The position numbers were made by a program, and so were the translations under genes. Shown in pieces: positions 1 through 64,000 of a DNA stretch of 64,000 nt (its first letter is position 1; each line of letters opens with the position of its first letter). The notes under the pieces are model-generated. The model did not search any database. It was not told where the DNA came from and saw only the letters and a program-made list of their open reading frames with translations. This DNA comes from Gammaproteobacteria bacterium (GTDB lineage Bacteria > Pseudomonadota > Gammaproteobacteria > Chromatiales > Chromatiaceae), in the NCBI GenBank assembly GCA_011390365.1, contig JAABSM010000006.1, positions 17,025-81,024 of the forward strand, given 5' to 3'.

Positions 1-2
1 CG

Positions 3-569
3 AGCCTCATCTCGCGGGTCTCCAGCGCCCGCCCCAAGGTCGCCGACTACCCCTTCACCACCCTTCATCCCAACCTGGGCGTGGTGCGGGTGGACGACCG
101 CCGCAGCTTCGTCATCGCCGACATCCCGGGGCTGATCGAGGGCGCCGCGGAGGGCGCCGGACTGGGTATTCAATTCCTAAAACACCTCAGCCGCACCCGC
201 CTGCTGCTGCACCTGGTGGATCTGGCCGATCCGGACGAACAACACACCCCTGCCGATGCGGTAAGGCGCATCGTCGGCGAACTGGAGAAGTTCGGCGGCG
301 GTCTGGCGGAGAAGGAGCGCTGGCTGGTACTGAACAAGGCGGACCTGCTCCCGGAAGAGGAATTTTCCGCGAGGGCCGAGGAACTGCTCGCCGCCCTCGA
401 CTGGCAAGGGCCGGTCTACACCATCTCCGCCGCCACCGGCGCCGGCGCCGAGCAATTGACGCCGCAACTCATGGATCGTCTGGAGCAGCTGCCCCGAGGT
501 ATCGAGCCGGAGACGGAAGATGACGCCGCCGTTCAAGAGGATGACGAAGAACCCTGGAGCCCCGTCTAG
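3..569 (+). CDS. obgE: Obg-family GTPase, C-terminal part (start outside window)
   Basis: Obg/CgtA GTPase, a ribosome-associated assembly and stress GTPase. The reading frame is open from the window edge, so the glycine-rich Obg fold and most of the G1 loop are missing. The 188 visible residues begin right after G1 with the switch I segment ([15 protein letters not shown]). They continue with G3 (DIPGLIEGA), G4 (NKAD) and a G5-like SAAT, and end in an acidic tail ([15 protein letters not shown]) typical of Obg C-termini. The stop TAG is at 567-569 and proB starts one base later, the usual obgE-proB order in beta- and gammaproteobacteria. Identification is secure; only the 5' part is unknown. 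Confidence 0.95.
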
Positions 570-570
570 C

Positions 571-1722
571 ATGTTCACACGCAGTGATATCCCGCGCTGC
601 CGTCGCTGGGTCGTCAAGATCGGCAGCGCCATGCTCACCGCCGACGGCCAGGGCGTCAGCCGCGCCCGAGTCTCGCCCTGGGCGGAACAGATGGCCGCCC
701 ATATCCAGGGCGGCGGCGAGCTGGTGTTGGTCTCCTCCGGCGCGGTAGCCGAGGGGATGGCGCGCCTGGGACTCAAAAAGCGCCCCAACAGCCTGCACGA
801 ATTGCAGGCGCTGGCCGCCATCGGCCAGATGGGACTGGTGCGCGCCTACGAGGCCTGCTTCATCAAGCGCGACCTCCACGCCGCCCAGATCCTGCTCTCC
901 CGGGACGACCTGACCAATCGGGAGCGCTACCTCAACGCCCGCAGCACCCTGCGCACCCTGATGGACTGGAAGGTGGTGCCGGTGATCAACGAAAACGACA
1001 CGGTGGCGACCGAGGAGCTGCGCTTCGGCGACAACGACACCCTCTCGGCACTGGTCGCCAACCTGATCAGCGCCGACCTGCTGATCCTGCTCACCGACCA
1101 GAAAGGGCTCTATGAGAGCGACCCCCGTTTTAACCCCGACGCCCAACTGATCAGCCACGCCGATGCGGAAGACCCGCACCTGGAGCGCATCGCCGGCGGC
1201 AGCGTTGGCGGCCTGGGACGGGGCGGCATGGCAACCAAGATCAAGGCGGCGCAACTGGCGGCCCGCTCCGGCACCGCCACCGTCATCGCCTGGGGCGGCG
1301 ATGAGGATGTCCTCAAACGTGTCGGCGCCGGCGAAGAGATCGGCACATTGCTGACCCCATCCCAGGAGCCCCAGACCGCCCGCAAGCGCTGGCTCGCCGG
1401 CCACCTGGGGGCGAAGGGGAGCATCATCCTCGACGCCGGCGCGGTGCGCGGCCTGCTGGAGCAGGGGCGCTCGCTGCTCGCGGTCGGCGTCCAGCGGGTC
1501 GAGGGCCGCTTCGCCCGCGGCGACGTGGTCTCCTGCCGCGACGAGGAGGGGCGCGAGATCGCCCGCGGCCTGATCAACTACGACCACCAGGAGACCGACC
1601 TCATCAAGGGCATGCCGACCCGACGCTTCGCGGAGATCCTCGGCTATCTCGACGAGGAGGAGCTGATCCACCGCGACAACCTGGCGATCACCCTGGGGCG
1701 GCGTTATGATGCGCCATCCTGA
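571..1722 (+). CDS. proB: Glutamate 5-kinase
   Basis: Catalyses ATP-dependent phosphorylation of glutamate, the first step of proline synthesis, in the cytoplasm. The 383-residue product has the amino-acid-kinase fold in residues about 10-260: VVKIGSAMLT near the N-terminus, LVSSGAVAEG, NENDTV, the FGDNDTLSALVA segment, GLYESDPR and GGMATKIKAA. A PUA domain follows at about 280-370. Length matches the long (PUA-containing) ProB form. The ATG at 571 is preferred over the in-frame ATG at 520 because it gives the usual short N-terminus before the first beta strand and does not overlap obgE; it lies one base after the obgE stop, so the two are probably cotranscribed. A hairpin or MITE-like element starts 3 bp after the stop. 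Confidence 0.96.
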   Translation: MFTRSDIPRCRRWVVKIGSAMLTADGQGVSRARVSPWAEQMAAHIQGGGELVLVSSGAVAEGMARLGLKKRPNSLHELQALAAIGQMGLVRAYEACFIKRDLHAAQILLSRDDLTNRERYLNARSTLRTLMDWKVVPVINENDTVATEELRFGDNDTLSALVANLISADLLILLTDQKGLYESDPRFNPDAQLISHADAEDPHLERIAGGSVGGLGRGGMATKIKAAQLAARSGTATVIAWGGDEDVLKRVGAGEEIGTLLTPSQEPQTARKRWLAGHLGAKGSIILDAGAVRGLLEQGRSLLAVGVQRVEGRFARGDVVSCRDEEGREIARGLINYDHQETDLIKGMPTRRFAEILGYLDEEELIHRDNLAITLGRRYDAPS

Positions 1723-1724
1723 CG

Positions 1725-1824
1725 CTAGTGCGGCACCCGCCAAGCGACCATGAATAATGCGGGGCATAGGGTATTGATTTTTATATAAATAGTGTTATTG
1801 CTTATTTGGCGGGTGCTGCACTAG
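1725..1824. repeat. 100-bp palindromic MITE-like element
   Basis: Nineteen-base ends, 1725-1743 and 1806-1824, are inverted repeats of each other with one mismatch (left end CTAGTGCGGCACCCGCCAA). The interior of about 60 bp is AT-rich (TTTTTATATAAATAG), unlike the flanks. No coding potential and no obvious target-site duplication are seen. It could be a miniature inverted-repeat transposable element or serve as a terminator for proB. The rest of the gap to 2005 shows nothing recognisable. Confidence 0.65.
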
Positions 1825-2005
1825 CTCCTGTTTCGGCGGTGGAAGCCGCGGAGATACCCGACAAGCTGAGCTTTATAACCCATAGCTCATTGACGATACG
1901 CCGTGCGCCCCGCGGCTCTGAGGTCAGCACCCCTTGCCGCTTGATACCGCCCCAAGACCCCCCATGTAACGGGATTTGCTCCCCTACAGACCCAACGGAC
2001 CCGAC

Positions 2006-2617
2006 ATGATCATCGACGCCGCCAACCTCTCCGGATACCACGCCTACAACGCCCTCACCCAGACCATCGTACCGCGCCCGGTGGCCTGGGTGCTCTCGGA
2101 CAACGGCGATGCCAGCTTCAACCTGGCCCCCTTCTCCTACTTCAGCGCCCTCACCAGCGACCCCATGCTCTTCACCCTCTCGATCGGCAAGAAGCGCGGC
2201 GGCGAGGCCAAGGACACCCTGCGCAACATCGAGGAGCGCAAACACCTCGTGGTGCAGATCCCCCACCGCGAACAGGCGCTGCAAGTCACCCGAAGCGCCG
2301 CACCGCTGGAGCATGGCGATTCCGAGCTGTCGCTGCTGGGGCTGGAGACCACCCCCTTCGACGGCTTCACCCTGCCCCGGATCAAGGATTGCCGTATCGC
2401 CCTCGGCTGCACCCACTACCAGACCCTGGAGATCGGCCCCCGCCCCCAGTCGCTGGTGGTGTGCGAGATCAAGACCCTCTTCGTCGATGACGCCATCATC
2501 GCCAGCCGGGACGACGAGCCGCTGGCGGTGGACACCCTCAAGCTCGATCCCCTGGGCCGCCTTGGCGGCAACGACTACATCACCATGGGCCAAGTGCTCA
2601 CGGTTTGCGACGACTGA
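2006..2617 (+). CDS. Flavin reductase-like (FMN-binding split-barrel) protein
   Basis: A 203-residue protein of the flavin reductase-like/DIM6-NTAB family, which binds FMN in a split-barrel fold and often reduces flavin with NAD(P)H. The N-terminal part has the family pattern: IVPRPVAWVLS, then SFNLAPFSYFSALTSDPML (the flavin-contacting NLAPFSYF region), and SIGKKRGGEAKDTLRNI. The ATG at 2006 is chosen over the upstream in-frame ATG at 1976 because family members begin a few residues before YHAYNALTQTIVPRPV. It is followed 9 bp downstream by the membrane protein at 2627, so they may share a transcript. The substrate is unknown. Confidence 0.82.
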   Translation: MIIDAANLSGYHAYNALTQTIVPRPVAWVLSDNGDASFNLAPFSYFSALTSDPMLFTLSIGKKRGGEAKDTLRNIEERKHLVVQIPHREQALQVTRSAAPLEHGDSELSLLGLETTPFDGFTLPRIKDCRIALGCTHYQTLEIGPRPQSLVVCEIKTLFVDDAIIASRDDEPLAVDTLKLDPLGRLGGNDYITMGQVLTVCDD

Positions 2618-2626
2618 GCCGCCGCA

Positions 2627-3388
2627 ATGATGCACAAGGGTAACAAGGGCCCCTACTCCATGCTGCGACGCTTCGATCGCATGGCGCTGGGGCTGTTCCT
2701 GCTGATCGCCTTCGGCCTGTTTCTCGCCATCAACCTGGAGATGCGCCGGCTGGCGCAACTGGAGGCGAAGGAGTCAGGCGAGGTGATCCTGGCCAGCGTC
2801 GTCAATGCCCATCAGTCCCTGATCCAGCGCGAGACGCCAAACGCCTCCCTTGCCCTGATGAAGGATCTGCTGGCCGGCTTTGAAAAAGGTCTCGCCGAAA
2901 ACGGCGGCGGCGATCTGGCGCTTCGGGTCCTCGACGGCACCGACCCCGCCCACACCCCCGACGCCGTGCAGCGCGCGCTCATCGAGCAACTGGTGAAAGA
3001 CCCGCAATCCCGCGGCGGCGCCTCGCTGCGCCGCATCGACGGCGAACACCTCTACGCCATCATGCATCGCGGCCCGATGATCGACGGAAAGCCCACCCTG
3101 CTCACCCTCCACACCCCCCTGGCCACCCTCCACCAGCAGGCCAACCAGGACTCCCTGCGCCTGATGCTGCTCATCCTCTCCGCCCTGGGCCTCCTCTACA
3201 TGCTGCAACGCGTGATGGTCGGCAAATATCTCGCCGCCCCCCTCCACTACCTGCGCACCCTCGCCTACCGGATCTGCCATGCCGAAGAGCTCCCGGCGGA
3301 ACCCTTTTCGAAACCCCGGGAGATCGAGCTGGGGGAGGCGATTGATGCGTTTAACAAGCTGGCGGGAAAGGAGAAGCTTCAAGAGTGA
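2627..3388 (+). CDS. Membrane protein with sensor-like periplasmic region
   Basis: Family not recognised. The 253-residue product has two predicted membrane segments: residues about 19-38 (LGLFLLIAFGLFLAIN) and about 177-198 (LMLLILSALGLLYML). Between them is an extracytoplasmic region of about 135 residues. A short cytoplasmic tail follows (YLAAPLHYLRTLAYRI), which resembles the start of a HAMP linker but lacks any kinase, cyclase or methyl-accepting domain. The topology is that of a truncated chemoreceptor or histidine-kinase sensor. The start is uncertain: ATGs at 2627, 2630 and 2660 are all in frame, and none has a strong ribosome-binding site. Confidence 0.6.
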   Translation: MMHKGNKGPYSMLRRFDRMALGLFLLIAFGLFLAINLEMRRLAQLEAKESGEVILASVVNAHQSLIQRETPNASLALMKDLLAGFEKGLAENGGGDLALRVLDGTDPAHTPDAVQRALIEQLVKDPQSRGGASLRRIDGEHLYAIMHRGPMIDGKPTLLTLHTPLATLHQQANQDSLRLMLLILSALGLLYMLQRVMVGKYLAAPLHYLRTLAYRICHAEELPAEPFSKPREIELGEAIDAFNKLAGKEKLQE

Positions 3389-3490
3389 AGGGGCTGGGCC
3401 AGGGAATAGTAGATAGAAATCAGGAAAATGCCGGATGCGCTACGCTTATCCGGCCTACGCACTCAGCTCTAAGCTCTCAGCACTAAGCAC

Positions 3491-3931
3491 TCAACCCTCA
3501 GCTTCGCCCAGCGCCTTGATCATGGCCTGCTTTTCCGCCACCCGTTCGCCGCTGAGGACGAAGCCGGCGAGGCGGTCGGAGGGGCCGAGCCAGCGGCCGC
3601 GGGTGCCGGTTAGGTCTTGTTCCATCTCCCAGCGGCATGACGCAGGGCAGGTCGCGACCGGCCACCTCGGCGCAGTCGCCTAGCGCGTGGAGTGCGGGTC
3701 GCTGGCGCGCAGGAAGGGGTCGCAGACGATGCCGCGATGGCATTTCAGTCCGGTGGCCTGGGCGAGCTGGAGGTCGGGTTTGAGGCCGACGGCGGAGAGC
3801 ATCGGCCTGGAGTAGAGGGCGCCGTCGTCGCAACTGATCAGCAGCAACGGCCGCCGCGGGTCCAGCCGTCGATATTCCCTGGCGACGGTGTAGCCGGCGA
3901 GCCCGGTCCCGGTGCTGATGATCGGTTTCAT
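3491..3931 (-). pseudogene. Decayed rubredoxin-NAD(+) reductase
   Basis: The N-terminal part reads as an FAD-dependent rubredoxin reductase: [18 protein letters not shown] is the Rossmann dinucleotide-binding start, and [15 protein letters not shown] follows. After about 60 residues the reading jumps directly to the family's C-terminal segment ([13 protein letters not shown]), an internal loss of roughly 240 residues. The next part, [19 protein letters not shown], is in a second frame, and the tail (WLGPSDRLAGFVLSGERVAEKQA) in a third, with the terminal stop at 3491-3493. The remnant therefore carries at least one large deletion and two frame changes. It lies directly downstream of rubredoxin, as functional rubB genes often do. 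Confidence 0.85.
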
Positions 3932-3942
3932 GGCGGGGTTCG

Positions 3943-4110
3943 CTACTCCGCCTCAATCATCTCGAAATCCGCCTTGGAGACGCCGCATTCGGGGCATTCC
4001 CACTCTTCCGGGACGTCTTCCCATTTGACGCCGGGGGCGATGCCGTCTTCCGGAACGCCCGCCGCTTCATCGTAGACATAGCCGCAAACCAAGCATTGAT
4101 ATTTTTTCAT
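3943..4110 (-). CDS. rubA: Rubredoxin
   Basis: A 55-residue Fe(Cys)4 electron carrier. The two knuckles are intact: [13 protein letters not shown] near the N-terminus and [12 protein letters not shown] near the C-terminus, giving the CxxCG...CPxCG pattern of four iron ligands. The spacing and length are those of a standard single-domain rubredoxin. Rubredoxins pass electrons to oxygen-, peroxide- or superoxide-reducing enzymes or to alkane hydroxylases. The reductase gene 11 bp downstream on the same strand is a pseudogene, so this protein must use another reductase. An oxyR gene is divergently placed upstream, which fits an oxidative-stress role (inference). Confidence 0.96.
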
Positions 4111-4138
4111 TTCGCGCTCCTGACTGTTTCGCGGTCTT

Positions 4139-4261
4139 GTAACGATTCAGCACATCCCGCGATAGCGGGATTGCTGAACGGTTACGCAACCCTTTGGGGG
4201 TTTCCAAGGGGGAGAAGCTGGCGCTCTCCCCCTTGGTCGCAAGCAAAAATCGCATTTTTGC
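4139..4261. repeat. Cluster of three inverted repeats upstream of oxyR
   Basis: Three consecutive hairpin-forming sequences lie in the 359-bp rubA-oxyR gap. The first is 4139-4185 (arms about 21 bp around GATA, near-perfect, containing CATCCCGC/GCGGGAT). The second is 4204-4236 with perfect 12-bp arms (CCAAGGGGGAGA and its complement). The third is 4243-4261 (GCAAAAA/TTTTTGC). The outer motif TGAACGGTTAC resembles the element at 7592-7676, so this may be a dispersed repeat family rather than regulation specific to oxyR. Confidence 0.7.
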
Positions 4262-4385
4262 GCAGCGATCTGACTCGCTACGCGATCTCTTGTAACATAA
4301 CCGGCCCGCCAATGGCATGGGGACCGCTGAAAAACCCGGCGCAGCCGGCAGCATGACCTTGATTTGCCATGGTAAGCGCCATAAC

Positions 4386-4412
4386 TTGAACGAACCGGGT
4401 CGCCTCGTTCAA
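4386..4412. promoter_or_regulatory. Inverted repeat 58 bp before oxyR
   Basis: Perfect 8-bp arms (TTGAACGA ... TCGTTCAA) are separated by 11 bp. The position is suitable for an operator or autoregulatory site for the divergent rubA/oxyR promoters. Regulatory use is inference from position only. Confidence 0.35.
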
Positions 4413-4469
4413 AGCGGGATGCGCTTGGCGGCCGGCCGCTCCCATTCACTGAAACGCCGACAATCATCG

Positions 4470-5417
4470 ATGAAACCGACGCCCCATCTGCCTACCCTGC
4501 GCCAGCTCCAATATCTGGTCGCGGTGGTGGAACTCAAACATTTCGGCAAGGCGGCGGAGCGCTGCTTCGTCAGCCAGTCGACCCTCAGCGCGGGGATCCA
4601 GGAGCTCGAAGAGCTGCTGGGCAACACCCTGCTGGAGCGCAACAAGCGCCGGGTGATGCCGACCCGCATCGGCGAGGAGATCGCCGACAAGGCGCGTCAC
4701 CTGCTGGCGCTGGCGGTGGATCTGGCGGAGACCGGCCGGCCCGGCGCGGATCCGCTCAGCGGTCGCCTCGCCATCGGCGTGATTCCCACCATCGGCCCGT
4801 TCCTGCTGCCCAAGGTGCTGCCGGACATCCGCGCCGCCTATCCGCGGTTGGAGCTGACCCTGGTGGAGGATCAGTCCGCACGTCTGGTGCGGAAGGTGGA
4901 GAGCGGCGATCTGGATGCCGCGATCCTCGCCTTCCCCTATCCCCTCGGCGCGCTGCACCACCGCATCTTCTGGCGGGAGAACTTCTGCGTCGCCATGCCC
5001 CGCGCTCACCCGCTGGCCTCGGCGTCCAGACTCTCCACCCGCCATCTTCCCGGCGATGAGCTGCTGCTGTTGGAGGAGGGACACTGCCTCACCGATCACG
5101 CCCTGGCCGCCTGTCATCTGGAAGGCTTGCGCGGCCACGCGGCATTCAAGGGTACCAGCCTCTACACCCTGTTGCAGATGGTCGCCGGCGGTCAGGGGCT
5201 GACCTTCGTCCCCCAGATGGCCCTTGGCGACACCCTCTTGCAGAGCGAGGAGATTCGCATCACCGAGCTGGCGGAGAGCGGCCCCCACCGCGAGATCGGC
5301 CTGGTATGGCGCGCCAGCTACCACAAGACGGATGACCTGGGGCTGCTGGCGGAAGGATTCGGCGAATCCCTGAAGCGTAGCGGGGTTCCGGGTCTTGAGA
5401 ACGCCCCGCGCCATTGA
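4470..5417 (+). CDS. oxyR: LysR-type peroxide-sensing regulator OxyR
   Basis: A 315-residue LysR-type regulator. The N-terminal winged helix-turn-helix (LRQLQYLVAVVELKHFGKAAERCFVSQSTLS) is followed by the substrate-binding-like domain with the OxyR signature IGVIPTIGPFLLP. The two redox cysteines are present nine residues apart (Cys206 in EEGHCL and Cys215 in AACHLEG), the same spacing as Cys199/Cys208 of E. coli OxyR, so the protein should form the peroxide-induced disulfide. ATG 4470 is chosen because it places the helix-turn-helix at the usual distance from the N-terminus; an in-frame ATG at 4317 would add an unrelated 51-residue leader. Divergent from rubA. Confidence 0.92.
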   Translation: MKPTPHLPTLRQLQYLVAVVELKHFGKAAERCFVSQSTLSAGIQELEELLGNTLLERNKRRVMPTRIGEEIADKARHLLALAVDLAETGRPGADPLSGRLAIGVIPTIGPFLLPKVLPDIRAAYPRLELTLVEDQSARLVRKVESGDLDAAILAFPYPLGALHHRIFWRENFCVAMPRAHPLASASRLSTRHLPGDELLLLEEGHCLTDHALAACHLEGLRGHAAFKGTSLYTLLQMVAGGQGLTFVPQMALGDTLLQSEEIRITELAESGPHREIGLVWRASYHKTDDLGLLAEGFGESLKRSGVPGLENAPRH

Positions 5418-5506
5418 AAATTGGCAATGCCATTTCCTCGTGTCCGTGAAATAATAGTTTACAGTTTTACTAGGGTATGACAAGAATTTCCATCGGGAGT
5501 GACAAC

Positions 5507-6391
5507 ATGAATGCCGCGCACAGTTCAAACGATCTGGTGACCTGGAGCAACGACCTGAGCCTGGGCCTGGATGAGGTGGACGACCAGCACCTCTATCTGA
5601 TCGAACGCATCAACAAGCTCTGGCATGCGTTGCTGGAGAATCGCGACCGCGAGGTGGTGCAGGAGATCATCGAGGAGCTCTACAGCTACACCCAGACCCA
5701 CTTTATCGCCGAAGAGGTGCTGATGCGCTCCTTCGACTACCCCCGGCTGGCGGAGCACCAGAAGTCCCACCGCATGTTTACCGACCACATCCGCAAGGCC
5801 GCCGACGACTACAGCAACGGCAAGCCGATCAGCATGGAGCTGCTGCACTTTCTCAACGACTGGTTGCAGAAGCACATCAAGGTCACCGACCGGGACTACG
5901 CCAACTACATCGACCGCAGGAAGCACGGCGCCCTGCTTGGGGGCTTCAAGTCCCTGTTTCGCAAGTTCAACGACATGGCGCGCCATGACAGCAGCGACGA
6001 CGTGGTCGAGGATAGCTTGCAGGGGCTGGACATGAACCATGCGATTCAGGTTCACGTCAACTGGATCAAGCGCTTGGAGCAGGCGCTGAAGCATGACGAA
6101 CGCAGCCTGGATGTCAATGAGGTCGCCGACGACGAGCACTGCATGCTGGGCAACTGGATCAGCGCCAACCAGGGCAAGGGCATCCGGAAACTGGAGGAGT
6201 TCAAGCGCCTCATCGACAACCACGCCGCCTTTCACCAATGCGCCGCATCGATCCTGGTCGAATTGCGGGAAGGACGGCCCCGCGCCGCCAACATGCTGTT
6301 GAAGCGGGACCTGCGCCACCTCTCCAACACCATTCGCTTCGATATCATCCAGCTCTACGGGGCCTACCACCGCAAGCTGGGCAGCGACTGA
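5507..6391 (+). CDS. Bacteriohemerythrin fused to a CZB-like domain
   Basis: A 294-residue cytoplasmic protein. Residues about 15-140 form a bacteriohemerythrin: LGLDEVDDQHLYLI, the THFIAEEVLM motif, LAEHQKSH and QKHIKVTDRDY supply the His/Glu/Asp ligands of a di-iron O2-binding site. Residues about 175-290 match a CZB (chemoreceptor zinc-binding) domain, with VHVNWIKRL, the DEHCMLGNW Cys motif and NHAAFH. CZB domains usually bind zinc and sense hypochlorous acid or zinc, often in chemoreceptors or diguanylate cyclases; here no output domain is present. GGGAG precedes the ATG at 5507 at good spacing. A soluble O2/redox-sensing partner protein is a plausible role (inference). Confidence 0.85.
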   Translation: MNAAHSSNDLVTWSNDLSLGLDEVDDQHLYLIERINKLWHALLENRDREVVQEIIEELYSYTQTHFIAEEVLMRSFDYPRLAEHQKSHRMFTDHIRKAADDYSNGKPISMELLHFLNDWLQKHIKVTDRDYANYIDRRKHGALLGGFKSLFRKFNDMARHDSSDDVVEDSLQGLDMNHAIQVHVNWIKRLEQALKHDERSLDVNEVADDEHCMLGNWISANQGKGIRKLEEFKRLIDNHAAFHQCAASILVELREGRPRAANMLLKRDLRHLSNTIRFDIIQLYGAYHRKLGSD

Positions 6392-6502
6392 TCCTTCCAC
6401 GGTGGTTACCGCCAATCCCTGGAGGACGACCAGTCTCAAGGACTGGCCGTGCCGACGCGGAAATCGTCCACCCCCTTTGCCCTGTCCGGCGGGATCGCTT
6501 CG

Positions 6503-7540
6503 TCAATCAGCACCTTTCGCGAGTTTCGCGGTTTTCGGAGTTTGATTGGCTGTAGCAGACCGGGCGGTCGCGCCGGCGGCCCGCGCCTCCTGCAACTGAC
6601 CGTGACGCCGGGAGACGCTGCGCACCGTCGCCTCGCCCGAGGAGCGAACACGCATGAAGCGCTGAAGCACGTCGAACCAGAAGGGGGCGCCAAGGGAGAT
6701 GGCGAAGGCGCTAATCACGAAACCCACCACCTTGCTCAGCAGCCAGACCAGAAAGGCCAGAAATCCCTCCGCATGGGGCGGCGGCGAGACCCCGGACCAG
6801 CCGATGGGGAGTCCGCGCTGCCCGAGGTTGCCGGTGGCGAAGCGCACCGCCTGATCCAACTCCCGGGCGCTTTGCGCCAGGCGTTCCACGGCATCGTCGG
6901 AGGCCGGCTGCGCGGCCAGCCGCTGTTCGGCGATCAGCTGCATCTTGCCAGCCTGTTCGACCATCCGTGCGCGGGTCACGGGATCGTCGGCGAGGCCCTT
7001 GATGATGGCGATGCTGTCGACGTTGCCGCCCACCACCAGCAGCGCCGCAGCGATCATGGAGATGGTCTGGGTCTTGCGCTTGTACCAGCCGGAGGCCCGT
7101 TCCATGATGGCGTCGTAGTGACCCTCGATCGCCTCGCGCAACTCTGCGCTGCGTTCGCGGGTGTCACGGCGATAGGCCTTGAGGATCCCTTTCAGGCGAC
7201 CATTGGGCAACTTGTCCACCGCCGCGGCGAACTCCCCTACCCCGGCGTGGGCGGTTACCAGGTCTTCCACCACCCGCCCCAGGATCTCGTTGGGCACATG
7301 CGAGGGCCGGCCATTCTTGCCGGAACTGAGGGACTGTACCAGGGGGTGATCGTAAAAGGCGTCCAGAAAGCGGTGGTCGCCCTCCGCCACGCCGCCGAGC
7401 AGCTCCTCAAGCACCTGGCGCAGGCGCTTGCTACGCAGGCTCATCAACGCAGAGACCACTTCGACGATCGCCGTCACCACCAGTGCAACCACTAGGTAGA
7501 CGGTGATCAGACCGATCATGATGTCCAGTGTATCGAGCAT
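6503..7540 (-). CDS. Uncharacterised membrane protein
   Basis: Family not recognised. The 345-residue product has an N-terminal membrane segment (residues about 5-30, IMIGLITVYLVVALVVTAIVEVV), a second hydrophobic stretch near the middle (MIAAALLVVGGN), and a strong one near residues 270-300 (FLAFLVWLLSKVVGFVISAFAI). Soluble regions lie between them, and the tail is basic and alanine-rich. ATG 7540 is chosen because GGAG lies 9 nt upstream; in-frame ATG 7549 and TTG 7555 overlap that ribosome-binding site. It is convergent with the hemerythrin gene. No functional assignment is justified. Confidence 0.7.
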   Translation of the reverse strand: MLDTLDIMIGLITVYLVVALVVTAIVEVVSALMSLRSKRLRQVLEELLGGVAEGDHRFLDAFYDHPLVQSLSSGKNGRPSHVPNEILGRVVEDLVTAHAGVGEFAAAVDKLPNGRLKGILKAYRRDTRERSAELREAIEGHYDAIMERASGWYKRKTQTISMIAAALLVVGGNVDSIAIIKGLADDPVTRARMVEQAGKMQLIAEQRLAAQPASDDAVERLAQSARELDQAVRFATGNLGQRGLPIGWSGVSPPPHAEGFLAFLVWLLSKVVGFVISAFAISLGAPFWFDVLQRFMRVRSSGEATVRSVSRRHGQLQEARAAGATARSATANQTPKTAKLAKGAD

Positions 7541-7591
7541 GGATGTCATCTCCAATTGGGGTTATCCGTCACGAAGCGGAAGCCCCTGCTC

Positions 7592-7676
7592 GGTAAGCAT
7601 TCACACCCCGTTTGTTTTGAACCCACGCCCTCTGGCGTGGGCGAGGGGATTTCTGGCAGGTATGTGAACGCTTACC
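7592..7676. repeat. Large imperfect inverted repeat with inner hairpin
   Basis: Outer 14-bp arms GGTAAGCATTCACA (7592-7605) and TGTGAACGCTTACC (7663-7676) pair with one mismatch. They enclose a perfect hairpin at 7622-7641 (CCCACGCC CTCT GGCGTGGG). It lies in the divergent gap between the membrane protein and the ATP-grasp gene. The outer arm resembles the element at 4139-4185, so a repeat family is likely. The remaining gap sequence to 7895 shows no gene. Confidence 0.65.
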
Positions 7677-7895
7677 TCGCATGGCCTTCGCGGGCGAAAT
7701 TTTACCAGAAAACCCTCCTGGCTACCCCCCGGCGCTCCACCCCTCTCTGATGTTGGTTACTGGCATTCGGCGATTGAGTTCTTTATGATGGTCGTTAACC
7801 ATTGCCCCCCGCCGGGTTCCTACCCCGCGGTTTCAGCTTGCGAGGTCGGGGCAGGACAAAGGCCTCGCCCCCTAAAGAAACGGCAGGAGCAGACT

Positions 7896-9122
7896 ATGAC
7901 TGACAACAATCCCGACAAAGGTTACGTGGCCATCCTCGGCTGGAGCCTCAACGCCATCGACGCCATCGACCGTTTCGACCGACGCTACATCATCGTCGCC
8001 CCGGAGTGGGCCGAAGAGTACGCCCGCGAAAACGACATCCCGTTCATCTCCTGGAACTTCGAGCGTATCAACGACCGCTCCTTCGAGATCGCCCAGCGCC
8101 TCAAGGACGAAGGGGTGGACGTCGCCGTACCCCTGTTCGAGGAGACGGTGGAGTGGGCCGGGGCGATCAACTCGGTGCTGCTCGACAATCCGCGGCTGAT
8201 GGGCCAGGCGCTGCTGTTTCGCGACAAGGCGCTGATGAAGCGCCGCGCCCAGCTCGGCGGCATTCGCGTGGGCATCTTCGAGGAGGCCCACGACAAGTCC
8301 GACGTGATCCACTTTCTGCGCCGGGTCAACCAGGCCCTGCTCAAGCTCGACGGCGATCCCAACGACCCGATCCACCTCAAGGCCTTCGACAAGGCGGGCT
8401 GCCTCGGCCACCGCGTGGTGCGCACCGCGGACGACGTGGATAACATCCCCGACGAGGAGTTTCCGGCGCTGATGGAGAGCCATCTGGACGGCTGGGAGTT
8501 CGCCGTGGAGGCCTTCATCAAGGATCGCAAGATCCAGTTCCTGAATATCTCCGAGTACGTCACCCTCGGCTACTCGGTGTTCGTCCCCGCCACCCCGGAC
8601 CTTGAAAAGTGGCGACCCCGGGTCACCGAAGAGATCGAAAAGCTGATCGAGACCTTCGACATCGACTTCGGCTTCATCCACCCGGAATACTTCGTTACCA
8701 ATGACGGCAAGATGTACTTCGGCGAGGTGGCCTATCGCCCGCCCGGCTTCCAGGCCTTCGAGCTGATCGAGCGCGCCTACGGCTTCAACGCCTACCAGGC
8801 GATGGTGATGATGTTCGACCCCAAGACCACCCAGCAGGAGATGGACGCCTTCTTTCCCAAACCGGTGGCGGATGCCAAGGGCCATGCCGGCTGTTTCGGG
8901 GTCTACCCCAAGCGCCGCGTGATCAGCGAACTGGCGATCCCCGACGAGACCGAGAACCACCCCTACTTCGAGTTTCACGAACTGCCCTCGCCGATGGAAA
9001 ACAAGGTCCCCAAGCGCACCGCCTTCGGCACCCACTGGGGGTTGCTGCACTTCTTCGGCGACGATCCCTACCAGTTGCGCGACCTGCTGAAGAAGCAGGA
9101 AGAGCTGGATTTCTACGTATAG
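7896..9122 (+). CDS. ATP-grasp domain enzyme
   Basis: A 408-residue cytoplasmic protein of the ATP-grasp superfamily, whose members join a carboxylate (activated as acyl-phosphate) to an amine or thiol. The first 110 residues form a pre-ATP-grasp alpha/beta domain (GYVAILGWSLNAIDAID). The ATP-grasp region follows, with LLFRDKALMKRRAQLGG, SHLDGWEFAVEAFIKD, and the metal/phosphate-binding segment FGFIHPEYFVTNDG then YFGEVAYRPPG. The substrate is unknown. AGGAG ends 6 nt before ATG 7896, which decides the start. The 14-bp gap to the large papain-like protein gene implies cotranscription and a shared pathway. Confidence 0.88.
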   Translation: MTDNNPDKGYVAILGWSLNAIDAIDRFDRRYIIVAPEWAEEYARENDIPFISWNFERINDRSFEIAQRLKDEGVDVAVPLFEETVEWAGAINSVLLDNPRLMGQALLFRDKALMKRRAQLGGIRVGIFEEAHDKSDVIHFLRRVNQALLKLDGDPNDPIHLKAFDKAGCLGHRVVRTADDVDNIPDEEFPALMESHLDGWEFAVEAFIKDRKIQFLNISEYVTLGYSVFVPATPDLEKWRPRVTEEIEKLIETFDIDFGFIHPEYFVTNDGKMYFGEVAYRPPGFQAFELIERAYGFNAYQAMVMMFDPKTTQQEMDAFFPKPVADAKGHAGCFGVYPKRRVISELAIPDETENHPYFEFHELPSPMENKVPKRTAFGTHWGLLHFFGDDPYQLRDLLKKQEELDFYV

Positions 9123-9136
9123 CTTAGGGTTCGCTC

Positions 9137-11125
9137 ATGCATGCCGTAACCGCTCCCGGGGATATCGATCCCCTCGAAGAGAAGCTGACCCACGCCCTGC
9201 ACGCCCTGGAACAGGCGCGCCCCTTCGCCAAGATGCGCCATCAGGGCGCGCTGCTGGATCTATCGGCACGCCTGCTGCAAAGAGAGGGGGGCCTGGAGCG
9301 TTTGCATGCCCTGGCCACGCGCATGGATCGCGCCGGCCTCTTCGCGGGTACCGACTGGGACACCCCCGCGGCGCTGCTGCCGGGGCTGGTGCGCCACACC
9401 CTGGAACAGGGGGCGAAACAGACGGTGGTGCTGGAGATCCTCAGCCAATTGCGCATGCTTGCCCTCGCCAAGGGCGAGGCCGAACACCCCAACCTCACCG
9501 CGCAACAGGCGCGCCACTTTCTGACCCAGGTGCTGGCCCTCAACCTGGCGCGGATCTTCGCCGCCGCCAGCGAGGCGGAGCGGGTGCGGCTGGGCGGCAT
9601 GGCCCCGGTGGTCGACCATCTGTTCCACTTCCTGCTCGATGAGATCGGTTACCAGCAGATCCTCGGCAATCTGATCGAGGAGGTCTGGCGCATCCTCGCC
9701 CAGCGGCCGATCCAGCTCGATCACGTCAAATCGATGATCACCCAGATCTCGATTGTCATGAGTCAGGGCGGCGTCGACCTGGGGGAGAACCGGCTGGGCG
9801 CGGACCGCCTGGTCAGCGCCCTGTTCGGCCCCACCCAGGGCTGTCTCGACGATCCCGGGCTGGCGGCCTACCGGCAACGCCTGGATGCCATGGATCGGAC
9901 CTCGCTGCAACAGGAGGCCTATGGTTTCGCCCGCGCCATGCACGACACCGGCCTGGTCTCCGACTATCATGCGGTGCTGGTACGCTGGTTGCTGGGTAAC
10001 GAGCAAGGCGAACTGCTGCCCGATGCCCTGGGCCTGAGCAGCACCGGCGTCGATGTCCTGCGCAGCTACCAGCAACTGGTGCATCACCTGATCGAGGAGG
10101 CGATCCATCCGCGCACCGCCCAGACCCTGTATGGCCTGGCGATGATGCTGGAACGCTGCATCCTCTACGCGCCCCCCATCGCCCCGGCGCTGTGGCGACA
10201 ACTCGCCCTGCGCGTATCCGCCAACACCGGGACGCTGCTGGGCAACACCCTGGGGCGGGATCTCGCCCCGGAACAACAGCTGCTGGCCGGCGTCATCTCG
10301 CTGCTGGGCCTGCCGCTGGGGGTGGGCCAGGGCAACAACCCCACCTGCCAGGCCGCGCGCGCCCTCTCGATGTGGTCCTACAACGACCCGGACTACCTGC
10401 TCCACATCATCGCCCATGCAGCCCGCTTCGACGGCCTGGTGATGCACTTCGAGGGCGCACCGCTGCACTCGGCGCGGCTGCTCGCCGCCCACCCCAGTCC
10501 GAGCGTGCTGGATACGGACCCCGTCTCGATCCTGCTGGTCCCCCACCTGGACGCGATCTACAACGAAATGGGACGCCTCTGCGCCCATCGCGGCGAAGAC
10601 CCCCACCGCTGGATCAACCCGGAGTTCCACGGCTGGTGGGTCGGCCGCGCCTTCGTCATCGCCGTCGACGTCGCCAGCGGCAAGCTGATCAACTTCGACG
10701 CCTTCCTGCGCCAGTTCTACGCCAGCTACCACCCCTACTACAACGGCAACCAACCCCTCATCCACCCCCAACCCGCCGGCATCGCCGTCACCGACAGCCG
10801 CGCCCAGTTCGTCGGCTGGCACGCCATCACCATCATCCGCGTCGCCCTCGATCAGGAGAATGTCATGCGGGTATACTTCTTCAACCCCAACAACGACAGC
10901 GGCCAGGATTGGGGCAACGGCGTCGTCGTCTCCACCCAGGGCCAAGGCGAACGCTACGGCGAATCCTCCCTCCCCTTCGAGCAACTCGCCTCAAGACTCT
11001 ACATTTTCCACGACGACCCAACGGAAGAGCTGGATGAATTCGACGTGCCCGGCGAGGAGATTCAGCGTGCGCGGGAGCTGGCCGTTAACAGCTGGGCGGT
11101 GAATCGGTTGTCGCCGAAAAGCTGA
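9137..11125 (+). CDS. Large uncharacterised protein with papain-like Cys-His-Asn signature
   Basis: A 662-residue protein of no family I can name. The N-terminal ~390 residues are helical and leucine/glutamine-rich without clear motifs. The C-terminal ~270 residues carry an arrangement typical of papain-fold cysteine peptidases or transferases: Cys404 in QGNNPTCQAARALS at the start of a helix, His562 in FVGWHAITIIRV on a strand, and Asn583 in VYFFNPNNDSG about 20 residues later. This is the same C-H-N order and similar spacing as papain (25/159/175). It has no signal peptide. It lies 14 bp after the ATP-grasp gene, suggesting a ligase/peptidase or ligase/amidotransferase pair. The catalytic assignment is inference from motif order. 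Confidence 0.7.
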   Translation: MHAVTAPGDIDPLEEKLTHALHALEQARPFAKMRHQGALLDLSARLLQREGGLERLHALATRMDRAGLFAGTDWDTPAALLPGLVRHTLEQGAKQTVVLEILSQLRMLALAKGEAEHPNLTAQQARHFLTQVLALNLARIFAAASEAERVRLGGMAPVVDHLFHFLLDEIGYQQILGNLIEEVWRILAQRPIQLDHVKSMITQISIVMSQGGVDLGENRLGADRLVSALFGPTQGCLDDPGLAAYRQRLDAMDRTSLQQEAYGFARAMHDTGLVSDYHAVLVRWLLGNEQGELLPDALGLSSTGVDVLRSYQQLVHHLIEEAIHPRTAQTLYGLAMMLERCILYAPPIAPALWRQLALRVSANTGTLLGNTLGRDLAPEQQLLAGVISLLGLPLGVGQGNNPTCQAARALSMWSYNDPDYLLHIIAHAARFDGLVMHFEGAPLHSARLLAAHPSPSVLDTDPVSILLVPHLDAIYNEMGRLCAHRGEDPHRWINPEFHGWWVGRAFVIAVDVASGKLINFDAFLRQFYASYHPYYNGNQPLIHPQPAGIAVTDSRAQFVGWHAITIIRVALDQENVMRVYFFNPNNDSGQDWGNGVVVSTQGQGERYGESSLPFEQLASRLYIFHDDPTEELDEFDVPGEEIQRARELAVNSWAVNRLSPKS

Positions 11126-11137
11126 TGCATCGAAACG

Positions 11138-11225
11138 GAGAGTGCACATGCGGCGGAGCGCGCGGCTTGACGCGCCCTTGCCGACTATGGCGCGTCAAAG
11201 CCGCGCGCTCCTCACGCAGCACTCC
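11138..11225. terminator. Long GC-rich hairpin after the papain-like gene
   Basis: Arms 11156-11176 and 11189-11210 pair over 21 bp with one bulged A (GAGCGCGCGG ... CCGCGCGCTC). Outer AGTGC/GCACT arms extend the fold. It lies directly downstream of the 9137-11125 gene. No U-run follows, so it may be a repeat element that also stops or stabilises the transcript. Confidence 0.5.
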
Positions 11226-11257
11226 GAAAGAGTTAGACGAGACACACCCACACCCGA

Positions 11258-11559
11258 CTACCTGATGTTTGTCTTCCTTCCAATCCAGTATACGGGCTCA
11301 CGATAGCTGTTAGCGACAGCCAGTATCCACAATTTGTCTGCTTGAACGACATACGGGACGTGATATGGGAATATCTTCAGATTGACTCGTCTGTAGCCCC
11401 CTTCCCGAACCCTCGGAACGAAGTGGTTTCTTTTACCCAGCCAACATGCTCTTCGAAATCAGCCAGAAAACGCAGTCCCAATCCATCCTGCCCTCCTTCG
11501 TAATACTCAATGGCATCCTGTAGTTCTTTCTGTGCTTGTTCGAGAATGACGGCTTTCAT
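11258..11559 (-). pseudogene. ParE/RelE-type toxin, frameshifted
   Basis: The 5' half reads as a RelE/ParE-family toxin (AVILEQAQKELQDAIEYY...GLRFLADFEEHV). The frame breaks at a five-G run on the coding strand (plus-strand C-run 11397-11401) and stops early. In another frame the rest of the family sequence continues without interruption (YRRVNLKIFPYHVPYVV, then DKLWILAVANSYREP) to a stop at 11258-11260. An unbroken gene would encode about 100 residues, the normal ParE length. This is either a real inactivation or a homopolymer sequencing error. It overlaps the antitoxin gene by 4 bp. Confidence 0.85.
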
Positions 11560-11792
11560 TGCGTAAACCGGGAACGAAACTCGTTTACAGCTTCATCGTA
11601 ATCAATTCCCTTCGCATTCCCCTCCTCAATCGCTTTAACCCGGTCTGTTATCTCCCGCTCCCAAGCGGATTCCACATCGCCGACATCGGAGCGAGAACGA
11701 TCCAGAAAAAGCAGAAACCGTGCGATCTCCAGACGCTCATTTTTGGATAGCCGAATCAGTTCTGATGTCAATTCTTCAATATTTCTACTCAC
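11556..11792 (-). CDS. Antitoxin, addiction-module component family
   Basis: A 78-residue protein matching the small 'putative addiction module component' antitoxins paired with ParE/RelE toxins. The N-terminal helix (IEELTSELIRLSKNERLEIARFLL) is followed by an acidic linker (SAWEREITDRVKAIEEG) and the toxin-binding tail (KGIDYDEAVNEFRSRF). Its stop overlaps the toxin start in an ATGA arrangement, the standard coupled antitoxin-toxin order. The antitoxin is intact although the toxin frame is broken, a common decay state because loss of toxin is harmless. Confidence 0.88.
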   Translation of the reverse strand: MSRNIEELTSELIRLSKNERLEIARFLLFLDRSRSDVGDVESAWEREITDRVKAIEEGNAKGIDYDEAVNEFRSRFTQ

Positions 11793-11889
11793 TTTGATCC
11801 CCTTCTATATAACCGCGTCTCGGAGAATTGGAAAAAATAGCGACAACATAACAAATGTATATATCCAGCAATGGCCCGTCAAGCCGCGC

Positions 11890-11924
11890 CCCTTCACCCT
11901 TCACCCTTCACCCTTCACCCTTCA
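11890..11924. repeat. Five tandem CCCTTCA heptamers
   Basis: Five exact copies of a 7-bp unit end at the TGA stop codon of the DUF3095 gene (TCA on the plus strand at 11922-11924). The array extends only into the 3' untranslated side, so copy-number change would not alter the protein. Confidence 0.9.
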
Positions 11925-13103
11925 CCCCTCCGCCATCTGCCCCTTCATCTCCTTGGCCGCCAACGCATACCCGCCATTGGCGGCATCGAGAAAGTGAACG
12001 TGATCGTTGACATAGTCCGAGACCACGCAGGTGATCAACGCGGTGGGGGCGGCGTGGATACCGTATACGATACGCCCCTCCCTGCGCCACCCTTCCAGCG
12101 CCTCGCGCAGTCGACCCCGTTGCTCGGGGGCGCCGGCGATGACCATGCGCAGCACCTCGTCGAGCTTGCGATAGTCGCTGTTGGCGATGAGGCGGGCCTT
12201 GTAGCCGCCCCAGTCGGTCCGATCGGTGCGCACACCGCGTTTCATCATGTAATCGCCCAGGGAGACCAGCACGCGGGTCTTGAGCATCCACCAGATGCGT
12301 TGCGGCATGTTGCCGAAGGCGGTGCGGATCATCGCCTCGGCGGCGACGCCGCGCATGGACTTGGCCAGCCTCAATCCCTCTTCCCGTAACGGGTGGTACT
12401 CCGCCTCGTCGCCATAGATCTCGCCGATTTTGGCGAGGATTTCGTCATGGAGTCGGTCCCGCGCCGCTTCGTCCGGTTCGGTCACCTGTACCAGCAGGGC
12501 GATGGTTTCGCCGTGGGGGCTGGGGATCTCGTTCCAGCGGCACTCGAAGCCTTCGAAACAGTTTTCCTGCGCGCCTTCCTTTTCATCGATCAGCCAGGGA
12601 TTGTCTGGGGCGGGCTCCTTCACCAGCTTCTCCGCCTGGCTGAGACCGCCGCCAAGGAACATCGCCTGCCCGAACCAGGGATGGGGCTGGTACTTGGCCA
12701 CCAGCACCCGAAAGCCGGCCCGCTCCACTTGCGAGACCGGCACTAGACCGGCCCGCAGCTCCAGACCGAACTCCGCCCGCGACAAGGCCCGCGCCGCACG
12801 CATCGCCTCCTTGGCCTGCTCCAGGGCGCTCGGCGGTAGGCAGGCAGTAGCGCCGTCGCCGCCGAAGACATAGGGGATCTCCAGCGGACGCACCTTGTTG
12901 AGCAGGGCGACGATGGAGGCGACGCCGATGGCGTTGACCTGGCGATACTTGCCGTCCTGAATCGCCGCCGTCGACCCCTTCACGTCACTGATCGCCACCC
13001 ACCAGTCGCTGGGCAAGGGGCGATAGCGGTCCTGATGGGCGACATCGGCGAAGGATGGCAAGCCTGGCAGGTCGTGGTAGAAGTTGTCGCTTTGGTTGTT
13101 CAT
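11922..13103 (-). CDS. DUF3095 protein, nucleotide-cyclase-like fold
   Basis: A 393-residue cytoplasmic protein of the DUF3095 family. Near residue 35 is VAISDVKGSTAAI, a D-x-x-GST motif as found in class III cyclase catalytic cores. It is followed by VFGGDGATACLPP, a GGD-type turn at the position of the second metal-binding strand. These suggest a palm-domain nucleotidyl cyclase fold, as proposed for the family; no product has been established to my knowledge. The C-terminal half contains a helical segment and a second region (GRIVYGIHAAPTALITCVV). It sits between the toxin-antitoxin remnant and the transglutaminase gene, in the same direction as both. Confidence 0.85.
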   Translation of the reverse strand: MNNQSDNFYHDLPGLPSFADVAHQDRYRPLPSDWWVAISDVKGSTAAIQDGKYRQVNAIGVASIVALLNKVRPLEIPYVFGGDGATACLPPSALEQAKEAMRAARALSRAEFGLELRAGLVPVSQVERAGFRVLVAKYQPHPWFGQAMFLGGGLSQAEKLVKEPAPDNPWLIDEKEGAQENCFEGFECRWNEIPSPHGETIALLVQVTEPDEAARDRLHDEILAKIGEIYGDEAEYHPLREEGLRLAKSMRGVAAEAMIRTAFGNMPQRIWWMLKTRVLVSLGDYMMKRGVRTDRTDWGGYKARLIANSDYRKLDEVLRMVIAGAPEQRGRLREALEGWRREGRIVYGIHAAPTALITCVVSDYVNDHVHFLDAANGGYALAAKEMKGQMAEG

Positions 13104-13137
13104 TCATTTGAACCGCAGATTACGCCGATTCCGCTGG

Positions 13138-13237
13138 TTCCCAAGCTCCAGCTTGGGAATCCATGTCTTGGCAGCTCTAGCTGCCAATGCAAGCTGGAGC
13201 TTGCAAGACGTGCGTTCCCAAGGGGACCTTGGGAACG
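13138..13237. repeat. Four consecutive perfect hairpins
   Basis: The 293-bp gap before the DUF3095 gene holds four back-to-back palindromes: 13138-13159 (TTCCCAAGCT stem), 13168-13187 (TTGGCAGCT stem), 13188-13205 (TGCAAGCT stem) and 13213-13237 (CGTTCCCAAGG stem). The first and last share TTCCCAAG. The remainder (13238-13396) has a CTCTGTG-rich stretch of the dispersed family also seen at 27951-28036. No gene is seen. Confidence 0.8.
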
Positions 13238-13396
13238 AGCAAAAGCCCTATCAACGACCGGTTATCGCGGATGCAATCCGCTCCCACAGGAGAGGCTTTT
13301 TGTCTTTTCCACCGGTTCCCAGGGACGACCTTCGGAACAAGCTACGCGTACCCCTCTGTGCGCTCTGTGTTCTCTGTGGTGAAATTGTTCCCAAAT

Positions 13397-16300
13397 TCAA
13401 CCACTCCGCCGCAGATCCAGGGTATAGGGATACTCGGGATTGCGCTCCGCCGGTCCGGGTTCGCCGATCTCCGCCTTGCCGGTCGCTTCCGTATAGCCAA
13501 AGCTCCAGAAGCGGGAGATGCGCCGGGCTTCGGCCTCGTAGGCGTTGACCGGGGCGGTGTCGTAGCTGAGGCCGCCGGGGTGGGCTACGTGGTAGGTGCA
13601 GCCGGCGATGGCGCGTTGGTTCCATTGGTCGACCAGCTCCAGGCGCAGCGGGGCGTGACTGGGGATGGTGGGGTGGAGGGCGGAGGGGGGTTGCCAGGCG
13701 CGAAAACGGATGCCGGCGACGTATTCGCCGTGGGTGCCGGTGGGTTTGAGGGGGACGCGGCGACCGTTGCAGGTGAGCAGGTGGCGGGAGTCGGTGAGGC
13801 CGGTGAGCTTGACTTGCAGGCGTTCCACCGAGGAGTCGACGTAGCGGGCGGTGCCCATGCCGCTGACCTCTTCGCCCAGCACATGCCAGGGCTCGATGGC
13901 CTGACGCAGTTCGAGGGTGATGTCGCGGCTCTCCAGGGTGCCGTAGTGGGGGAAGCGGAATTCGTGGAAGGGGGCGAGCCAGTCCTGGGCGAAGGGGATG
14001 CCGTGATCCGTCAGTTCGTCGACGACGTCCTCCAGGTCCCGTCGCACGTAGTGGGGCAACAACCAGCGGTCGTGGAGCTCGGTGCCCCAGCGCACCAGCG
14101 GCTTCTTGTAGGGCTGGTCCCAGAAGCGGGTGATGAGGGCGCGCAGCAGCAGGTTCTGCACCAGTGACATGCGGGCGTGGGGCGGCATCTCGAAGGCGCG
14201 TAGTTCGAGGATGCCGAGGCGACCGCTGGCGGAGTCGGGGGAGTAGAGCTTGTCGATACAGAACTCGGCGCGGTGGGTGTTGCCGGTGATGTCCACCAGC
14301 AGGTTGCGCAGTAGCCGGTCCACCAGCCAGGGGTTGGGGGTCTCGCCGTCGGGCATCAGCCGGAAGGCGGTCTCCAGTTCATACAGGATCTCGTCGCGCC
14401 CCTCGTCGACGCGCGGGGCCTGGCTGGTGGGGCCGATGAACAGGCCGGAGAAGAGGTAGGAGAGCCCGGGGTGGTGCTGCCAGTAGGTGACCAGGCTGCG
14501 CAGCAGGTCGGGGCGACGCAGGATGGGGCTGTCGGCGGGGGTGGGGCCGCCGATGGTGATGTGGTTGCCGCCGCCGGTGCCGGTGTGGCGACCGTCGATG
14601 AGGAACTTCTCGGTGCCCAGCCGCGCCAGACGGGCCTCTTGGTAGAGGGCCTGGGTGTTGTTGACCAGCTCCTGCCAGGAGTGGGCGGGGTGGATGTTGA
14701 CCTCGATCACGCCCGGATCAGGGGTCACCAGCAGCCGGTTGAGGCGCGGATCATGGGGGGGCTCGTAGCCCTCCAGCAGCACCGGGGTTTGCAGCTCGGC
14801 GGCCACCGCCTCCACCGCGGCGACCAGATCCAGGTAGTGCTCCAGGTGGGTGAGGGGCGGCAGAAAGACCCGCAGCCGGCCCTCCCGCGCCTCCAGGCAG
14901 AGGGCGGTACGCACCACCGCGCCCATCTCCCCTCGCTGGTCGGCCCCCTCTTCGTCCGCGAAGCGCTGATCGCGGATCTTCTGGGGCCGCGGGGCGGTGT
15001 CGGCGACGAAGTGGTCAAAGTGACGCGCCACCTCACCCACCGAGTCGCCCAGTTGCGGCCGGGGTTCGAACAGGTCGGGGGGCTGGGGCTGGCGCTTTTC
15101 GCTATCCTTTTCCCAGTGCAGGGCATCCAGCGGCAGGCGGTAGCCCATCGGCGAATCCCCCGGCAGCAGGTAGAGTCGCTCGCGCCGCAAGCGCCAGGGG
15201 CCGGTGACCCAGCCGTCGTCGCGGTAGCCCCATACCAGCGGCAGGACGTAACCGACGATCTTCTCCAGGCCCTGTTCGAAGACCCGGCGCAGACGCTCCC
15301 GCTCCAGTTTATCGGTAAGCTTGCTGTCGAGGGGGTCGACGTTGTCCGGCAGCATCCCTTCTCGCCACAGGTAGTAGAAGACATCCTCGTAGCCGGCGCG
15401 CAATGTGTCGTCCTGAACCGCCAGGCGACGGGCCAGGGCGCGACCGAAGGCGAGCGCCTGCGCGGCGTCGGCGCCATAGTCCCGCGCCTCATCGGCGACC
15501 CAGCGGTCGTCGCGCCACACCGGCTTGCCGTCGCGCCGCCAGAAGCAGCCGTAGGCCCAGCGCGGCAGTTGTTCGCCGGGATACCACTTGCCCTGGCCAT
15601 AGTGACGCACCGCACCGGGGGCGAAGCGGTTCTTGACCCGCGCCAGCAGATCGAAGGCCCGTTCCTGTTTGTGCCTGCCCAGCGCCTGGGTGTTCCATTG
15701 CGGATCATCCATGTCGTCGATGGAGACGAAGGTGGGTTCGCCGCCCATGGTGAGGCGCACGTCCCGCTCCTTGAGTTTGCCGTCGAGTTCCCGCCCCAGT
15801 TGCTGGATTGCGGCCCACTGGTCGTCGGAATAGGGCTTGGTAACCCGCGGGTCTTCGTGAATGCGCCGGACCTGGTTGGCGAAATCGAACGCCACCTCGA
15901 CCCTTTCACCCACATAGCCGCCGGTGACCGGCGCGGCGCTGACCGGATCGGGGGTGCCGGCCAGGGGAATGTGGCCTTCGCCGGCGAACAGCCCGGAGGT
16001 GGGGTCGAGGCCGATCCAGCCCGCGCCGGGTACGTAGACCTCGGCCCAGGCATGGAGGTCGGTGAAGTCCTCCTCCGGGCCGCTAGGGCCGTCGAGGGCC
16101 TTCTCATCCGCGGTCAACTGCACCAGATAGCCGGAGACGAAGCGTGCCGCCAGTCCCAGGTGGCGGAGGATCTGCACCAGCAACCAGGCGGTGTCGCGGC
16201 AGGATCCGGAGCGTTTCTCCAGGGTTTCGTCGCAGCCCTGAATGCCGGGTTCCATGCGGATGGTGTAGCGTATCTTGCGCCACAGTTCCTGATTGAGGTG

Positions 16301-16738
16301 AACCAGGAAGTCGACGATCTTCTGCTCGCCGCGATCGATGGTGGTGAGCAGTGCCATCAGGCGATCGCCAAATTCGGTGACTTCCAGGTAGGGACTCAGC
16401 TCCTTGCGAAGTTGCTTGTCGTAGGCGAAGGGGAAGTTGTCGGCATAGGCCTCGACGAAGAAATCGAAGGGGTTGATCACCGTGGTCTCGGCGATCACCG
16501 TCACCTTCACCGACATCTCCCGGGTCGGCTCCAGAAACACCACCCGTGCCAGCCAATTGCCGAAGGGGTCCTGCTGCCAGTTGATGAAGTGCTTGGCCGG
16601 CTGGATGTCCAGGGCGTAGTGGAGGATCGGCGTACGCGAATGCACCGCCGGGCGCAGGCGGAAGATATGGGGGGTAAGCTCCACCGATCGGGGATAGCGG
16701 TAGGAGGTATGATGATCGATGGCGACGCGGATGGTCAT
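13397..16738 (-). CDS. Transglutaminase-like / DUF2126 fusion protein
   Basis: A 1113-residue two-part protein. Residues 1-~290 are a bacterial transglutaminase N-terminal domain plus transglutaminase core. The catalytic triad is visible as Cys180 (RSGSCRDTAWLL), His229 (DLHAWAEVYVPG) and Asp245 (WIGLDPTSGLF). Residues ~300-1113 match the DUF2126/COG4196 region commonly fused to this core, with GEPTFVSIDDMDDPQWN and GGGNHITIGGPTP. This architecture is a known companion of Anbu peptidase, circularly permuted ATP-grasp and alpha-E proteins, all found just upstream. It is probably cytoplasmic, as no signal peptide is seen. The likely reaction is amide hydrolysis or transfer, substrate unknown. 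Confidence 0.92.
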   Translation of the reverse strand: MTIRVAIDHHTSYRYPRSVELTPHIFRLRPAVHSRTPILHYALDIQPAKHFINWQQDPFGNWLARVVFLEPTREMSVKVTVIAETTVINPFDFFVEAYADNFPFAYDKQLRKELSPYLEVTEFGDRLMALLTTIDRGEQKIVDFLVHLNQELWRKIRYTIRMEPGIQGCDETLEKRSGSCRDTAWLLVQILRHLGLAARFVSGYLVQLTADEKALDGPSGPEEDFTDLHAWAEVYVPGAGWIGLDPTSGLFAGEGHIPLAGTPDPVSAAPVTGGYVGERVEVAFDFANQVRRIHEDPRVTKPYSDDQWAAIQQLGRELDGKLKERDVRLTMGGEPTFVSIDDMDDPQWNTQALGRHKQERAFDLLARVKNRFAPGAVRHYGQGKWYPGEQLPRWAYGCFWRRDGKPVWRDDRWVADEARDYGADAAQALAFGRALARRLAVQDDTLRAGYEDVFYYLWREGMLPDNVDPLDSKLTDKLERERLRRVFEQGLEKIVGYVLPLVWGYRDDGWVTGPWRLRRERLYLLPGDSPMGYRLPLDALHWEKDSEKRQPQPPDLFEPRPQLGDSVGEVARHFDHFVADTAPRPQKIRDQRFADEEGADQRGEMGAVVRTALCLEAREGRLRVFLPPLTHLEHYLDLVAAVEAVAAELQTPVLLEGYEPPHDPRLNRLLVTPDPGVIEVNIHPAHSWQELVNNTQALYQEARLARLGTEKFLIDGRHTGTGGGNHITIGGPTPADSPILRRPDLLRSLVTYWQHHPGLSYLFSGLFIGPTSQAPRVDEGRDEILYELETAFRLMPDGETPNPWLVDRLLRNLLVDITGNTHRAEFCIDKLYSPDSASGRLGILELRAFEMPPHARMSLVQNLLLRALITRFWDQPYKKPLVRWGTELHDRWLLPHYVRRDLEDVVDELTDHGIPFAQDWLAPFHEFRFPHYGTLESRDITLELRQAIEPWHVLGEEVSGMGTARYVDSSVERLQVKLTGLTDSRHLLTCNGRRVPLKPTGTHGEYVAGIRFRAWQPPSALHPTIPSHAPLRLELVDQWNQRAIAGCTYHVAHPGGLSYDTAPVNAYEAEARRISRFWSFGYTEATGKAEIGEPGPAERNPEYPYTLDLRRSG

Positions 16739-16783
16739 GGTTCCTTATTTCTCCGGAACGGGGGGCTATCAGAGTGAGGAAAT

Positions 16784-16979
16784 GGACAGGATTAACAGGA
16801 TTTCTCAGGATTTACATGATTTATAACGGCGAACCTCGTCAGGTACGTTAAACATGGCGACTCAACTCAGGCGATTGACTGCGGCATAGATAACCTCGGG
16901 CCGGCTAAAGCCTCGACCTCCGACTACGTTTTCACAACAAAAAATCCTGTCAATCCTGAGAAATCCTGTCTATGAATTT
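16784..16979. repeat. Inverted pair of dispersed AGGATT repeats
   Basis: The gap between the transglutaminase and Anbu genes holds two inverted copies (about 16784-16822 and 16941-16979) of a repeat built from ACAGGATT units. Between them is the segment CCGGCTAAAGCCTC-ACCTCC at 16901-16921. Both motifs recur in the 27921-28416 gap, so they belong to genome-wide intergenic repeat families. Confidence 0.75.
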
Positions 16980-16995
16980 TTCTTGAACCGATCCC

Positions 16996-17847
16996 TCACT
17001 CCAACTGCCGACTCCAGACATGCTCGGAGAGTTCCTGGGGCTGGGAGGCGGCGGCTTCGGACTCCTTGGGCGGTTGCGCGACACCGGTTTCGCGCGGCGC
17101 TGGCGCCGCGACCGCGCCTTCCCAGGGGAAACGCGGCAGACCGCCAAAGGCCTGGCGCAGGCCTTCGTTCCATTGCTGCTTGATGGCGTTGTAGAGGCTG
17201 TCCTCTTCGCTCAGCTTCATGTAATTGGAGACCCGGAACTCGCCCTTGCGCAGGATGCACAGTTCCACCGGTGGCCCGACGGTGATGTTGGAGCGGATGG
17301 TGGAGTCGATGGAGACCAGCGCGGCGCGGGAGGCGTCCTCCAGGGTGGTGACCGGGGTGATCACGCGGTCGAGGATGGGTTTGCCATATTTGGTCTCGCC
17401 GATCTGCAGGAACGGGTTGTCGTCGGACGGACTGATACAGTTACCCTGGGCGTAGACCAGATAGATGTCCGGATCCTGGCCACTGATCTCGCCACCGATG
17501 ATGAAATAGGACTCGCCGTTGATACCGCTCTTCTGCAACGCCGATTCATGACGTCCCTGTACCACCTGACTGGTCTGGCCGAGGTAGCTGGCGGCGTTGT
17601 AGAGGGAATCCGCGGTACGCAGACTGAAGACCGCGTTGGGGTCTTCGAGATCTCGTCGCAACTGCTGAATCACCCCCTGGCTGGTGGAGAGATTGCCGGA
17701 GGTGATGATGACGAAGGCGCGGCCTGAGTCGACCTCGAAGCGAAACATCTTGCTGTAGGTGTTGACATAGTCCACCCCTGCGTTGGTGCGGGAGTCGGAG
17801 GCGAACACCAGCCCGTCGTTCACCTTGATACTGAGGCAATAGGTCAT
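16996..17847 (-). CDS. Anbu (ancestral beta subunit) proteasome-like peptidase
   Basis: A 283-residue N-terminal-nucleophile hydrolase of the Anbu/bacterial-proteasome-homologue family. After removal of the initiator Met the chain begins with Thr1 (MTYCLSIKV). Asp17 (FASDSRTNAG) and Lys32 (NTYSKMFRF) complete the proteasome-type active site. The family core runs to about residue 245; a 35-residue Ala/Pro/Glu-rich tail (APAPRETGVAQPP) follows. ATG 17847 is chosen because it puts the nucleophile Thr next to Met; an in-frame extension to 17907 would bury it. The transglutaminase gene lies downstream on the same strand, and the ATP-grasp/alpha-E pair is divergent upstream, the known Anbu neighbourhood. 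Confidence 0.92.
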   Translation of the reverse strand: MTYCLSIKVNDGLVFASDSRTNAGVDYVNTYSKMFRFEVDSGRAFVIITSGNLSTSQGVIQQLRRDLEDPNAVFSLRTADSLYNAASYLGQTSQVVQGRHESALQKSGINGESYFIIGGEISGQDPDIYLVYAQGNCISPSDDNPFLQIGETKYGKPILDRVITPVTTLEDASRAALVSIDSTIRSNITVGPPVELCILRKGEFRVSNYMKLSEEDSLYNAIKQQWNEGLRQAFGGLPRFPWEGAVAAPAPRETGVAQPPKESEAAASQPQELSEHVWSRQLE

Positions 17848-17962
17848 GGGATGCGTCTTCAAGCCAAGTGGAAGCGGGTCGCCTCCGAAACAGAATCCGT
17901 CACGCACTGGGACGGCGCCGGGAAATCATGTTCGCACATTTTATCCCGCAAGTCTCTCATTG

Positions 17963-17974
17963 CGAAACGTTTCG
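17963..17974. promoter_or_regulatory. Perfect palindrome between divergent Anbu and ATP-grasp genes
   Basis: CGAAACGTTTCG is a perfect 12-bp palindrome lying near the middle of the 278-bp divergent promoter region. It could be an operator coordinating both halves of the Anbu module. No promoter boxes can be assigned with confidence. Confidence 0.35.
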
Positions 17975-18125
17975 ATTCAGGCTATTTTGCGCTCTCGGAA
18001 GGTGCGTAATTCACCCCGACGCACCAGCGGAAGGCGCGGCTGACGGCATGCCTTGCACATTTCGCTTGCGACCGTTTGCATTGTGACGCCTGGCCCCGAT
18101 TTTGCTAGACGATCACGAACATGAT

Positions 18126-19589
18126 ATGGCGGACCCCCCTGTGGCTATCGACTGGAAAGAGTACACCCACCACGACTTCTTCGATGAACTGGTCGCCAGC
18201 GGCGCACCCCGACGCGCCGCCGAAAAGGTCTGCGGCTATCTGTCCGGGCTGGAGGATGGCGAGCTGGAGGACCTGCGCAACGCGGCGGAGCTGGCGATCA
18301 AGGCGATGGGCATCACCTTCACCGTCTACACCGAGGCCGAAGGCTCCATCGATCGCGCCTGGCCCTTCGACCTGATCCCGCGCATCATCGAGCGTAACGA
18401 GTGGCGGCGCATCGAGGCGGGCCTCAAGCAGCGGGTACGCGCCCTCAACCTGTTTATCGACGACATCTACCACGATCAGAAGATCGTCAAGGATGGGGTC
18501 TTTCCCGGCGAACTGCTCGCCGATTCGGTAAATTTTCGGCCCGAGTGCGTCGGCATCGATCCGCCGTTTGGGGTCTGGGCGCACATCTGCGGCTCGGACC
18601 TGGTGCGCGACGCCGACGGCACGGTTTACGTGCTGGAAGACAACCTGCGCGTCCCCTCCGGCGTCTCCTACATGCTGGAAAACCGCATGGTGATGAAGCG
18701 GGTCGCGCCGGAGCTGTTCGAGGAGAACACCATCCTGCCGGTGGACGCCTACCCTACCCAGCTCTATGAGACGCTGGCCGCCCTGTCGCCACGGCCCGGC
18801 GACTTCCCCGAGGTGGTGGTGCTGACACCCGGCATCTACAACTCCGCCTATTTCGAGCACGCCTATCTGGCCCAGCAGATGGGGGCGGAACTGGTGGAGG
18901 GGAGCGATCTGGTCGTGGGTGAGGACGATTGCGTCTACATGCGCACCATTTACGGGTTGTCCCGGGTCGACGTGATCTACCGTCGCATCGACGACCTGTT
19001 CATGGACCCGGAGGTGTTCCACCCGGACTCGGCGCTCGGCGTGCCCGGTCTGATGCGCGCCTGGAAGGCGGGCAATGTAGCCCTGGCCAACGCCCCTGGC
19101 GCGGGAGTGGCGGACGACAAGGTGGTCTACGCCTATGTGCCGGATGCCATCAAGTACTACCTGGATGAGGATCCGATCCTGCCCAACGTCCCCACCTATC
19201 GCTGCCTGTATGACCAGGAGCGAGAGCATGTGCTGACCAACCTTGACCAGCTGGTGGTCAAACCCGCGAACGAATCCGGCGGCTACGGCATGCTCATCGG
19301 CCCCCAGGCGGAAGAGGCGGAGCTGGCCAAGTTCGCGGAACTGATCAAACAGGACCCGCGCAACTACATCGCCCAGCCGATGCTCAAGCTCTCCACCGTG
19401 CCGACCCTGACGGATCACCACGCCGCGGCCCGCCACGTCGACCTGCGCCCCTTCATTCTTTCGAGCAAGCACGTCCACGTCACCACCGGCGGCCTCACCC
19501 GGGTCGCGCTACGCCCTGGGTCCACCGTGGTCAACAGCTCCCAGGGGGGAGGCAGCAAGGATACCTGGATCGTCGATCTCGACGACTGA
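18126..19589 (+). CDS. Circularly permuted ATP-grasp protein (COG2308 type)
   Basis: A 487-residue enzyme of the circularly permuted ATP-grasp family (DUF404/DUF407). Typical segments are FNLFIDDIYHDQ-like LNLFIDDIYHDQKIV, the ICGSDLVRDADGTVYVLEDN strand pair, RVPSGVSYMLENR, VVLTPGIYNSAYFEHAYLA, and YVPDAIKYYLDEDPIL with the C-terminal ATP-binding VVKPANESGGYGM and YIAQPM. Members are thought to form amide bonds on a peptide or protein partner. ATG 18126 is preferred; an in-frame TTG at 18102 is possible. It precedes the alpha-E gene by 22 bp, forming a two-gene operon divergent from Anbu. Confidence 0.92.
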   Translation: MADPPVAIDWKEYTHHDFFDELVASGAPRRAAEKVCGYLSGLEDGELEDLRNAAELAIKAMGITFTVYTEAEGSIDRAWPFDLIPRIIERNEWRRIEAGLKQRVRALNLFIDDIYHDQKIVKDGVFPGELLADSVNFRPECVGIDPPFGVWAHICGSDLVRDADGTVYVLEDNLRVPSGVSYMLENRMVMKRVAPELFEENTILPVDAYPTQLYETLAALSPRPGDFPEVVVLTPGIYNSAYFEHAYLAQQMGAELVEGSDLVVGEDDCVYMRTIYGLSRVDVIYRRIDDLFMDPEVFHPDSALGVPGLMRAWKAGNVALANAPGAGVADDKVVYAYVPDAIKYYLDEDPILPNVPTYRCLYDQEREHVLTNLDQLVVKPANESGGYGMLIGPQAEEAELAKFAELIKQDPRNYIAQPMLKLSTVPTLTDHHAAARHVDLRPFILSSKHVHVTTGGLTRVALRPGSTVVNSSQGGGSKDTWIVDLDD

Positions 19590-19611
19590 TCGATAGCGAG
19601 GATATTGCCCC

Positions 19612-20568
19612 ATGCTTTCACGCGTCGCCGAACACATCTACTGGCTGGCCCGCTATGCCGAACGGGCGGAGAACACCGCGCGCCTGATCAACGTCAACAC
19701 CCATCTGCAACTGGACCTGCCCAAGCACCTGCGTCCCGGCTGGAAACCCTTGATCACCATCACCGGCTGCGAGGATCCCTTCTTGCGACGCGCGATGGAG
19801 GCCAATGAGAAGAACGTGGTGCGCTTCCTGATCGGCGACTTCGAGAACCCCAGCTCCATCATCCAATCCCTCAAGTGGGCGCGAGAGAATGGCCGCACGG
19901 TGCGCGATTTCTTCCCGCGCGACGGCTGGGAGCAGATCAACAACCTCTACCGCATCGCCTCCGCCGAGATCTACCTGGGCATCTCGCCTCGCGGTCGCTA
20001 CAACTACCTCAAGCAGGTCATCCTCGGCGTGCAGGCCCTCTCCGGGATGCTCTCCGGTACCATGAGCCACGACGAAGGCTACACCTTCCTGCTGCTGGGG
20101 CGCTATCTGGAACGGGCCGACATGACCACCCGCATCGTCGACGTGCTCTCCACCCACCTGGAAGAGCAGAGCGGCGACATCGAGTACTACGAAGGGGCGT
20201 TGTGGATGAACCTGCTCGAATCCCTCAGCGGTTACCAGATGTACCGGCGGGTGATGCAGCAGGCGCCGGACTGGGATCCGGTGATCAGCTTCCTTTTTCG
20301 TAATCGGGAATTCCCCCGCTCCTTCCGCTACTGCCTGGGCGAGCTGGCTGGGGCGGTGGCGCCGCTGCGCAACAACGAACGGGTGAAGGAGCGGATTGAG
20401 CGCCTCGAAGAGCTGATCGGCGAATTCGATCCGGATCGGGTTAGTGGAAGCGACCTGCACCAGCTCATCGACGACCTGCAACGCATGCTGGGGGAGATTC
20501 ACAACGAGATCGGCATCGCCTGGTTCAACTATCCGTTGCCCGAAGAGTCCCAGCGCCAGGCCAGTTGA
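19612..20568 (+). CDS. Alpha-E domain protein (DUF403)
   Basis: A 318-residue all-helical protein of the alpha-E family. The N-terminus LSRVAEHIYWLARYAERAENTARLI is diagnostic; later GMLSGTMSHDEGYTFLLLGRYLERADMTTRI repeats the helical E-rich pattern. Alpha-E proteins are nearly always encoded with circularly permuted ATP-grasp and transglutaminase or Anbu partners and are thought to assist peptide synthesis or modification; no catalytic activity is established. A GAGGA ribosome-binding site lies before ATG 19612. Confidence 0.92.
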   Translation: MLSRVAEHIYWLARYAERAENTARLINVNTHLQLDLPKHLRPGWKPLITITGCEDPFLRRAMEANEKNVVRFLIGDFENPSSIIQSLKWARENGRTVRDFFPRDGWEQINNLYRIASAEIYLGISPRGRYNYLKQVILGVQALSGMLSGTMSHDEGYTFLLLGRYLERADMTTRIVDVLSTHLEEQSGDIEYYEGALWMNLLESLSGYQMYRRVMQQAPDWDPVISFLFRNREFPRSFRYCLGELAGAVAPLRNNERVKERIERLEELIGEFDPDRVSGSDLHQLIDDLQRMLGEIHNEIGIAWFNYPLPEESQRQAS

Positions 20569-20624
20569 ACACCAGCGCCCCGGGGCGGGACAGACGCGTC
20601 CATTCGTGGTAGTTTTCCCGTCCC

Positions 20625-22070
20625 ATGCCACACGTCAAACATCCCGCCTACCTTGCAGGGCTGGTCCTGCTGATGCTCGCCGCCGCGCGCATCCTGCTGG
20701 TCCAGACCCACGATCCACTGTTCGCCTACGCCAACAACTACGATCAGGTGCGCACCATGTCGGCGCTGGGACTCTCCCCCGCCGATGAGCGCTACCGCTT
20801 CGGGGAAGGTACCCACGCCCACCCGCTGCGTTATTTCGATATTGATCGTGAAGAGAAATGGATCTACCTCTCCAGCGCCATCGCGCTGGATTACCTGCTG
20901 CTCCGGGGAAGAGATCGACTGAGCGACAACCCCGCTGAACCCCGGCGAGTCGACATTCGTGTCAAGGGCGCCTTTTTCGCGGCCCTGTGGATCCTGATCC
21001 TGCTGATCTACCATTTTCGGCTGGCGCGATCCCGGCAGGGCGTCGCGCTGCTCTATGCCTTGGTCGGCCTGCTCATCGCCGATCCCTTCTACAGCCTCTA
21101 TCTCAACACCCTCTACATGGAGCCCGCGACATTCATCGGCCTGCTGTGGTTCGCCTCATCCGTGCTACTGGCGATCATCGAACAACGCATTCCCCGCCGA
21201 CGGATAGCGGCATGGGGCCTGCTGCTGCTTGCCATCGCCCTCTCCCGCAATCAGTATCAATATCTTTTCCTGGCGCTGATCCCGATCCTGGCGGGGGTCG
21301 CGCCGCCCTGGCGCAAGCGCTTCGGCCTTGCGTTGGTTATCGGCCTGGTCGCGACCATCGGCACCCAGCGCATCTTCTACCTGACCAACCCCGACGCCAC
21401 CAACACCCTGAACGACATCAAGAACACGAACACGATCAATACTTTTTTTGGCGCGGTACTGCCGGCTCTTTCCGATCCCGCGCGGACACTGGACACCTTC
21501 GGCCTAGAGCCTGAATGTATCAGGTTCAGCGGGGATAACTGGTACATCGGCGACCTCCAGGCGATCTTCGAGCAGTGCCCCGCCATCCTATCCCTGTCCC
21601 TCGCCGACATGGGGTTGATGAGCGTTCAGGATCCCGCCGCAATCGCAACCATGATCCGAAATGCAGCCCTGTATTCCCAAGAGCTGTACCATCGCGCCCT
21701 CGGTCAGGTAGCGCACGAGTCCAAGATCTTCATCCTTGAGGCGGGCGGTGTTCCTTACCTCGGTATCGCGGATATTATCGCGAACATGGATTCCCGGCGG
21801 TGGCTCGGTCTCGTGTTCTTCACCCTCTTCTCCCCTTGGCTGGCGGCCCTGCTGGCCTGGACGCGCGGCGCTACTGAACAGGCCGCATGGCCGACCTTTC
21901 TTGGGGCGATGCTGGGATACTCCTTCTTTTCGTCATTGTATGGCGATGGCTACATTGACTTTCCCCGTCACGCCTTTCTCTTCTACGGCCTGGCTCTCGC
22001 CTGGTTCGCCACCTTCGCCTACGGATTGCTCACGACCCTAAGCCCCCGCGAGCAGTTGCGTCGCCGCTAA
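20625..22070 (+). CDS. Polytopic membrane protein, GT-C-like topology
   Basis: A 481-residue integral membrane protein with about 9-10 hydrophobic segments, beginning YLAGLVLLMLAAARILLV and ending LFYGLALAWFATFAYGLL. After the first segment comes a large extracytoplasmic loop containing YANNYDQVR, the position where GT-C glycosyltransferases carry an acidic catalytic residue. A second loop of about 110 residues (from DPARTLDTFGLEPE) precedes the last segments. No family motif is certain; a lipid-linked-sugar glycosyltransferase is possible. It starts 56 bp after the alpha-E gene, so it could be the last member of that transcript, though no functional link is known. Confidence 0.6.
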   Translation: MPHVKHPAYLAGLVLLMLAAARILLVQTHDPLFAYANNYDQVRTMSALGLSPADERYRFGEGTHAHPLRYFDIDREEKWIYLSSAIALDYLLLRGRDRLSDNPAEPRRVDIRVKGAFFAALWILILLIYHFRLARSRQGVALLYALVGLLIADPFYSLYLNTLYMEPATFIGLLWFASSVLLAIIEQRIPRRRIAAWGLLLLAIALSRNQYQYLFLALIPILAGVAPPWRKRFGLALVIGLVATIGTQRIFYLTNPDATNTLNDIKNTNTINTFFGAVLPALSDPARTLDTFGLEPECIRFSGDNWYIGDLQAIFEQCPAILSLSLADMGLMSVQDPAAIATMIRNAALYSQELYHRALGQVAHESKIFILEAGGVPYLGIADIIANMDSRRWLGLVFFTLFSPWLAALLAWTRGATEQAAWPTFLGAMLGYSFFSSLYGDGYIDFPRHAFLFYGLALAWFATFAYGLLTTLSPREQLRRR

Positions 22071-22577
22071 TGGTATGGATGCGGCATCTGTTTGGAGTAC
22101 AGCCCTGGGGTTGCACCATAGCCCTTCACACGCCATGGCGCATGCAATGTCACTCAGTTAGCGGCGCGCCAGATTCCCACCCTTGATGCGCCTTAATCCG
22201 GCAGCAGGCCGGAAATCGCCGGGCCGGCATAGGATGCGCCGAATAAAAAGCCTTGTCGCTCGGTCGCCGGCACATCCATGCAGAACCAAAAACGCTCGGC
22301 GTAGCCACGAAATGAGGCGCATCATTCCCGGAAAATGCCACGATGTCTTACTCTTGATGACATTGACAGCGTGTACTCCACCCCCGAACCGGGTCGATAA
22401 CCGTGAAACAACGCCACCATAGCCCGGATTCCGCCGCGCGCCATGTTTTGGCGAATTTTCGCGGATCTGCGCCTGGGGGTCCGCATCTTTCGACCCGATC
22501 CAGGATACCTCGCTATGCAGCGCAGTGCGCCGCTACTATAATTCACTCCCCGAAGCCATCATACTTGCCAACCCATC
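22071..22577. other. Intergenic region without a recognisable gene
   Basis: These 507 bp contain only short, poorly supported open frames. A TATAAT hexamer at 22537-22542, 36 bp before the helicase ATG, is a candidate -10 box, but no good -35 lies at the right distance. No repeat of the families seen elsewhere is obvious. Confidence 0.5.
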
Positions 22578-23954
22578 ATGACCCAGACCTCTTTCGCCGA
22601 CTTTCACCTCCCGGACGAACTGCTGCGCGCCCTGGAGCGCAACGCCTTCGCGACCCCCACGCCAGTTCAACAGGGCGTCATGCCCAAGGCCCGCGAGGGG
22701 CGAGACCTGCTGGTCCGCGCCGCCACCGGCAGCGGCAAGACCGCGGCCTACCTGCTGCCGATGCTGGAGCGGTTTCATGACAACCCGGCCCCGGATACCG
22801 CTACTCGCGGCCTGATCCTGGCCCCCACCCGGGAGCTGGCCAAGCAGATCCGCCACCACTTTCTGCAACTGGGCAGTTTTACCCGGCTCACCGCCTGCGT
22901 GATTACGGGCGGCCACCTGCGCAAGCATCAGGTCGCCGATCTGCGCAAGAACCCGGACATCATCATCGCCACCCCCGGACGCCTGCTGGAGCATCTCGAA
23001 AACGGCCATGCGGATCTCAGCGACCTCGAAGTACTGGTGATCGACGAAGCGGATCGCATGCTCGACATGGGTTTCGCGCCGGATGTCCTCGCCATCCTCG
23101 AGGTGACCAATCGGGCGCGTCAGTCCATGCTCTTCTCCGCCACCCTCGATCAAAAGGGGCTGAAATCTCTGGTCGATCACCTCCTGAACGAGCCGGAATC
23201 GATCCTCATCGACTCCGCCCGCCAACAGCACCCGGACATCCACCAACAGGTCGTTCTCGCGGACGATGCCGCCCACAAACAGCAGCTACTGCCGTGGCTT
23301 GCCGCCAATGATACCTTTACCAAGGCGGTAGTCTTCGCCAATATGCGCGAGTCGGTCAAGGAGCTCGCCAACCTACTGCAAGGCAAGGGGGTCCGTTGCG
23401 CCGCGCTGCAAGGGGAGATGGAGCAGCGGGAACGCAATCGGGTCATGGACCTGTTTCGACGCGGCGAGATCGATGTGCTGGTCGCCACAGATGTGGCGGC
23501 GCGCGGTCTGGATATCGCCGATCTCGACCTGGTGATCAACTTCGACATGCCCCGCAACGCCGAAGAGCTGCTGCACCGCACCGGACGCACCGGGCGCGCC
23601 GGCGCATCGGGGCGGGCCATCTCGCTGGTTACCGCGCCGGACTGGAATCGCATGATCAACATCGAGCGCTACCTGGGGCTGGCCTTCGAGCGGCGCGCGA
23701 TCGAAGGACTGGAGGCCCGTTTCAAGGGTCCGAAAAAACAGAAGTCGTCGGGTAAAGCGAGCAGCGGCAAGCCCCGCAAGGAAGAGCAAAAGCCGAGCAA
23801 GGCCAAACTCAAGCAACGCCTGCGCGACCGCAAGAACATCGGCAAGCGCCGCAAACCCAGCGTCGCCGAAACCGCCCCCAAGGCCAGCACCGAATCCGGC
23901 GCGGAGAAGAAAACGGTGGAGGCCGGCCTGGGGCCGCTCAAGCGCAAACGTTGA
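22578..23954 (+). CDS. DEAD-box ATP-dependent RNA helicase
   Basis: A 458-residue SF2 RNA helicase that remodels RNA, likely in ribosome assembly. The Q motif region (FADFHLPDELLRALERN) is followed by motif I ATGSGKT, Ia PTRELAKQI, Ib TPGRL, II DEAD in VIDEADRMLDMGF, III SAT, and the C-terminal RecA domain with VATDVAARGLDI and VI HRTGRTGRAG. After residue ~375 a lysine-rich disordered tail (KQKSSGKASSGKPRKEEQK) likely binds RNA. The length and tail resemble SrmB/RhlE-type enzymes; the exact subfamily cannot be fixed by eye. Confidence 0.93.
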   Translation: MTQTSFADFHLPDELLRALERNAFATPTPVQQGVMPKAREGRDLLVRAATGSGKTAAYLLPMLERFHDNPAPDTATRGLILAPTRELAKQIRHHFLQLGSFTRLTACVITGGHLRKHQVADLRKNPDIIIATPGRLLEHLENGHADLSDLEVLVIDEADRMLDMGFAPDVLAILEVTNRARQSMLFSATLDQKGLKSLVDHLLNEPESILIDSARQQHPDIHQQVVLADDAAHKQQLLPWLAANDTFTKAVVFANMRESVKELANLLQGKGVRCAALQGEMEQRERNRVMDLFRRGEIDVLVATDVAARGLDIADLDLVINFDMPRNAEELLHRTGRTGRAGASGRAISLVTAPDWNRMINIERYLGLAFERRAIEGLEARFKGPKKQKSSGKASSGKPRKEEQKPSKAKLKQRLRDRKNIGKRRKPSVAETAPKASTESGAEKKTVEAGLGPLKRKR

Positions 23955-23985
23955 TTCCGCCAGGCCGCGACCAAATATCCCGGGC

Positions 23986-24816
23986 ATGAAGATCGCCATC
24001 CTCTCCGATATCCACGGCAACGTCCCGGCACTGGAAGCAGTGCTGGAGGATCTGCCGCGGGATCCCCCGGACCTCTGCGTCATCAACGGCGACGCCATCA
24101 ACCGCGGCCCGGACAGCCTGGCGACTCTGCGCATGCTGGCGCGACACCTGCCCGAGGCGATCTACACCAAGGGCAACCATGAATCCTGGGTGCTGAGATG
24201 CCGTGACGAAGCCATACCGAGAGAAGGCGTGCAATTCGAGACCAAGCGGTTCGCCTACTGGACCCTGGATCAGCTGGGCGATCAGCTGACCCAGATCGAC
24301 AAGTGGCACGACAATCTCGACCTGCAACTGGAGAGCGGTGCGGCGATCCACGTCACCCATGGTTCGCGACTCGGCAACCGCGACGGCATCCACCCGCGGG
24401 TACCAGACGAGCAACTGCCCGCCAAGCTGGGGGACAAGCGGGATCTGTTCATTGCCTCCCACACCCATGTCCCCATGGTGCGGGAGTTCGAAGGGACGCT
24501 GGTGGTCAACTCCGGCTCCATCGGCTCGCCCTTCGATCGCGATCCCCGGGCCGCCTACGCCCGCCTGAATCTCGGCATGGAGGGCTGGCGGGCGGAGGTC
24601 ACTCGCGTCCCCTATGATCGCCAGGCCACCGAACGCCTCTATGAAGAGAGCGGCTTTCTCGATCAGGCGGGGCCGTTGACACGGTTGATGCTGCGTGAGC
24701 TCCAGATCTCGCGCGGCCTGATGGGGATCTGGATGCGCACCTGGCAGCCGGCGGTGCTCGACCAGACCATCACGCTTGAGGAGTCGGTGTCCCGGGTTCT
24801 TGCCGAGACCTTGTAA
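23986..24816 (+). CDS. Calcineurin-like metallophosphoesterase
   Basis: A 276-residue cytoplasmic phosphoesterase of the YfcE/MJ0936-like group. Metal-binding motifs appear in order: ILSDIHGNVPALEAVL (DxH), NGDAINRGP (GD), KGNHE (GNHE), and VTHGS with SHTHVPMV (GHTH-like). The substrate is unknown; relatives hydrolyse cyclic nucleotides or phosphodiesters. A C-terminal ~50-residue helical extension follows the catalytic fold. It starts 31 bp after the helicase stop and may be cotranscribed with it. Confidence 0.88.
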   Translation: MKIAILSDIHGNVPALEAVLEDLPRDPPDLCVINGDAINRGPDSLATLRMLARHLPEAIYTKGNHESWVLRCRDEAIPREGVQFETKRFAYWTLDQLGDQLTQIDKWHDNLDLQLESGAAIHVTHGSRLGNRDGIHPRVPDEQLPAKLGDKRDLFIASHTHVPMVREFEGTLVVNSGSIGSPFDRDPRAAYARLNLGMEGWRAEVTRVPYDRQATERLYEESGFLDQAGPLTRLMLRELQISRGLMGIWMRTWQPAVLDQTITLEESVSRVLAETL

Positions 24817-24840
24817 TGAACACCGGGACTTCAAACTGAT

Positions 24841-25172
24841 AAACCACGAAATACACGATAATCGGATTATTGAAGAGCCTAGTACAGCCGCTCCAAAGTT
24901 TTCATAATATCTCTCACTGAGCCACAGAGATCACGGATGAGGAGTTCTCCGCGTGCTCCGTGCCTTTGTGAGAGATTTTTTTGGTCTTGATAATACACGC
25001 GAAACTTAAGCGCAGCCGTACTGGCAAAGTTTCAAGGGTAGCGCGTTAAACAGATGAAACCATATGAAATACCAAAATTCTCGCCCTCGACCTCTCGGTT
25101 TCCGCTGCGCTTCATCGGGTCTGGGGTCTCTCGAAACTTTCGTGTATTTCGTGATTTTTGTGGCTCCAAATC
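24841..25172. repeat. Intergenic region with dispersed inverted repeats
   Basis: Perfect 14-bp arms CACGAAATACACGA (24845-24858) and its complement (25140-25153) flank about 280 bp. Inside is a CACAGAG/CTCCGTG-type dispersed repeat (24919-24985). Similar units recur near 13355, 27951-28036 and 29898-29945. No gene is seen between 24817 and 25218. Confidence 0.7.
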
Positions 25173-25218
25173 AATTGCGAGATGAAAGCGAATCGATGAC
25201 AAGGCCCTCCCCCATACC

Positions 25219-26022
25219 ATGACCCCACCCATCAAACCGCCCAAGTCCCTGCTGCGCAAGGTTGGCCGCGCCATCGCCGACTACACCATGATCCGCGAAG
25301 GGGATCGTATCCTGCTGGGGGTCTCCGGCGGCAAGGACTCCCTCTCCCTGCTCCAGGTCCTGGCGCACCTGCGCGGCTATGCCCCGGTGAAGTTCGAGCT
25401 GGGCGTGATTACCGTGGACCCGGAGATCGACGGCTTCGATCCCTCGCCTCTCAAGGTCTATTACGAGCGCCTCGGGACGCCCTGGTTCTATCGCGATCAG
25501 CCGATCATGGACGAGGCCCGGGAACGCATGGACGGCGACTCCTTCTGCGCCTACTGCGCGCGCATGAAGCGGGGCATCATGTACACCACCTGCCGCAACG
25601 AGGGTTACAACGTGCTGGCGCTGGCCCAGCACCTGGACGACCTCGCCGAGAGCCTGATGATGTCACTGTTTCACAACGGCAAGCTGCTCACCATGAAGGC
25701 CCACTATCTCAATAACGACGGCGATATCCGCATCATCCGACCGCTGGTCTATTGTCGGGAGAGCCAGACCGCCGATTTCGCGGTCAAGGCCGAACTGCCA
25801 GTCATTCCCGACAGTTGCCCCGCCTGCTTCACCAAGCCGACCCAGCGCGCCTACATGAAGGGCCTGCTGGCGCGGGAATCCCGAACCAACCCCCACCTCT
25901 TCGCCAATCTGCTGCACGCCATGCGACCGCTGATGGATGAGGCGCCGCCAGTGGCGTCGGACCAGGGTTCGCCCGAACCTCGGCAAGACGAAGACAAGAG
26001 TAACGAAAATGGGTTAGTATAG
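25219..26022 (+). CDS. ttcA: tRNA 2-thiocytidine(32) synthetase TtcA
   Basis: A 267-residue PP-loop ATP pyrophosphatase that thiolates C32 of certain tRNAs using a 4Fe-4S cluster. The PP-loop SGGKDSLSLL is at residues ~36-45, the CxxC cluster motif is in FCAYCARMKRG, and the third cysteine is in DSCPACFTKPTQRAYMK. LAQHLDDLAESLMM and YCRESQTADFA are also characteristic. The length is slightly below that of E. coli TtcA (about 310). The start ATG at 25219 is the first in frame and gives the usual short N-terminus before the PP-loop. Confidence 0.95.
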   Translation: MTPPIKPPKSLLRKVGRAIADYTMIREGDRILLGVSGGKDSLSLLQVLAHLRGYAPVKFELGVITVDPEIDGFDPSPLKVYYERLGTPWFYRDQPIMDEARERMDGDSFCAYCARMKRGIMYTTCRNEGYNVLALAQHLDDLAESLMMSLFHNGKLLTMKAHYLNNDGDIRIIRPLVYCRESQTADFAVKAELPVIPDSCPACFTKPTQRAYMKGLLARESRTNPHLFANLLHAMRPLMDEAPPVASDQGSPEPRQDEDKSNENGLV

Positions 26023-26166
26023 CGCCCCGCGATGGGCAGGGTGGCAGTTGCGGCGACCCTGAACGGGAATGAACCTGCGTACCGCCAGTCCTTGAGACGG
26101 GCAATGCCGCACCGCCACTCGACTCTCCAGATCAGACTCCAATCACCCCCATGCGTAGCTGAAACC

Positions 26167-26727
26167 ATGAAATTTCTCGCCGACTTTTTCCCCATCCTGC
26201 TCTTCTTCATCGCCTACAAGGCCTATGACATCTACGTCGCCACCGCCGTCGCCATCGCCGCCGCCCTGATCCAGGTCGGCTATCATTGGCTGCGCCACCG
26301 CAAGGCGGAGAAGATGCAGCTCATTACCCTGGGGCTACTTGTCGTATTCGGTGGCATGACCCTGCTGCTCCACGATCCCCTCTTCATCAAGTGGAAACCG
26401 ACGGTAGTCAACTGGCTGTTCGGCATCGTCTTTCTGGCGAGCCCCCTGTTCGGTGGCAAAACGCTTACGGAACGGATGCTGTCTCACGCGGTCCAACTGC
26501 CGACTTCGGTGTGGGGACGTCTCAATCTGGCCTGGGCCGGGTTCTTCATCGCCATGGGTCTGCTCAACCTTTACGTCGCCTTCAGCTTTTCCGAGGAGGC
26601 CTGGGTCAACTTCAAGCTCTTCGGCATGATGGGATTGACCTTTCTGTTCGTCATCGCCCAGGGCTTCTTTCTGGCCAGGTACATGGACCAAGCGCCCGCG
26701 ACGGCGACGGCGAGCGAGGAGAGATAG
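26167..26727 (+). CDS. yciB: Inner-membrane septation protein YciB (IspZ/IspA family)
   Basis: A 186-residue polytopic protein matching YciB, an inner-membrane protein linked to septation and envelope integrity. FLADFFPILLFFIAYKAYDIYVATAV at the N-terminus and KPTVVNWLFGIVFLASPLF in the middle are family hallmarks; GRLNLAWAGFFIAMGLLNLYVA supports the call. About five membrane segments are visible. ATG 26167 gives the typical MKFLADFFP start; the upstream in-frame ATG at 26032 would add 45 non-family residues. The next gene begins at the base after its stop. Confidence 0.95.
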   Translation: MKFLADFFPILLFFIAYKAYDIYVATAVAIAAALIQVGYHWLRHRKAEKMQLITLGLLVVFGGMTLLLHDPLFIKWKPTVVNWLFGIVFLASPLFGGKTLTERMLSHAVQLPTSVWGRLNLAWAGFFIAMGLLNLYVAFSFSEEAWVNFKLFGMMGLTFLFVIAQGFFLARYMDQAPATATASEER

Positions 26728-27027
26728 ATGTACTACGCAATCTTCGGCATCGACAACCCCGATAGCCTACAGGCCCGCTTGGCGGCGCGCCCGGCCCATC
26801 TGGAACGCATCAAGGCGCTGCAGGCCGATGGCCGCCTGCTGCTGGCCGGCCCCCATCCAGCGATCGACAGCCCCGACCCCGGCCCCGCCGGCTTCAGCGG
26901 CTCGCTGATCATCGCCGAATTCGCCGATCTGGAGGACGCCCGCGACTGGGCCGAGGCAGACCCCTACGCAACCGACGGCGTGTTCGCGTCCGTTACCGTA
27001 AAACCGTTCAATAAAGTGCTACCCTAG
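26728..27027 (+). CDS. YciI-family protein
   Basis: A 99-residue small protein of the YCII/DGPF ferredoxin-like fold. YAIFGIDNPDSLQARLAARPAHLERI, GRLLLAGPHPA and the conserved Asp in AEADPYATDGVF match the family, whose active-site-like His/Asp pair is present (His29 region and Asp in the DPY motif). The biological role is poorly defined. It starts immediately after the yciB stop, reproducing the common yciB-yciI order. Confidence 0.92.
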   Translation: MYYAIFGIDNPDSLQARLAARPAHLERIKALQADGRLLLAGPHPAIDSPDPGPAGFSGSLIIAEFADLEDARDWAEADPYATDGVFASVTVKPFNKVLP

Positions 27028-27035
27028 GAGGATTC

Positions 27036-27920
27036 ATGGCTCTGTTTCATCTTCGTCCCTCTCGCAAACTGCTGCTCACCGCCGCCATCGGGCTGACCCT
27101 CTCCGCGACGCCGCTGGTCGCCCCCCTGGCCTCCCAGGAAGCGACCGCGGAAGCGCAGCAGCCCGCCGCCGAGGAGATGGACGGCAACACCGCGGTAATC
27201 AGCGTCAACGGCACCCCGGTGACGCGCAACATGTTTACCATCTTCTACCAGCGCACCGTGCCCCAGCAGGCCCAGAAGGAGGAGCTGAGCGACCAGATGC
27301 GTACCGCGCTGCTGGATCAACTGGTCAACTACCTGATCCTGGCCGACGAAGCGGAGAAGCTCGGACTGGACAAGCAACCGGAGGTCCAGGCGGGCCTGGA
27401 GCTGGTGCGGGCCGAGTATCTCGCCAACCTGGTGCTCAATCGGGAATCGGTGGCCAATCCGATCACCGAAGAGGAGCTCAAGGCCCTCTACGACGAGGCC
27501 AGCGCCGGCCCCGCCGAGAAGGAGTACAAGGCGCGCCACATCCTGCTCAAGGAGGAGCAGGAAGCCCGGGATGTCATCACCAGCCTGGATGAGGGCGGCG
27601 ACTTTCAGGAACTCGCCAAGGAGCTCTCCACCGGACCCTCCGGACCCTCCGGCGGTGATCTTGGGTGGTTCGGCGCCGGCCGGATGGTGCCGGAGTTCGA
27701 ACAGGCGGTCATGGCCCTGGAGCCCGGCAGCCACACCGCCGAGCCGGTAAAGACCCAGTTCGGCTGGCATGTCGTTCTCCTTGAGGAGACGCGTGAGAAG
27801 GCCAAGCCTACCTTCGACAAGATGAAGGGCAAACTGCTTCAGCAGGAGCAGCGCAAGCGGCTCTCCGACTATCTCAAGAAACTGCGCGCGGATGCCGATG
27901 TGCAGGTGCTTGCGGAGTAA
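27036..27920 (+). CDS. Periplasmic peptidyl-prolyl cis-trans isomerase (parvulin/PpiC type)
   Basis: A 294-residue exported chaperone/PPIase. Signal peptide at residues 1-~38 (KLLLTAAIGLTLSATPLVAPLA), then a SurA/PrsA-like N-terminal helical region (VSVNGTPVTRNMFTIFYQ-like, LLDQLVNYLILADEAEKLGL). The parvulin domain covers about 165-260 (YKARHILLKEE, FQELAKELSTGPSG, GGDLGWFGAGRMVPEFE, TQFGWHVVLLEE). It lies 8 bp after the yciI-like gene with AGGAGG just before ATG 27036. It probably helps fold outer-membrane proteins. Confidence 0.92.
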   Translation: MALFHLRPSRKLLLTAAIGLTLSATPLVAPLASQEATAEAQQPAAEEMDGNTAVISVNGTPVTRNMFTIFYQRTVPQQAQKEELSDQMRTALLDQLVNYLILADEAEKLGLDKQPEVQAGLELVRAEYLANLVLNRESVANPITEEELKALYDEASAGPAEKEYKARHILLKEEQEARDVITSLDEGGDFQELAKELSTGPSGPSGGDLGWFGAGRMVPEFEQAVMALEPGSHTAEPVKTQFGWHVVLLEETREKAKPTFDKMKGKLLQQEQRKRLSDYLKKLRADADVQVLAE

Positions 27921-28416
27921 CTGACGGTTTCGGGGGCAGAAAAACCCTAACCACAGAGAACACAGAGCACACAGAGAGCAATACACGCACACCCTCTCCA
28001 TTACCTCTGTGTTCTCTGCGTTCTCCGTGGTGTATTTTTTTTCGCAAATCGCCTATCCTTTGCGCCTTCGCGACGCGAGCTAATACCCTAGCACCACCAT
28101 GTCTAAGTCATCCAGGCATGGGGAGGTTGAACCTTTAGGCTGGCCGTGATCGAACTCGGCCCGGCTAAAGCCTCAACCTCCCCGAGAAGTTGTCGCGAAA
28201 ACTTATGCGCGGGTAACTATTCAGATCTTTATCCGCAAAGAGGAAAAATTGGACACAATTAACAGGATTTCCCAGGATTTACAGGATATGAAATGTAAAA
28301 ATCCTGTTAATCTTGGAACATCCTGTTAATCCTGTCTATTTCTTATATGCTGAGTCCGGTGCTGAGTAGTTACATGCGCGGTTGTACTAGCCCCACTGTA
28401 TGAGGATATTAATCCT
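27921..28416. repeat. Gene-free gap with three dispersed repeat families
   Basis: First, a CACAGAGAACACAGAG / CTCTGTGTTCTCTG inverted pair (27951-28036). Second, an imperfect hairpin 28119-28185 ending in CCGGCTAAAGCCTCAACCTC, closely matching 16901-16921. Third, inverted ACAGGATT-type copies at about 28249-28292 and 28303-28344, matching 16784-16979. No gene is present; the hisH promoter must lie near the right end. Confidence 0.8.
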
Positions 28417-29058
28417 ATGGCCCGATCCATTGTTGTCGTCGACTACGGCATGGGAAACCTGCGTTCCGTCTCCAAGGCGATCGAGCATGTCTGCGCCGCC
28501 GGCGATCAGGTCATGGTTACCGATGACCCCCAGCGCATCGCCGACGCCGACCGCATTGTGTTCCCCGGTCAGGGCGCGGCGCGGGACTGCATGGCGGCTT
28601 TATCGGATCACCACCTCAATCGCGCGATCCTCGACACCGCCCGCGACAAACCCTTTCTGGGGATCTGCATGGGCCTGCAAGTGCTGATGGAGTTCAGCGA
28701 GGAGAACGACGGAACCCCCCTGCTCGGCCTCTTTCCCGGTCAGGTGCGACGCTTCCCCGACACTTCGGATGCCAACGGTAACCGCCTCAAGGTCCCCCAC
28801 ATGGGCTGGAGCGAAGTGGAACAGACCCGGGAACACGCGCTATGGGAAGGGATCGACGACAACGCCCGCTTCTATTTCGTGCACAGCTACTTCGTCGATC
28901 CGACCGACTCGACGCTCACCGTCGGCGCCACCGACTACGCCGCCCGCTTTACCGCGGCGCTGGCCAGGGGCAACCTCTTCGCCGTGCAATTCCACCCGGA
29001 AAAGAGCGCCGACGCGGGCCTTAGGCTGTTGCGCAACTTCGTGGAGTGGCAGGCCTGA
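28417..29058 (+). CDS. hisH: Imidazole glycerol phosphate synthase, glutaminase subunit
   Basis: A 213-residue class I glutamine amidotransferase that feeds ammonia to HisF in histidine synthesis. VVDYGMGNLRSVSKAIEH is the HisH start. FPGQGAARDCM gives the oxyanion strand, LGICMGLQVLMEFSEEN the catalytic Cys, and FAVQFHPEKSADAGLRLL the His-Glu pair. hisA follows after 50 bp, but hisB upstream and hisF downstream are absent, so the operon is split in this genome. Confidence 0.97.
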   Translation: MARSIVVVDYGMGNLRSVSKAIEHVCAAGDQVMVTDDPQRIADADRIVFPGQGAARDCMAALSDHHLNRAILDTARDKPFLGICMGLQVLMEFSEENDGTPLLGLFPGQVRRFPDTSDANGNRLKVPHMGWSEVEQTREHALWEGIDDNARFYFVHSYFVDPTDSTLTVGATDYAARFTAALARGNLFAVQFHPEKSADAGLRLLRNFVEWQA

Positions 29059-29108
29059 AGAGGGCCGCCGCTCGTCTTTTCAACCGACCAAGATAAGCGA
29101 GTAGAGCC

Positions 29109-29852
29109 TTGTTACTGATTCCCGCCATTGATCTCAAGGACGGCCAATGCGTACGCCTGCGCCAGGGCCGAATGGATGACGATACCGTCTTTTCCGATAG
29201 CCCGGTGGAGACCGCCTCACGCTGGGTAAAGGCGGGAGGCAGGCGCCTGCACCTGGTCGATCTCAACGGCGCCTTCGCCGGAGAGCCGGTCAATGGCGAC
29301 TCGATTCGCGCCATCGCCCGGGAATTCCCGGATCTGCCGATCCAGGTGGGCGGCGGCATTCGCGACGAAGCGACCATTGAGACCTACCTGAAAGCCGGGG
29401 TCAGCTACGCCATCATCGGCACCCAGGCGGTGAAAGAGCCGGAATTCGTCGCCCGCGCCTGCAAGGCCTTTCCCGGGCAGGTGATCGTCGGCCTGGACGC
29501 CAAGGATGGCATGGTGGCGATCAGCGGCTGGGCGGAGATCACCAACCAGCGGGTGGACGAACTGGCGAAACGTTTCGAGCAGGATGGGGTCAGCGCCATC
29601 GTCTACACCGATATCGGCCGCGACGGCATGATGACCGGCGTCAACGTGGACGCCACCGCGGCGCTGGCGCGGGCGGTGGCGATCCCCATTATCGCCTCCG
29701 GCGGCATCACCAACCTGGATGACATCCGCGCCCTGTGCGAGGCGGATACCAACAACATCACCGGGGCGATCACCGGGCGGGCGATCTACGAAGGGACCCT
29801 GGACTTCGCGGAAGGACAGCAGCTGGCGGACCGACTAAGCGCGGCCTCCTGA
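29109..29852 (+). CDS. hisA: ProFAR isomerase (HisA)
   Basis: A 247-residue TIM-barrel isomerase converting ProFAR to PRFAR in histidine synthesis. [17 protein letters not shown] contains the first catalytic Asp, GGGIRD and [11 protein letters not shown] phosphate-binding loops follow, and [14 protein letters not shown] contains the second catalytic Asp. The start is a TTG at 29109; no in-frame ATG could replace it without deleting the first beta strand ([11 protein letters not shown]). TTG may lower translation relative to hisH. A strong hairpin follows about 45 bp after the stop. Confidence 0.96.
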
Positions 29853-29897
29853 TAACATAACCCGCACCTGGTTTTCGGGAACCGCGAGATTCTCAAA

Positions 29898-29930
29898 ACA
29901 CGCGAAAAACAAATAGGAATTTTCGCGTGT
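29898..29930. terminator. Hairpin between convergent hisA and grxD
   Basis: Arms ACACGCGAAAA (29898-29908) and TTTTCGCGTGT (29920-29930) are perfectly complementary and read as A-run/T-run on both strands. This fits a bidirectional terminator for the convergent genes. It resembles the CACGAAATACACG repeat family, so it may be a repeat recruited as terminator. Confidence 0.65.
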
Positions 29931-29952
29931 TTCGCGTATTTCGTCGTTTAAA

Positions 29953-30273
29953 TTAGCGACTGGCGGTGGCCTCGGTCACCATCTTCTTGAGATCGCCGCT
30001 GGCGTGCATCTCCAGGGTGATGTCGCAGCCGCCGATCAGTTCGCCATTGATATAGACCTGGGGAAAGGTGGGCCAGTCCGCGAATTTCGGAAGATTTTCG
30101 TACACCTCCTGATCCGCCAGCACATTGACGTGGGCGAATGGTGCGCCGCAGTCCTGAAGCGCGGCCGCGGTGCGGGAGGAAAATCCGCACATGGGAAACT
30201 GAGGCGTTCCCTTCATGAAAATGATTACCGGGTTCTTTTCAACAAGATCCTTTATTCGCTCCAATGGGTCCAT
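29953..30273 (-). CDS. grxD: Monothiol glutaredoxin (Grx4/GrxD family)
   Basis: A 106-residue monothiol glutaredoxin acting in iron-sulfur cluster transfer. The CGFS active site lies in FPMCGFSSRTAAAL, preceded by VIIFMKGTPQFP; WPTFPQVYINGELIGGCDI provides the glutathione-binding TFPQ/GG segments. GGAGGT lies 6 nt before the ATG at 30273, favouring it over the GTG one codon earlier (30276). Divergent from thyA. Confidence 0.95.
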   Translation of the reverse strand: MDPLERIKDLVEKNPVIIFMKGTPQFPMCGFSSRTAAALQDCGAPFAHVNVLADQEVYENLPKFADWPTFPQVYINGELIGGCDITLEMHASGDLKKMVTEATASR

Positions 30274-30368
30274 CACGACACCTCCATCGTTATTGAATGA
30301 CTAGGGTTTCGCCAACATGGGATCCACAGCGCGGCTTTGCAAGACAGATCCTTTACTTCGGCCATGAC

Positions 30369-31208
30369 ATGAAAGCATACCACGACCTCCTTCGTGACAT
30401 CATCGACAACGGCATCGATCGGGGCGATCGCACCGGCGTCGGCACCCGCGCCCTGTTCGGACGCCAGATACGCTTCGACCTGCAACAGGGGTTCCCGCTG
30501 GTCACCACCAAACGCATTCACCTCAAAAGCGTGATCCACGAACTGCTGTGGTTCCTGTCAGGGGCCACCAACAACATGCCGCTGCGCGAACAAGGCGTCT
30601 CGATCTGGAACGAATGGGCGCGGGACGACGGCGATCTAGGCCCGATCTACGGCGCCCAGTGGCGATCCTGGCAATGCCCGGACGGGCGCGTCATCGACCA
30701 GATCGCCGAACTGATGCAACAACTGAGGGAAAAGCCACACTCTCGCCGACACCTCATCTCGGCCTGGAATCCGGCGGATCTTCCAGACGAGTCTATCCCA
30801 CCTCAGGCCAATGTCGAACAGGGGCGCATGGCGTTGGCCCCTTGCCACTGCCTGTTTCAGTTCTTCATTGCCGACGGTCGCCTCTCCTGCCAGCTCTACC
30901 AGCGCAGCGCCGATTGCTTCCTCGGCGTGCCGTTCAACATCGCCAGCTACGCGCTGCTCACCCACATGATCGCCCAGCAGTGCGATCTCCTCCCGGGCGA
31001 GTTCATTCACACCTTTGGCGATCTGCACCTCTACAGCAACCACCTGACCGACGAGATCGTCTTCGAGCAGTTGCGACGTGAGCCCCGCCCCCTGCCGCAA
31101 CTGAGGATCCTGCGTCGTGCCGACGACATCTTCTGCTACCGCTTCGAGGATTTTCTCTTCGAGGGCTATGACCCCCACCCGGCCATTCGCGCCCCGATCG
31201 CGGTCTGA
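30369..31208 (+). CDS. thyA: Thymidylate synthase
   Basis: A 279-residue enzyme methylating dUMP to dTMP with methylene-tetrahydrofolate. [23 protein letters not shown] is the N-terminal signature and [25 protein letters not shown] follows. The catalytic Cys is in [12 protein letters not shown], and [23 protein letters not shown] and GDLHLYSNH complete the dUMP/folate site. It is slightly longer than the E. coli form (264) because of a short insert before the catalytic loop ([11 protein letters not shown]). ATG 30369 gives the normal MKAYHDLL start; an upstream in-frame ATG at 30297 would add 24 residues. Confidence 0.97.
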
Positions 31209-31292
31209 GGGTTACTACAGTCGCGCCAGCGTATCCATGAGATCTCTCGCGGGGGCGCGGAGATCACGGCGCTGGACTCACCCCCAGCCATA

Positions 31293-31733
31293 CTAATCGG
31301 CAGGCAACTCCAGTTCCGCCCCTACCCCGACGCCGTTGCGATGGAACCAGCCCTGGTTAACCTCCAGCGCCCACAGGGTCGGCGAAGAGGCCTGATGGAT
31401 CGTGGCGCCACCGTCGGGAGGCATCTCAACGACCTCCGTGAGTACCCCTTCGGCTGAAAAAAAGCCGATAGCAAGGGGAATATCCACCCCCTTCATCCAG
31501 AACCTAACCCGCTGGGGGTACTCGAATCGAAACAGCATGCCCCGATCATCCGGCAGTTGTCGAACTCCGGCAAGCCCCCGACCCCGACTCGTCGGAGAGA
31601 TCGCCATGCGCACCTGAAGATCCGCGCCACCCACCCGGATTCGCCGCAACTCGCCATCCGTCCCGGCCGCCAGAGATGACGACAGGCAGACCGCCAGCGC
31701 CAGCAGCCACCATGGCCAGGCCCAGCCGCGCAT
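31293..31733 (-). CDS. DUF192 family exported protein
   Basis: A 146-residue protein with an N-terminal signal peptide (WPWWLLALAVCLSSSLAAG) followed by a DUF192 domain: VRMAISPTSRGRGLAGVRQL, GMLFRFEYPQRVRFWMKGVDIPLAI and EVNQGWFHRNGVGVG. DUF192 proteins are small beta-fold exported proteins of unknown function. ATG 31733 is chosen because it sets the signal peptide at the N-terminus; a GTG at 31796 would add a charged 21-residue extension. Divergent from the DUF3365 gene. Confidence 0.82.
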   Translation of the reverse strand: MRGWAWPWWLLALAVCLSSSLAAGTDGELRRIRVGGADLQVRMAISPTSRGRGLAGVRQLPDDRGMLFRFEYPQRVRFWMKGVDIPLAIGFFSAEGVLTEVVEMPPDGGATIHQASSPTLWALEVNQGWFHRNGVGVGAELELPAD

Positions 31734-31917
31734 CAATCCGCCCGCCCCGCCCCGTCGCTCGCCGCTCGCCGTTTTCACTTTTGTGCGTTTCCCCACTCGA
31801 CATCTCAGGATTCATTGCGATATCTTAACGCGATTGTTCCGTGCACCGTGATATGGTCATTTCGCCCATTGAGCCGGGTCGAACTTAGCCGTAGTATTCA
31901 TAACCGAGGAAACCATC

Positions 31918-32493
31918 ATGCACAAGAGATTCGCAGCACTTGCGCTGGCCGTCGCCATGACCCCCATAACCGGTACCGCCGAAGAGAGTGCCGAGATGCA
32001 GCCCCGCATCGACGCCTCAAAGGCCGCCATTCAGGACTTTTTCGGCGCCCTCAAGGGGGAGCTGGTCAAGGGCATGAAGGAGGGCGGTCCGCCCCACGCC
32101 ATCGATGTCTGCCACAAGGTCGCCGGGCCGATCACCGCCAACAAGGCCCAGGAACACGACATGCACCTCGCCCGCACCAGCCTCAAGGTGCGTAATCCGG
32201 AAAACGCCCCGGACGCCTGGGAGAGTGGCGTACTCAAGCAATTCGAGGAGCGCAAGGCGAATGGCGAAGATCCCCAGAAGATCGCCCATGCGGAGATCGT
32301 CGAAGAGGATGGCCGTCAGGTATTTCGCTTCATGAAGGCGATCCCCACCGGCGAGGTCTGCCTCAAGTGTCACGGCGTGGAGACCGCCCCGGAGGTCCAG
32401 GCCAAGCTCGACGAGTACTATCCTGAAGACGAGGCCACCGGCTACTCTTTGGGGGACATCCGCGGCGCCTTCACCATCAAGCAGGAGATGTAA
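31918..32493 (+). CDS. Exported DUF3365 (Tll0287-like) protein with one c-haem site
   Basis: A 191-residue exported protein. The signal peptide (RFAALALAVAMTPITGTA) is followed by a Tll0287-like/DUF3365 sensor-type domain. CLKCHG near residue 143 is a single CxxCH covalent haem motif; FRFMKAIPTGEVC precedes it and SLGDIRGAFTIK closes the domain. Proteins with this domain are often haem-based periplasmic sensors or electron carriers. It has no membrane anchor or output domain, so a soluble periplasmic cytochrome is likely. Confidence 0.82.
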   Translation: MHKRFAALALAVAMTPITGTAEESAEMQPRIDASKAAIQDFFGALKGELVKGMKEGGPPHAIDVCHKVAGPITANKAQEHDMHLARTSLKVRNPENAPDAWESGVLKQFEERKANGEDPQKIAHAEIVEEDGRQVFRFMKAIPTGEVCLKCHGVETAPEVQAKLDEYYPEDEATGYSLGDIRGAFTIKQEM

Positions 32494-32634
32494 GGGCCGA
32501 GTTGGCGGCCAGGGCATGGGAATCCCTGCGCTGCCGACAATTGTCACTTCATTTTCCGGGACCAATGTCCTACAATGAAGAACATTAAGTTCGCAAATTT
32601 CTCCCCCGCACACTTCAATTTAGAGGGCTCGATC

Positions 32635-34431
32635 ATGATAGGGAACTTCGCGAGAACCGCTTCTCTCTGCCTGCTGCTGATTTTCGCCGTATTCGCCGAG
32701 TCGACCTTCGCCGCGGCACGCGTCGCGCCCAGCGCGATGAAGATCGGTGACATCACCACGTTCAGCGGAGAAGTGCTGGTGCGCTCCGCCGGAGAGTGGT
32801 CAAGGCTCTCCCGGACCCCTTATCCCCTATACAACACGGACAAGGTGATCACCAAGCGCGGGCGCGCCGAGATCCGACTGGTCGACACCGGCGTGATGCG
32901 CATGGAGGCCAACTCCAACGTCACCATCAATCAGCGTTACGAGGGAGCGGGCAAGCTACGAACCGTAGCCCATCGCCAGGCCAACGTACTGGTTGGAGAT
33001 GTGGTTTTTGGCGTCAACCTCAAGCAAGATGGTCCAAACCACTTCAATGTACGTACCCCTGGCATGATCGCGGCGATTCGCGGAACGACGTTCCCGGTAT
33101 CCGTTGCCGCGTCCGGTGAAACCGAGTACGACCTGGCGGGCGACGCAACCGTCTCCGGGGGCAACCGTGCCGGGTTGCTGGAAGCAGGCGTTCTCGAATC
33201 TTCCGATATCGATGTACCGGTTTCCGAGCTGCCGGGAATCGACCGCGAAGTCGCCAGATTGCCGTTCCAGAAACAGGCTGCTGAAGCCGTCAAACTCAGC
33301 GATAATGCAAGGCGGATGAAGGACAGAAGCGACGCCTTGGAGCAGATCGCTTCACCCATTACCGACATCGCCACTCGAACCCTCGCCAATGCCAGCGCCT
33401 ACTCGGCGGCAGCGGCCACCTCTCTCGCCTACGCAGAGGCGGCGGTAACCGATGCGGAATTGGCGGTGATCGAGACCGAATACATGTCGAATGGCCCGGA
33501 TGCAGAAGCGGTAGCCTACTACCAGGACGGAACCCGCTCACTAACAAAACACCTCTCCGCCCGGCTCTCGGAGATGGGCAGCGCCCTTATCCCCTCTGCG
33601 CAGGCGGAAACCAACATGGACCCTGTTGCCTTCGCGAAGGAAGCCCTCGAAGAGGCCAGGAACAGCCTTAATCGGACCCGAGCGGCGGCGGAACTGGCGC
33701 AAGCAAATCAAGCCACGATCGAAGAGTGCAACGCATGGATGGACGATCACTCCGTCGACTTCGCGCAGCCGGGTGCCTGCGACGCGCTAAGCGGCGACGC
33801 GGTTGCTGAATGCAACACTTGTACCTTGCAACTGCTCAGGCTTAAGGCCGCCATCGCCCAGGCCAATGCCAACCTCGCGGCGGCCGAAGCCGATGTCGCC
33901 GTCGCTTACGCCCAGGTCGCCTTCGCCCAGGCTGTGGGAGACAGCGAAACAGCTGCCGCCGCCCAAAAGGTCCTGGAGATCCCCAAAAAGCGCGCGGAGG
34001 ATGCCCGAAAGGCGGCGGAATTCGCAGAGTCAGCCTACAATCAGGCCACCCAGACCACCGATCCAGAGGCCCTTAGACTGCTGGTGATCCGGGTGGAGAC
34101 CTCCATGGCCGCCGCCATCGCCGCCGGCAATGCGGCAGAAGCCCAGCAGCTCGCGGCCTTGGCGATCATTCAGAGCGCGTACGGCAAGGAGGTGGATGAC
34201 CTCGAGAACTTCCATCGTTGGTCCGACCAAGCGATGGCGGCCCTGGATGAAGCCTTCGCAACCGATGACCCGGGCAAGGCGGAAGAGGCCAGGCGGAAGG
34301 CCGAAGAAGCGGCTAAAAATTCCGAGAACGGCGGCGGCAGCCCCATCCCGGGTCCCGGCGGTCCTCCGGAAAGGGGCGGCAGCTCCACCGGTGGCGGCTC
34401 GGCCAGCCCGATTGGGGCTTCCCAGGAGTAG
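32635..34431 (+). CDS. FecR-domain protein with alanine-rich coiled coil
   Basis: A 598-residue exported protein. After a signal peptide (ASLCLLLIFAVFAESTFA) a FecR-type domain spans about residues 40-190: GDITTFSGEVLVRS, NTDKVITKRGRAEIRLVD and NVRTPGMIAAIRGTTFPVSV. From about 220 to 560 the sequence is Ala/Glu/Gln-rich with heptad-like spacing (AAIAQANANLAAAEADVAVAY), a long coiled coil with one Cys-rich insertion (CDALSGDAVAECNTC). A Gly/Pro/Ser tail ends it (GGGSPIPGPGGPPERGG). GAGGG precedes ATG 32635. The role is unknown; surface or envelope scaffolding is possible. Confidence 0.78.
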   Translation: MIGNFARTASLCLLLIFAVFAESTFAAARVAPSAMKIGDITTFSGEVLVRSAGEWSRLSRTPYPLYNTDKVITKRGRAEIRLVDTGVMRMEANSNVTINQRYEGAGKLRTVAHRQANVLVGDVVFGVNLKQDGPNHFNVRTPGMIAAIRGTTFPVSVAASGETEYDLAGDATVSGGNRAGLLEAGVLESSDIDVPVSELPGIDREVARLPFQKQAAEAVKLSDNARRMKDRSDALEQIASPITDIATRTLANASAYSAAAATSLAYAEAAVTDAELAVIETEYMSNGPDAEAVAYYQDGTRSLTKHLSARLSEMGSALIPSAQAETNMDPVAFAKEALEEARNSLNRTRAAAELAQANQATIEECNAWMDDHSVDFAQPGACDALSGDAVAECNTCTLQLLRLKAAIAQANANLAAAEADVAVAYAQVAFAQAVGDSETAAAAQKVLEIPKKRAEDARKAAEFAESAYNQATQTTDPEALRLLVIRVETSMAAAIAAGNAAEAQQLAALAIIQSAYGKEVDDLENFHRWSDQAMAALDEAFATDDPGKAEEARRKAEEAAKNSENGGGSPIPGPGGPPERGGSSTGGGSASPIGASQE

Positions 34432-34470
34432 CCCACCGAAGCGATCGCGGCACGCATGCTTCATCACCAA

Positions 34471-34495
34471 GCCAACCGCCCCGGAGGCGGTTGGC
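34471..34495 (+). terminator. Hairpin after the FecR-domain gene
   Basis: Perfect 10-bp arms GCCAACCGCC (34471-34480) and GGCGGTTGGC (34486-34495) with a 5-base loop, 40 bp after the stop codon. No long T-run follows, so termination efficiency is uncertain. Confidence 0.6.
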
Positions 34496-34591
34496 GAGTG
34501 TGATGATGCCTAAGATACTACATCATTCCGACCCCTATCTGGCCGCCAAGGCGCTTGAGGGGTAAACCATCCTCGTCTTTCTCCTACATCA

Positions 34592-36082
34592 TTGAACGAC
34601 ACTCCATTTCGCCGTCCCGATCAGTGGCTTTATGTCGCCTTCCTTGGGCTGATCTTGTGGATGCCACTGCCCATCGGTTCGGTTCCGTTCTGGGCGAACA
34701 GCCTGTTGCAGGCATGGGTCTTCGCCCTGTCGGCGGTAATGTTGGTGCTGCTTGCAAACGGCAGGATTCGCCAGACCTCGGCGCTGTACGCGGCAAGATA
34801 CCTCTTCGGAATACTTGGCGCCTGGCTGCTGTGGCTTTTGCTGCAACGCATGCCCCTGCCGAGAGAGTATCTGGCGTCGCTATCCTCCGGCGCCGGCGAC
34901 TTTCTTGCTCTCACGCAACCACTGGCGACAGCGCCAGAGACCGCGCACCTCAGCCTCTACCCTTTCGCCACGACCACGGCCATACTTAACACCTTCGCCT
35001 ACGCACTCTTCCTCGCCCTCGCCCTGCAGCTGATCAACAGCTCGCGGCGGATCCGCACCCTGCTCTGGGTCATCATTGCATGCGGCATCTTCCAGGCGGT
35101 TTATGGCGGTCTTGCGGCGCTGAGCCACTCCACCGTCGCTACCGGTACCTTCGTCAATCGCAACCATCTTGGCGGCTACCTCGAGATGTGCCTGGCCGTG
35201 GGTATAGGGCTGCTCCTCTCCGAAACCGGGGACATACAGATGGTCAGTTGGCGACACCGACTCTTCACCGTCCTGCGCTGGCTATCCGGGCCGAAATTTC
35301 GCTTGCGCCTGGGCCTGGCGTTGATGGTGGTGACCCTGGTACTCACCCGCTCGCGGGGGGCCAACACCGCCTTTTTCGTCAGCCTCATCCTCGCCGGAGC
35401 GGTATGGTTGTACATCACCCGCAAACGTCCAAGCATCGCCGCGATGCTGATGCTGGCAAGCATCTTCGTGATTGACATCATCATCCTCGGTGAATGGTTC
35501 GGGCTCGACAAGGTCGTGCAACGTATCCAGGAGACCAGCGCGGCAACGGAGATGCGGGATGATGTGTGGCTGGAGACCTCGCGCATCTGGAGCGACTTTC
35601 CGGTAACAGGGACCGGCGCGGGTTCCTTCGTGTCGATCTTTGCCTCCTATCGCGATGCCGCCAGCGCCGGAGCCAACGTCTTTCTGCGTCACGCCCACAA
35701 CGACTACCTGGAATTCCTGATTGAAACCGGCCCGGTGGGCCTGTTGCTGTTGGCGAGCGTTGCCTTGCTGGCCCTGCGCCAGGCCTGGCTGGCGATGTCG
35801 ACCCGCCATCGGCCCTTGCTGCAGGGGCTGGGGTTTGGCAGTCTGATGGGGATTATCGCGATCCTCTACCACTCCATCGCCGACTTCAATCTGCGCATCC
35901 CCTCCAATGCGATGATGTTCATGTTACTGATCGGTCTCGCCTATATCGGCGCCCACTACCGTTCACCTCGTCCAGAGCCGCGCCGCCCTGTCATCCCAGC
36001 ATCCGACGGGCGAGAGGACGATACTGGAGACCGTACAGCATCTGCAGGTAGCGGCGTGTCTCGGAGCGCTCGAGATCGGTGA
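34592..36082 (+). CDS. O-antigen ligase/polymerase-like membrane protein (Wzy_C)
   Basis: A 496-residue polytopic protein with about 11 membrane segments. The Wzy_C/WaaL hallmarks are [13 protein letters not shown] in one loop and [20 protein letters not shown] in the large periplasmic loop before the last segments ([16 protein letters not shown]). Such proteins polymerise or ligate polysaccharide on the periplasmic side. The start is a TTG at 34592; ATG 34661 would delete the first membrane segment. The last ~90 bp overlap the 3' end of the sucrose synthase gene on the other strand. Confidence 0.82.
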
Positions 36083-38393
36083 CATATTTCCAGAATCCAT
36101 ACACCCGGGAGAGGGTCATCATCCGCCGGGCATAAAGCCGCCAGGTATAATTCTCTTCCACCCGCTCCATGCCGCCTTGTGATATGCGCTCCCAGCAGCC
36201 CGGATCCCCCTGGCACTTGGCGAAGAAATCGCCTATCTCCCGGGCTGCGGCGGCGCCGTGATTGGGATCGATGTGGAACCCCGACACGCCGTCCTCGATG
36301 ATCTCCAGCGGACCACCGAAACAGGTAGCGAAGGTGGGCAGGCCCGAGGCCATGGCCTCGATCACCGTGAGGCCGAACGCCTCGAACAGCGCCGGCTGCA
36401 CGAACACCCCTTGTCGATCGGCGACGTAGCGATACAACTCCCCCGCCACCGCCTTCTCCATGTGGATCCCCAGCCAGCGCACCGAGGCGTCCAGGCCATG
36501 GCGATCGAACAGGGCGTGCATCGCCTGGATCTGCTCCCGCTCCTCCTCATCCGCCGAGTGCTCTGGGTTCACGTGACCCGCGATCACCAACAGATTGGCT
36601 CTCTCCCTGAGGGTATCCGACGCCCCGTACCACTCCACCAGGCCGGCGATATTCTTGATGCGATCCAGACGCGCCATGGTAAAAATGAGTGGCTTATTCC
36701 CCTCGCTTAACACACCGCGCCGATCATCCCCCACGTCGTCACCGAAAATCAGCTGATCCAGCTCGTCGTGCAGGTGGCGTAAGCGCTTCTCGGTGTCGCG
36801 GTAGGAGAAGTAGATATCTGAATCCGCGCCAGGTGAAACGATATTGAATTTGGGATCGTAGACATCCACCCCCTGTACCACGCGATAGAGTTCCGGCATG
36901 GTATAGGCTTGGTAACTTTCGTACTGGCCGACGCTGTCATCCGTGCCGGCGATCTCCTGGTAGGTGCTGGTGATGATGAAATCGGCGGTATTCATCGCCA
37001 CCAGATCGGCGGTGAACTGGCAGGAGAAGTGATATCTTTCGTCGTTTTCCCGCCAGTAAAGGTCGGAATAGAGGTATTTGGTCTTCTCCAGGGCATGGGC
37101 GATATTGCATTGGGTCACCCCCAGGCGCTGACTCAGCAGCGAGGCGACCAGGCTTCCGTCCGAGTAGTTTCCTACCAGCAGATCGGGACGCCCCCCGAGT
37201 TCCGACAGCAATTCCCGCTCCGAATCGAAGGCGAAGCGTTCCAGATAGGGCCAGATCTCGAAGCGAGAGATCCACCGCGGAATCACCTCGCCGCCCTCGG
37301 TGTGAAAGGGCACGCGCAGGATGACCGCATTCCGGGTGCCTGATACGGATTCCAGACGCTGGTCGCAGGTCGTCCCTTCCGACTCCGGAATCTGGCGGGT
37401 GAGGATCACGATCCGCGGCTCGATATCCAGGCCCTGCTCATGCAAGCGGCTGCGCATCTCCCGCTCCAGTGCCCGCACCTGATCCAGGATATACACCACC
37501 TGGCCGCCAGTATCCGGACGCCCGAGCACGTTGGACTGACCAAAATAGCCGTGGGGGGTAATGATCGCGATGGAAAAGATCATCGGCACCCGACTGAGAA
37601 ACTCCTCCAGGGTGCGCGGCGAGGGGGCTTCGAGGATATCGAGCAACAAATCCATGGTATCGCGAACACGCGCCACGTCCTCGCCCCAACCCGGCTCGAA
37701 GCCCAGCGCTCGCAGCTCGTGACGCACCTCCTCCCAGGGCTTCTTGCCCGCCTTGCCCTTGAGGCTGCGCTGCGCCCCGCGCAGTGCGCTCCTGAGCCCC
37801 GATAGGTCGGAAATCGCTTCATTCAGCATCAGTTGCTGATCACGATACTTGTGGACTTGCAGGAAATCGAGCAGCCGCTGCTCGCCCTTTCCCACGCCCT
37901 CGAAGAGAACGCTAGAGAGGCGGCGATTGAGGAACTCGACACCGCGCCCGATGGACCCGGTTTCATGCAACTTGGAGAACTCCCGGGAGAAGGGGGCAAG
38001 GTCCACCTCCAGCGTCCACTCATCCGGCGGCACGCCCACCAGCCGCTCCTTGACTTCGAGGAACCGTTCGCCGCTCATCTCCTCCAGACACAGGGTGTCC
38101 TGATGAAGACGCACGTAGACCCAGCGCGCCACCCGCGGCCGCAAGGCGAAACAGACCCAGCACTCATGCACCACCACCTCCTGGCACCAGGAGATCAGAT
38201 GCGCGAACGGGGACTCCTTCAGATTTTCCCGCGACTCCTCCCCGGCCAGCTCCGAAAACAGATCCAGCACATCGGAGCGCAACATCAATTGCCGATCGAG
38301 AGCGAGAAGACGATGCAGAAAGTGGTGCACCCTGGCCTTGTTCTCGTCGATATAGCGACCCGCTTCGACGATCGGATTCGACTCCCGATTCAC
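35991..38393 (-). CDS. Sucrose synthase
   Basis: An 800-residue GT4 enzyme interconverting sucrose + NDP and NDP-glucose + fructose. The N-terminal ~270 residues are the regulatory domains of plant and bacterial sucrose synthases. The GT-B core starts at [63 protein letters not shown] and the E-x7-E motif [10 protein letters not shown] are present. GTG 38393 is chosen because it overlaps the fructokinase stop (GTGA), giving translational coupling and the family length; a start at 38519 would add 42 residues read inside the kinase gene. Last gene of the sucrose operon. Confidence 0.93.
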
Positions 38394-39256
38394 CTGGCGA
38401 GCCCCCAGTCCGCGCTCGCCTGGCGATAGAACCCGGCGTCCGCGACGGTAGCGCCCCGCTGGCCGACGACCCGGGAGGCGAAGGATTGGGCGCGCTCCAG
38501 GGTCAGTCTCGGCTCCCAACCCAGAATCAGTCCGGCGATGACCACCGAAGCAAAGGCGTCCCCGGCCCCTACCGTATCCACTACCTGGCTCTCGCCCTTG
38601 CGGGGCGCTACCTGCATCCGTTCGTTGCCGGCAACACGGGCCTCCGCACCCGCCTCGCCATGGGTGACCAGCAACAGCTCCAGATTGGCGGCGAGTTCGC
38701 CCTCATCATCTTCCAGCAGGGCCAGCTCACCGCCATTGAGTTTCGCCCAACGCGCCTCCCGAACCCATGCCCGTGCCCTGTCCCGCTGCCACCAGGGATC
38801 ACGCAAATTGACATCGACAAAGACATTGCGGGCCGAGCGCTCCCTGAGGAATCGCAGCGCCCGCGCCGACGTCGCGTTGCGCAGCGCCAGGGTGCCGTGG
38901 TAAAGCAACGGGATCTCACCCAGAGGGGGAATCTGGGTCTCATCCACGAAGTCGTAGGCCCGATCCGCCAGAATTTCGTAGCTCGGCTCGCCACCCTCCA
39001 GTGAGATGTCGACCACGCCCGTCGGGTGGGCGGAATCAAGTTGCAATCCGGAGGTGTCCATCCCCCACCCCTTCATGGCCGAGCGTATGCCATGTCCCAG
39101 CGGGTCATCACCTACCCGGGATACCAACAGGGGACTGAGGCCGAAGGCATGGAGGTTCCAGGCAACATTGAAAGGCGCCCCTCCCAGCACGGCGGCGCCA
39201 TCGGGAAAACGATCGTAGAGCACCTCGCCGAAAATCACCGGTCTCTGTCCTGTCAT
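38390..39256 (-). CDS. PfkB-family sugar kinase (probable fructokinase)
   Basis: A 288-residue ribokinase-family kinase. [31 protein letters not shown] is the sugar-binding N-terminal signature; [16 protein letters not shown] near residue 236 is the anion hole with the catalytic Asp. Fructose specificity is inferred from context: it lies between sucrose-phosphatase and sucrose synthase, and would return fructose released by sucrose synthase to fructose-6-phosphate. It overlaps both neighbours by 4 bp (ATGA upstream, GTGA downstream). Confidence 0.9.
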
Positions 39257-40143
39257 GTCACCTCCCCTCCCTCAGCCACGGCGACCTGGGTCTGCCCGCA
39301 CATCGTCTCAAGCCAGTCCCGGCTCTCCGGATAGCGCCGCGTCACCCCCTCCAGGATACCGGCGGCATAGTTGCCGTTCATGCCCAGATAGCCGCCCTTG
39401 GCGATGTACAGCGTATCCAGCTGGCCCTCTTCACCGGCCCGCAGCAACGCCTCCTTGCGCACCTCATCGGCGGCGTTGGCGACCAGAATGGAGTGAACGG
39501 GGCTCGCCAGCACCTCCAGTTCAGCGCTGCCGTCGCCAGCGAAGATGGTCCTTTCGTAACCGGCCCCGGATGCCACCATCAGAAACTCCACCGCGTGGCG
39601 CTTGGTCGCGCGCGCCGGGACCACATCCACCAAACCGTTGGCACTGGCCTCGTCCCGGCTCCAGATCACCCGCGCATTTATCCCCTGACTTTTGAGTCGC
39701 CCCTCCATGGTTTCAACCAGCCCCGCCGCCGAAGCTTGCGACTCCGTGATATAGCTCAGCTTGTAGCGGCCCTGGCGGGCCTTTTCCTGGAGTTCCAGCG
39801 CCGCCAGATCGGCGAACAGCTCGGCGAGATCGCCGTGATTGCGCCCCCGCCAATCCTCGCCGATATGCTCCCACCAGTTTTCCCAGGCGTGCCAGCGACC
39901 ATTTTCCAGGGAGTGGATACTGGTCCCCACGTCGCACACCAGGAAGTCGGGTAAGGGAACCCGCCAGCTGCGTATCGCGTTCAGGGCCAGAGAGAGATGA
40001 CGCCCGGTAACATAGGCGATGGAAACCGCCGGCATGGCGGCCAATCGCGCAAAACCAGGGCGCGCGCCGGGACTCTCCCGCGCCACCCCATTGGGCAACA
40101 GGGTACGATCCATGTCGCTACAGATCAGCAAGGGTTCGCTCAT
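39253..40143 (-). CDS. HAD-family sucrose-phosphate phosphatase-like protein
   Basis: A 296-residue HAD hydrolase of the sucrose-6-phosphatase type. Motif I is ICSDMDRTLLPNG (DxDxT), motif II lies in VSIAYVTGRHLSLAL, and motif III/IV in RTIFAGDGSAELEVL, with the cap between. It should release sucrose from sucrose-6-phosphate made by the gene upstream. ATG 40143 overlaps the sucrose-phosphate synthase stop as ATGA; an extension to 40170 lies inside that gene and is not supported. Confidence 0.88.
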   Translation of the reverse strand: MSEPLLICSDMDRTLLPNGVARESPGARPGFARLAAMPAVSIAYVTGRHLSLALNAIRSWRVPLPDFLVCDVGTSIHSLENGRWHAWENWWEHIGEDWRGRNHGDLAELFADLAALELQEKARQGRYKLSYITESQASAAGLVETMEGRLKSQGINARVIWSRDEASANGLVDVVPARATKRHAVEFLMVASGAGYERTIFAGDGSAELEVLASPVHSILVANAADEVRKEALLRAGEEGQLDTLYIAKGGYLGMNGNYAAGILEGVTRRYPESRDWLETMCGQTQVAVAEGGEVT

Positions 40144-42311
40144 GCGCCCTCCTCCGGCGGCAAGGTGCAAGCGCCGTAGAAATCATAATGCTCAATGGCC
40201 TCCAGGATGCCCCGGGCGTAGCTCTCCCGGGCGAAGTAGATCCGCTCCACATCCGCCAGGTGGGAAAGCTCCTCGCCGTGTCGGTTCGCCACCACCACCG
40301 CCAGGGTGTTGCCGCGCATCAGATCCTCGTCCGCCCCCGATCCGCCGGCGGCGAGGATATGCTCCAGCGGGATCCCCCACTGATCGGCATACCAGCGCAG
40401 GGCCATGCCCTTGGAGGCGCGAATCGGGATGATATCGAGAAACTGGCCGAAGGCGAGGTAGGTATTGACCGACAGCTCGGCCTGGTGGAGCATGCTCTGG
40501 ATCTCTTCCAGGCAGGGAGACTTCTCCAGATCGATGTAGTAGCTGATCTTGAACTTGGCCTGCTCTTTGCGCGGCTGCAACTCGATACCGGGCAACCCCT
40601 CCATCAGACGCTTGACCCGGATCGGCTGCCACAGATATTCGATATGCCGCTCCCAACCCTTGTCTTCGGTCAGTTGCGGCGCATAGTGGATCTCGGTACC
40701 GGCGCCGGTGATGAGGATATCGGGCTGGGGTATGCCGTAGCGCCGCATCACTCGCAGCGCCGACTCCATCGAACGCCCGGTGGCGATGCCGAAGGTGGCG
40801 CACTTGCGGTTATCGCGCACCACCCGGACGAACTCCGCCAGGGATTCCGGATCCCCCAGCAGGTTCTGATCCAGATCGGTGAAGATGGCACGGTCGTGGT
40901 AGAGCATGCGCCGCCGGGAGAGTCTGGGACGCTCCGGCAGCGAATCCCGTTGCTCCACCAGCGGCCGAATCGCGGCGATGTACTTGTCGGCATGGGCCTC
41001 CCAGGAGTAGTGCCGCGCGACCCCCTTGAGACCGCTTTCGGACATCTTCCGCCATTGCGCCTGATTGCTCAGCGCCTTGAGCAGCGACTTGGCCATCTCG
41101 GCGCCATCGAGGGGATCGATGAGATAGCCGTTGCGGCAATGGCTGATGATGTCCCGGGGGCCGCCATCCTCGGTGGCGACGATGGGCAGGCCGCTGGCGG
41201 CGGCCTCGATCAGCGTCAGCCCGAAGGGCTCGGTCAGGGCCGGATTGACGAAGACCCCCTTGCTCAGGGCGGTCAGCCGGTAGAACTCGGAGACCTGATC
41301 CGCCGTGTGGTGTTTGGGGATGGCGATCGAGCCATACAGGTCATAGGCATCCATCAGCAACAGGATCTCGCTCAGCACCCCGCGCGATCCGGCATCCATC
41401 TCGCGAATATCATCCCGATTGCCCGCCACCACCACCAGATTGGCCATCTTGCGCAACTCGTCGGACTGGCCGAAGGCCTCGACCAGGGTCGTGATGTTCT
41501 TGCGCTCATCCGGGCGCGACAGCGCCAGCACCATCGGTTTTTCCGGATCACGCAGAAATCGCTTCAACTCGCGATAAACCTTGCCTCGCCGTTCACCTCC
41601 CTGGGCGGGGAAGAAGCGCTTGAGGTCGGTCCCCGGCGGGATCACCTCCATCTGCCGCGGCTGGTAGTGATCGTACATGCCGTACTGCTCTTCCACCTCG
41701 TTAGCGGTACTGGCGATCACCATGCGCGCGACCGCAAGAGTCTCCTCCTCCGCCTCGATGCGACGCGCCATGCTGTATTTGCTCTCGATATCCTGGCCGG
41801 TCAATCCTCGCGCCAGCAGGCGTCGCCGCTTGACCCGACCCAGCGAGTGGCCGGTATGGATCAGCGGGATTTCCAGCAGATTAGCCAGCCGTGACCCCAC
41901 ATAGCCGGCATCGGCGTAATGGCTGTGGATGAGATCGGGAAGCCGAGACTGACCGCGCAGGTATTCCGCCGTGTTGTCCGCGAAGCTATCCAGGTGATCC
42001 CACAATTGCTCCTTGGGGATGTATCCCTCGGGTCCGGCCTCGATGCGCACGATACTCGCCTTGCCGCCCAGCGCCTCCTCCGGCTTGCCGTAGTCGGAAC
42101 TCACATGGGTGTCGATCACCGCGCGGGTAAGCAGCTCCACCCGTTCGACATCCTCCCGCTCCCCCAAGGCGCGGGCCAGCTCGACCACATACTTGGTCTG
42201 GCCGCCGGTGTCCGCGTCCCGCCCGAGTTCGAGTTCCCGCCCCCGGATCAGGCCATGCACGCTCACCAGCACGATGTACAGCGGTTGCCTGGCCGATTGT
42301 TTCTTTTTCAT
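40140..42311 (-). CDS. Sucrose-phosphate synthase
   Basis: A 723-residue two-domain enzyme joining UDP-glucose and fructose-6-P to sucrose-6-P. The GT4 domain (residues 1-~460) shows SVHGLIRGRELELGRDADTGGQTKYVVELARAL, LIHSHYADAGYVG, HTGHSLGRVKRRRL and the E-x7-E motif ALTEPFGLTLIEA. Residues ~480-710 are a HAD-like domain, in which motif I reads FTDLDQNLL: the two Asp remain but the usual Thr is Asn, so phosphatase activity may be weak or absent, consistent with a separate phosphatase gene downstream. First gene of the operon; divergent from the MarR gene across 183 bp. Confidence 0.94.
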   Translation of the reverse strand: MKKKQSARQPLYIVLVSVHGLIRGRELELGRDADTGGQTKYVVELARALGEREDVERVELLTRAVIDTHVSSDYGKPEEALGGKASIVRIEAGPEGYIPKEQLWDHLDSFADNTAEYLRGQSRLPDLIHSHYADAGYVGSRLANLLEIPLIHTGHSLGRVKRRRLLARGLTGQDIESKYSMARRIEAEEETLAVARMVIASTANEVEEQYGMYDHYQPRQMEVIPPGTDLKRFFPAQGGERRGKVYRELKRFLRDPEKPMVLALSRPDERKNITTLVEAFGQSDELRKMANLVVVAGNRDDIREMDAGSRGVLSEILLLMDAYDLYGSIAIPKHHTADQVSEFYRLTALSKGVFVNPALTEPFGLTLIEAAASGLPIVATEDGGPRDIISHCRNGYLIDPLDGAEMAKSLLKALSNQAQWRKMSESGLKGVARHYSWEAHADKYIAAIRPLVEQRDSLPERPRLSRRRMLYHDRAIFTDLDQNLLGDPESLAEFVRVVRDNRKCATFGIATGRSMESALRVMRRYGIPQPDILITGAGTEIHYAPQLTEDKGWERHIEYLWQPIRVKRLMEGLPGIELQPRKEQAKFKISYYIDLEKSPCLEEIQSMLHQAELSVNTYLAFGQFLDIIPIRASKGMALRWYADQWGIPLEHILAAGGSGADEDLMRGNTLAVVVANRHGEELSHLADVERIYFARESYARGILEAIEHYDFYGACTLPPEEGA

Positions 42312-42494
42312 CTCCTACTCCCTCGCTGCCCCCTCGCTTCCTCACGTATCGAGACTAAACAACCCGTCTGAATTAATCAAGCCGGCGGCGCGCCGATGTG
42401 AACCCGCCCTGCGTCCCATCACCAAAAACTGTTACAGAATCCGAATTTCGGCGATAATGGTCCTTTTCGCGAGCGCAACCCAGAGCCTACCCGG

Positions 42495-43013
42495 ATGGCT
42501 ACATCCCAGCAATCAGAACAGATACTCATCGCCCTGCGCAGGGTGAATCGGGCGATTGACCTGCACTCCCGCAAACTGGCCCAGACCCATGGCCTGACCA
42601 GCCCGCAAGCGGTGGTGCTGAAAGCGGCGGCGACCCAACACCCACTGACCACCGGGGAACTGGCGGACAGGGTAAGCCTGAGCCAGGCGACGGTGACCGA
42701 CATCCTCAAACGCCTGGAACAGAGAGGTCTCATCGAACGCCGCCGGGACACCCGCGACAGACGCCGGGTGCTGGTATCGGTGACCCAAGACGGCCAGCAA
42801 CTCGTCGCCACCGCGCCGCCCTTGCTGCAAGAGCGCTTTCTGAGACGCTTCGAACAGCTCAAGGACTGGGAACGCAACCTGCTCATCGCCTCCATCCAAC
42901 GTACCGCGGAACTGATGGATGCGGAGGAGCTGGACGTCGCGCCGATGCTCTCCAACGGCCCCATCTGCCCGCCCTCGCCCTGCGACGAAGAGGAATCCGC
43001 CACCACCGTGTGA
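42495..43013 (+). CDS. MarR-family transcriptional regulator
   Basis: A 172-residue winged helix-turn-helix regulator. HGLTSPQAVVLKAAATQHPLTTGELADRVSLSQATVTDILKRLEQRGLIERRRDTRDRRRVLVSVT is the MarR recognition helix and wing. The acidic tail (NGPICPPSPCDEEES) holds two cysteines spaced CPPSPC, a possible redox or metal switch (inference). It is divergent from the sucrose operon, so it could control it; MarR-type genes next to osmolyte operons often do (e.g. EctR for ectoine). Confidence 0.9.
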   Translation: MATSQQSEQILIALRRVNRAIDLHSRKLAQTHGLTSPQAVVLKAAATQHPLTTGELADRVSLSQATVTDILKRLEQRGLIERRRDTRDRRRVLVSVTQDGQQLVATAPPLLQERFLRRFEQLKDWERNLLIASIQRTAELMDAEELDVAPMLSNGPICPPSPCDEEESATTV

Positions 43014-43031
43014 CAGGCGCGACGCCGCCGA

Positions 43032-43607
43032 TCAGGGAAGCGCGACCCCCTCCTCCGCCAGCATATCCACCAGCCGGATCAGCGGCAGACCGATGAGGGC
43101 GTTGGGGTCCTCCCCATGCAGACCGCGAAACAGGGTGATGCCCAAACCCTCCGACTTGAAGCCGCCGGCGCAATTGAAGGGCTGTTCCGCGTCGACGTAG
43201 CGGGCGATCCGCTCGTCATCCAGCTCCCGAAAACGCACCCTGAAAGGCTCGCAGATCACCTGACGCCGTCCGCTCATCCCGTTGAACAGACACAACCCGG
43301 TCAGAAACAACACCTCTTTCCCCGCACTATCCCGCAGCTGCCGCATGGCGTTATCGCGACTCCCCGGCTTGCCCAGCACCCGATCCTCCAGACAAGCCAC
43401 CTGATCCGAGCCGATGATCAGTGCCTTTGGGAAGCGCTGGGCGACCGCCTCCGCCTTGCGCGCCGCCAGCCGCATCACCAGCGCCTCCGGCTTTTCACCC
43501 GCTTCCCGGGTCTCATCGACCTCCGGCGCGCATGTCTCGAAGCTCAACCCCAACCGCTCCAGCAATTCACGTCGAAAAGGCGAAGTGGACGCCAATACCA
43601 ACTGCAT
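43032..43607 (-). CDS. yceF: Maf-like nucleotide pyrophosphatase, YceF type
   Basis: A 191-residue Maf-family pyrophosphatase. LVLASTSPFRRELLERLGL is the N-terminal signature, EVDETREAGEKPEALVMRLA the second, LIIGSDQVACLEDRVLGKPG the third, and NCAGGFKSEGLGITLF with DPNALIGLPLIRL closes the active site. The CAGGFKSEG variant and the ending match E. coli YceF, which hydrolyses 7-methyl-GTP. ATG 43607 is chosen because the chain begins just before LVLAS. Convergent with the MarR gene, only 18 bp apart. YceF is usually next to yceD-rpmF; those genes are not adjacent here. Confidence 0.94.
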   Translation of the reverse strand: MQLVLASTSPFRRELLERLGLSFETCAPEVDETREAGEKPEALVMRLAARKAEAVAQRFPKALIIGSDQVACLEDRVLGKPGSRDNAMRQLRDSAGKEVLFLTGLCLFNGMSGRRQVICEPFRVRFRELDDERIARYVDAEQPFNCAGGFKSEGLGITLFRGLHGEDPNALIGLPLIRLVDMLAEEGVALP

Positions 43608-43962
43608 GTACACCCCCGTGAGCTCCGCGAACTCAAACAGAATAACCATAAATGAGATCTGTTTCACATCTCTTCGAGAGTTATAGTATCATGATCGGCC
43701 GCGCTTTGTTGCGTGCTAAGCTCTGATGGAATCACCGCTTTTCACCGGCGGCGGGCATCCGTCACGGGCCGTCCCGAGTCGGACGCATGCGCCACGGGCG
43801 ATAGCGAACAGGGACGCAAACAAACGGAGCCGATAGTTGACGGCGGGAATGCAACACCATAGTTTCCGGCCCGGCCTCAAAGATTTGATCGATGTCACAC
43901 TTGTCTCGCCCCAGGCCGCGAGCCAAACCGCGAAAAAGTGAAAACCAATCCAGGAACAGTCT
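43608..43962. other. Intergenic region upstream of the TctC-like gene
   Basis: 355 bp of divergent promoter region between yceF and the binding-protein gene. I see no gene and no member of the repeat families found elsewhere. The composition from 43640 to 43720 is more AT-rich than the flanks, compatible with promoters for yceF. Confidence 0.4.
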
Positions 43963-44943
43963 ATGAAAACAGGACACCTCACCTCCCGAGTCATCAGCGG
44001 CATTCTGCTGCTGGCCCTCGCTACCTTGGCCCTGGCGGAAACAGCGGCGCCGGAAAACTACCTGGACGGCCCGTTGACCCTCATCGTGCCACGCGGCCAG
44101 GGCGGCGGCTCCCACAAGCTGGCGATGAAGATGGCCGCCGAGCTGGAAGAGATCACCGGCGTCGAGGTCCTTATCGAGAACATTCCCGCCGACGACGGCG
44201 AGGAGGCGATAAGGGAATTCATGAAACGCCCGCGCGACGGTCGCACCCTGTTACAGCATGTGGACGATGTACCCAGCGCCTATGCCAAGGGCGAGATCAA
44301 GTTCGACCCCACCAAAGACCTGGTGCCCGTGGCCGTCGTGCAGATCACCTTCAGCCAGCTCTACATCCGCAACATCGAAACGCGGTTTTCCGACTGGACG
44401 GAGTTCCTGCAGTACGCCCGCGAACACCCGGGCGAGCTGACCGTATCGCTGGTGGGGCATGAAGGGGCGATGGAGGCGCTGCTGCTGGAGATGCTGATCC
44501 AGGAGGCGGGCATCGAAGTCGCCCACGAGGCCTACAACAAGCCCTCCGAGCGCTACATGTCGCTGGTCAAGGGCAAGGTGGACGCGCTCATCGAACAGCC
44601 CGGCGACGTGCGCGTGTTCCTCGACAATCGCATGATCAAGCCGATTCTCACGCTGCTGCCGGAGCCCCATCCGGTTTTCCCCGACGCAGCCGGCCTCAAC
44701 TCCGTCAAAGAGGATTTTCCGACCCTCTATCGCGCGCGCATGTACTTCGCCCACGGCGACCTGCCGAAGGAGAAACTCGCCTATCTTGAATGGGCGCTGA
44801 AAAAAGCCTATGATTCCCACGACTTCCAGGCCTTCAACGAGAAGGGCTTCATGAACCTCATTGACAGCTATCGCGATATCGAAGGCGGCAAGAGGTTCGT
44901 CGGCGACATGATCAACACCTTCAAGAGGATCAACGGTAAGTAA
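43963..44943 (+). CDS. TctC/Bug-family periplasmic solute-binding protein
   Basis: A 326-residue exported binding protein of the tripartite tricarboxylate transporter (TctC/Bug) type. The signal peptide SGILLLALATLALAETAA is followed by LTLIVPRGQGGGSHKLAMKMAAELE, the usual ligand-binding GGG...D loop variant, then VPVAVVQITFSQLYI and a C-terminal lobe. TctA and TctB membrane partners are absent here. The next gene encodes a fused binding protein/transporter, so this protein may deliver ligand to it or sense for it. A strong hairpin follows 24 bp after the stop. Confidence 0.85.
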   Translation: MKTGHLTSRVISGILLLALATLALAETAAPENYLDGPLTLIVPRGQGGGSHKLAMKMAAELEEITGVEVLIENIPADDGEEAIREFMKRPRDGRTLLQHVDDVPSAYAKGEIKFDPTKDLVPVAVVQITFSQLYIRNIETRFSDWTEFLQYAREHPGELTVSLVGHEGAMEALLLEMLIQEAGIEVAHEAYNKPSERYMSLVKGKVDALIEQPGDVRVFLDNRMIKPILTLLPEPHPVFPDAAGLNSVKEDFPTLYRARMYFAHGDLPKEKLAYLEWALKKAYDSHDFQAFNEKGFMNLIDSYRDIEGGKRFVGDMINTFKRINGK

Positions 44944-44966
44944 CCGCCGGTCCGAAACTCCGCCCG

Positions 44967-44992
44967 AGAACCGCCGCCTGCTCGGCGGTTCT
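44967..44992 (+). terminator. Terminator after the TctC-like gene
   Basis: Arms AGAACCGCCG (44967-44976) and CGGCGGTTCT (44983-44992) form a perfect 10-bp stem followed by a short T-run (TTT). It would limit read-through into the fusion gene that starts at 45040. Confidence 0.75.
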
Positions 44993-45039
44993 TTGCGTTG
45001 CGATAAGCGTAAACATACACAACCTGAAAAAACACCCTT

Positions 45040-48000
45040 ATGTCCAACCGCCGCACTCGCCTCTCTTTCAATCTGTTGGCTCTCCTGTTCGTTCTGGGTT
45101 TCGTTCCGCTCACCATCGGCAATGCGGACGACAATCTCACCTCCGCGAAGGAAGAGACGGCGAAGCTGGAGGTAGCGGACGCGGCGGCGGCGCCAGAGAA
45201 TGACGCCGAAAGCATCGCGCAAGAGGCATCAGACGCAGGGCCGCAATCGAAGCAAACACAATCCAGCACCGCCGAAAGCGCGGTCAAGCCCCGCGACATC
45301 CCCCGCAAACGCATCAACATCGGCGTCCTCGCCCACAAGGGCGCGGAAGCCGCCATGAAACGCTGGGGGGGGCTTGGCGACTACCTGACATCGGCCATCC
45401 CCGGCCACGAGTTCGTCATGGTTCCGCTCGACTGGGACCAGATGCGGGGCGCGGTGATCTCCGCCAAGGTCGATTTCATGCTCAGCAACCCGGGCATGTA
45501 CGTGGAGTATGAATTCCTCTACAACGTCCGCTCGCTGGCCACCCTCAAGAACCTGCGCATGGGCGAGGCCTACACCAAGTTCGGTTCGATCATCTTTCGC
45601 CGCAAGGATCGCACCGATATCCAGAGCGTCCAGGACCTGGCCGACAAGCGTTTCGCCGCCGTTAACGAGAACGCCTGGGGCGGCTGGCGGGTAGGTTGGC
45701 GACAGATGCTCGAACTGGATTTCGACCCCTACCGGGAACTCGGGCAACTGACCTTCACCAAGTCCCATGACAACGTCATCCGCGCTGTGCTCAACGGCGA
45801 CGTCGATGCCGGCACGGTGCGCACCGACGCCCTCGAAGGGCTGGCGGCGAAAGACGACGCCATCAATATCGACGACTTCGAGCTCATCTATCGCAATACC
45901 GCCTATGGCGACCGCTTTCCGTTTCTCCTGAGCACCCGCCTCTACCCCGAATGGGCCTTTTCCGCCGCCGCCCACGCCAACGAAGACCTGGCCGAACAGG
46001 TCTCCATCGCCCTCCTCAATATGCCCGCCGACCACCCGACCGCCAAAACGGGCGACTACGCGGGCTGGACCATTCCAGAAAATTACCAGCCCGTCCACGA
46101 AACCTTCAAGATGCTGGGTGTCACGCCCTACGAAGATTACCAATCGATCACCTTCGATATGGTGTTGCGGAAATATGGCGGCGTACTCGCCATCGGCGGC
46201 ATCATCGGGCTGTTGCTGCTGCTCTCCCTCGCCGGCTATTTCTACTATCTCGGACGCAAGGCCATTCGCGAAGAGGAGGAGGCGGACGAGCGAGGAGAGG
46301 CGGAACCCACCTCCTTCTGGCTCGAAAAATTCCCGGGCTTCGCATCCATTACCCTGCGCAGCCTACCGCTGGTGCTGGTTACCGCATTCTCCCTGCTGCT
46401 GCTGATCTACGTCAGTTACGGCGAATCCCGCCGCACCTATGAAAAACACCAACTCAACCGTATCGCCGCCGAGAGCGAGATCAGCAAATCCCTGATCGAG
46501 GAGTTCCTTTCCGAAGGGCTCCCGTTCACCTTCATCACCCCGCTGCTGGAGGAGAATCTCGCCCTGGGCAAGCTTGCCGGCTTCCGCATCTCGCGGGGAG
46601 ACGAATCCAGCGAATATCCCCCCAATACCCTGACCCTCTACGACAGCGAGGGCAATCTGGTCTACAGCAACAGCGATATCCCCGCCCCTCTCGAACAGGG
46701 CGAAGCAGGGGCCAGGGTGGAAAACCTGCGCTACGACACCAGCAAAAGGGGACATATCTATCGCATGGTGCTGCCGCTGGAGCAGGTCCAGGCCGATGAA
46801 GAGGCGGACCCGAACCGGCTGGGCACGATGATCGTCAATGCCCACGAGGATGCCATCGTCGGCCCCATCGAGAAGAAATTCGAACCGATCTTCCACACCG
46901 CACTGATCCTGCTCGCGGTCTTCTCGCTATTCATTCTGTTGCTGGAGGCGCGCGTCGGCCGCGGCAAGGACAAGCTGGAGAAATACCTCTTCGCCATCAC
47001 CTTCACGCTCATGGCGGGATTCGTCATGCAGACCCTCTACGGAATCTATGAAGAGGGGGCAGAGATGAAGACCAAGGCCATCGCCCAGACCCTGAGCGAA
47101 CGGCTCACGGCGATCAGCGATACCGGCGCGGACTTCACCGAGGTGGAGGGGCTGGGCCGGCTGTTCAGCGAATTCCAGAACAAGGATCCGGAGATCAGCA
47201 TCATCAGCCTGCTGATCAACAACAATGTCCTGATCCACCCCAATCCCAAGATGGTCGGCTTCGCCTGGGAGCCCTCGCTCAAGGATTACGAACACCTGGA
47301 GAGTCTCGACGCCGACAATCGCGCCAAACTGGTAGTGGTCATGCCCTGGGAGGTGGTACGCGACAAGATCCTGCGCAGCATCAAGAACTTCTCTTCGCTG
47401 TTCATCTCCTGCGGTCTGATCGTGTTCATCTTCCTCAACGCCGCGGCGTCGATACGGGACATCGGTACTCAGCGCCTCGCGCAAACGCCGGAAGGCGGCG
47501 AGAAACCCGCCATGTCCGCCCACTCCGCGTTGTGGCTGAACATGATCGTGGTGGTATGGTTCCTCTCGATCTTCGCCGAGGGCCTCAACGCCTCCTTCAT
47601 CCCTCAGTTCCTCAGCGCATCGGTAACCGCGGACAACATCCCCCAGAACTACGCCTCGGTGCTCTTCGCCGCCTTCTTCGCCGCCTTCGTCGCCACCCTG
47701 GTCCCCGCCGGCCGATACGCCGAAAGGCACGAGATCAAGAACCTGCTCATCGCCGGCGCCGGCTGTATCGCCCTCGGTCTGGTGATGATGTCCCTGACCA
47801 CCGACTTCTTCGTGCTGCTGGCGGCGCGAATCGTCGGCGGCATCGGCCAGGGCCTCGCGTTTATCGGCGTGCAGGCCTTCATCTTTGCCGTATCCCCGCC
47901 CGGCAAGCAATCCCAGGGCGCCTCGAAACTGATCCTGGGGCGCAATGCCGGCATCATCTCTGGCTCCGCCATCGGCGCCCTGCTGGTGGTCTACTCCTCC

Positions 48001-48834
48001 ACCACCGACATGTTCCTGCTTGGCGCCGTGCTCGCCGGCATCACCGGCATTTTCACCATTTTGATGATCCCGAAGGTGGGCAGCAAGGCGCAGAAGCCCG
48101 TGACCGAATCCACGGAGACGGAAGAAGAGGAGAAGGATGAGGCGGTCAAAGACACCAGGCCCGTCGCGGAGGAGAAACCCAAACCCAGGCGCGGCAGCTG
48201 GCTCGCCGACCTGGAGTTCATGCGCACCGCGCTGTTCATCGGCATGGCGGGCAAGATCATCTACAACGGCGTGGTCTTCTATTCGGTCCCCATCATCATG
48301 AGCAAGCTCAACTACGCCCAGGAGGATATAGGACAGGCGTTGATGATCTTCGCCATCAGCACCATGGTCACCAACAGCTTCGGCCCGCGCATGGCGGACC
48401 GCTCCGGCAACGCCGCCTTCGTGCTGTTCATCGGCGCCATGACCCTGGGCTTCGGGGCGATGCTCATCGGCCTCAGCGACTGGGCCGCCAATTACGCCCA
48501 GGTGGTCCCCCACATCGACCAGTTCGCCCTGTTCGGCGGCCTGATGGTGCTAGGCCTGGGCAACGGATTCGTCGCCGCACCGGTCGTCGGTCACATTCTC
48601 AAGACGGAATCCGCGAAAAAATACGGTCAATCCTACATAATGTCCATATTCCGAGTCCTGGAACGCTCCGGACATATCGTAGGCCCGATCCTCATTGGAC
48701 AACTGCTGATCTTCACCAACACCGACACCGCCGTTATCGCCATGATCGGCGTCGCGATGATCGTTCTCGGGCTGACATTCTTTTTCTTCAGCAAGCTTCG
48801 TCAAGGTGACAAGCCAGTAAGGAAATCCGCATGA
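45040..48834 (+). CDS. Fused PhnD-like binding protein / membrane sensor / MFS transporter
   Basis: A 1264-residue membrane protein. A signal sequence (FNLLALLFVLGFVPLTIG) and an acidic linker lead to a PhnD/TctC-like periplasmic binding domain at about 90-370 (INIGVLAHKGAEAAMKRWGGLGDYL, DFMLSNPGMYVEYE). Membrane segments follow at ~380-404 and ~437-460. Two extracytoplasmic domains of about 160 and 115 residues are bounded by segments near 617-640, 649-669 and 785-806; the arrangement resembles sensor input modules. Residues ~830-1250 are an MFS permease of 12-TM type (LVPAGRYAERHEIKNLLI, LAARIVGGIGQGLAFIG) with a charged central loop (TETEEEEKDEA). It overlaps the sulfotransferase gene by ATGA. 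The transported substrate is unknown. Confidence 0.82.
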   Translation: MSNRRTRLSFNLLALLFVLGFVPLTIGNADDNLTSAKEETAKLEVADAAAAPENDAESIAQEASDAGPQSKQTQSSTAESAVKPRDIPRKRINIGVLAHKGAEAAMKRWGGLGDYLTSAIPGHEFVMVPLDWDQMRGAVISAKVDFMLSNPGMYVEYEFLYNVRSLATLKNLRMGEAYTKFGSIIFRRKDRTDIQSVQDLADKRFAAVNENAWGGWRVGWRQMLELDFDPYRELGQLTFTKSHDNVIRAVLNGDVDAGTVRTDALEGLAAKDDAINIDDFELIYRNTAYGDRFPFLLSTRLYPEWAFSAAAHANEDLAEQVSIALLNMPADHPTAKTGDYAGWTIPENYQPVHETFKMLGVTPYEDYQSITFDMVLRKYGGVLAIGGIIGLLLLLSLAGYFYYLGRKAIREEEEADERGEAEPTSFWLEKFPGFASITLRSLPLVLVTAFSLLLLIYVSYGESRRTYEKHQLNRIAAESEISKSLIEEFLSEGLPFTFITPLLEENLALGKLAGFRISRGDESSEYPPNTLTLYDSEGNLVYSNSDIPAPLEQGEAGARVENLRYDTSKRGHIYRMVLPLEQVQADEEADPNRLGTMIVNAHEDAIVGPIEKKFEPIFHTALILLAVFSLFILLLEARVGRGKDKLEKYLFAITFTLMAGFVMQTLYGIYEEGAEMKTKAIAQTLSERLTAISDTGADFTEVEGLGRLFSEFQNKDPEISIISLLINNNVLIHPNPKMVGFAWEPSLKDYEHLESLDADNRAKLVVVMPWEVVRDKILRSIKNFSSLFISCGLIVFIFLNAAASIRDIGTQRLAQTPEGGEKPAMSAHSALWLNMIVVVWFLSIFAEGLNASFIPQFLSASVTADNIPQNYASVLFAAFFAAFVATLVPAGRYAERHEIKNLLIAGAGCIALGLVMMSLTTDFFVLLAARIVGGIGQGLAFIGVQAFIFAVSPPGKQSQGASKLILGRNAGIISGSAIGALLVVYSSTTDMFLLGAVLAGITGIFTILMIPKVGSKAQKPVTESTETEEEEKDEAVKDTRPVAEEKPKPRRGSWLADLEFMRTALFIGMAGKIIYNGVVFYSVPIIMSKLNYAQEDIGQALMIFAISTMVTNSFGPRMADRSGNAAFVLFIGAMTLGFGAMLIGLSDWAANYAQVVPHIDQFALFGGLMVLGLGNGFVAAPVVGHILKTESAKKYGQSYIMSIFRVLERSGHIVGPILIGQLLIFTNTDTAVIAMIGVAMIVLGLTFFFFSKLRQGDKPVRKSA

Positions 48835-49883
48835 CCGACCAACGCCCACCCGTCTCCGCCGAAACCTCCCGCACCGCCAACGCGCCGATCTTCATCGTCG
48901 GCACCGAACGCTCGGGGTCCAACCTGTTGCGGCTCATCCTCAACAGCCACGCGAGTATCTTCGTGCCCCACCCGCCCCACATCATGATGTATTTCCACGA
49001 ACTGGAAAAGGGGTACGGCGATCTTGGACAAGAACCCAATCTATTGCGCCTGATCGAGGATGTAGGGCGACTGATCCGCTACCACATCTACCCCTGGGAG
49101 ATCGCCCCCACCCCGGAACAGGTTCTGCCGCGGGTGGCCCCCCGCGACCTGTTCGGCGTCTTCAGCGCCTACTACGACCTCTACCTGGACCATCGCGGCA
49201 AGAAGCGCTGGGGCTGCAAGAGCACTTTCATGATCCACCACGCGGATCGTATCCTCGACAAGTATCCGGATGCGCAACTGTTGTGGCTGGTGCGCGACCC
49301 CCGCGACGTGGCGGTCTCCTCCAAGACCTCCGTCTTCAATCCCTGCCACCCCCACCTCACCGCCAAACTCTGGCGAGAGCAACAGCAGCTGGGCTACGAC
49401 CTGGAGCAACGCCTGCCGGCGGGGAACCTGCTGCGGCTGCGCTACGAAGACCTGATCAGCCAGCCCGAGGAGTGGGTACACCGAATCTGCCAGTTCCTCA
49501 ACGAGCCCTTCGATGAGCAGATGCTGCGTTTCTTCGAGACCGAGGACGCGAAAAAGGGCGGACAACTCTCGGAATCCTGGGTCAACCACACCCGCCCGAT
49601 CATGTCGAACAACTTCGGCAAGTATCGCAAGTCACTGCGCCAAGAGGAGATCCGCTGGATCGAGGCGGAGGCATGGCAGCTGATGGAGACGCTGGGCTAT
49701 GAACTGGAGTATCCGGATGCGCCCCAGCACCCGCCGCGGGAGATCGAGCGCAGCCGCTTCGAGCTGGCCGACCAGTTCTGTCGCATCCGAATCGAGCTGC
49801 GCTCGCTTAGCAACGACAAGAACCACTGGCAGCGCTGGCGCAGGGGCGTCTATTTGCAATACCTGAAGATGCTGTACAAGTAA
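48831..49883 (+). CDS. PAPS-dependent sulfotransferase family protein
   Basis: A 350-residue cytoplasmic sulfotransferase. The 5'-phosphosulfate loop is IFIVGTERSGSNLLRLIL, and the 3'-phosphate-binding segment is LLWLVRDPRDVAVSS with the catalytic His candidates in HSH-like FHELEK and HPPHIM; LRYEDLISQPEEWVHRICQFL is the C-terminal family feature. It would move a sulfuryl group from PAPS to an unknown acceptor. The ATGA overlap with the transporter fusion implies translational coupling, so the acceptor may be related to what that protein handles. Confidence 0.87.
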   Translation: MTDQRPPVSAETSRTANAPIFIVGTERSGSNLLRLILNSHASIFVPHPPHIMMYFHELEKGYGDLGQEPNLLRLIEDVGRLIRYHIYPWEIAPTPEQVLPRVAPRDLFGVFSAYYDLYLDHRGKKRWGCKSTFMIHHADRILDKYPDAQLLWLVRDPRDVAVSSKTSVFNPCHPHLTAKLWREQQQLGYDLEQRLPAGNLLRLRYEDLISQPEEWVHRICQFLNEPFDEQMLRFFETEDAKKGGQLSESWVNHTRPIMSNNFGKYRKSLRQEEIRWIEAEAWQLMETLGYELEYPDAPQHPPREIERSRFELADQFCRIRIELRSLSNDKNHWQRWRRGVYLQYLKMLYK

Positions 49884-49967
49884 CTGGCTGCGGGGCGGGT
49901 GTTGCACACCCGTCCCCACCTTTACCTCTTCTCCCCACAGCAACCGCATTGCTCGCTGATAAGGGGG

Positions 49968-49992
49968 CGGACGGGGCTGCAAGCCCCGTCCG
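49968..49992. terminator. Hairpin between convergent sulfotransferase and menB
   Basis: Perfect 10-bp arms CGGACGGGGC (49968-49977) and GCCCCGTCCG (49983-49992) with a 5-base loop. A second weaker hairpin at 49893-49915 (GGGCGGGTG/CACCCGTCC) lies just after the sulfotransferase stop. Together they fit a bidirectional terminator. Confidence 0.65.
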
Positions 49993-50109
49993 GCGCGTAT
50001 TATAGTGCCAGCCCTGCTCACCTTGAAGGTGACCTTGGAAGGTTATACAACGCTTTGTTTTGTCTCAGTGATCTCTGTGCCTCTATGGCTTCAACCGCCG
50101 AATTAGGGA

Positions 50110-50931
<822 letters not shown>

Positions 50932-50987
50932 GGGTCAACCTCGCGTCTCGATACCAGGGCCGGGAAGTATAACACTTCTCGGAAAAG

Positions 50988-51151
50988 CCCCTCTCCCTGA
51001 GGGAGAGGGGTTGGGGTGAGAGCTCAGGCGCAACACAGGCGCATGGAATCAGTCGCCAGCACCTTTCGCCCAAATGGACATGTGGGAGGTTCCAACACCC
51101 CGGAAAATGAATCGAGCTCAGGACTGCCAGTCCTTGAAGGACTGGCAGTCC
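50988..51151. repeat. Two perfect hairpins between menC and menB
   Basis: 50988-51010: CCCCTCTCCC/GGGAGAGGGG with a 3-base loop, followed by TTGGGGTGAG, a dispersed intergenic repeat motif in proteobacteria. 51121-51151: a perfect 13-bp stem (GGACTGCCAGTCC and its complement) with a 5-base loop. Either could attenuate transcription from menC into menB. Confidence 0.75.
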
Positions 51152-51183
51152 TCCTGCTGATTCACAGTAACGGACCATCCCCA

Positions 51184-52227
51184 TCAATCGATCCACTCCC
51201 GATAAACCCGCCAATCGAATTCCGGCTCATAAAACAACCGGCCGTTTTGAATATGCAACGGCGAAGGCAGATTGTCACGGTACAGTAGCCCCGTACCCAA
51301 CCCTTGATAACAACCGCTACCCAGGGTAGCGACCCACTGGGCGAGCACGCCCAAAGCAAGGTTAGATTCCAGCGCCGAGGTGACCCACCACCCGACGCCC
51401 CGGTCCCCGGCCAGTTCGATCCACTCCTCGCTGGCGGCGAGACCGCCAAGCAAGGTAGGTTTGAGCACCAGATGGGCTGGTTTGAGGGTATCCAGCAATT
51501 CCGTCTTCTCCCGCCGACCAGTAACGCCGATCAGCTCTTCATCCAGGGCGATGGGTAGCGGTGATCGCTGGATCAGCTCGGCCATGGTCCGCCACTGCCC
51601 CGCCGCGATGGGCTGTTCGATGGAGTGAATCTCCAACTCCGCCAGCCGTTTCAGCCTCTCCAGCGCCCGCGACGCGGCAAAGGCCCCGTTGGCATCGACG
51701 CGTATCTCCAGCTCGCGGGCCGACGCGGTGCGGCGCAAGGCGTGGAGCAGGGCCAACTCCTCCTCGAAATCCAGCGCACCGATCTTGATCTTGATACAGC
51801 GAAACCCCTGCGCCAGCTTATCTCGAATCTGACCCTGCATATCCCGTCGGCTGGCCATCCAGATCAAGCCGTTAATGGGGATCCCCTCACGCCCATCGGT
51901 AAATGGCGATGGGAACAGCGGACCACTCCCTCGCACCATCCCGCGTCGCGCCGTCTCCAGGGCGAAGGCAAGGGAGGGAAAGGCGGACGCATCGACTCCT
52001 TGCTCGGGATTCCGGGTGATCTCGCTGCATAATTGATCCAGGCGATCCTCGAAATCCCCTCGATCATCAACACTCAGACCGGGCAGTGGCGCGGCCTCGC
52101 CGATCGCCAGGCCCGAGCGGCCATCGTCAAGCCGCAAAAACCAGCAATCCCGCTCTCGCAACGCCCCCCGGGAGGTTGTGGCGGGCTTGATGAAGGTTAG
52201 CCTCCGCCTGCGCCAACCCGCCTTCAT
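51184..52227 (-). CDS. menC: o-Succinylbenzoate synthase
   Basis: A 347-residue enolase-superfamily dehydratase of menaquinone synthesis. The catalytic Lys lies in CIKIKIG, metal ligands are Asp in RVDANGAF, Glu in SIEQPI and Asp in ALDEEL, and the second Lys is in LVLKPTLLGG. Its ATG overlaps the hypF stop by 4 bp (ATGA), so menC is translationally coupled to a hydrogenase-maturation gene, an unusual partner. The family is recognised from this residue set and the menB context. Confidence 0.93.
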   Translation of the reverse strand: MKAGWRRRRLTFIKPATTSRGALRERDCWFLRLDDGRSGLAIGEAAPLPGLSVDDRGDFEDRLDQLCSEITRNPEQGVDASAFPSLAFALETARRGMVRGSGPLFPSPFTDGREGIPINGLIWMASRRDMQGQIRDKLAQGFRCIKIKIGALDFEEELALLHALRRTASARELEIRVDANGAFAASRALERLKRLAELEIHSIEQPIAAGQWRTMAELIQRSPLPIALDEELIGVTGRREKTELLDTLKPAHLVLKPTLLGGLAASEEWIELAGDRGVGWWVTSALESNLALGVLAQWVATLGSGCYQGLGTGLLYRDNLPSPLHIQNGRLFYEPEFDWRVYREWID

Positions 52228-54596
52228 CCGCCCCTCCCCGCTAGTCGCGCCAACCCCACCACCGCCTGCCCATAGGCGATGCAGCCATCATTGGCGGGCA
52301 GCAAGCGCGGCGTAAGCACCTCGATGCCCTCGGATCGCAACGCTTCGCACGTCCACTCCAACAGCAATCGATTCTGCCACACCCCGCCGGAGAGGGCGAC
52401 TCGCCCCAGGCGATGCTCGTGACAAAGCTGTAGAGCCCGCGCCGATACCGACCGCGCGAATATATGATGAAAGCGGGCCGCCAGCAGACTCGGCTCGACA
52501 CCCCTCGCCAGTTCATCCAGCGCCTCCAACCACCAGCGACCAGGATCGATGCGCCCCGCCTCGTCGATCCACAACGCCTCTTCCCCTTTGAAGTTCGCCA
52601 GCCCTCCCAGACCACGCCGCGCCAGCCCCTCCAGTCGAATCGCCGCCTCACCCTCAAAGTCGATGCGCTCACGGCAGATCCCCAACAACGCCGCCGCGGC
52701 ATCGAAGAGCCGACCCGCCGAACTGGTCATCGGGCAATTGACGCCGCGCGCCAGCATCCCCTCCGCCATCTCCAGCGGACGGCGGTTCAACACCCGAAAC
52801 AGGGGAAGTTCGCGATAGGCTTCAAGGATCGCCGGGAAGTCGGGCAGGCGGCGCAACTGGGCATAGATGCAGCGCCAGGGCTCCAGCGCCGCCTGATTGC
52901 CGCCGATCATGGGCATCTCGGCCAGGCTGGCCAGACGCCGATAGCCCCCATATTCAGCCAACAGCAACTCGCCGCCCCAGAGATGGCCATCCTCGCCATA
53001 ACCCAGGCCATCCAGGGCGATGCCCAATACCGGCCCGGCGTCCGCCGGGACGCCGTGTTCCGCCATGCAGGCGGCGATGTGGGCATGGTGATGCTGTACC
53101 CGCACCACCCCTAGCCCGTGACGCTTTGCCAACTCCAGACCAAAGCGGGTGGCGCGATAGCCGGGATGGGCATCGACCAGGATGCACTCGGGTTGATGGC
53201 GGTAGAGATCGGCGTAGAGCTCCAGCATGCCGCGCCAGTCATCGAAGGTCGCCACATCCTCCAGGTCGCCGATATGCTGGGAAAGCACCGCCTGCTGCTT
53301 TTTCACAAGACAGAAGGTATTCTTCAACTCCCCGCCCATGGCGAGCAGTGAATGCCTTCCCGCCAATCCCGGGGGAAGGGGAATCGCCGCCGGCGCATAG
53401 CCTCGCGCACGCCGGTAAAAACGCGCCTCGCCGTCCATGACGCGCACTACCGAGTCATCCACCCGATTGACAATCGGCCGATCGTGGACCAGGAAATAGT
53501 CCGCGATACCCGCCAGCTTCTCCACCGCCTCATCGTCACTGATACACTGGGGCTCATGGGAAAGGTTACCCGAGGTCATCACCAGCGGCACATCCCAACC
53601 CCGCGCCAACAGCCCCTCGAACAGCAGGATGTGCAACGGCGAATAGGGCAACATGAAACCCAGGGTATCCTGATTCGGCGCCACTTCGGACGCAATGGCC
53701 CGCCCCCCATCCCCGCCAGAATCCCGGCGGGGCAGGATCGCCACCGGCGCAGCGGGGCTCGACATCGCCCGCCAGCTCTCCTCGTCCAGCCACGCATACC
53801 CCTCGATTACTTCGCGATTACCGGCCATCAACGCAAACGGCTTGGCGTGACGTCGTTTGCGTCGGCGCAATCGCGCTACCGTCTCCGCGTTGGCGGCGTC
53901 GCAAGCCAGATGAAACCCGCCGACCCCCTTCACCGCCAGGATCGAACCGCCCGCGAGCAGCGCGGCGGCCTGATCCACCCCATCGCTTCCATCATCAACC
54001 GAAACCCCATTGCCGCGACGATCCAGCAAGGTCACCTGGGGACCACACACCGGGCAGGCATTTGGCTGGGCGTGAAAACGTCGATCCAGGGGATCGCCAT
54101 ATTCACGGGCGCACGCCTCGCACATGGGAAAATGCCTCATCGAGGTCTTGTCCCGGTCATAGGGGATCCCCTCGACGATGGTCAGGCGCGGCCCGCAATG
54201 GGTGCAGTTGATGAAGGGATAGCGGTAGCGTCGATCCGCCGGATCCAGCAACTCTCCACGACAGGCGGAACAGGTCGCCGCATCCGGGGTAATCCCGGTC
54301 TCGGCCCCGCCGGCCCGGCTCTCGGCGATGCGAAACCGATCCGGCGGCTCCCCCCGAATCGGCCGCACCTCCACCTCGTCGATACGCGCCAGCGGCGGAC
54401 ACCCCTCCCGCAGCCGCGCAATGAATCGTTCCACCCCATCCCGGGGACAGAACAGGCGAACCTCCACCCCCTCGCCGTCGTTCAACACATCGCCCACCAG
54501 ACCCAATCCCAGCGCGATGCGCAGCACCGCGGGGCGGAATCCCACCCCCTGCACCTGCCCCCGCACCCGCACCGCGAATCCATTCACGAGCGCCAT
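52224..54596 (-). CDS. hypF: Carbamoyltransferase HypF
   Basis: A 790-residue protein that makes the carbamoyl group used for cyanide ligands of [NiFe]-hydrogenase. An acylphosphatase domain (residues 1-~92, VRGQVQGVGFRPAVLR), two zinc-finger repeats (CSACRGELLDPADRRYRY, CTHCGP; CEACAREYGDPLDRRFH, CPVCGP), a YrdC-like domain with KGVGGFHLACDA, and the Kae1-like carbamoyltransferase with VQHHHAHIAACMAEHG appear in order. Other hyp or hydrogenase genes are not in the window, so hypF is separated from the usual cluster and sits upstream of menC. Full length, no damage seen. Confidence 0.96.
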   Translation of the reverse strand: MALVNGFAVRVRGQVQGVGFRPAVLRIALGLGLVGDVLNDGEGVEVRLFCPRDGVERFIARLREGCPPLARIDEVEVRPIRGEPPDRFRIAESRAGGAETGITPDAATCSACRGELLDPADRRYRYPFINCTHCGPRLTIVEGIPYDRDKTSMRHFPMCEACAREYGDPLDRRFHAQPNACPVCGPQVTLLDRRGNGVSVDDGSDGVDQAAALLAGGSILAVKGVGGFHLACDAANAETVARLRRRKRRHAKPFALMAGNREVIEGYAWLDEESWRAMSSPAAPVAILPRRDSGGDGGRAIASEVAPNQDTLGFMLPYSPLHILLFEGLLARGWDVPLVMTSGNLSHEPQCISDDEAVEKLAGIADYFLVHDRPIVNRVDDSVVRVMDGEARFYRRARGYAPAAIPLPPGLAGRHSLLAMGGELKNTFCLVKKQQAVLSQHIGDLEDVATFDDWRGMLELYADLYRHQPECILVDAHPGYRATRFGLELAKRHGLGVVRVQHHHAHIAACMAEHGVPADAGPVLGIALDGLGYGEDGHLWGGELLLAEYGGYRRLASLAEMPMIGGNQAALEPWRCIYAQLRRLPDFPAILEAYRELPLFRVLNRRPLEMAEGMLARGVNCPMTSSAGRLFDAAAALLGICRERIDFEGEAAIRLEGLARRGLGGLANFKGEEALWIDEAGRIDPGRWWLEALDELARGVEPSLLAARFHHIFARSVSARALQLCHEHRLGRVALSGGVWQNRLLLEWTCEALRSEGIEVLTPRLLPANDGCIAYGQAVVGLARLAGRGG

Positions 54597-54599
54597 CCC

Positions 54600-55751
54600 T
54601 CAGCCCACGCTCTTCAAACCCGCCTTGGCCAACCTCTCCATCAATGCTCGTCGACCCTGATTCTCCTCTATGAATCGGGCCAGCCGGCGCTGAAATTCCG
54701 GGAGGTTTTTCCGCATGGCGTAAGCCTCGCGCAATTCCATCAAAGTAGAACATGCGAGGTCGTAGGATCGACCACTGCGCTTCTCCGCCGCGCTATCGGC
54801 AACTTGCCACTGGACATCCGGGTGATTCGCGATCTGAAGGAGTTTTTCCTCCCGCGCCTTTCTCGCTTTAGCTTCCCGTTGTCGTTGCGCCGCCGCCTGC
54901 CCTTTCAGCCTGATCTCCTCGGCTTGGGCCGCGAGGGCCTCCAGCTCTTCAATCGTTCGCCTATCCTGAGATAGTCGAGGGTTGGTTTCCGCCCGCCACG
55001 CGTCAAAGCGTCGCCTCAATGAACGTTCCGCGCCTATGCCCTCCCCCTCCAGCAGTTGGCGCAAATACCCCCTCACCTCCGCCTTGGGCAGGGTATCGAG
55101 CCAGACATCAAGCCCCCCTTCATCCATTTCCCCGGAATTTTCATCCGAGCATCCGATCCCCGCGCCCGCCAGCAGATCCGGATCCAATTCGACCAGCTCC
55201 GCCAGGGCCTGTTGGGCGGGCGTCCATTGTCCCAACCCTGACAGCGCCATCGGCTCGGTCTCATCCGGCTCGAAGATCCCGTCCATCACCGAGCGCAGCC
55301 AACCCAGGTAGAGCGATCGATAATCGCCCCGCAGCAACTCCTCTCGAATCGGCGCAAGGCTGGCCATGTGACCGCTACCCTCCATCTCCTCGTAGCCGAT
55401 GTCACCATCCCCCTCACCCGCCCACCAGGTCAGCAGCCAGTGATCCGGCAGGCGGGTCACCTCAAGGTACTCGCCTCCCGCGAAGGCATCCAGCACACGC
55501 GCCTCCATGGCGTCCAGGGGCAACCTGACCATCAGCGTCGCACTCCCCCAATTGGCGAGGTAAAGATGGACATCGAAGAACCGCCGCATCAAATCCTTCG
55601 GGTCCGCCTTCAGGTCCCCCCAGTGGTATTCATTGACGAAGCTTACCGGAGTGATTCGAGCGCGACTGGAGATACGGCGCAACGCCGACATTTGCTCGTT
55701 GGACAGGGGTTGGTCAATGGTCAGAAATTCGTAGTATTGATATTCACTCAT
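54600..55751 (-). CDS. Conserved hypothetical protein with coiled-coil region
   Basis: A 383-residue protein of a widespread but uncharacterised type. The N-terminus (MSEYQYYEFLTIDQPLSNEQ) and RRISSRARITPVSFVNEYHWGDLKADP are recognisably conserved in bacteria; a second block is FFDVHLYLANWGSATLMVRLP. The middle is acidic. Residues ~270-310 are a charged Ala/Glu/Arg/Lys coiled coil (QRQREAKARKAREEKLLQI), and the C-terminus is helical. No signal peptide, no membrane segment and no catalytic motif is seen. It is 3 bp upstream of hypF and so probably first in the hypF-menC(-menB) transcript. Function unknown. Confidence 0.75.
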   Translation of the reverse strand: MSEYQYYEFLTIDQPLSNEQMSALRRISSRARITPVSFVNEYHWGDLKADPKDLMRRFFDVHLYLANWGSATLMVRLPLDAMEARVLDAFAGGEYLEVTRLPDHWLLTWWAGEGDGDIGYEEMEGSGHMASLAPIREELLRGDYRSLYLGWLRSVMDGIFEPDETEPMALSGLGQWTPAQQALAELVELDPDLLAGAGIGCSDENSGEMDEGGLDVWLDTLPKAEVRGYLRQLLEGEGIGAERSLRRRFDAWRAETNPRLSQDRRTIEELEALAAQAEEIRLKGQAAAQRQREAKARKAREEKLLQIANHPDVQWQVADSAAEKRSGRSYDLACSTLMELREAYAMRKNLPEFQRRLARFIEENQGRRALMERLAKAGLKSVG

Positions 55752-55865
55752 GGCACACCTCGTTCAATAACGGGAGCATTTCCAGTTTGTCCAAAGGAAC
55801 CGCTGGACATTTGCCTTACAGAGCGATGGGCCAGGCATGGAAGAAAATTGCCCACGAGGTCGCCC

Positions 55866-56419
55866 ATGCCAACTCCATCCAGCGAGAATCTCCGTTTTCG
55901 CGGCGCTCCGCTACGAAGAGCGGAGCTTGAGTTCATCCAGCGGACGGCGCGCCAGTTCAGTCGGCTCAGTCGCACCGAGCTTGCAGCTACGTTGTGTGAC
56001 CAGCTCGGCTGGCTGCGCCCGAGCGGCAAGCCCAAGACGGTAGAATGCCGGCAATACCTGGAAACGCTGGAACAACGGGGTTTGGTCGATCTGCCGCCGC
56101 CGCGCATCGGTCGCCCGAAGGGTTCGACCACTCGCATCGAGGCCGCCGACAAACCCCCTTCGCCCATTCACGGCGCCCTCGCCGCCATCGGCCCGGTCCC
56201 ACTGGAACGGGTTAGCAACTCCGCTTCGCACACCCTATGGCGCTCCCGGATGGAACAATACCACTACCAGGGCTGCAAAACACCGTTTGGCGCCCATTTG
56301 CGCTATCACAGCCGCTGCCCTAAGGGTGAACTCGGCGGCATTCAGTTTAGCAGTGTCCCGCCTGGCGCTTGCGCGCTCGCGACCAGTGGATCGGCTGGTG
56401 TTTCATCGTAGCGCCGACA
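55866..56419 (+). pseudogene. DruA/DUF4338-family gene remnant, truncated at the CRISPR array
   Basis: The start (ATG 55866) reads as a DUF4338-type protein: RLSRTELAATLCDQLGWLRP, KPKTVECRQYLETLEQRG and the conserved YHYQGCKTPFGAHLRYHS. Around 56340-56400 the frame is broken: the expected continuation PAWRLRARDQWIGW appears in another frame, and the coding sequence then stops at the first CRISPR repeat (56420). Only about 180 of the expected 300 or more residues remain. DruA-type proteins occur in Druantia anti-phage systems, but many DUF4338 proteins are associated with mobile elements, so the remnant cannot be assigned a defence role. Confidence 0.75.
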
Positions 56420-59400
56420 CGATTCATCCCCGCGCCTGCGGGGAACACTCGACCGCCTTCTTGCGCTCCAGGGCGATGAACGGTTCATCCCCGCGCCTGC
56501 GGGGAACACGAACCGCACCGCGACGGTACCCCCCACTGGCACGGTTCATCCCCGCGCCTGCGGGGAACACTCTCTTGATCGTTTGCGGATATCAGCATTA
56601 CACGGTTCATCCCCGCGCCTGCGGGGAACACTCAACCGTGGAGACGGGGATCAAGGGCCGCACCGGTTCATCCCCGCGCCTGCGGGGAACACGTTTTCAG
56701 CCACGCCTCCTCGATGGCGGCTGGCGGTTCATCCCCGCGCCTGCGGGGAACACATCTTGCCCACCGCCTCAGCCGTACCGCCAGCCGGTTCATCCCCGCG
56801 CCTGCGGGGAACACCCACGGATATTCCGGACGATCAAGACCGTGATCGGTTCATCCCCGCGCCTGCGGGGAACACCGGATTTTAGGATATGATGTAGGCG
56901 TTTTTCACGGTTCATCCCCGCGCCTGCGGGGAACACACAGGCGGGGCACCAGGGGCGCCCGAGACGGACGGTTCATCCCCGCGCCTGCGGGGAACACCAC
57001 CTGGTCTACATTCGCCAGCGCGCTGAGGCCGGTTCATCCCCGCGCCTGCGGGGAACACTGGCAGGGATTAAAGCAGATATTTGGTTATCTCGGTTCATCC
57101 CCGCGCCTGCGGGGAACACGTTTGTGGTTCTCGGGCGATCCTGAGCTCGGTCGGTTCATCCCCGCGCCTGCGGGGAACACAAACAGCGGAACTCCATAAT
57201 AGTGAGAAGCGACGGTTCATCCCCGCGCCTGCGGGGAACACGTCTCTCGCTAATTCGTCGCCTGATGAAGAAGCGGTTCATCCCCGCGCCTGCGGGGAAC
57301 ACCCCAGGTCCGCCGAGCGGCGCTTGGGGCTATCCGGTTCATCCCCGCGCCTGCGGGGAACACATCCCACCCGCTATGTCGCTGCTTGGTCCAGGCGGTT
57401 CATCCCCGCGCCTGCGGGGAACACCGCAAATTCCAGTTGCAAATCCTGGAAACGAACGGTTCATCCCCGCGCCTGCGGGGAACACGCTCGGGCCATCTCC
57501 CTGCGGGAGAGGCCCAGCGGTTCATCCCCGCGCCTGCGGGGAACACCCAGTGCTGAGTGACGAAGAGCGGGAACAGTTCGGTTCATCCCCGCGCCTGCGG
57601 GGAACACTCACGGTCCAGGCTCTTGGGCCAGGATCCGTGCGGTTCATCCCCGCGCCTGCGGGGAACACGTTGGCGCAGGTTTTCTCGCGTCGGACTCGTT
57701 CGGTTCATCCCCGCGCCTGCGGGGAACACTTGGCGGCGCGGTCGGCCTTGGCGGCGTCGGCCGGTTCATCCCCGCGCCTGCGGGGAACACCTTGTGCAGC
57801 CCCAGGTCATGTTATGCAATCACGGTTCATCCCCGCGCCTGCGGGGAACACGCGGGTGCTAAACACGGGAAACCCCCAAGGAGCGGTTCATCCCCGCGCC
57901 TGCGGGGAACACTCCCACCGCAGCGCCCGCGGGGTAGCGTTGGGCGGTTCATCCCCGCGCCTGCGGGGAACACGGTGGGGGCCGTTCCGCGCCCGCATGG
58001 CGGAGCGGTTCATCCCCGCGCCTGCGGGGAACACAGCGTCACCCGGCTAAAGCACAGCCATGTGGCCGGTTCATCCCCGCGCCTGCGGGGAACACTTCGG
58101 TCTCATCTAGGGTTAGTGGTTTGTTCACGGTTCATCCCCGCGCCTGCGGGGAACACTTGCCGGTGATACGTTTACCCAGACGCTGGAGCGGTTCATCCCC
58201 GCGCCTGCGGGGAACACCTGGTGACGGTGCCAGCGCCCGCGTGATTATCCGGTTCATCCCCGCGCCTGCGGGGAACACTCATCCGTCCAGGCGTTGCGGG
58301 CGATCAGCACCGGTTCATCCCCGCGCCTGCGGGGAACACTGGCGAAGCATGGTGAAAATCGACTCGCCAGACGGTTCATCCCCGCGCCTGCGGGGAACAC
58401 TATTGCCCGCTGGTGACCTGGGTCAACCAGCGCGGTTCATCCCCGCGCCTGCGGGGAACACCTCCCGGCGGGAGGGGGAGGAAGAGGTCTAGCCGGTTCA
58501 TCCCCGCGCCTGCGGGGAACACAACCCGCCCGATACCCGAAAGCTCAGCCACTTCGGTTCATCCCCGCGCCTGCGGGGAACACTCCGGTCTCCAGTACGG
58601 CCTGGGCCAGATCGGCGGTTCATCCCCGCGCCTGCGGGGAACACACCATGCCCGGGGCATAGCGCCCGCTCTCCAGCGGTTCATCCCCGCGCCTGCGGGG
58701 AACACCAGCTGGCGCTTGGCGACAAACCGAGACATCACGGTTCATCCCCGCGCCTGCGGGGAACACTGAAGGTGATGGAGAAGAGCCGACAGATCGGGCG
58801 GTTCATCCCCGCGCCTGCGGGGAACACTCGCCGTCTCCGCTATAGTTGGCGTAATGCGTCGGTTCATCCCCGCGCCTGCGGGGAACACCGGGGCCAATCC
58901 TCGCCGACGTGGTGCGCCTGCGGTTCATCCCCGCGCCTGCGGGGAACACAGCCCGCTGCTGGCGATATACCCCGCCTTGGCCGGTTCATCCCCGCGCCTG
59001 CGGGGAACACATGACGGCTCCAGTGAGGCGCTGATGCGCGGCCGGTTCATCCCCGCGCCTGCGGGGAACACCGGGTTTGAAAGAGCCGCCACTCAGCTCC
59101 TGACGGTTCATCCCCGCGCCTGCGGGGAACACAAAATCTGGTACAGCCTCTCGGGCGTGAGGTCCGGTTCATCCCCGCGCCTGCGGGGAACACCCGAGAC
59201 GCTGCGCAATGAGGGGCTGCGGAGGCGGTTCATCCCCGCGCCTGCGGGGAACACTCCCACACCGCATAGGCGCTGCCTGCCACCCGCGGTTCATCCCCGC
59301 GCCTGCGGGGAACACAGTCACCGCCTGGGATGCCGCGAGGGATGCCGCGGTTCATCCCCGCGCCTGCGGGGAACACCCCACCGCCGGGTACTCATCAGCG

Positions 59401-62400
59401 CTGGCCGGCGGTTCATCCCCGCGCCTGCGGGGAACACTCCCGATTTCGATAAGATCGGCATTTCCAAACCGGTTCATCCCCGCGCCTGCGGGGAACACTG
59501 GTCGATTAAATCCGACTCCAGCCCCATCCACGGTTCATCCCCGCGCCTGCGGGGAACACGGGGATGGATGCCTTGCGCCGCTCTGGGGTGACGGTTCATC
59601 CCCGCGCCTGCGGGGAACACGCTATCGGCTGGCGGCCGGCCAGGATTCGGGGCGGTTCATCCCCGCGCCTGCGGGGAACACTCCACCGCCTCCTCGGAGC
59701 CCTTCAGCACCGCCGGTTCATCCCCGCGCCTGCGGGGAACACGGAGAGGTTAGGCTCGGACGATTCGTCCAAGTCGGTTCATCCCCGCGCCTGCGGGGAA
59801 CACCTCCATCAATACCGGGTATTTGTTCCGTCAAACGGTTCATCCCCGCGCCTGCGGGGAACACGTATTAAAGAAAATTTTCAAATTTTTTTCGTTCGGT
59901 TCATCCCCGCGCCTGCGGGGAACACGTTACCAACGTTCGGGGATTAAATCGCGAACGTCGGTTCATCCCCGCGCCTGCGGGGAACACTTGTTTTCCCATC
60001 TTGCACCTGCGCCGTTTGACGGTTCATCCCCGCGCCTGCGGGGAACACTCTGTGCTCTGTGGTTACCCTTGCGCCTTTAGCGGTTCATCCCCGCGCCTGC
60101 GGGGAACACCCGAAGGGGGCGCGGAACAGATTGAACGCGCGCGGTTCATCCCCGCGCCTGCGGGGAACACACTAGAACCATTATGTCCGCCTCGGCTCGC
60201 AACGGTTCATCCCCGCGCCTGCGGGGAACACCCAAGGCTACGCGGAAGAGTGGCAAGAACCGGCGGTTCATCCCCGCGCCTGCGGGGAACACTTCCCAGG
60301 CATTGGTTGCCGATGTCTCGGCGTCGGTTCATCCCCGCGCCTGCGGGGAACACGTTCTCTTCGGTGAGGCGGTCGATTTGTTTGTTCGGTTCATCCCCGC
60401 GCCTGCGGGGAACACAAGTCAAAGCCGATCCACGGCGACGACGAGCCCGGTTCATCCCCGCGCCTGCGGGGAACACGCCAGGGTCACGCTTGTCCATCCC
60501 ATTTTCGTCGGTTCATCCCCGCGCCTGCGGGGAACACCCATGATTACCAACCATCGGGGAGCCCCAGATCGGTTCATCCCCGCGCCTGCGGGGAACACGC
60601 GGCGCAGCGCCTGGAGGCCCAGCACCGGGTCGGTTCATCCCCGCGCCTGCGGGGAACACATTGTTCTGATTTGTGTCTAGGATAATTCGCACGGTTCATC
60701 CCCGCGCCTGCGGGGAACACAACGACTCACCGCACGTGCTGGCGGAGGAGTACGGTTCATCCCCGCGCCTGCGGGGAACACTACTGTGTGACCAACTCCC
60801 CGTCGACAAGGCACGGTTCATCCCCGCGCCTGCGGGGAACACGGGATCACTCGGGTTAGTGCTGCTCTGATACTCGGTTCATCCCCGCGCCTGCGGGGAA
60901 CACGATATCGTTTGAATATTCGACCACAGGCAGTGCGGTTCATCCCCGCGCCTGCGGGGAACACCTCCAGGAAACTATCAAAACCTATACAGTCGACGGT
61001 TCATCCCCGCGCCTGCGGGGAACACGCTAATCCGCCATTGTCGTGAGATAGGAGGAGCGGTTCATCCCCGCGCCTGCGGGGAACACCGCTCGATATCTCC
61101 CCGCAGATTGATGACAGGCGGTTCATCCCCGCGCCTGCGGGGAACACAGCGCGGGACGAGGCCCGGACGTAGCATACCGCGGTTCATCCCCGCGCCTGCG
61201 GGGAACACAGCTTCCGCTGCAGCTCGTCGATACGCTCGCTCGGTTCATCCCCGCGCCTGCGGGGAACACTGGAGATGGAGAAGCGACGGTGTAACGAACC
61301 TCGGTTCATCCCCGCGCCTGCGGGGAACACTGCGTATTAGAGGGCGAAACCGTTAGCAGGTACGGTTCATCCCCGCGCCTGCGGGGAACACAACGACGAG
61401 GGGGACGTTTACACGCTGGCGCAAGGTTCATCCCCGCGCCTGCGGGGAACACGGGCGCGAGGAGATCCACCGCGACCGCCAAACCGGTTCATCCCCGCGC
61501 CTGCGGGGAACACGTTCCTCTATTGGCTCTTTTGGCAGGCGGTTCCGGTTCATCCCCGCGCCTGCGGGGAACACCGACAACGTCCCGTCCATATCACCAG
61601 GTCGATCGGTTCATCCCCGCGCCTGCGGGGAACACGCCTGATTTATGGGTGCATTCTCCCAACGCGTCGGTTCATCCCCGCGCCTGCGGGGAACACACCA
61701 GATCCATGGAGAGGCAATCAAGAACGCACGGTTCATCCCCGCGCCTGCGGGGAACACCTCGGCGAATGAAGGGCGTAGGCTCGATCATTACGGTTCATCC
61801 CCGCGCCTGCGGGGAACACGATGCGCCAGACAGAGGATAACGGCGGCGTCTCGGTTCATCCCCGCGCCTGCGGGGAACACTGACGGCGACGCCCCGGCGG
61901 CGCGCGCTTGGACGGTTCATCCCCGCGCCTGCGGGGAACACCCTGGAGGAGCGGATAAACGCCAATCGCCGGTACGGTTCATCCCCGCGCCTGCGGGGAA
62001 CACCCATGATTACCAACCATCGGGGCGCCCACGATCGGTTCATCCCCGCGCCTGCGGGGAACACATTCCAGCACGGAAACCGTTCACGCGGTAGAGCGGT
62101 TCATCCCCGCGCCTGCGGGGAACACACAAAAATGGAAGATGGGCGATTTGTGCCAGTCGGTTCATCCCCGCGCCTGCGGGGAACACTATGCTGGGTGGGT
62201 TCGTTATTTTGATGCTCTCCGGTTCATCCCCGCGCCTGCGGGGAACACGCGGCCGGAGCGCAGGCCGAGGCGCTGGGCGGCGGTTCATCCCCGCGCCTGC
62301 GGGGAACACGGGGTCGGCCCCGAGGTTCCCTATCAGGATGACGGTTCATCCCCGCGCCTGCGGGGAACACTTCATCGATAATTACCACCGCCCCATGCGT

Positions 62401-64000
62401 CTCGGTTCATCCCCGCGCCTGCGGGGAACACGGTGAAATCAGTCGCCGGATTCTCCCCCGCGCCGGTTCATCCCCGCGCCTGCGGGGAACACGCATCGAG
62501 TCCGCGGCCGCGGCGCCGGAGGGGACGGTTCATCCCCGCGCCTGCGGGGAACACCCGCAAGGATACCGGCAAGCGGCCCCAGGTGGCGGTTCATCCCCGC
62601 GCCTGCGGGGAACACGGATCGATCCAGCTGACGACGATGCAGTTTTGCGGTTCATCCCCGCGCCTGCGGGGAACACGTAAATCGGACGTTGCCCGAGGCC
62701 GTAGTGCTCGGTTCATCCCCGCGCCTGCGGGGAACACATTTCATCCGACACCCCCAGCGCCCTCGCCGTCGGTTCATCCCCGCGCCTGCGGGGAACACAT
62801 GCCCACCCAGGTCATTGACCAGCCCGTCATCGGTTCATCCCCGCGCCTGCGGGGAACACTCCGATGGGAGGGCCATTATTTTTATCGCTACCGGTTCATC
62901 CCCGCGCCTGCGGGGAACACCGATTCTTTCGACTAGCGGGCAACTACGCAAACGGTTCATCCCCGCGCCTGCGGGGAACACAACCATGTCCGGCTCCGCC
63001 TCTCCGTGTGATCCGGTTCATCCCCGCGCCTGCGGGGAACACGGGTAGGTGATCGTCCAAAGCGTGCGCTGATCCGGTTCATCCCCGCGCCTGCGGGGAA
63101 CACGCCTCTCCATGGATCTGGTATATGATTCAGGCCGGTTCATCCCCGCGCCTGCGGGGAACACCGCATCGCAAATACTATACGGGCCTTGACGGTCGGT
63201 TCATCCCCGCGCCTGCGGGGAACACTTCCAATGACATTTTCGTTAACGCTTCCCACTCGGTTCATCCCCGCGCCTGCGGGGAACACTTGTTGTTGACGGT
63301 AGAGACAATATAGGCCAGCGGTTCATCCCCGCGCCTGCGGGGAACACTCGCATTTAATCATTATCGATGCGGACAAATCCGGTTCATCCCCGCGCCTGCG
63401 GGGAACACGGAAGGTGAGGTATGGGGGAGGGTAAGGAGTGCGGTTCATCCCCGCGCCTGCGGGGAACACTCGTTCCCCTGTGCGTTTGTCGAGGTTGGTT
63501 ACCGGTTCATCCCCGCGCCTGCGGGGAACACTTCGAACAGAAACAAAAAGCAGTTCGGGTATACGGTTCATCCCCGCGCCTGCGGGGAACACCGGTCAAG
63601 ACCCAACCGAAAGTTTCCTATGCGCGGTTCATCCCCGCGCCTGCGGGGAACACCTATGTCCGTCACCATTAACGGCCAATTGCTGCGGTTCATCCCCGCG
63701 CCTGCGGGGAACACTGAAGGTGACATGATGGCCGAGAAACACCCAGCGGTTCATCCCCGCGCCTGCGGGGAACACGTACTGGACGAGGACGGCAACGAAA
63801 CCAATCTCCGGTTCATCCCCGCGCCTGCGGGGAACACCCCGTCCAGTTCGACCCGGAACACCCGGACGCCGGTTCATCCCCGCGCCTGCGGGGAACACCA
63901 CATCCGACATGCCGAAAATAAATTTCTCGACGGTTCATCCCCGCGCCTGCGGGGAACACAATGTTTGACCCGGTATTGATCGTCATAACTGCGGTTCATC
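56420..64000 (-). CRISPR. Type I-E-like CRISPR array, 124 complete repeats, continues past the window
   Basis: 124 complete 29-bp repeats start every 61 or 62 bp from 56420 to 63931; a 125th begins at 63992 and is cut by the window end. The 124 spacers are 32 bp (116) or 33 bp (8). Repeats are identical except the first (G to A at base 3) and the one at 61424 (C to A at base 1). On the minus strand the repeat begins GTGTTCCCCGC and ends GGGGATGAACCG, the I-E pattern, predicting an AUGAACCG crRNA handle. Transcription is therefore right to left, with leader and cas genes to the right of the window; the degenerate repeat at 56420 is the leader-distal end. Confidence 0.97.

Follow-up and report, generated by a model that had tools for sequence, protein, structure and literature searches.

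An ATP-grasp ligase-like gene and a gene for a large protein with a papain-like triad lie side by side at positions 7896 to 11125 of the window, by which we mean the whole stretch of 64,000 nucleotides analyzed here. Do these genes form a functional unit, and if so, on what kind of bond would their products act? An earlier note on this DNA had described the two as tightly spaced, and the ORF coordinates bear this out: gene A (7896..9122, plus strand) encodes a protein of 408 amino acids, gene B (9137..11125, plus strand) one of 662, and the gap between them, on the same strand, is 14 bases long (9123..9136).

A ligase-like protein and a partner of no named family

Protein A is classed as ATP-grasp ligase-like from its open reading frame, the longest form of which begins at an ATG at position 7785, from its profile matches and from its homologues, 14 of which are 72-80% identical to the window copy. 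The window copy matches the Pfam ATP-grasp_4 model with an E value of 5.5e-4 and a score of 20 bits, under the cut-off of 27 bits. The NCBIfam model PRK07206 is matched by all 15 A members (best E 1.7e-7), with the window copy again below the cut-off. The RimK family is not among the Pfam and NCBIfam matches of the window copy, nor among the NCBIfam matches of the 15 members. In a stretch comprising residues 262-284 (8679..8747, plus strand), which we take to resemble the ATP-grasp metal-binding motif, E264, E277 and R281 are invariant in 15/15 sequences. By profile, the nearest solved relatives of A are two L-amino acid ligases, 4wd3 (E 0.003) and 3vot (BL00235; E 0.004), yet they are far from it, and the matches are weak and cover about 116 positions. 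The L-amino acid ligases are not known to have a papain-like partner.

For the window copy of B there was no Pfam match at E≤1, and NCBIfam gave a single match, not a credible one, to an unrelated model of short length (E 0.52). A Pfam scan of 52 B members returned scattered weak matches to 12 families (best E 0.011), none of them named as papain-like. Both A and B stay below the curated cut-offs of Pfam and NCBIfam, in keeping with the earlier note, whose author did not recognize the pair. B is unnamed in both collections and A appears in them just as a generic ATP-grasp protein. Averaged over 19 residues, hydropathy peaks at 0.92 in A and at 1.44 in B, so both look like cytoplasmic proteins.

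Conserved residues and predicted fold of B

The earlier note had placed Cys404, His562 and Asn583 of B in papain order. The three residues are at these positions, encoded on the plus strand at 10346..10348, 10820..10822 and 10883..10885, and they were followed in two sets of sequences, which may have a few genomes in common. The first consists of the window copy and 18 whole-genome homologues, found by a similarity search and 48-58% identical to it. The second was obtained from a pattern scan of genome contigs, in which at least 496 relatives were confirmed and the best 80 kept. In the first set Gln398 (10328..10330, plus strand), Cys404, His562 and Asn583 are invariant (19/19), and in the second these four are joined by Trp561, Asn585 and Asp587, all seven being present in 80/80 loci. 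The conservation of Gln398 and Asn583 in the scan is partly ascertained, because the scan patterns held both residues; they included neither Cys404 nor His562. Gln398 lies six residues ahead of Cys404, the spacing of the papain oxyanion hole, and the Gln-Cys-His-Asn order of papain-like enzymes is conserved in both sets. With its Cys, His and Asn invariant, the predicted triad is beyond chance. A weak match to B in one further genome, G199, was set aside as a chance match, since inspection by eye found no B-like gene among its ORFs of at least 250 amino acids.

The protein appears to consist of two parts, as judged from conservation, AlphaFold2 and Foldseek. The full-length AlphaFold2 model, based on 52 sequences, has a mean pLDDT of 83 and shows residues 10-391 as helices; residues 1-391 (9137..10309, plus strand) are thus predicted to form an all-helical region, and they have no family match. 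Residues 376-654 (10262..11098, plus strand) make up the predicted papain-like domain, defined from a domain model and Foldseek. In the full-length model Cys404, the predicted nucleophile, directly precedes a helix at 405-416, His562 lies within the strand at 558-571 and Asn583 directly follows the strand at 577-582. This is the papain-type layout, with Cys before a helix and His and Asn on or beside strands, in a model where residues 399-403 have a pLDDT below 50. In the domain-only model (81 sequences, pLDDT 74) the surroundings of Cys404 also fall below 50, and this stretch is unreliable.

A Foldseek search with the full-length model gave no match at E≤0.001, and papain-like chains were scattered among helical-repeat proteins. 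With the domain model, for which the best 50 of 257 matches were listed, ranks 1-21 were all papain-like, and they include staphopains, calpains, plant and insect cathepsin-like enzymes, interpain, the Parabacteroides dinase and the phytochelatin synthase Alr0975. We take all 21 to be of papain fold. A papain fold for B is suggested by rank but not by significance: the best E value is 0.029, none reaches E≤0.001, and among the matches listed the TM-scores do not exceed 0.34. Staphopain, calpain and Alr0975, which are among the best domain matches, share the Gln-Cys-His-Asn order of B, whereas B differs from the papain-like enzymes in having no significant score or family match and in its helical extension, which is about 390 residues long. 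PMC10318531 reports that the papain-like group gained 21 unclassified families in 2023. Taken together, motif and model make a good, although not decisive, case that the C-terminal domain of B is papain-like. The weak fold match and the low model confidence at Cys404 might instead be read to mean that B is a pseudoenzyme or scaffold in which the triad is structural, leaving A as the sole enzyme. With the triad and Gln398 invariant in both sets of sequences, across three phyla, we consider this very improbable.

Co-occurrence of A and B

The adjacency of A and B is conserved, as the earlier note had supposed, with an ATP-grasp gene directly upstream of B in nearly all of the 80 loci. In 77 of them A is on the same strand and no more than 505 bases away; in one it is divergent from B, and in the remaining two, where it falls outside the examined flank, A was found elsewhere in the genome. 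Measured to the start of the longest B ORF, the median gap in the 77 linked loci is 37 bases, and in 70 of them A lies within 100 bases of that start. A was read in two or three pieces in four of the linked loci (L047, L060, L069, L100) and was shortened by the contig start in two (L065, L071).

The two genes also co-occur at the level of the genome. Among 398 Pseudomonadota genomes, 11, including that of the window, contain both A (E≤1e-60) and a full-length B, and 387 contain neither; the separate searches for A and B covered the same genomes as far as these were listed. Two of 246 Actinomycetota genomes contain both and none contains just one, although one of these two was the center of the search and had been picked for carrying the pair. 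B was found in three of 56 genomes, which comprise the window's own and those of its relatives, and all three have A, which in one of them (G003) is on a different contig from B. Pairwise distances for A and B are correlated: across the 73 rows, out of 81, in which A is full-length, r is 0.905, a value that 0 of 1000 permutations reached and that common descent inflates. The pairing does not hold for every single gene copy: some genomes have up to three copies of A or of B, and A without an adjoining B, or the reverse, occurs. We conclude that A and B are a real, conserved and co-occurring pair.

The pair spans gamma- and alphaproteobacteria, Desulfobacterota and Actinomycetota, and over this range identity to the window proteins is about 71-90% for A and 48-65% for B. 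In the B tree the Actinomycetota appear in two places and one gammaproteobacterium groups with the Desulfobacterota, a pattern that suggests, without proving, transfer between phyla. Carriage of the pair by phages or plasmids was considered and rejected: B occurs in no phage record and in one plasmid record, a 1.83 Mb Halomonas replicon, and of the ten plasmid records with A this replicon is the only one with more than 60% identity.

Of the 80 B loci that were kept, 31 are from Halomonadaceae and 9 from Marinobacteraceae, and Salinivibrio, Halorhodospira, Roseinatronobacter and others are also represented. This prevalence of genera from salt habitats is in line with a role for A and B in compatible-solute or salt-stress metabolism, where they would make an amide osmolyte or some related protectant; such a role would be one instance of the amide conjugation proposed below. 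In a Halomonas locus (L061, which also has an FtsJ-like methyltransferase gene) the pair has an MscS-type channel gene nearby, and 3 of 94 neighboring proteins (25 of 107 families examined) contain MscS domains, both of which point the same way. However, the channel linkage is largely synteny within a single family, the pair is also borne by Nocardia, Mycolicibacter and Saccharopolyspora, and A is present in just 56 of 98 genomes of a family that contains relatives of Halomonas. The skew toward salt genera is suggestive only and is no test of this role, because the scan kept the 80 loci that came closest to the window in sequence. We regard salt-stress metabolism as unlikely.

Genes that surround the pair

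In the window, a module comprising genes for a transglutaminase/DUF2126 protein, Anbu, an alpha-E protein and a circularly permuted ATP-grasp protein (13397..20568) lies 2.3 kb from the pair, and like the pair it includes an ATP-grasp protein, here along with a transglutaminase. The earlier note had given this distance correctly and had raised a link between module and pair; a DUF3095 gene (11922..13103), which it did not mention, sits between B and the transglutaminase/DUF2126 gene. At 98 other loci with A or B, whose flanks were mostly 8-10 kb and sometimes shorter, no tblastn match (E≤1e-8) was obtained with the proteins of the Anbu module, with DUF3095 or with the protein encoded at 6503-7555, so that the arrangement in the window looks incidental. 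Profile comparison of the B domain and A with the transglutaminase and the circularly permuted ATP-grasp protein of the module likewise revealed no similarity. The proposed link to the Anbu module was abandoned on these two grounds.

No fixed third gene adjoins the pair in the 80 loci, as judged from the best 40 clusters of neighbors, and in these clusters the families common to many loci reflect Halomonas or Marinobacter synteny. A pooled scan of 94 proteins, chosen from 145 neighbor genes in 39 mostly non-Halomonadaceae loci, provided the counts of recurring families given here and first drew attention to protein C, described below. Matches to the PADLOC models were sought for A, B and C, and at E≤0.01 there were none; an anti-phage defense system was discarded as a candidate.

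ATP-grasp ligases and papain-like peptidases are both known from pathways for RiPPs and dipeptides, and the distribution of A and B is patchy across three phyla, features that would suit a peptide natural product matured by the two proteins. Against this, a noisy scan that reached 1.2 kb from the pair gave no convincing small ORF common to different lineages among 46 loci, many short and probably chance matches in G+C-rich loci such as L049 and L119 having been discounted by eye, and no transporter or immunity gene recurs by the pair outside single lineages (best 40 clusters; 25 of 107 families). An adjoining peptide precursor, as expected for a RiPP or graspetide pathway, was set aside on the basis of the 46 loci; precursors can lie elsewhere. 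We consider a peptide product quite improbable.

A histone-deacetylase-like protein found with A

A histone-deacetylase-like protein, which we call protein C, recurs near the pair. The HDAC family accounts for 4 of the 94 neighbor proteins (25 of 107 families examined), and C is encoded no more than about 3.1 kb away from A or B in L040, L045, L030, L059 and L043 (48% identity), and within the same distance of an A without an adjoining B in L122. Although some HDAC protein (E≤1e-40) is present in 164 of the 398 Pseudomonadota genomes, C belongs to a distinct subfamily, the members of which are 52-77% identical and score 367-634 bits, the next best score being 255. With the limit placed in this gap, which was picked after the scores had been seen, the subfamily was present in 8 of the 11 A/B genomes as against none of the 387 others (Fisher p 1e-14, uncorrected for kinship). 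A second comparison used a threshold fixed beforehand (E≤1e-130) and a family of 98 genomes (f30), which we infer to include Halomonadaceae because the same contig positions recur, for instance those of the L117 genome. In this family A is present in 56 genomes and C in 32; C accompanies A in 32 of the 56 genomes that have A and is found in none of the 42 that lack it (p 8e-11). Counted by genus, the proportions are 11 of 17 and 0 of 7 (p 0.006). In its pattern of presence and absence, C depends on A.

The converse does not hold. Among 53 A/B genomes C was detected in 23 (E≤1e-85), with the L059 genome counted as lacking C despite a copy cut by the contig end. The subfamily was not found in the window's genome, in its two relatives or in any of the eight Actinomycetota searched, and about half of the non-actinobacterial A/B genomes (23/45) have it. 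As neither the window's genome nor any of the eight Actinomycetota has C, it is not essential to A and B. The HDAC-like subfamily is nonetheless a better-supported partner of the pair than the Anbu module, and one that the author of the earlier note could not have seen, since the window's genome lacks it.

The residues that we take to be the zinc ligands and the tyrosine of HDAC enzymes are kept in C in 37 loci out of 38, a total that includes two repeats of others; in the remaining one the contig end truncates the protein. Among solved structures, C is closest to HDAC6 and to bacterial deacylases of the HDAH type. A GNAT acetyltransferase gene lies no more than 52 bases upstream of C, on the same strand, in 4 of 39 C loci (again including two repeats of others), and these four represent four lineages.

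A proposed function for the pair

We put the chances as even that A forms an amide that B hydrolyzes or whose acyl group B transfers, the two acting as one functional unit. A would activate a carboxylate with ATP and join it to an amine, as the ATP-grasp amino-acid ligases do. B would be a cytoplasmic papain-type thiol enzyme, with Cys404, His562 and Asn583 as its triad and Gln398 in its oxyanion hole, and would attack the amide made by A or one downstream of it, either by hydrolysis, in a cycle of making and breaking, or by acyl transfer to another amine. The helical part of B probably holds a substrate or a partner. Protein C, sometimes in an operon with GNAT, may add a step of acylation or deacylation on the compound handled by A and B.

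Known systems offer two comparisons. In glutathionylspermidine synthetase/amidase, ATP-grasp amide synthesis and a papain-related thiol amidase (CHAP) are combined in one chain; A and B, in contrast, are encoded by two genes, match neither the CHAP nor the synthetase family in Pfam, and include the long helical region of B. RimK and its protease provide a second example, an ATP-grasp ligase with a dedicated protease that acts on the ligated product. PMC11957791 describes RimABK ribosome modification, in which ligase and protease serve one modification, and calls the protease retropepsin-like. A and B are like RimABK in pairing an ATP-grasp ligase-like protein with a predicted partner enzyme and unlike it in that B is predicted to be papain-like.

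By this precedent a protein might receive an amino acid or a short tag from A, and B, using its helices as a protein-binding scaffold, might remove or process this addition. The large helical N-terminal region in the model of B and the closeness of C to deacetylases of the HDAC6 and HDAH types argue for such protein modification. On the other hand, A is closest, albeit weakly, to ligases that act on small molecules, the RimK family is missing from its matches, and no fixed third gene, for a target or a tag, adjoins the pair among the best 40 clusters from the 80 loci. Protein modification of this kind seems to us unlikely.

The choice between a small amide metabolite and a protein target is a close one. 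A metabolite is slightly favored because of the relatives of A and because no target gene adjoins the pair, and a protein target is favored by the helical part of B and by the analogy with RimK and its protease; on the whole we find the metabolite somewhat likelier. The boldest reading, which we offer as possible if doubtful, is that A and B, together with C and GNAT where these are present, constitute an undescribed reversible amide-conjugation system. In such a system the ATP-grasp protein would write the amide, its erasure or transfer would fall to a new family that joins a papain fold to a helical scaffold, HDAC and GNAT would switch the acylation of the same amine, and the module would move between phyla as a unit.

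Novelty and implications

The titles and abstract openings covered by our literature searches contained no description of the A/B pair, a result that depends on the wording of the searches and leaves an earlier description possible. Any earlier mention would most likely be found in the survey of amidoligases published in 2009 by Iyer and others. A and B are probably an undescribed pair of enzymes that act on one amide bond.

What is new here is that the subfamily of C was seen solely in genomes that bear A, both among the 398 Pseudomonadota and in the family of 98 genomes. The tight co-occurrence of a ligase with a predicted thiol enzyme points to a single compound or modification, and the conditional presence of a deacetylase-like partner furnishes a chemical clue, namely that this compound or modification may contain an acylatable amine. 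The table of presence and absence for the 98 genomes, which sets strains with A beside strains without it, makes the question directly testable.

Genes flanking the pair and its relatives

In the window, a DUF3095 protein (11922-13103) lies between the pair, formed by the ATP-grasp ligase-like protein A and the predicted papain-like protein B, and a module (13397-22070) that encodes a transglutaminase/DUF2126 protein, a proteasome-like protein of the Anbu type, a circularly permuted ATP-grasp protein, an alpha-E protein and a 481-residue protein for which Pfam gives no match. On the minus strand, positions 6503-7555 encode a 350-residue protein with hydrophobic stretches, as judged by eye; no Pfam or NCBIfam family exceeded the cut-off for it, and it had no match across 98 A or B loci. 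Elsewhere, in a Halomonas locus (L061:10030-14652), the genes that come after the pair encode an MscS-type mechanosensitive channel and, ahead of it, an FtsJ-like/S4 methyltransferase, and two Rhodobacteraceae bins (L060 and L077) share an 80-residue stretch with 86% identity, about 80-330 bases 3' of B.

Separated genes and a candidate HDAC-like partner

Extra copies of A (L120:8780-10159, L121:9743-11122 and L122:9822-11129) occur in genomes that also carry the A/B pair. No B was found in the surrounding DNA examined for L120 and L122, and the L121 copy lies at a contig end, so that its neighbour falls beyond the visible sequence. Conversely, B stands without an adjoining A at L036:9278-11245, L037:9024-11024 and L038:8917-10869, all about 48-51% identical to the window B, and at L022:8998-11007; A is present at another place in each of these four genomes.

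Within the samples searched, the HDAC-like subfamily C is confined to A/B genomes. Its loci include L040:5069-6193, L045:10112-11218, L030:7990-9108, L122:14210-15310 and L059, among others. In four lineages, C is directly preceded by a GNAT acetyltransferase (L142:9870-10412); the copies at L162, L163 and L164 are 53-66% identical to that of L142. The C subfamily provides the best lead to the chemistry of the A/B module.
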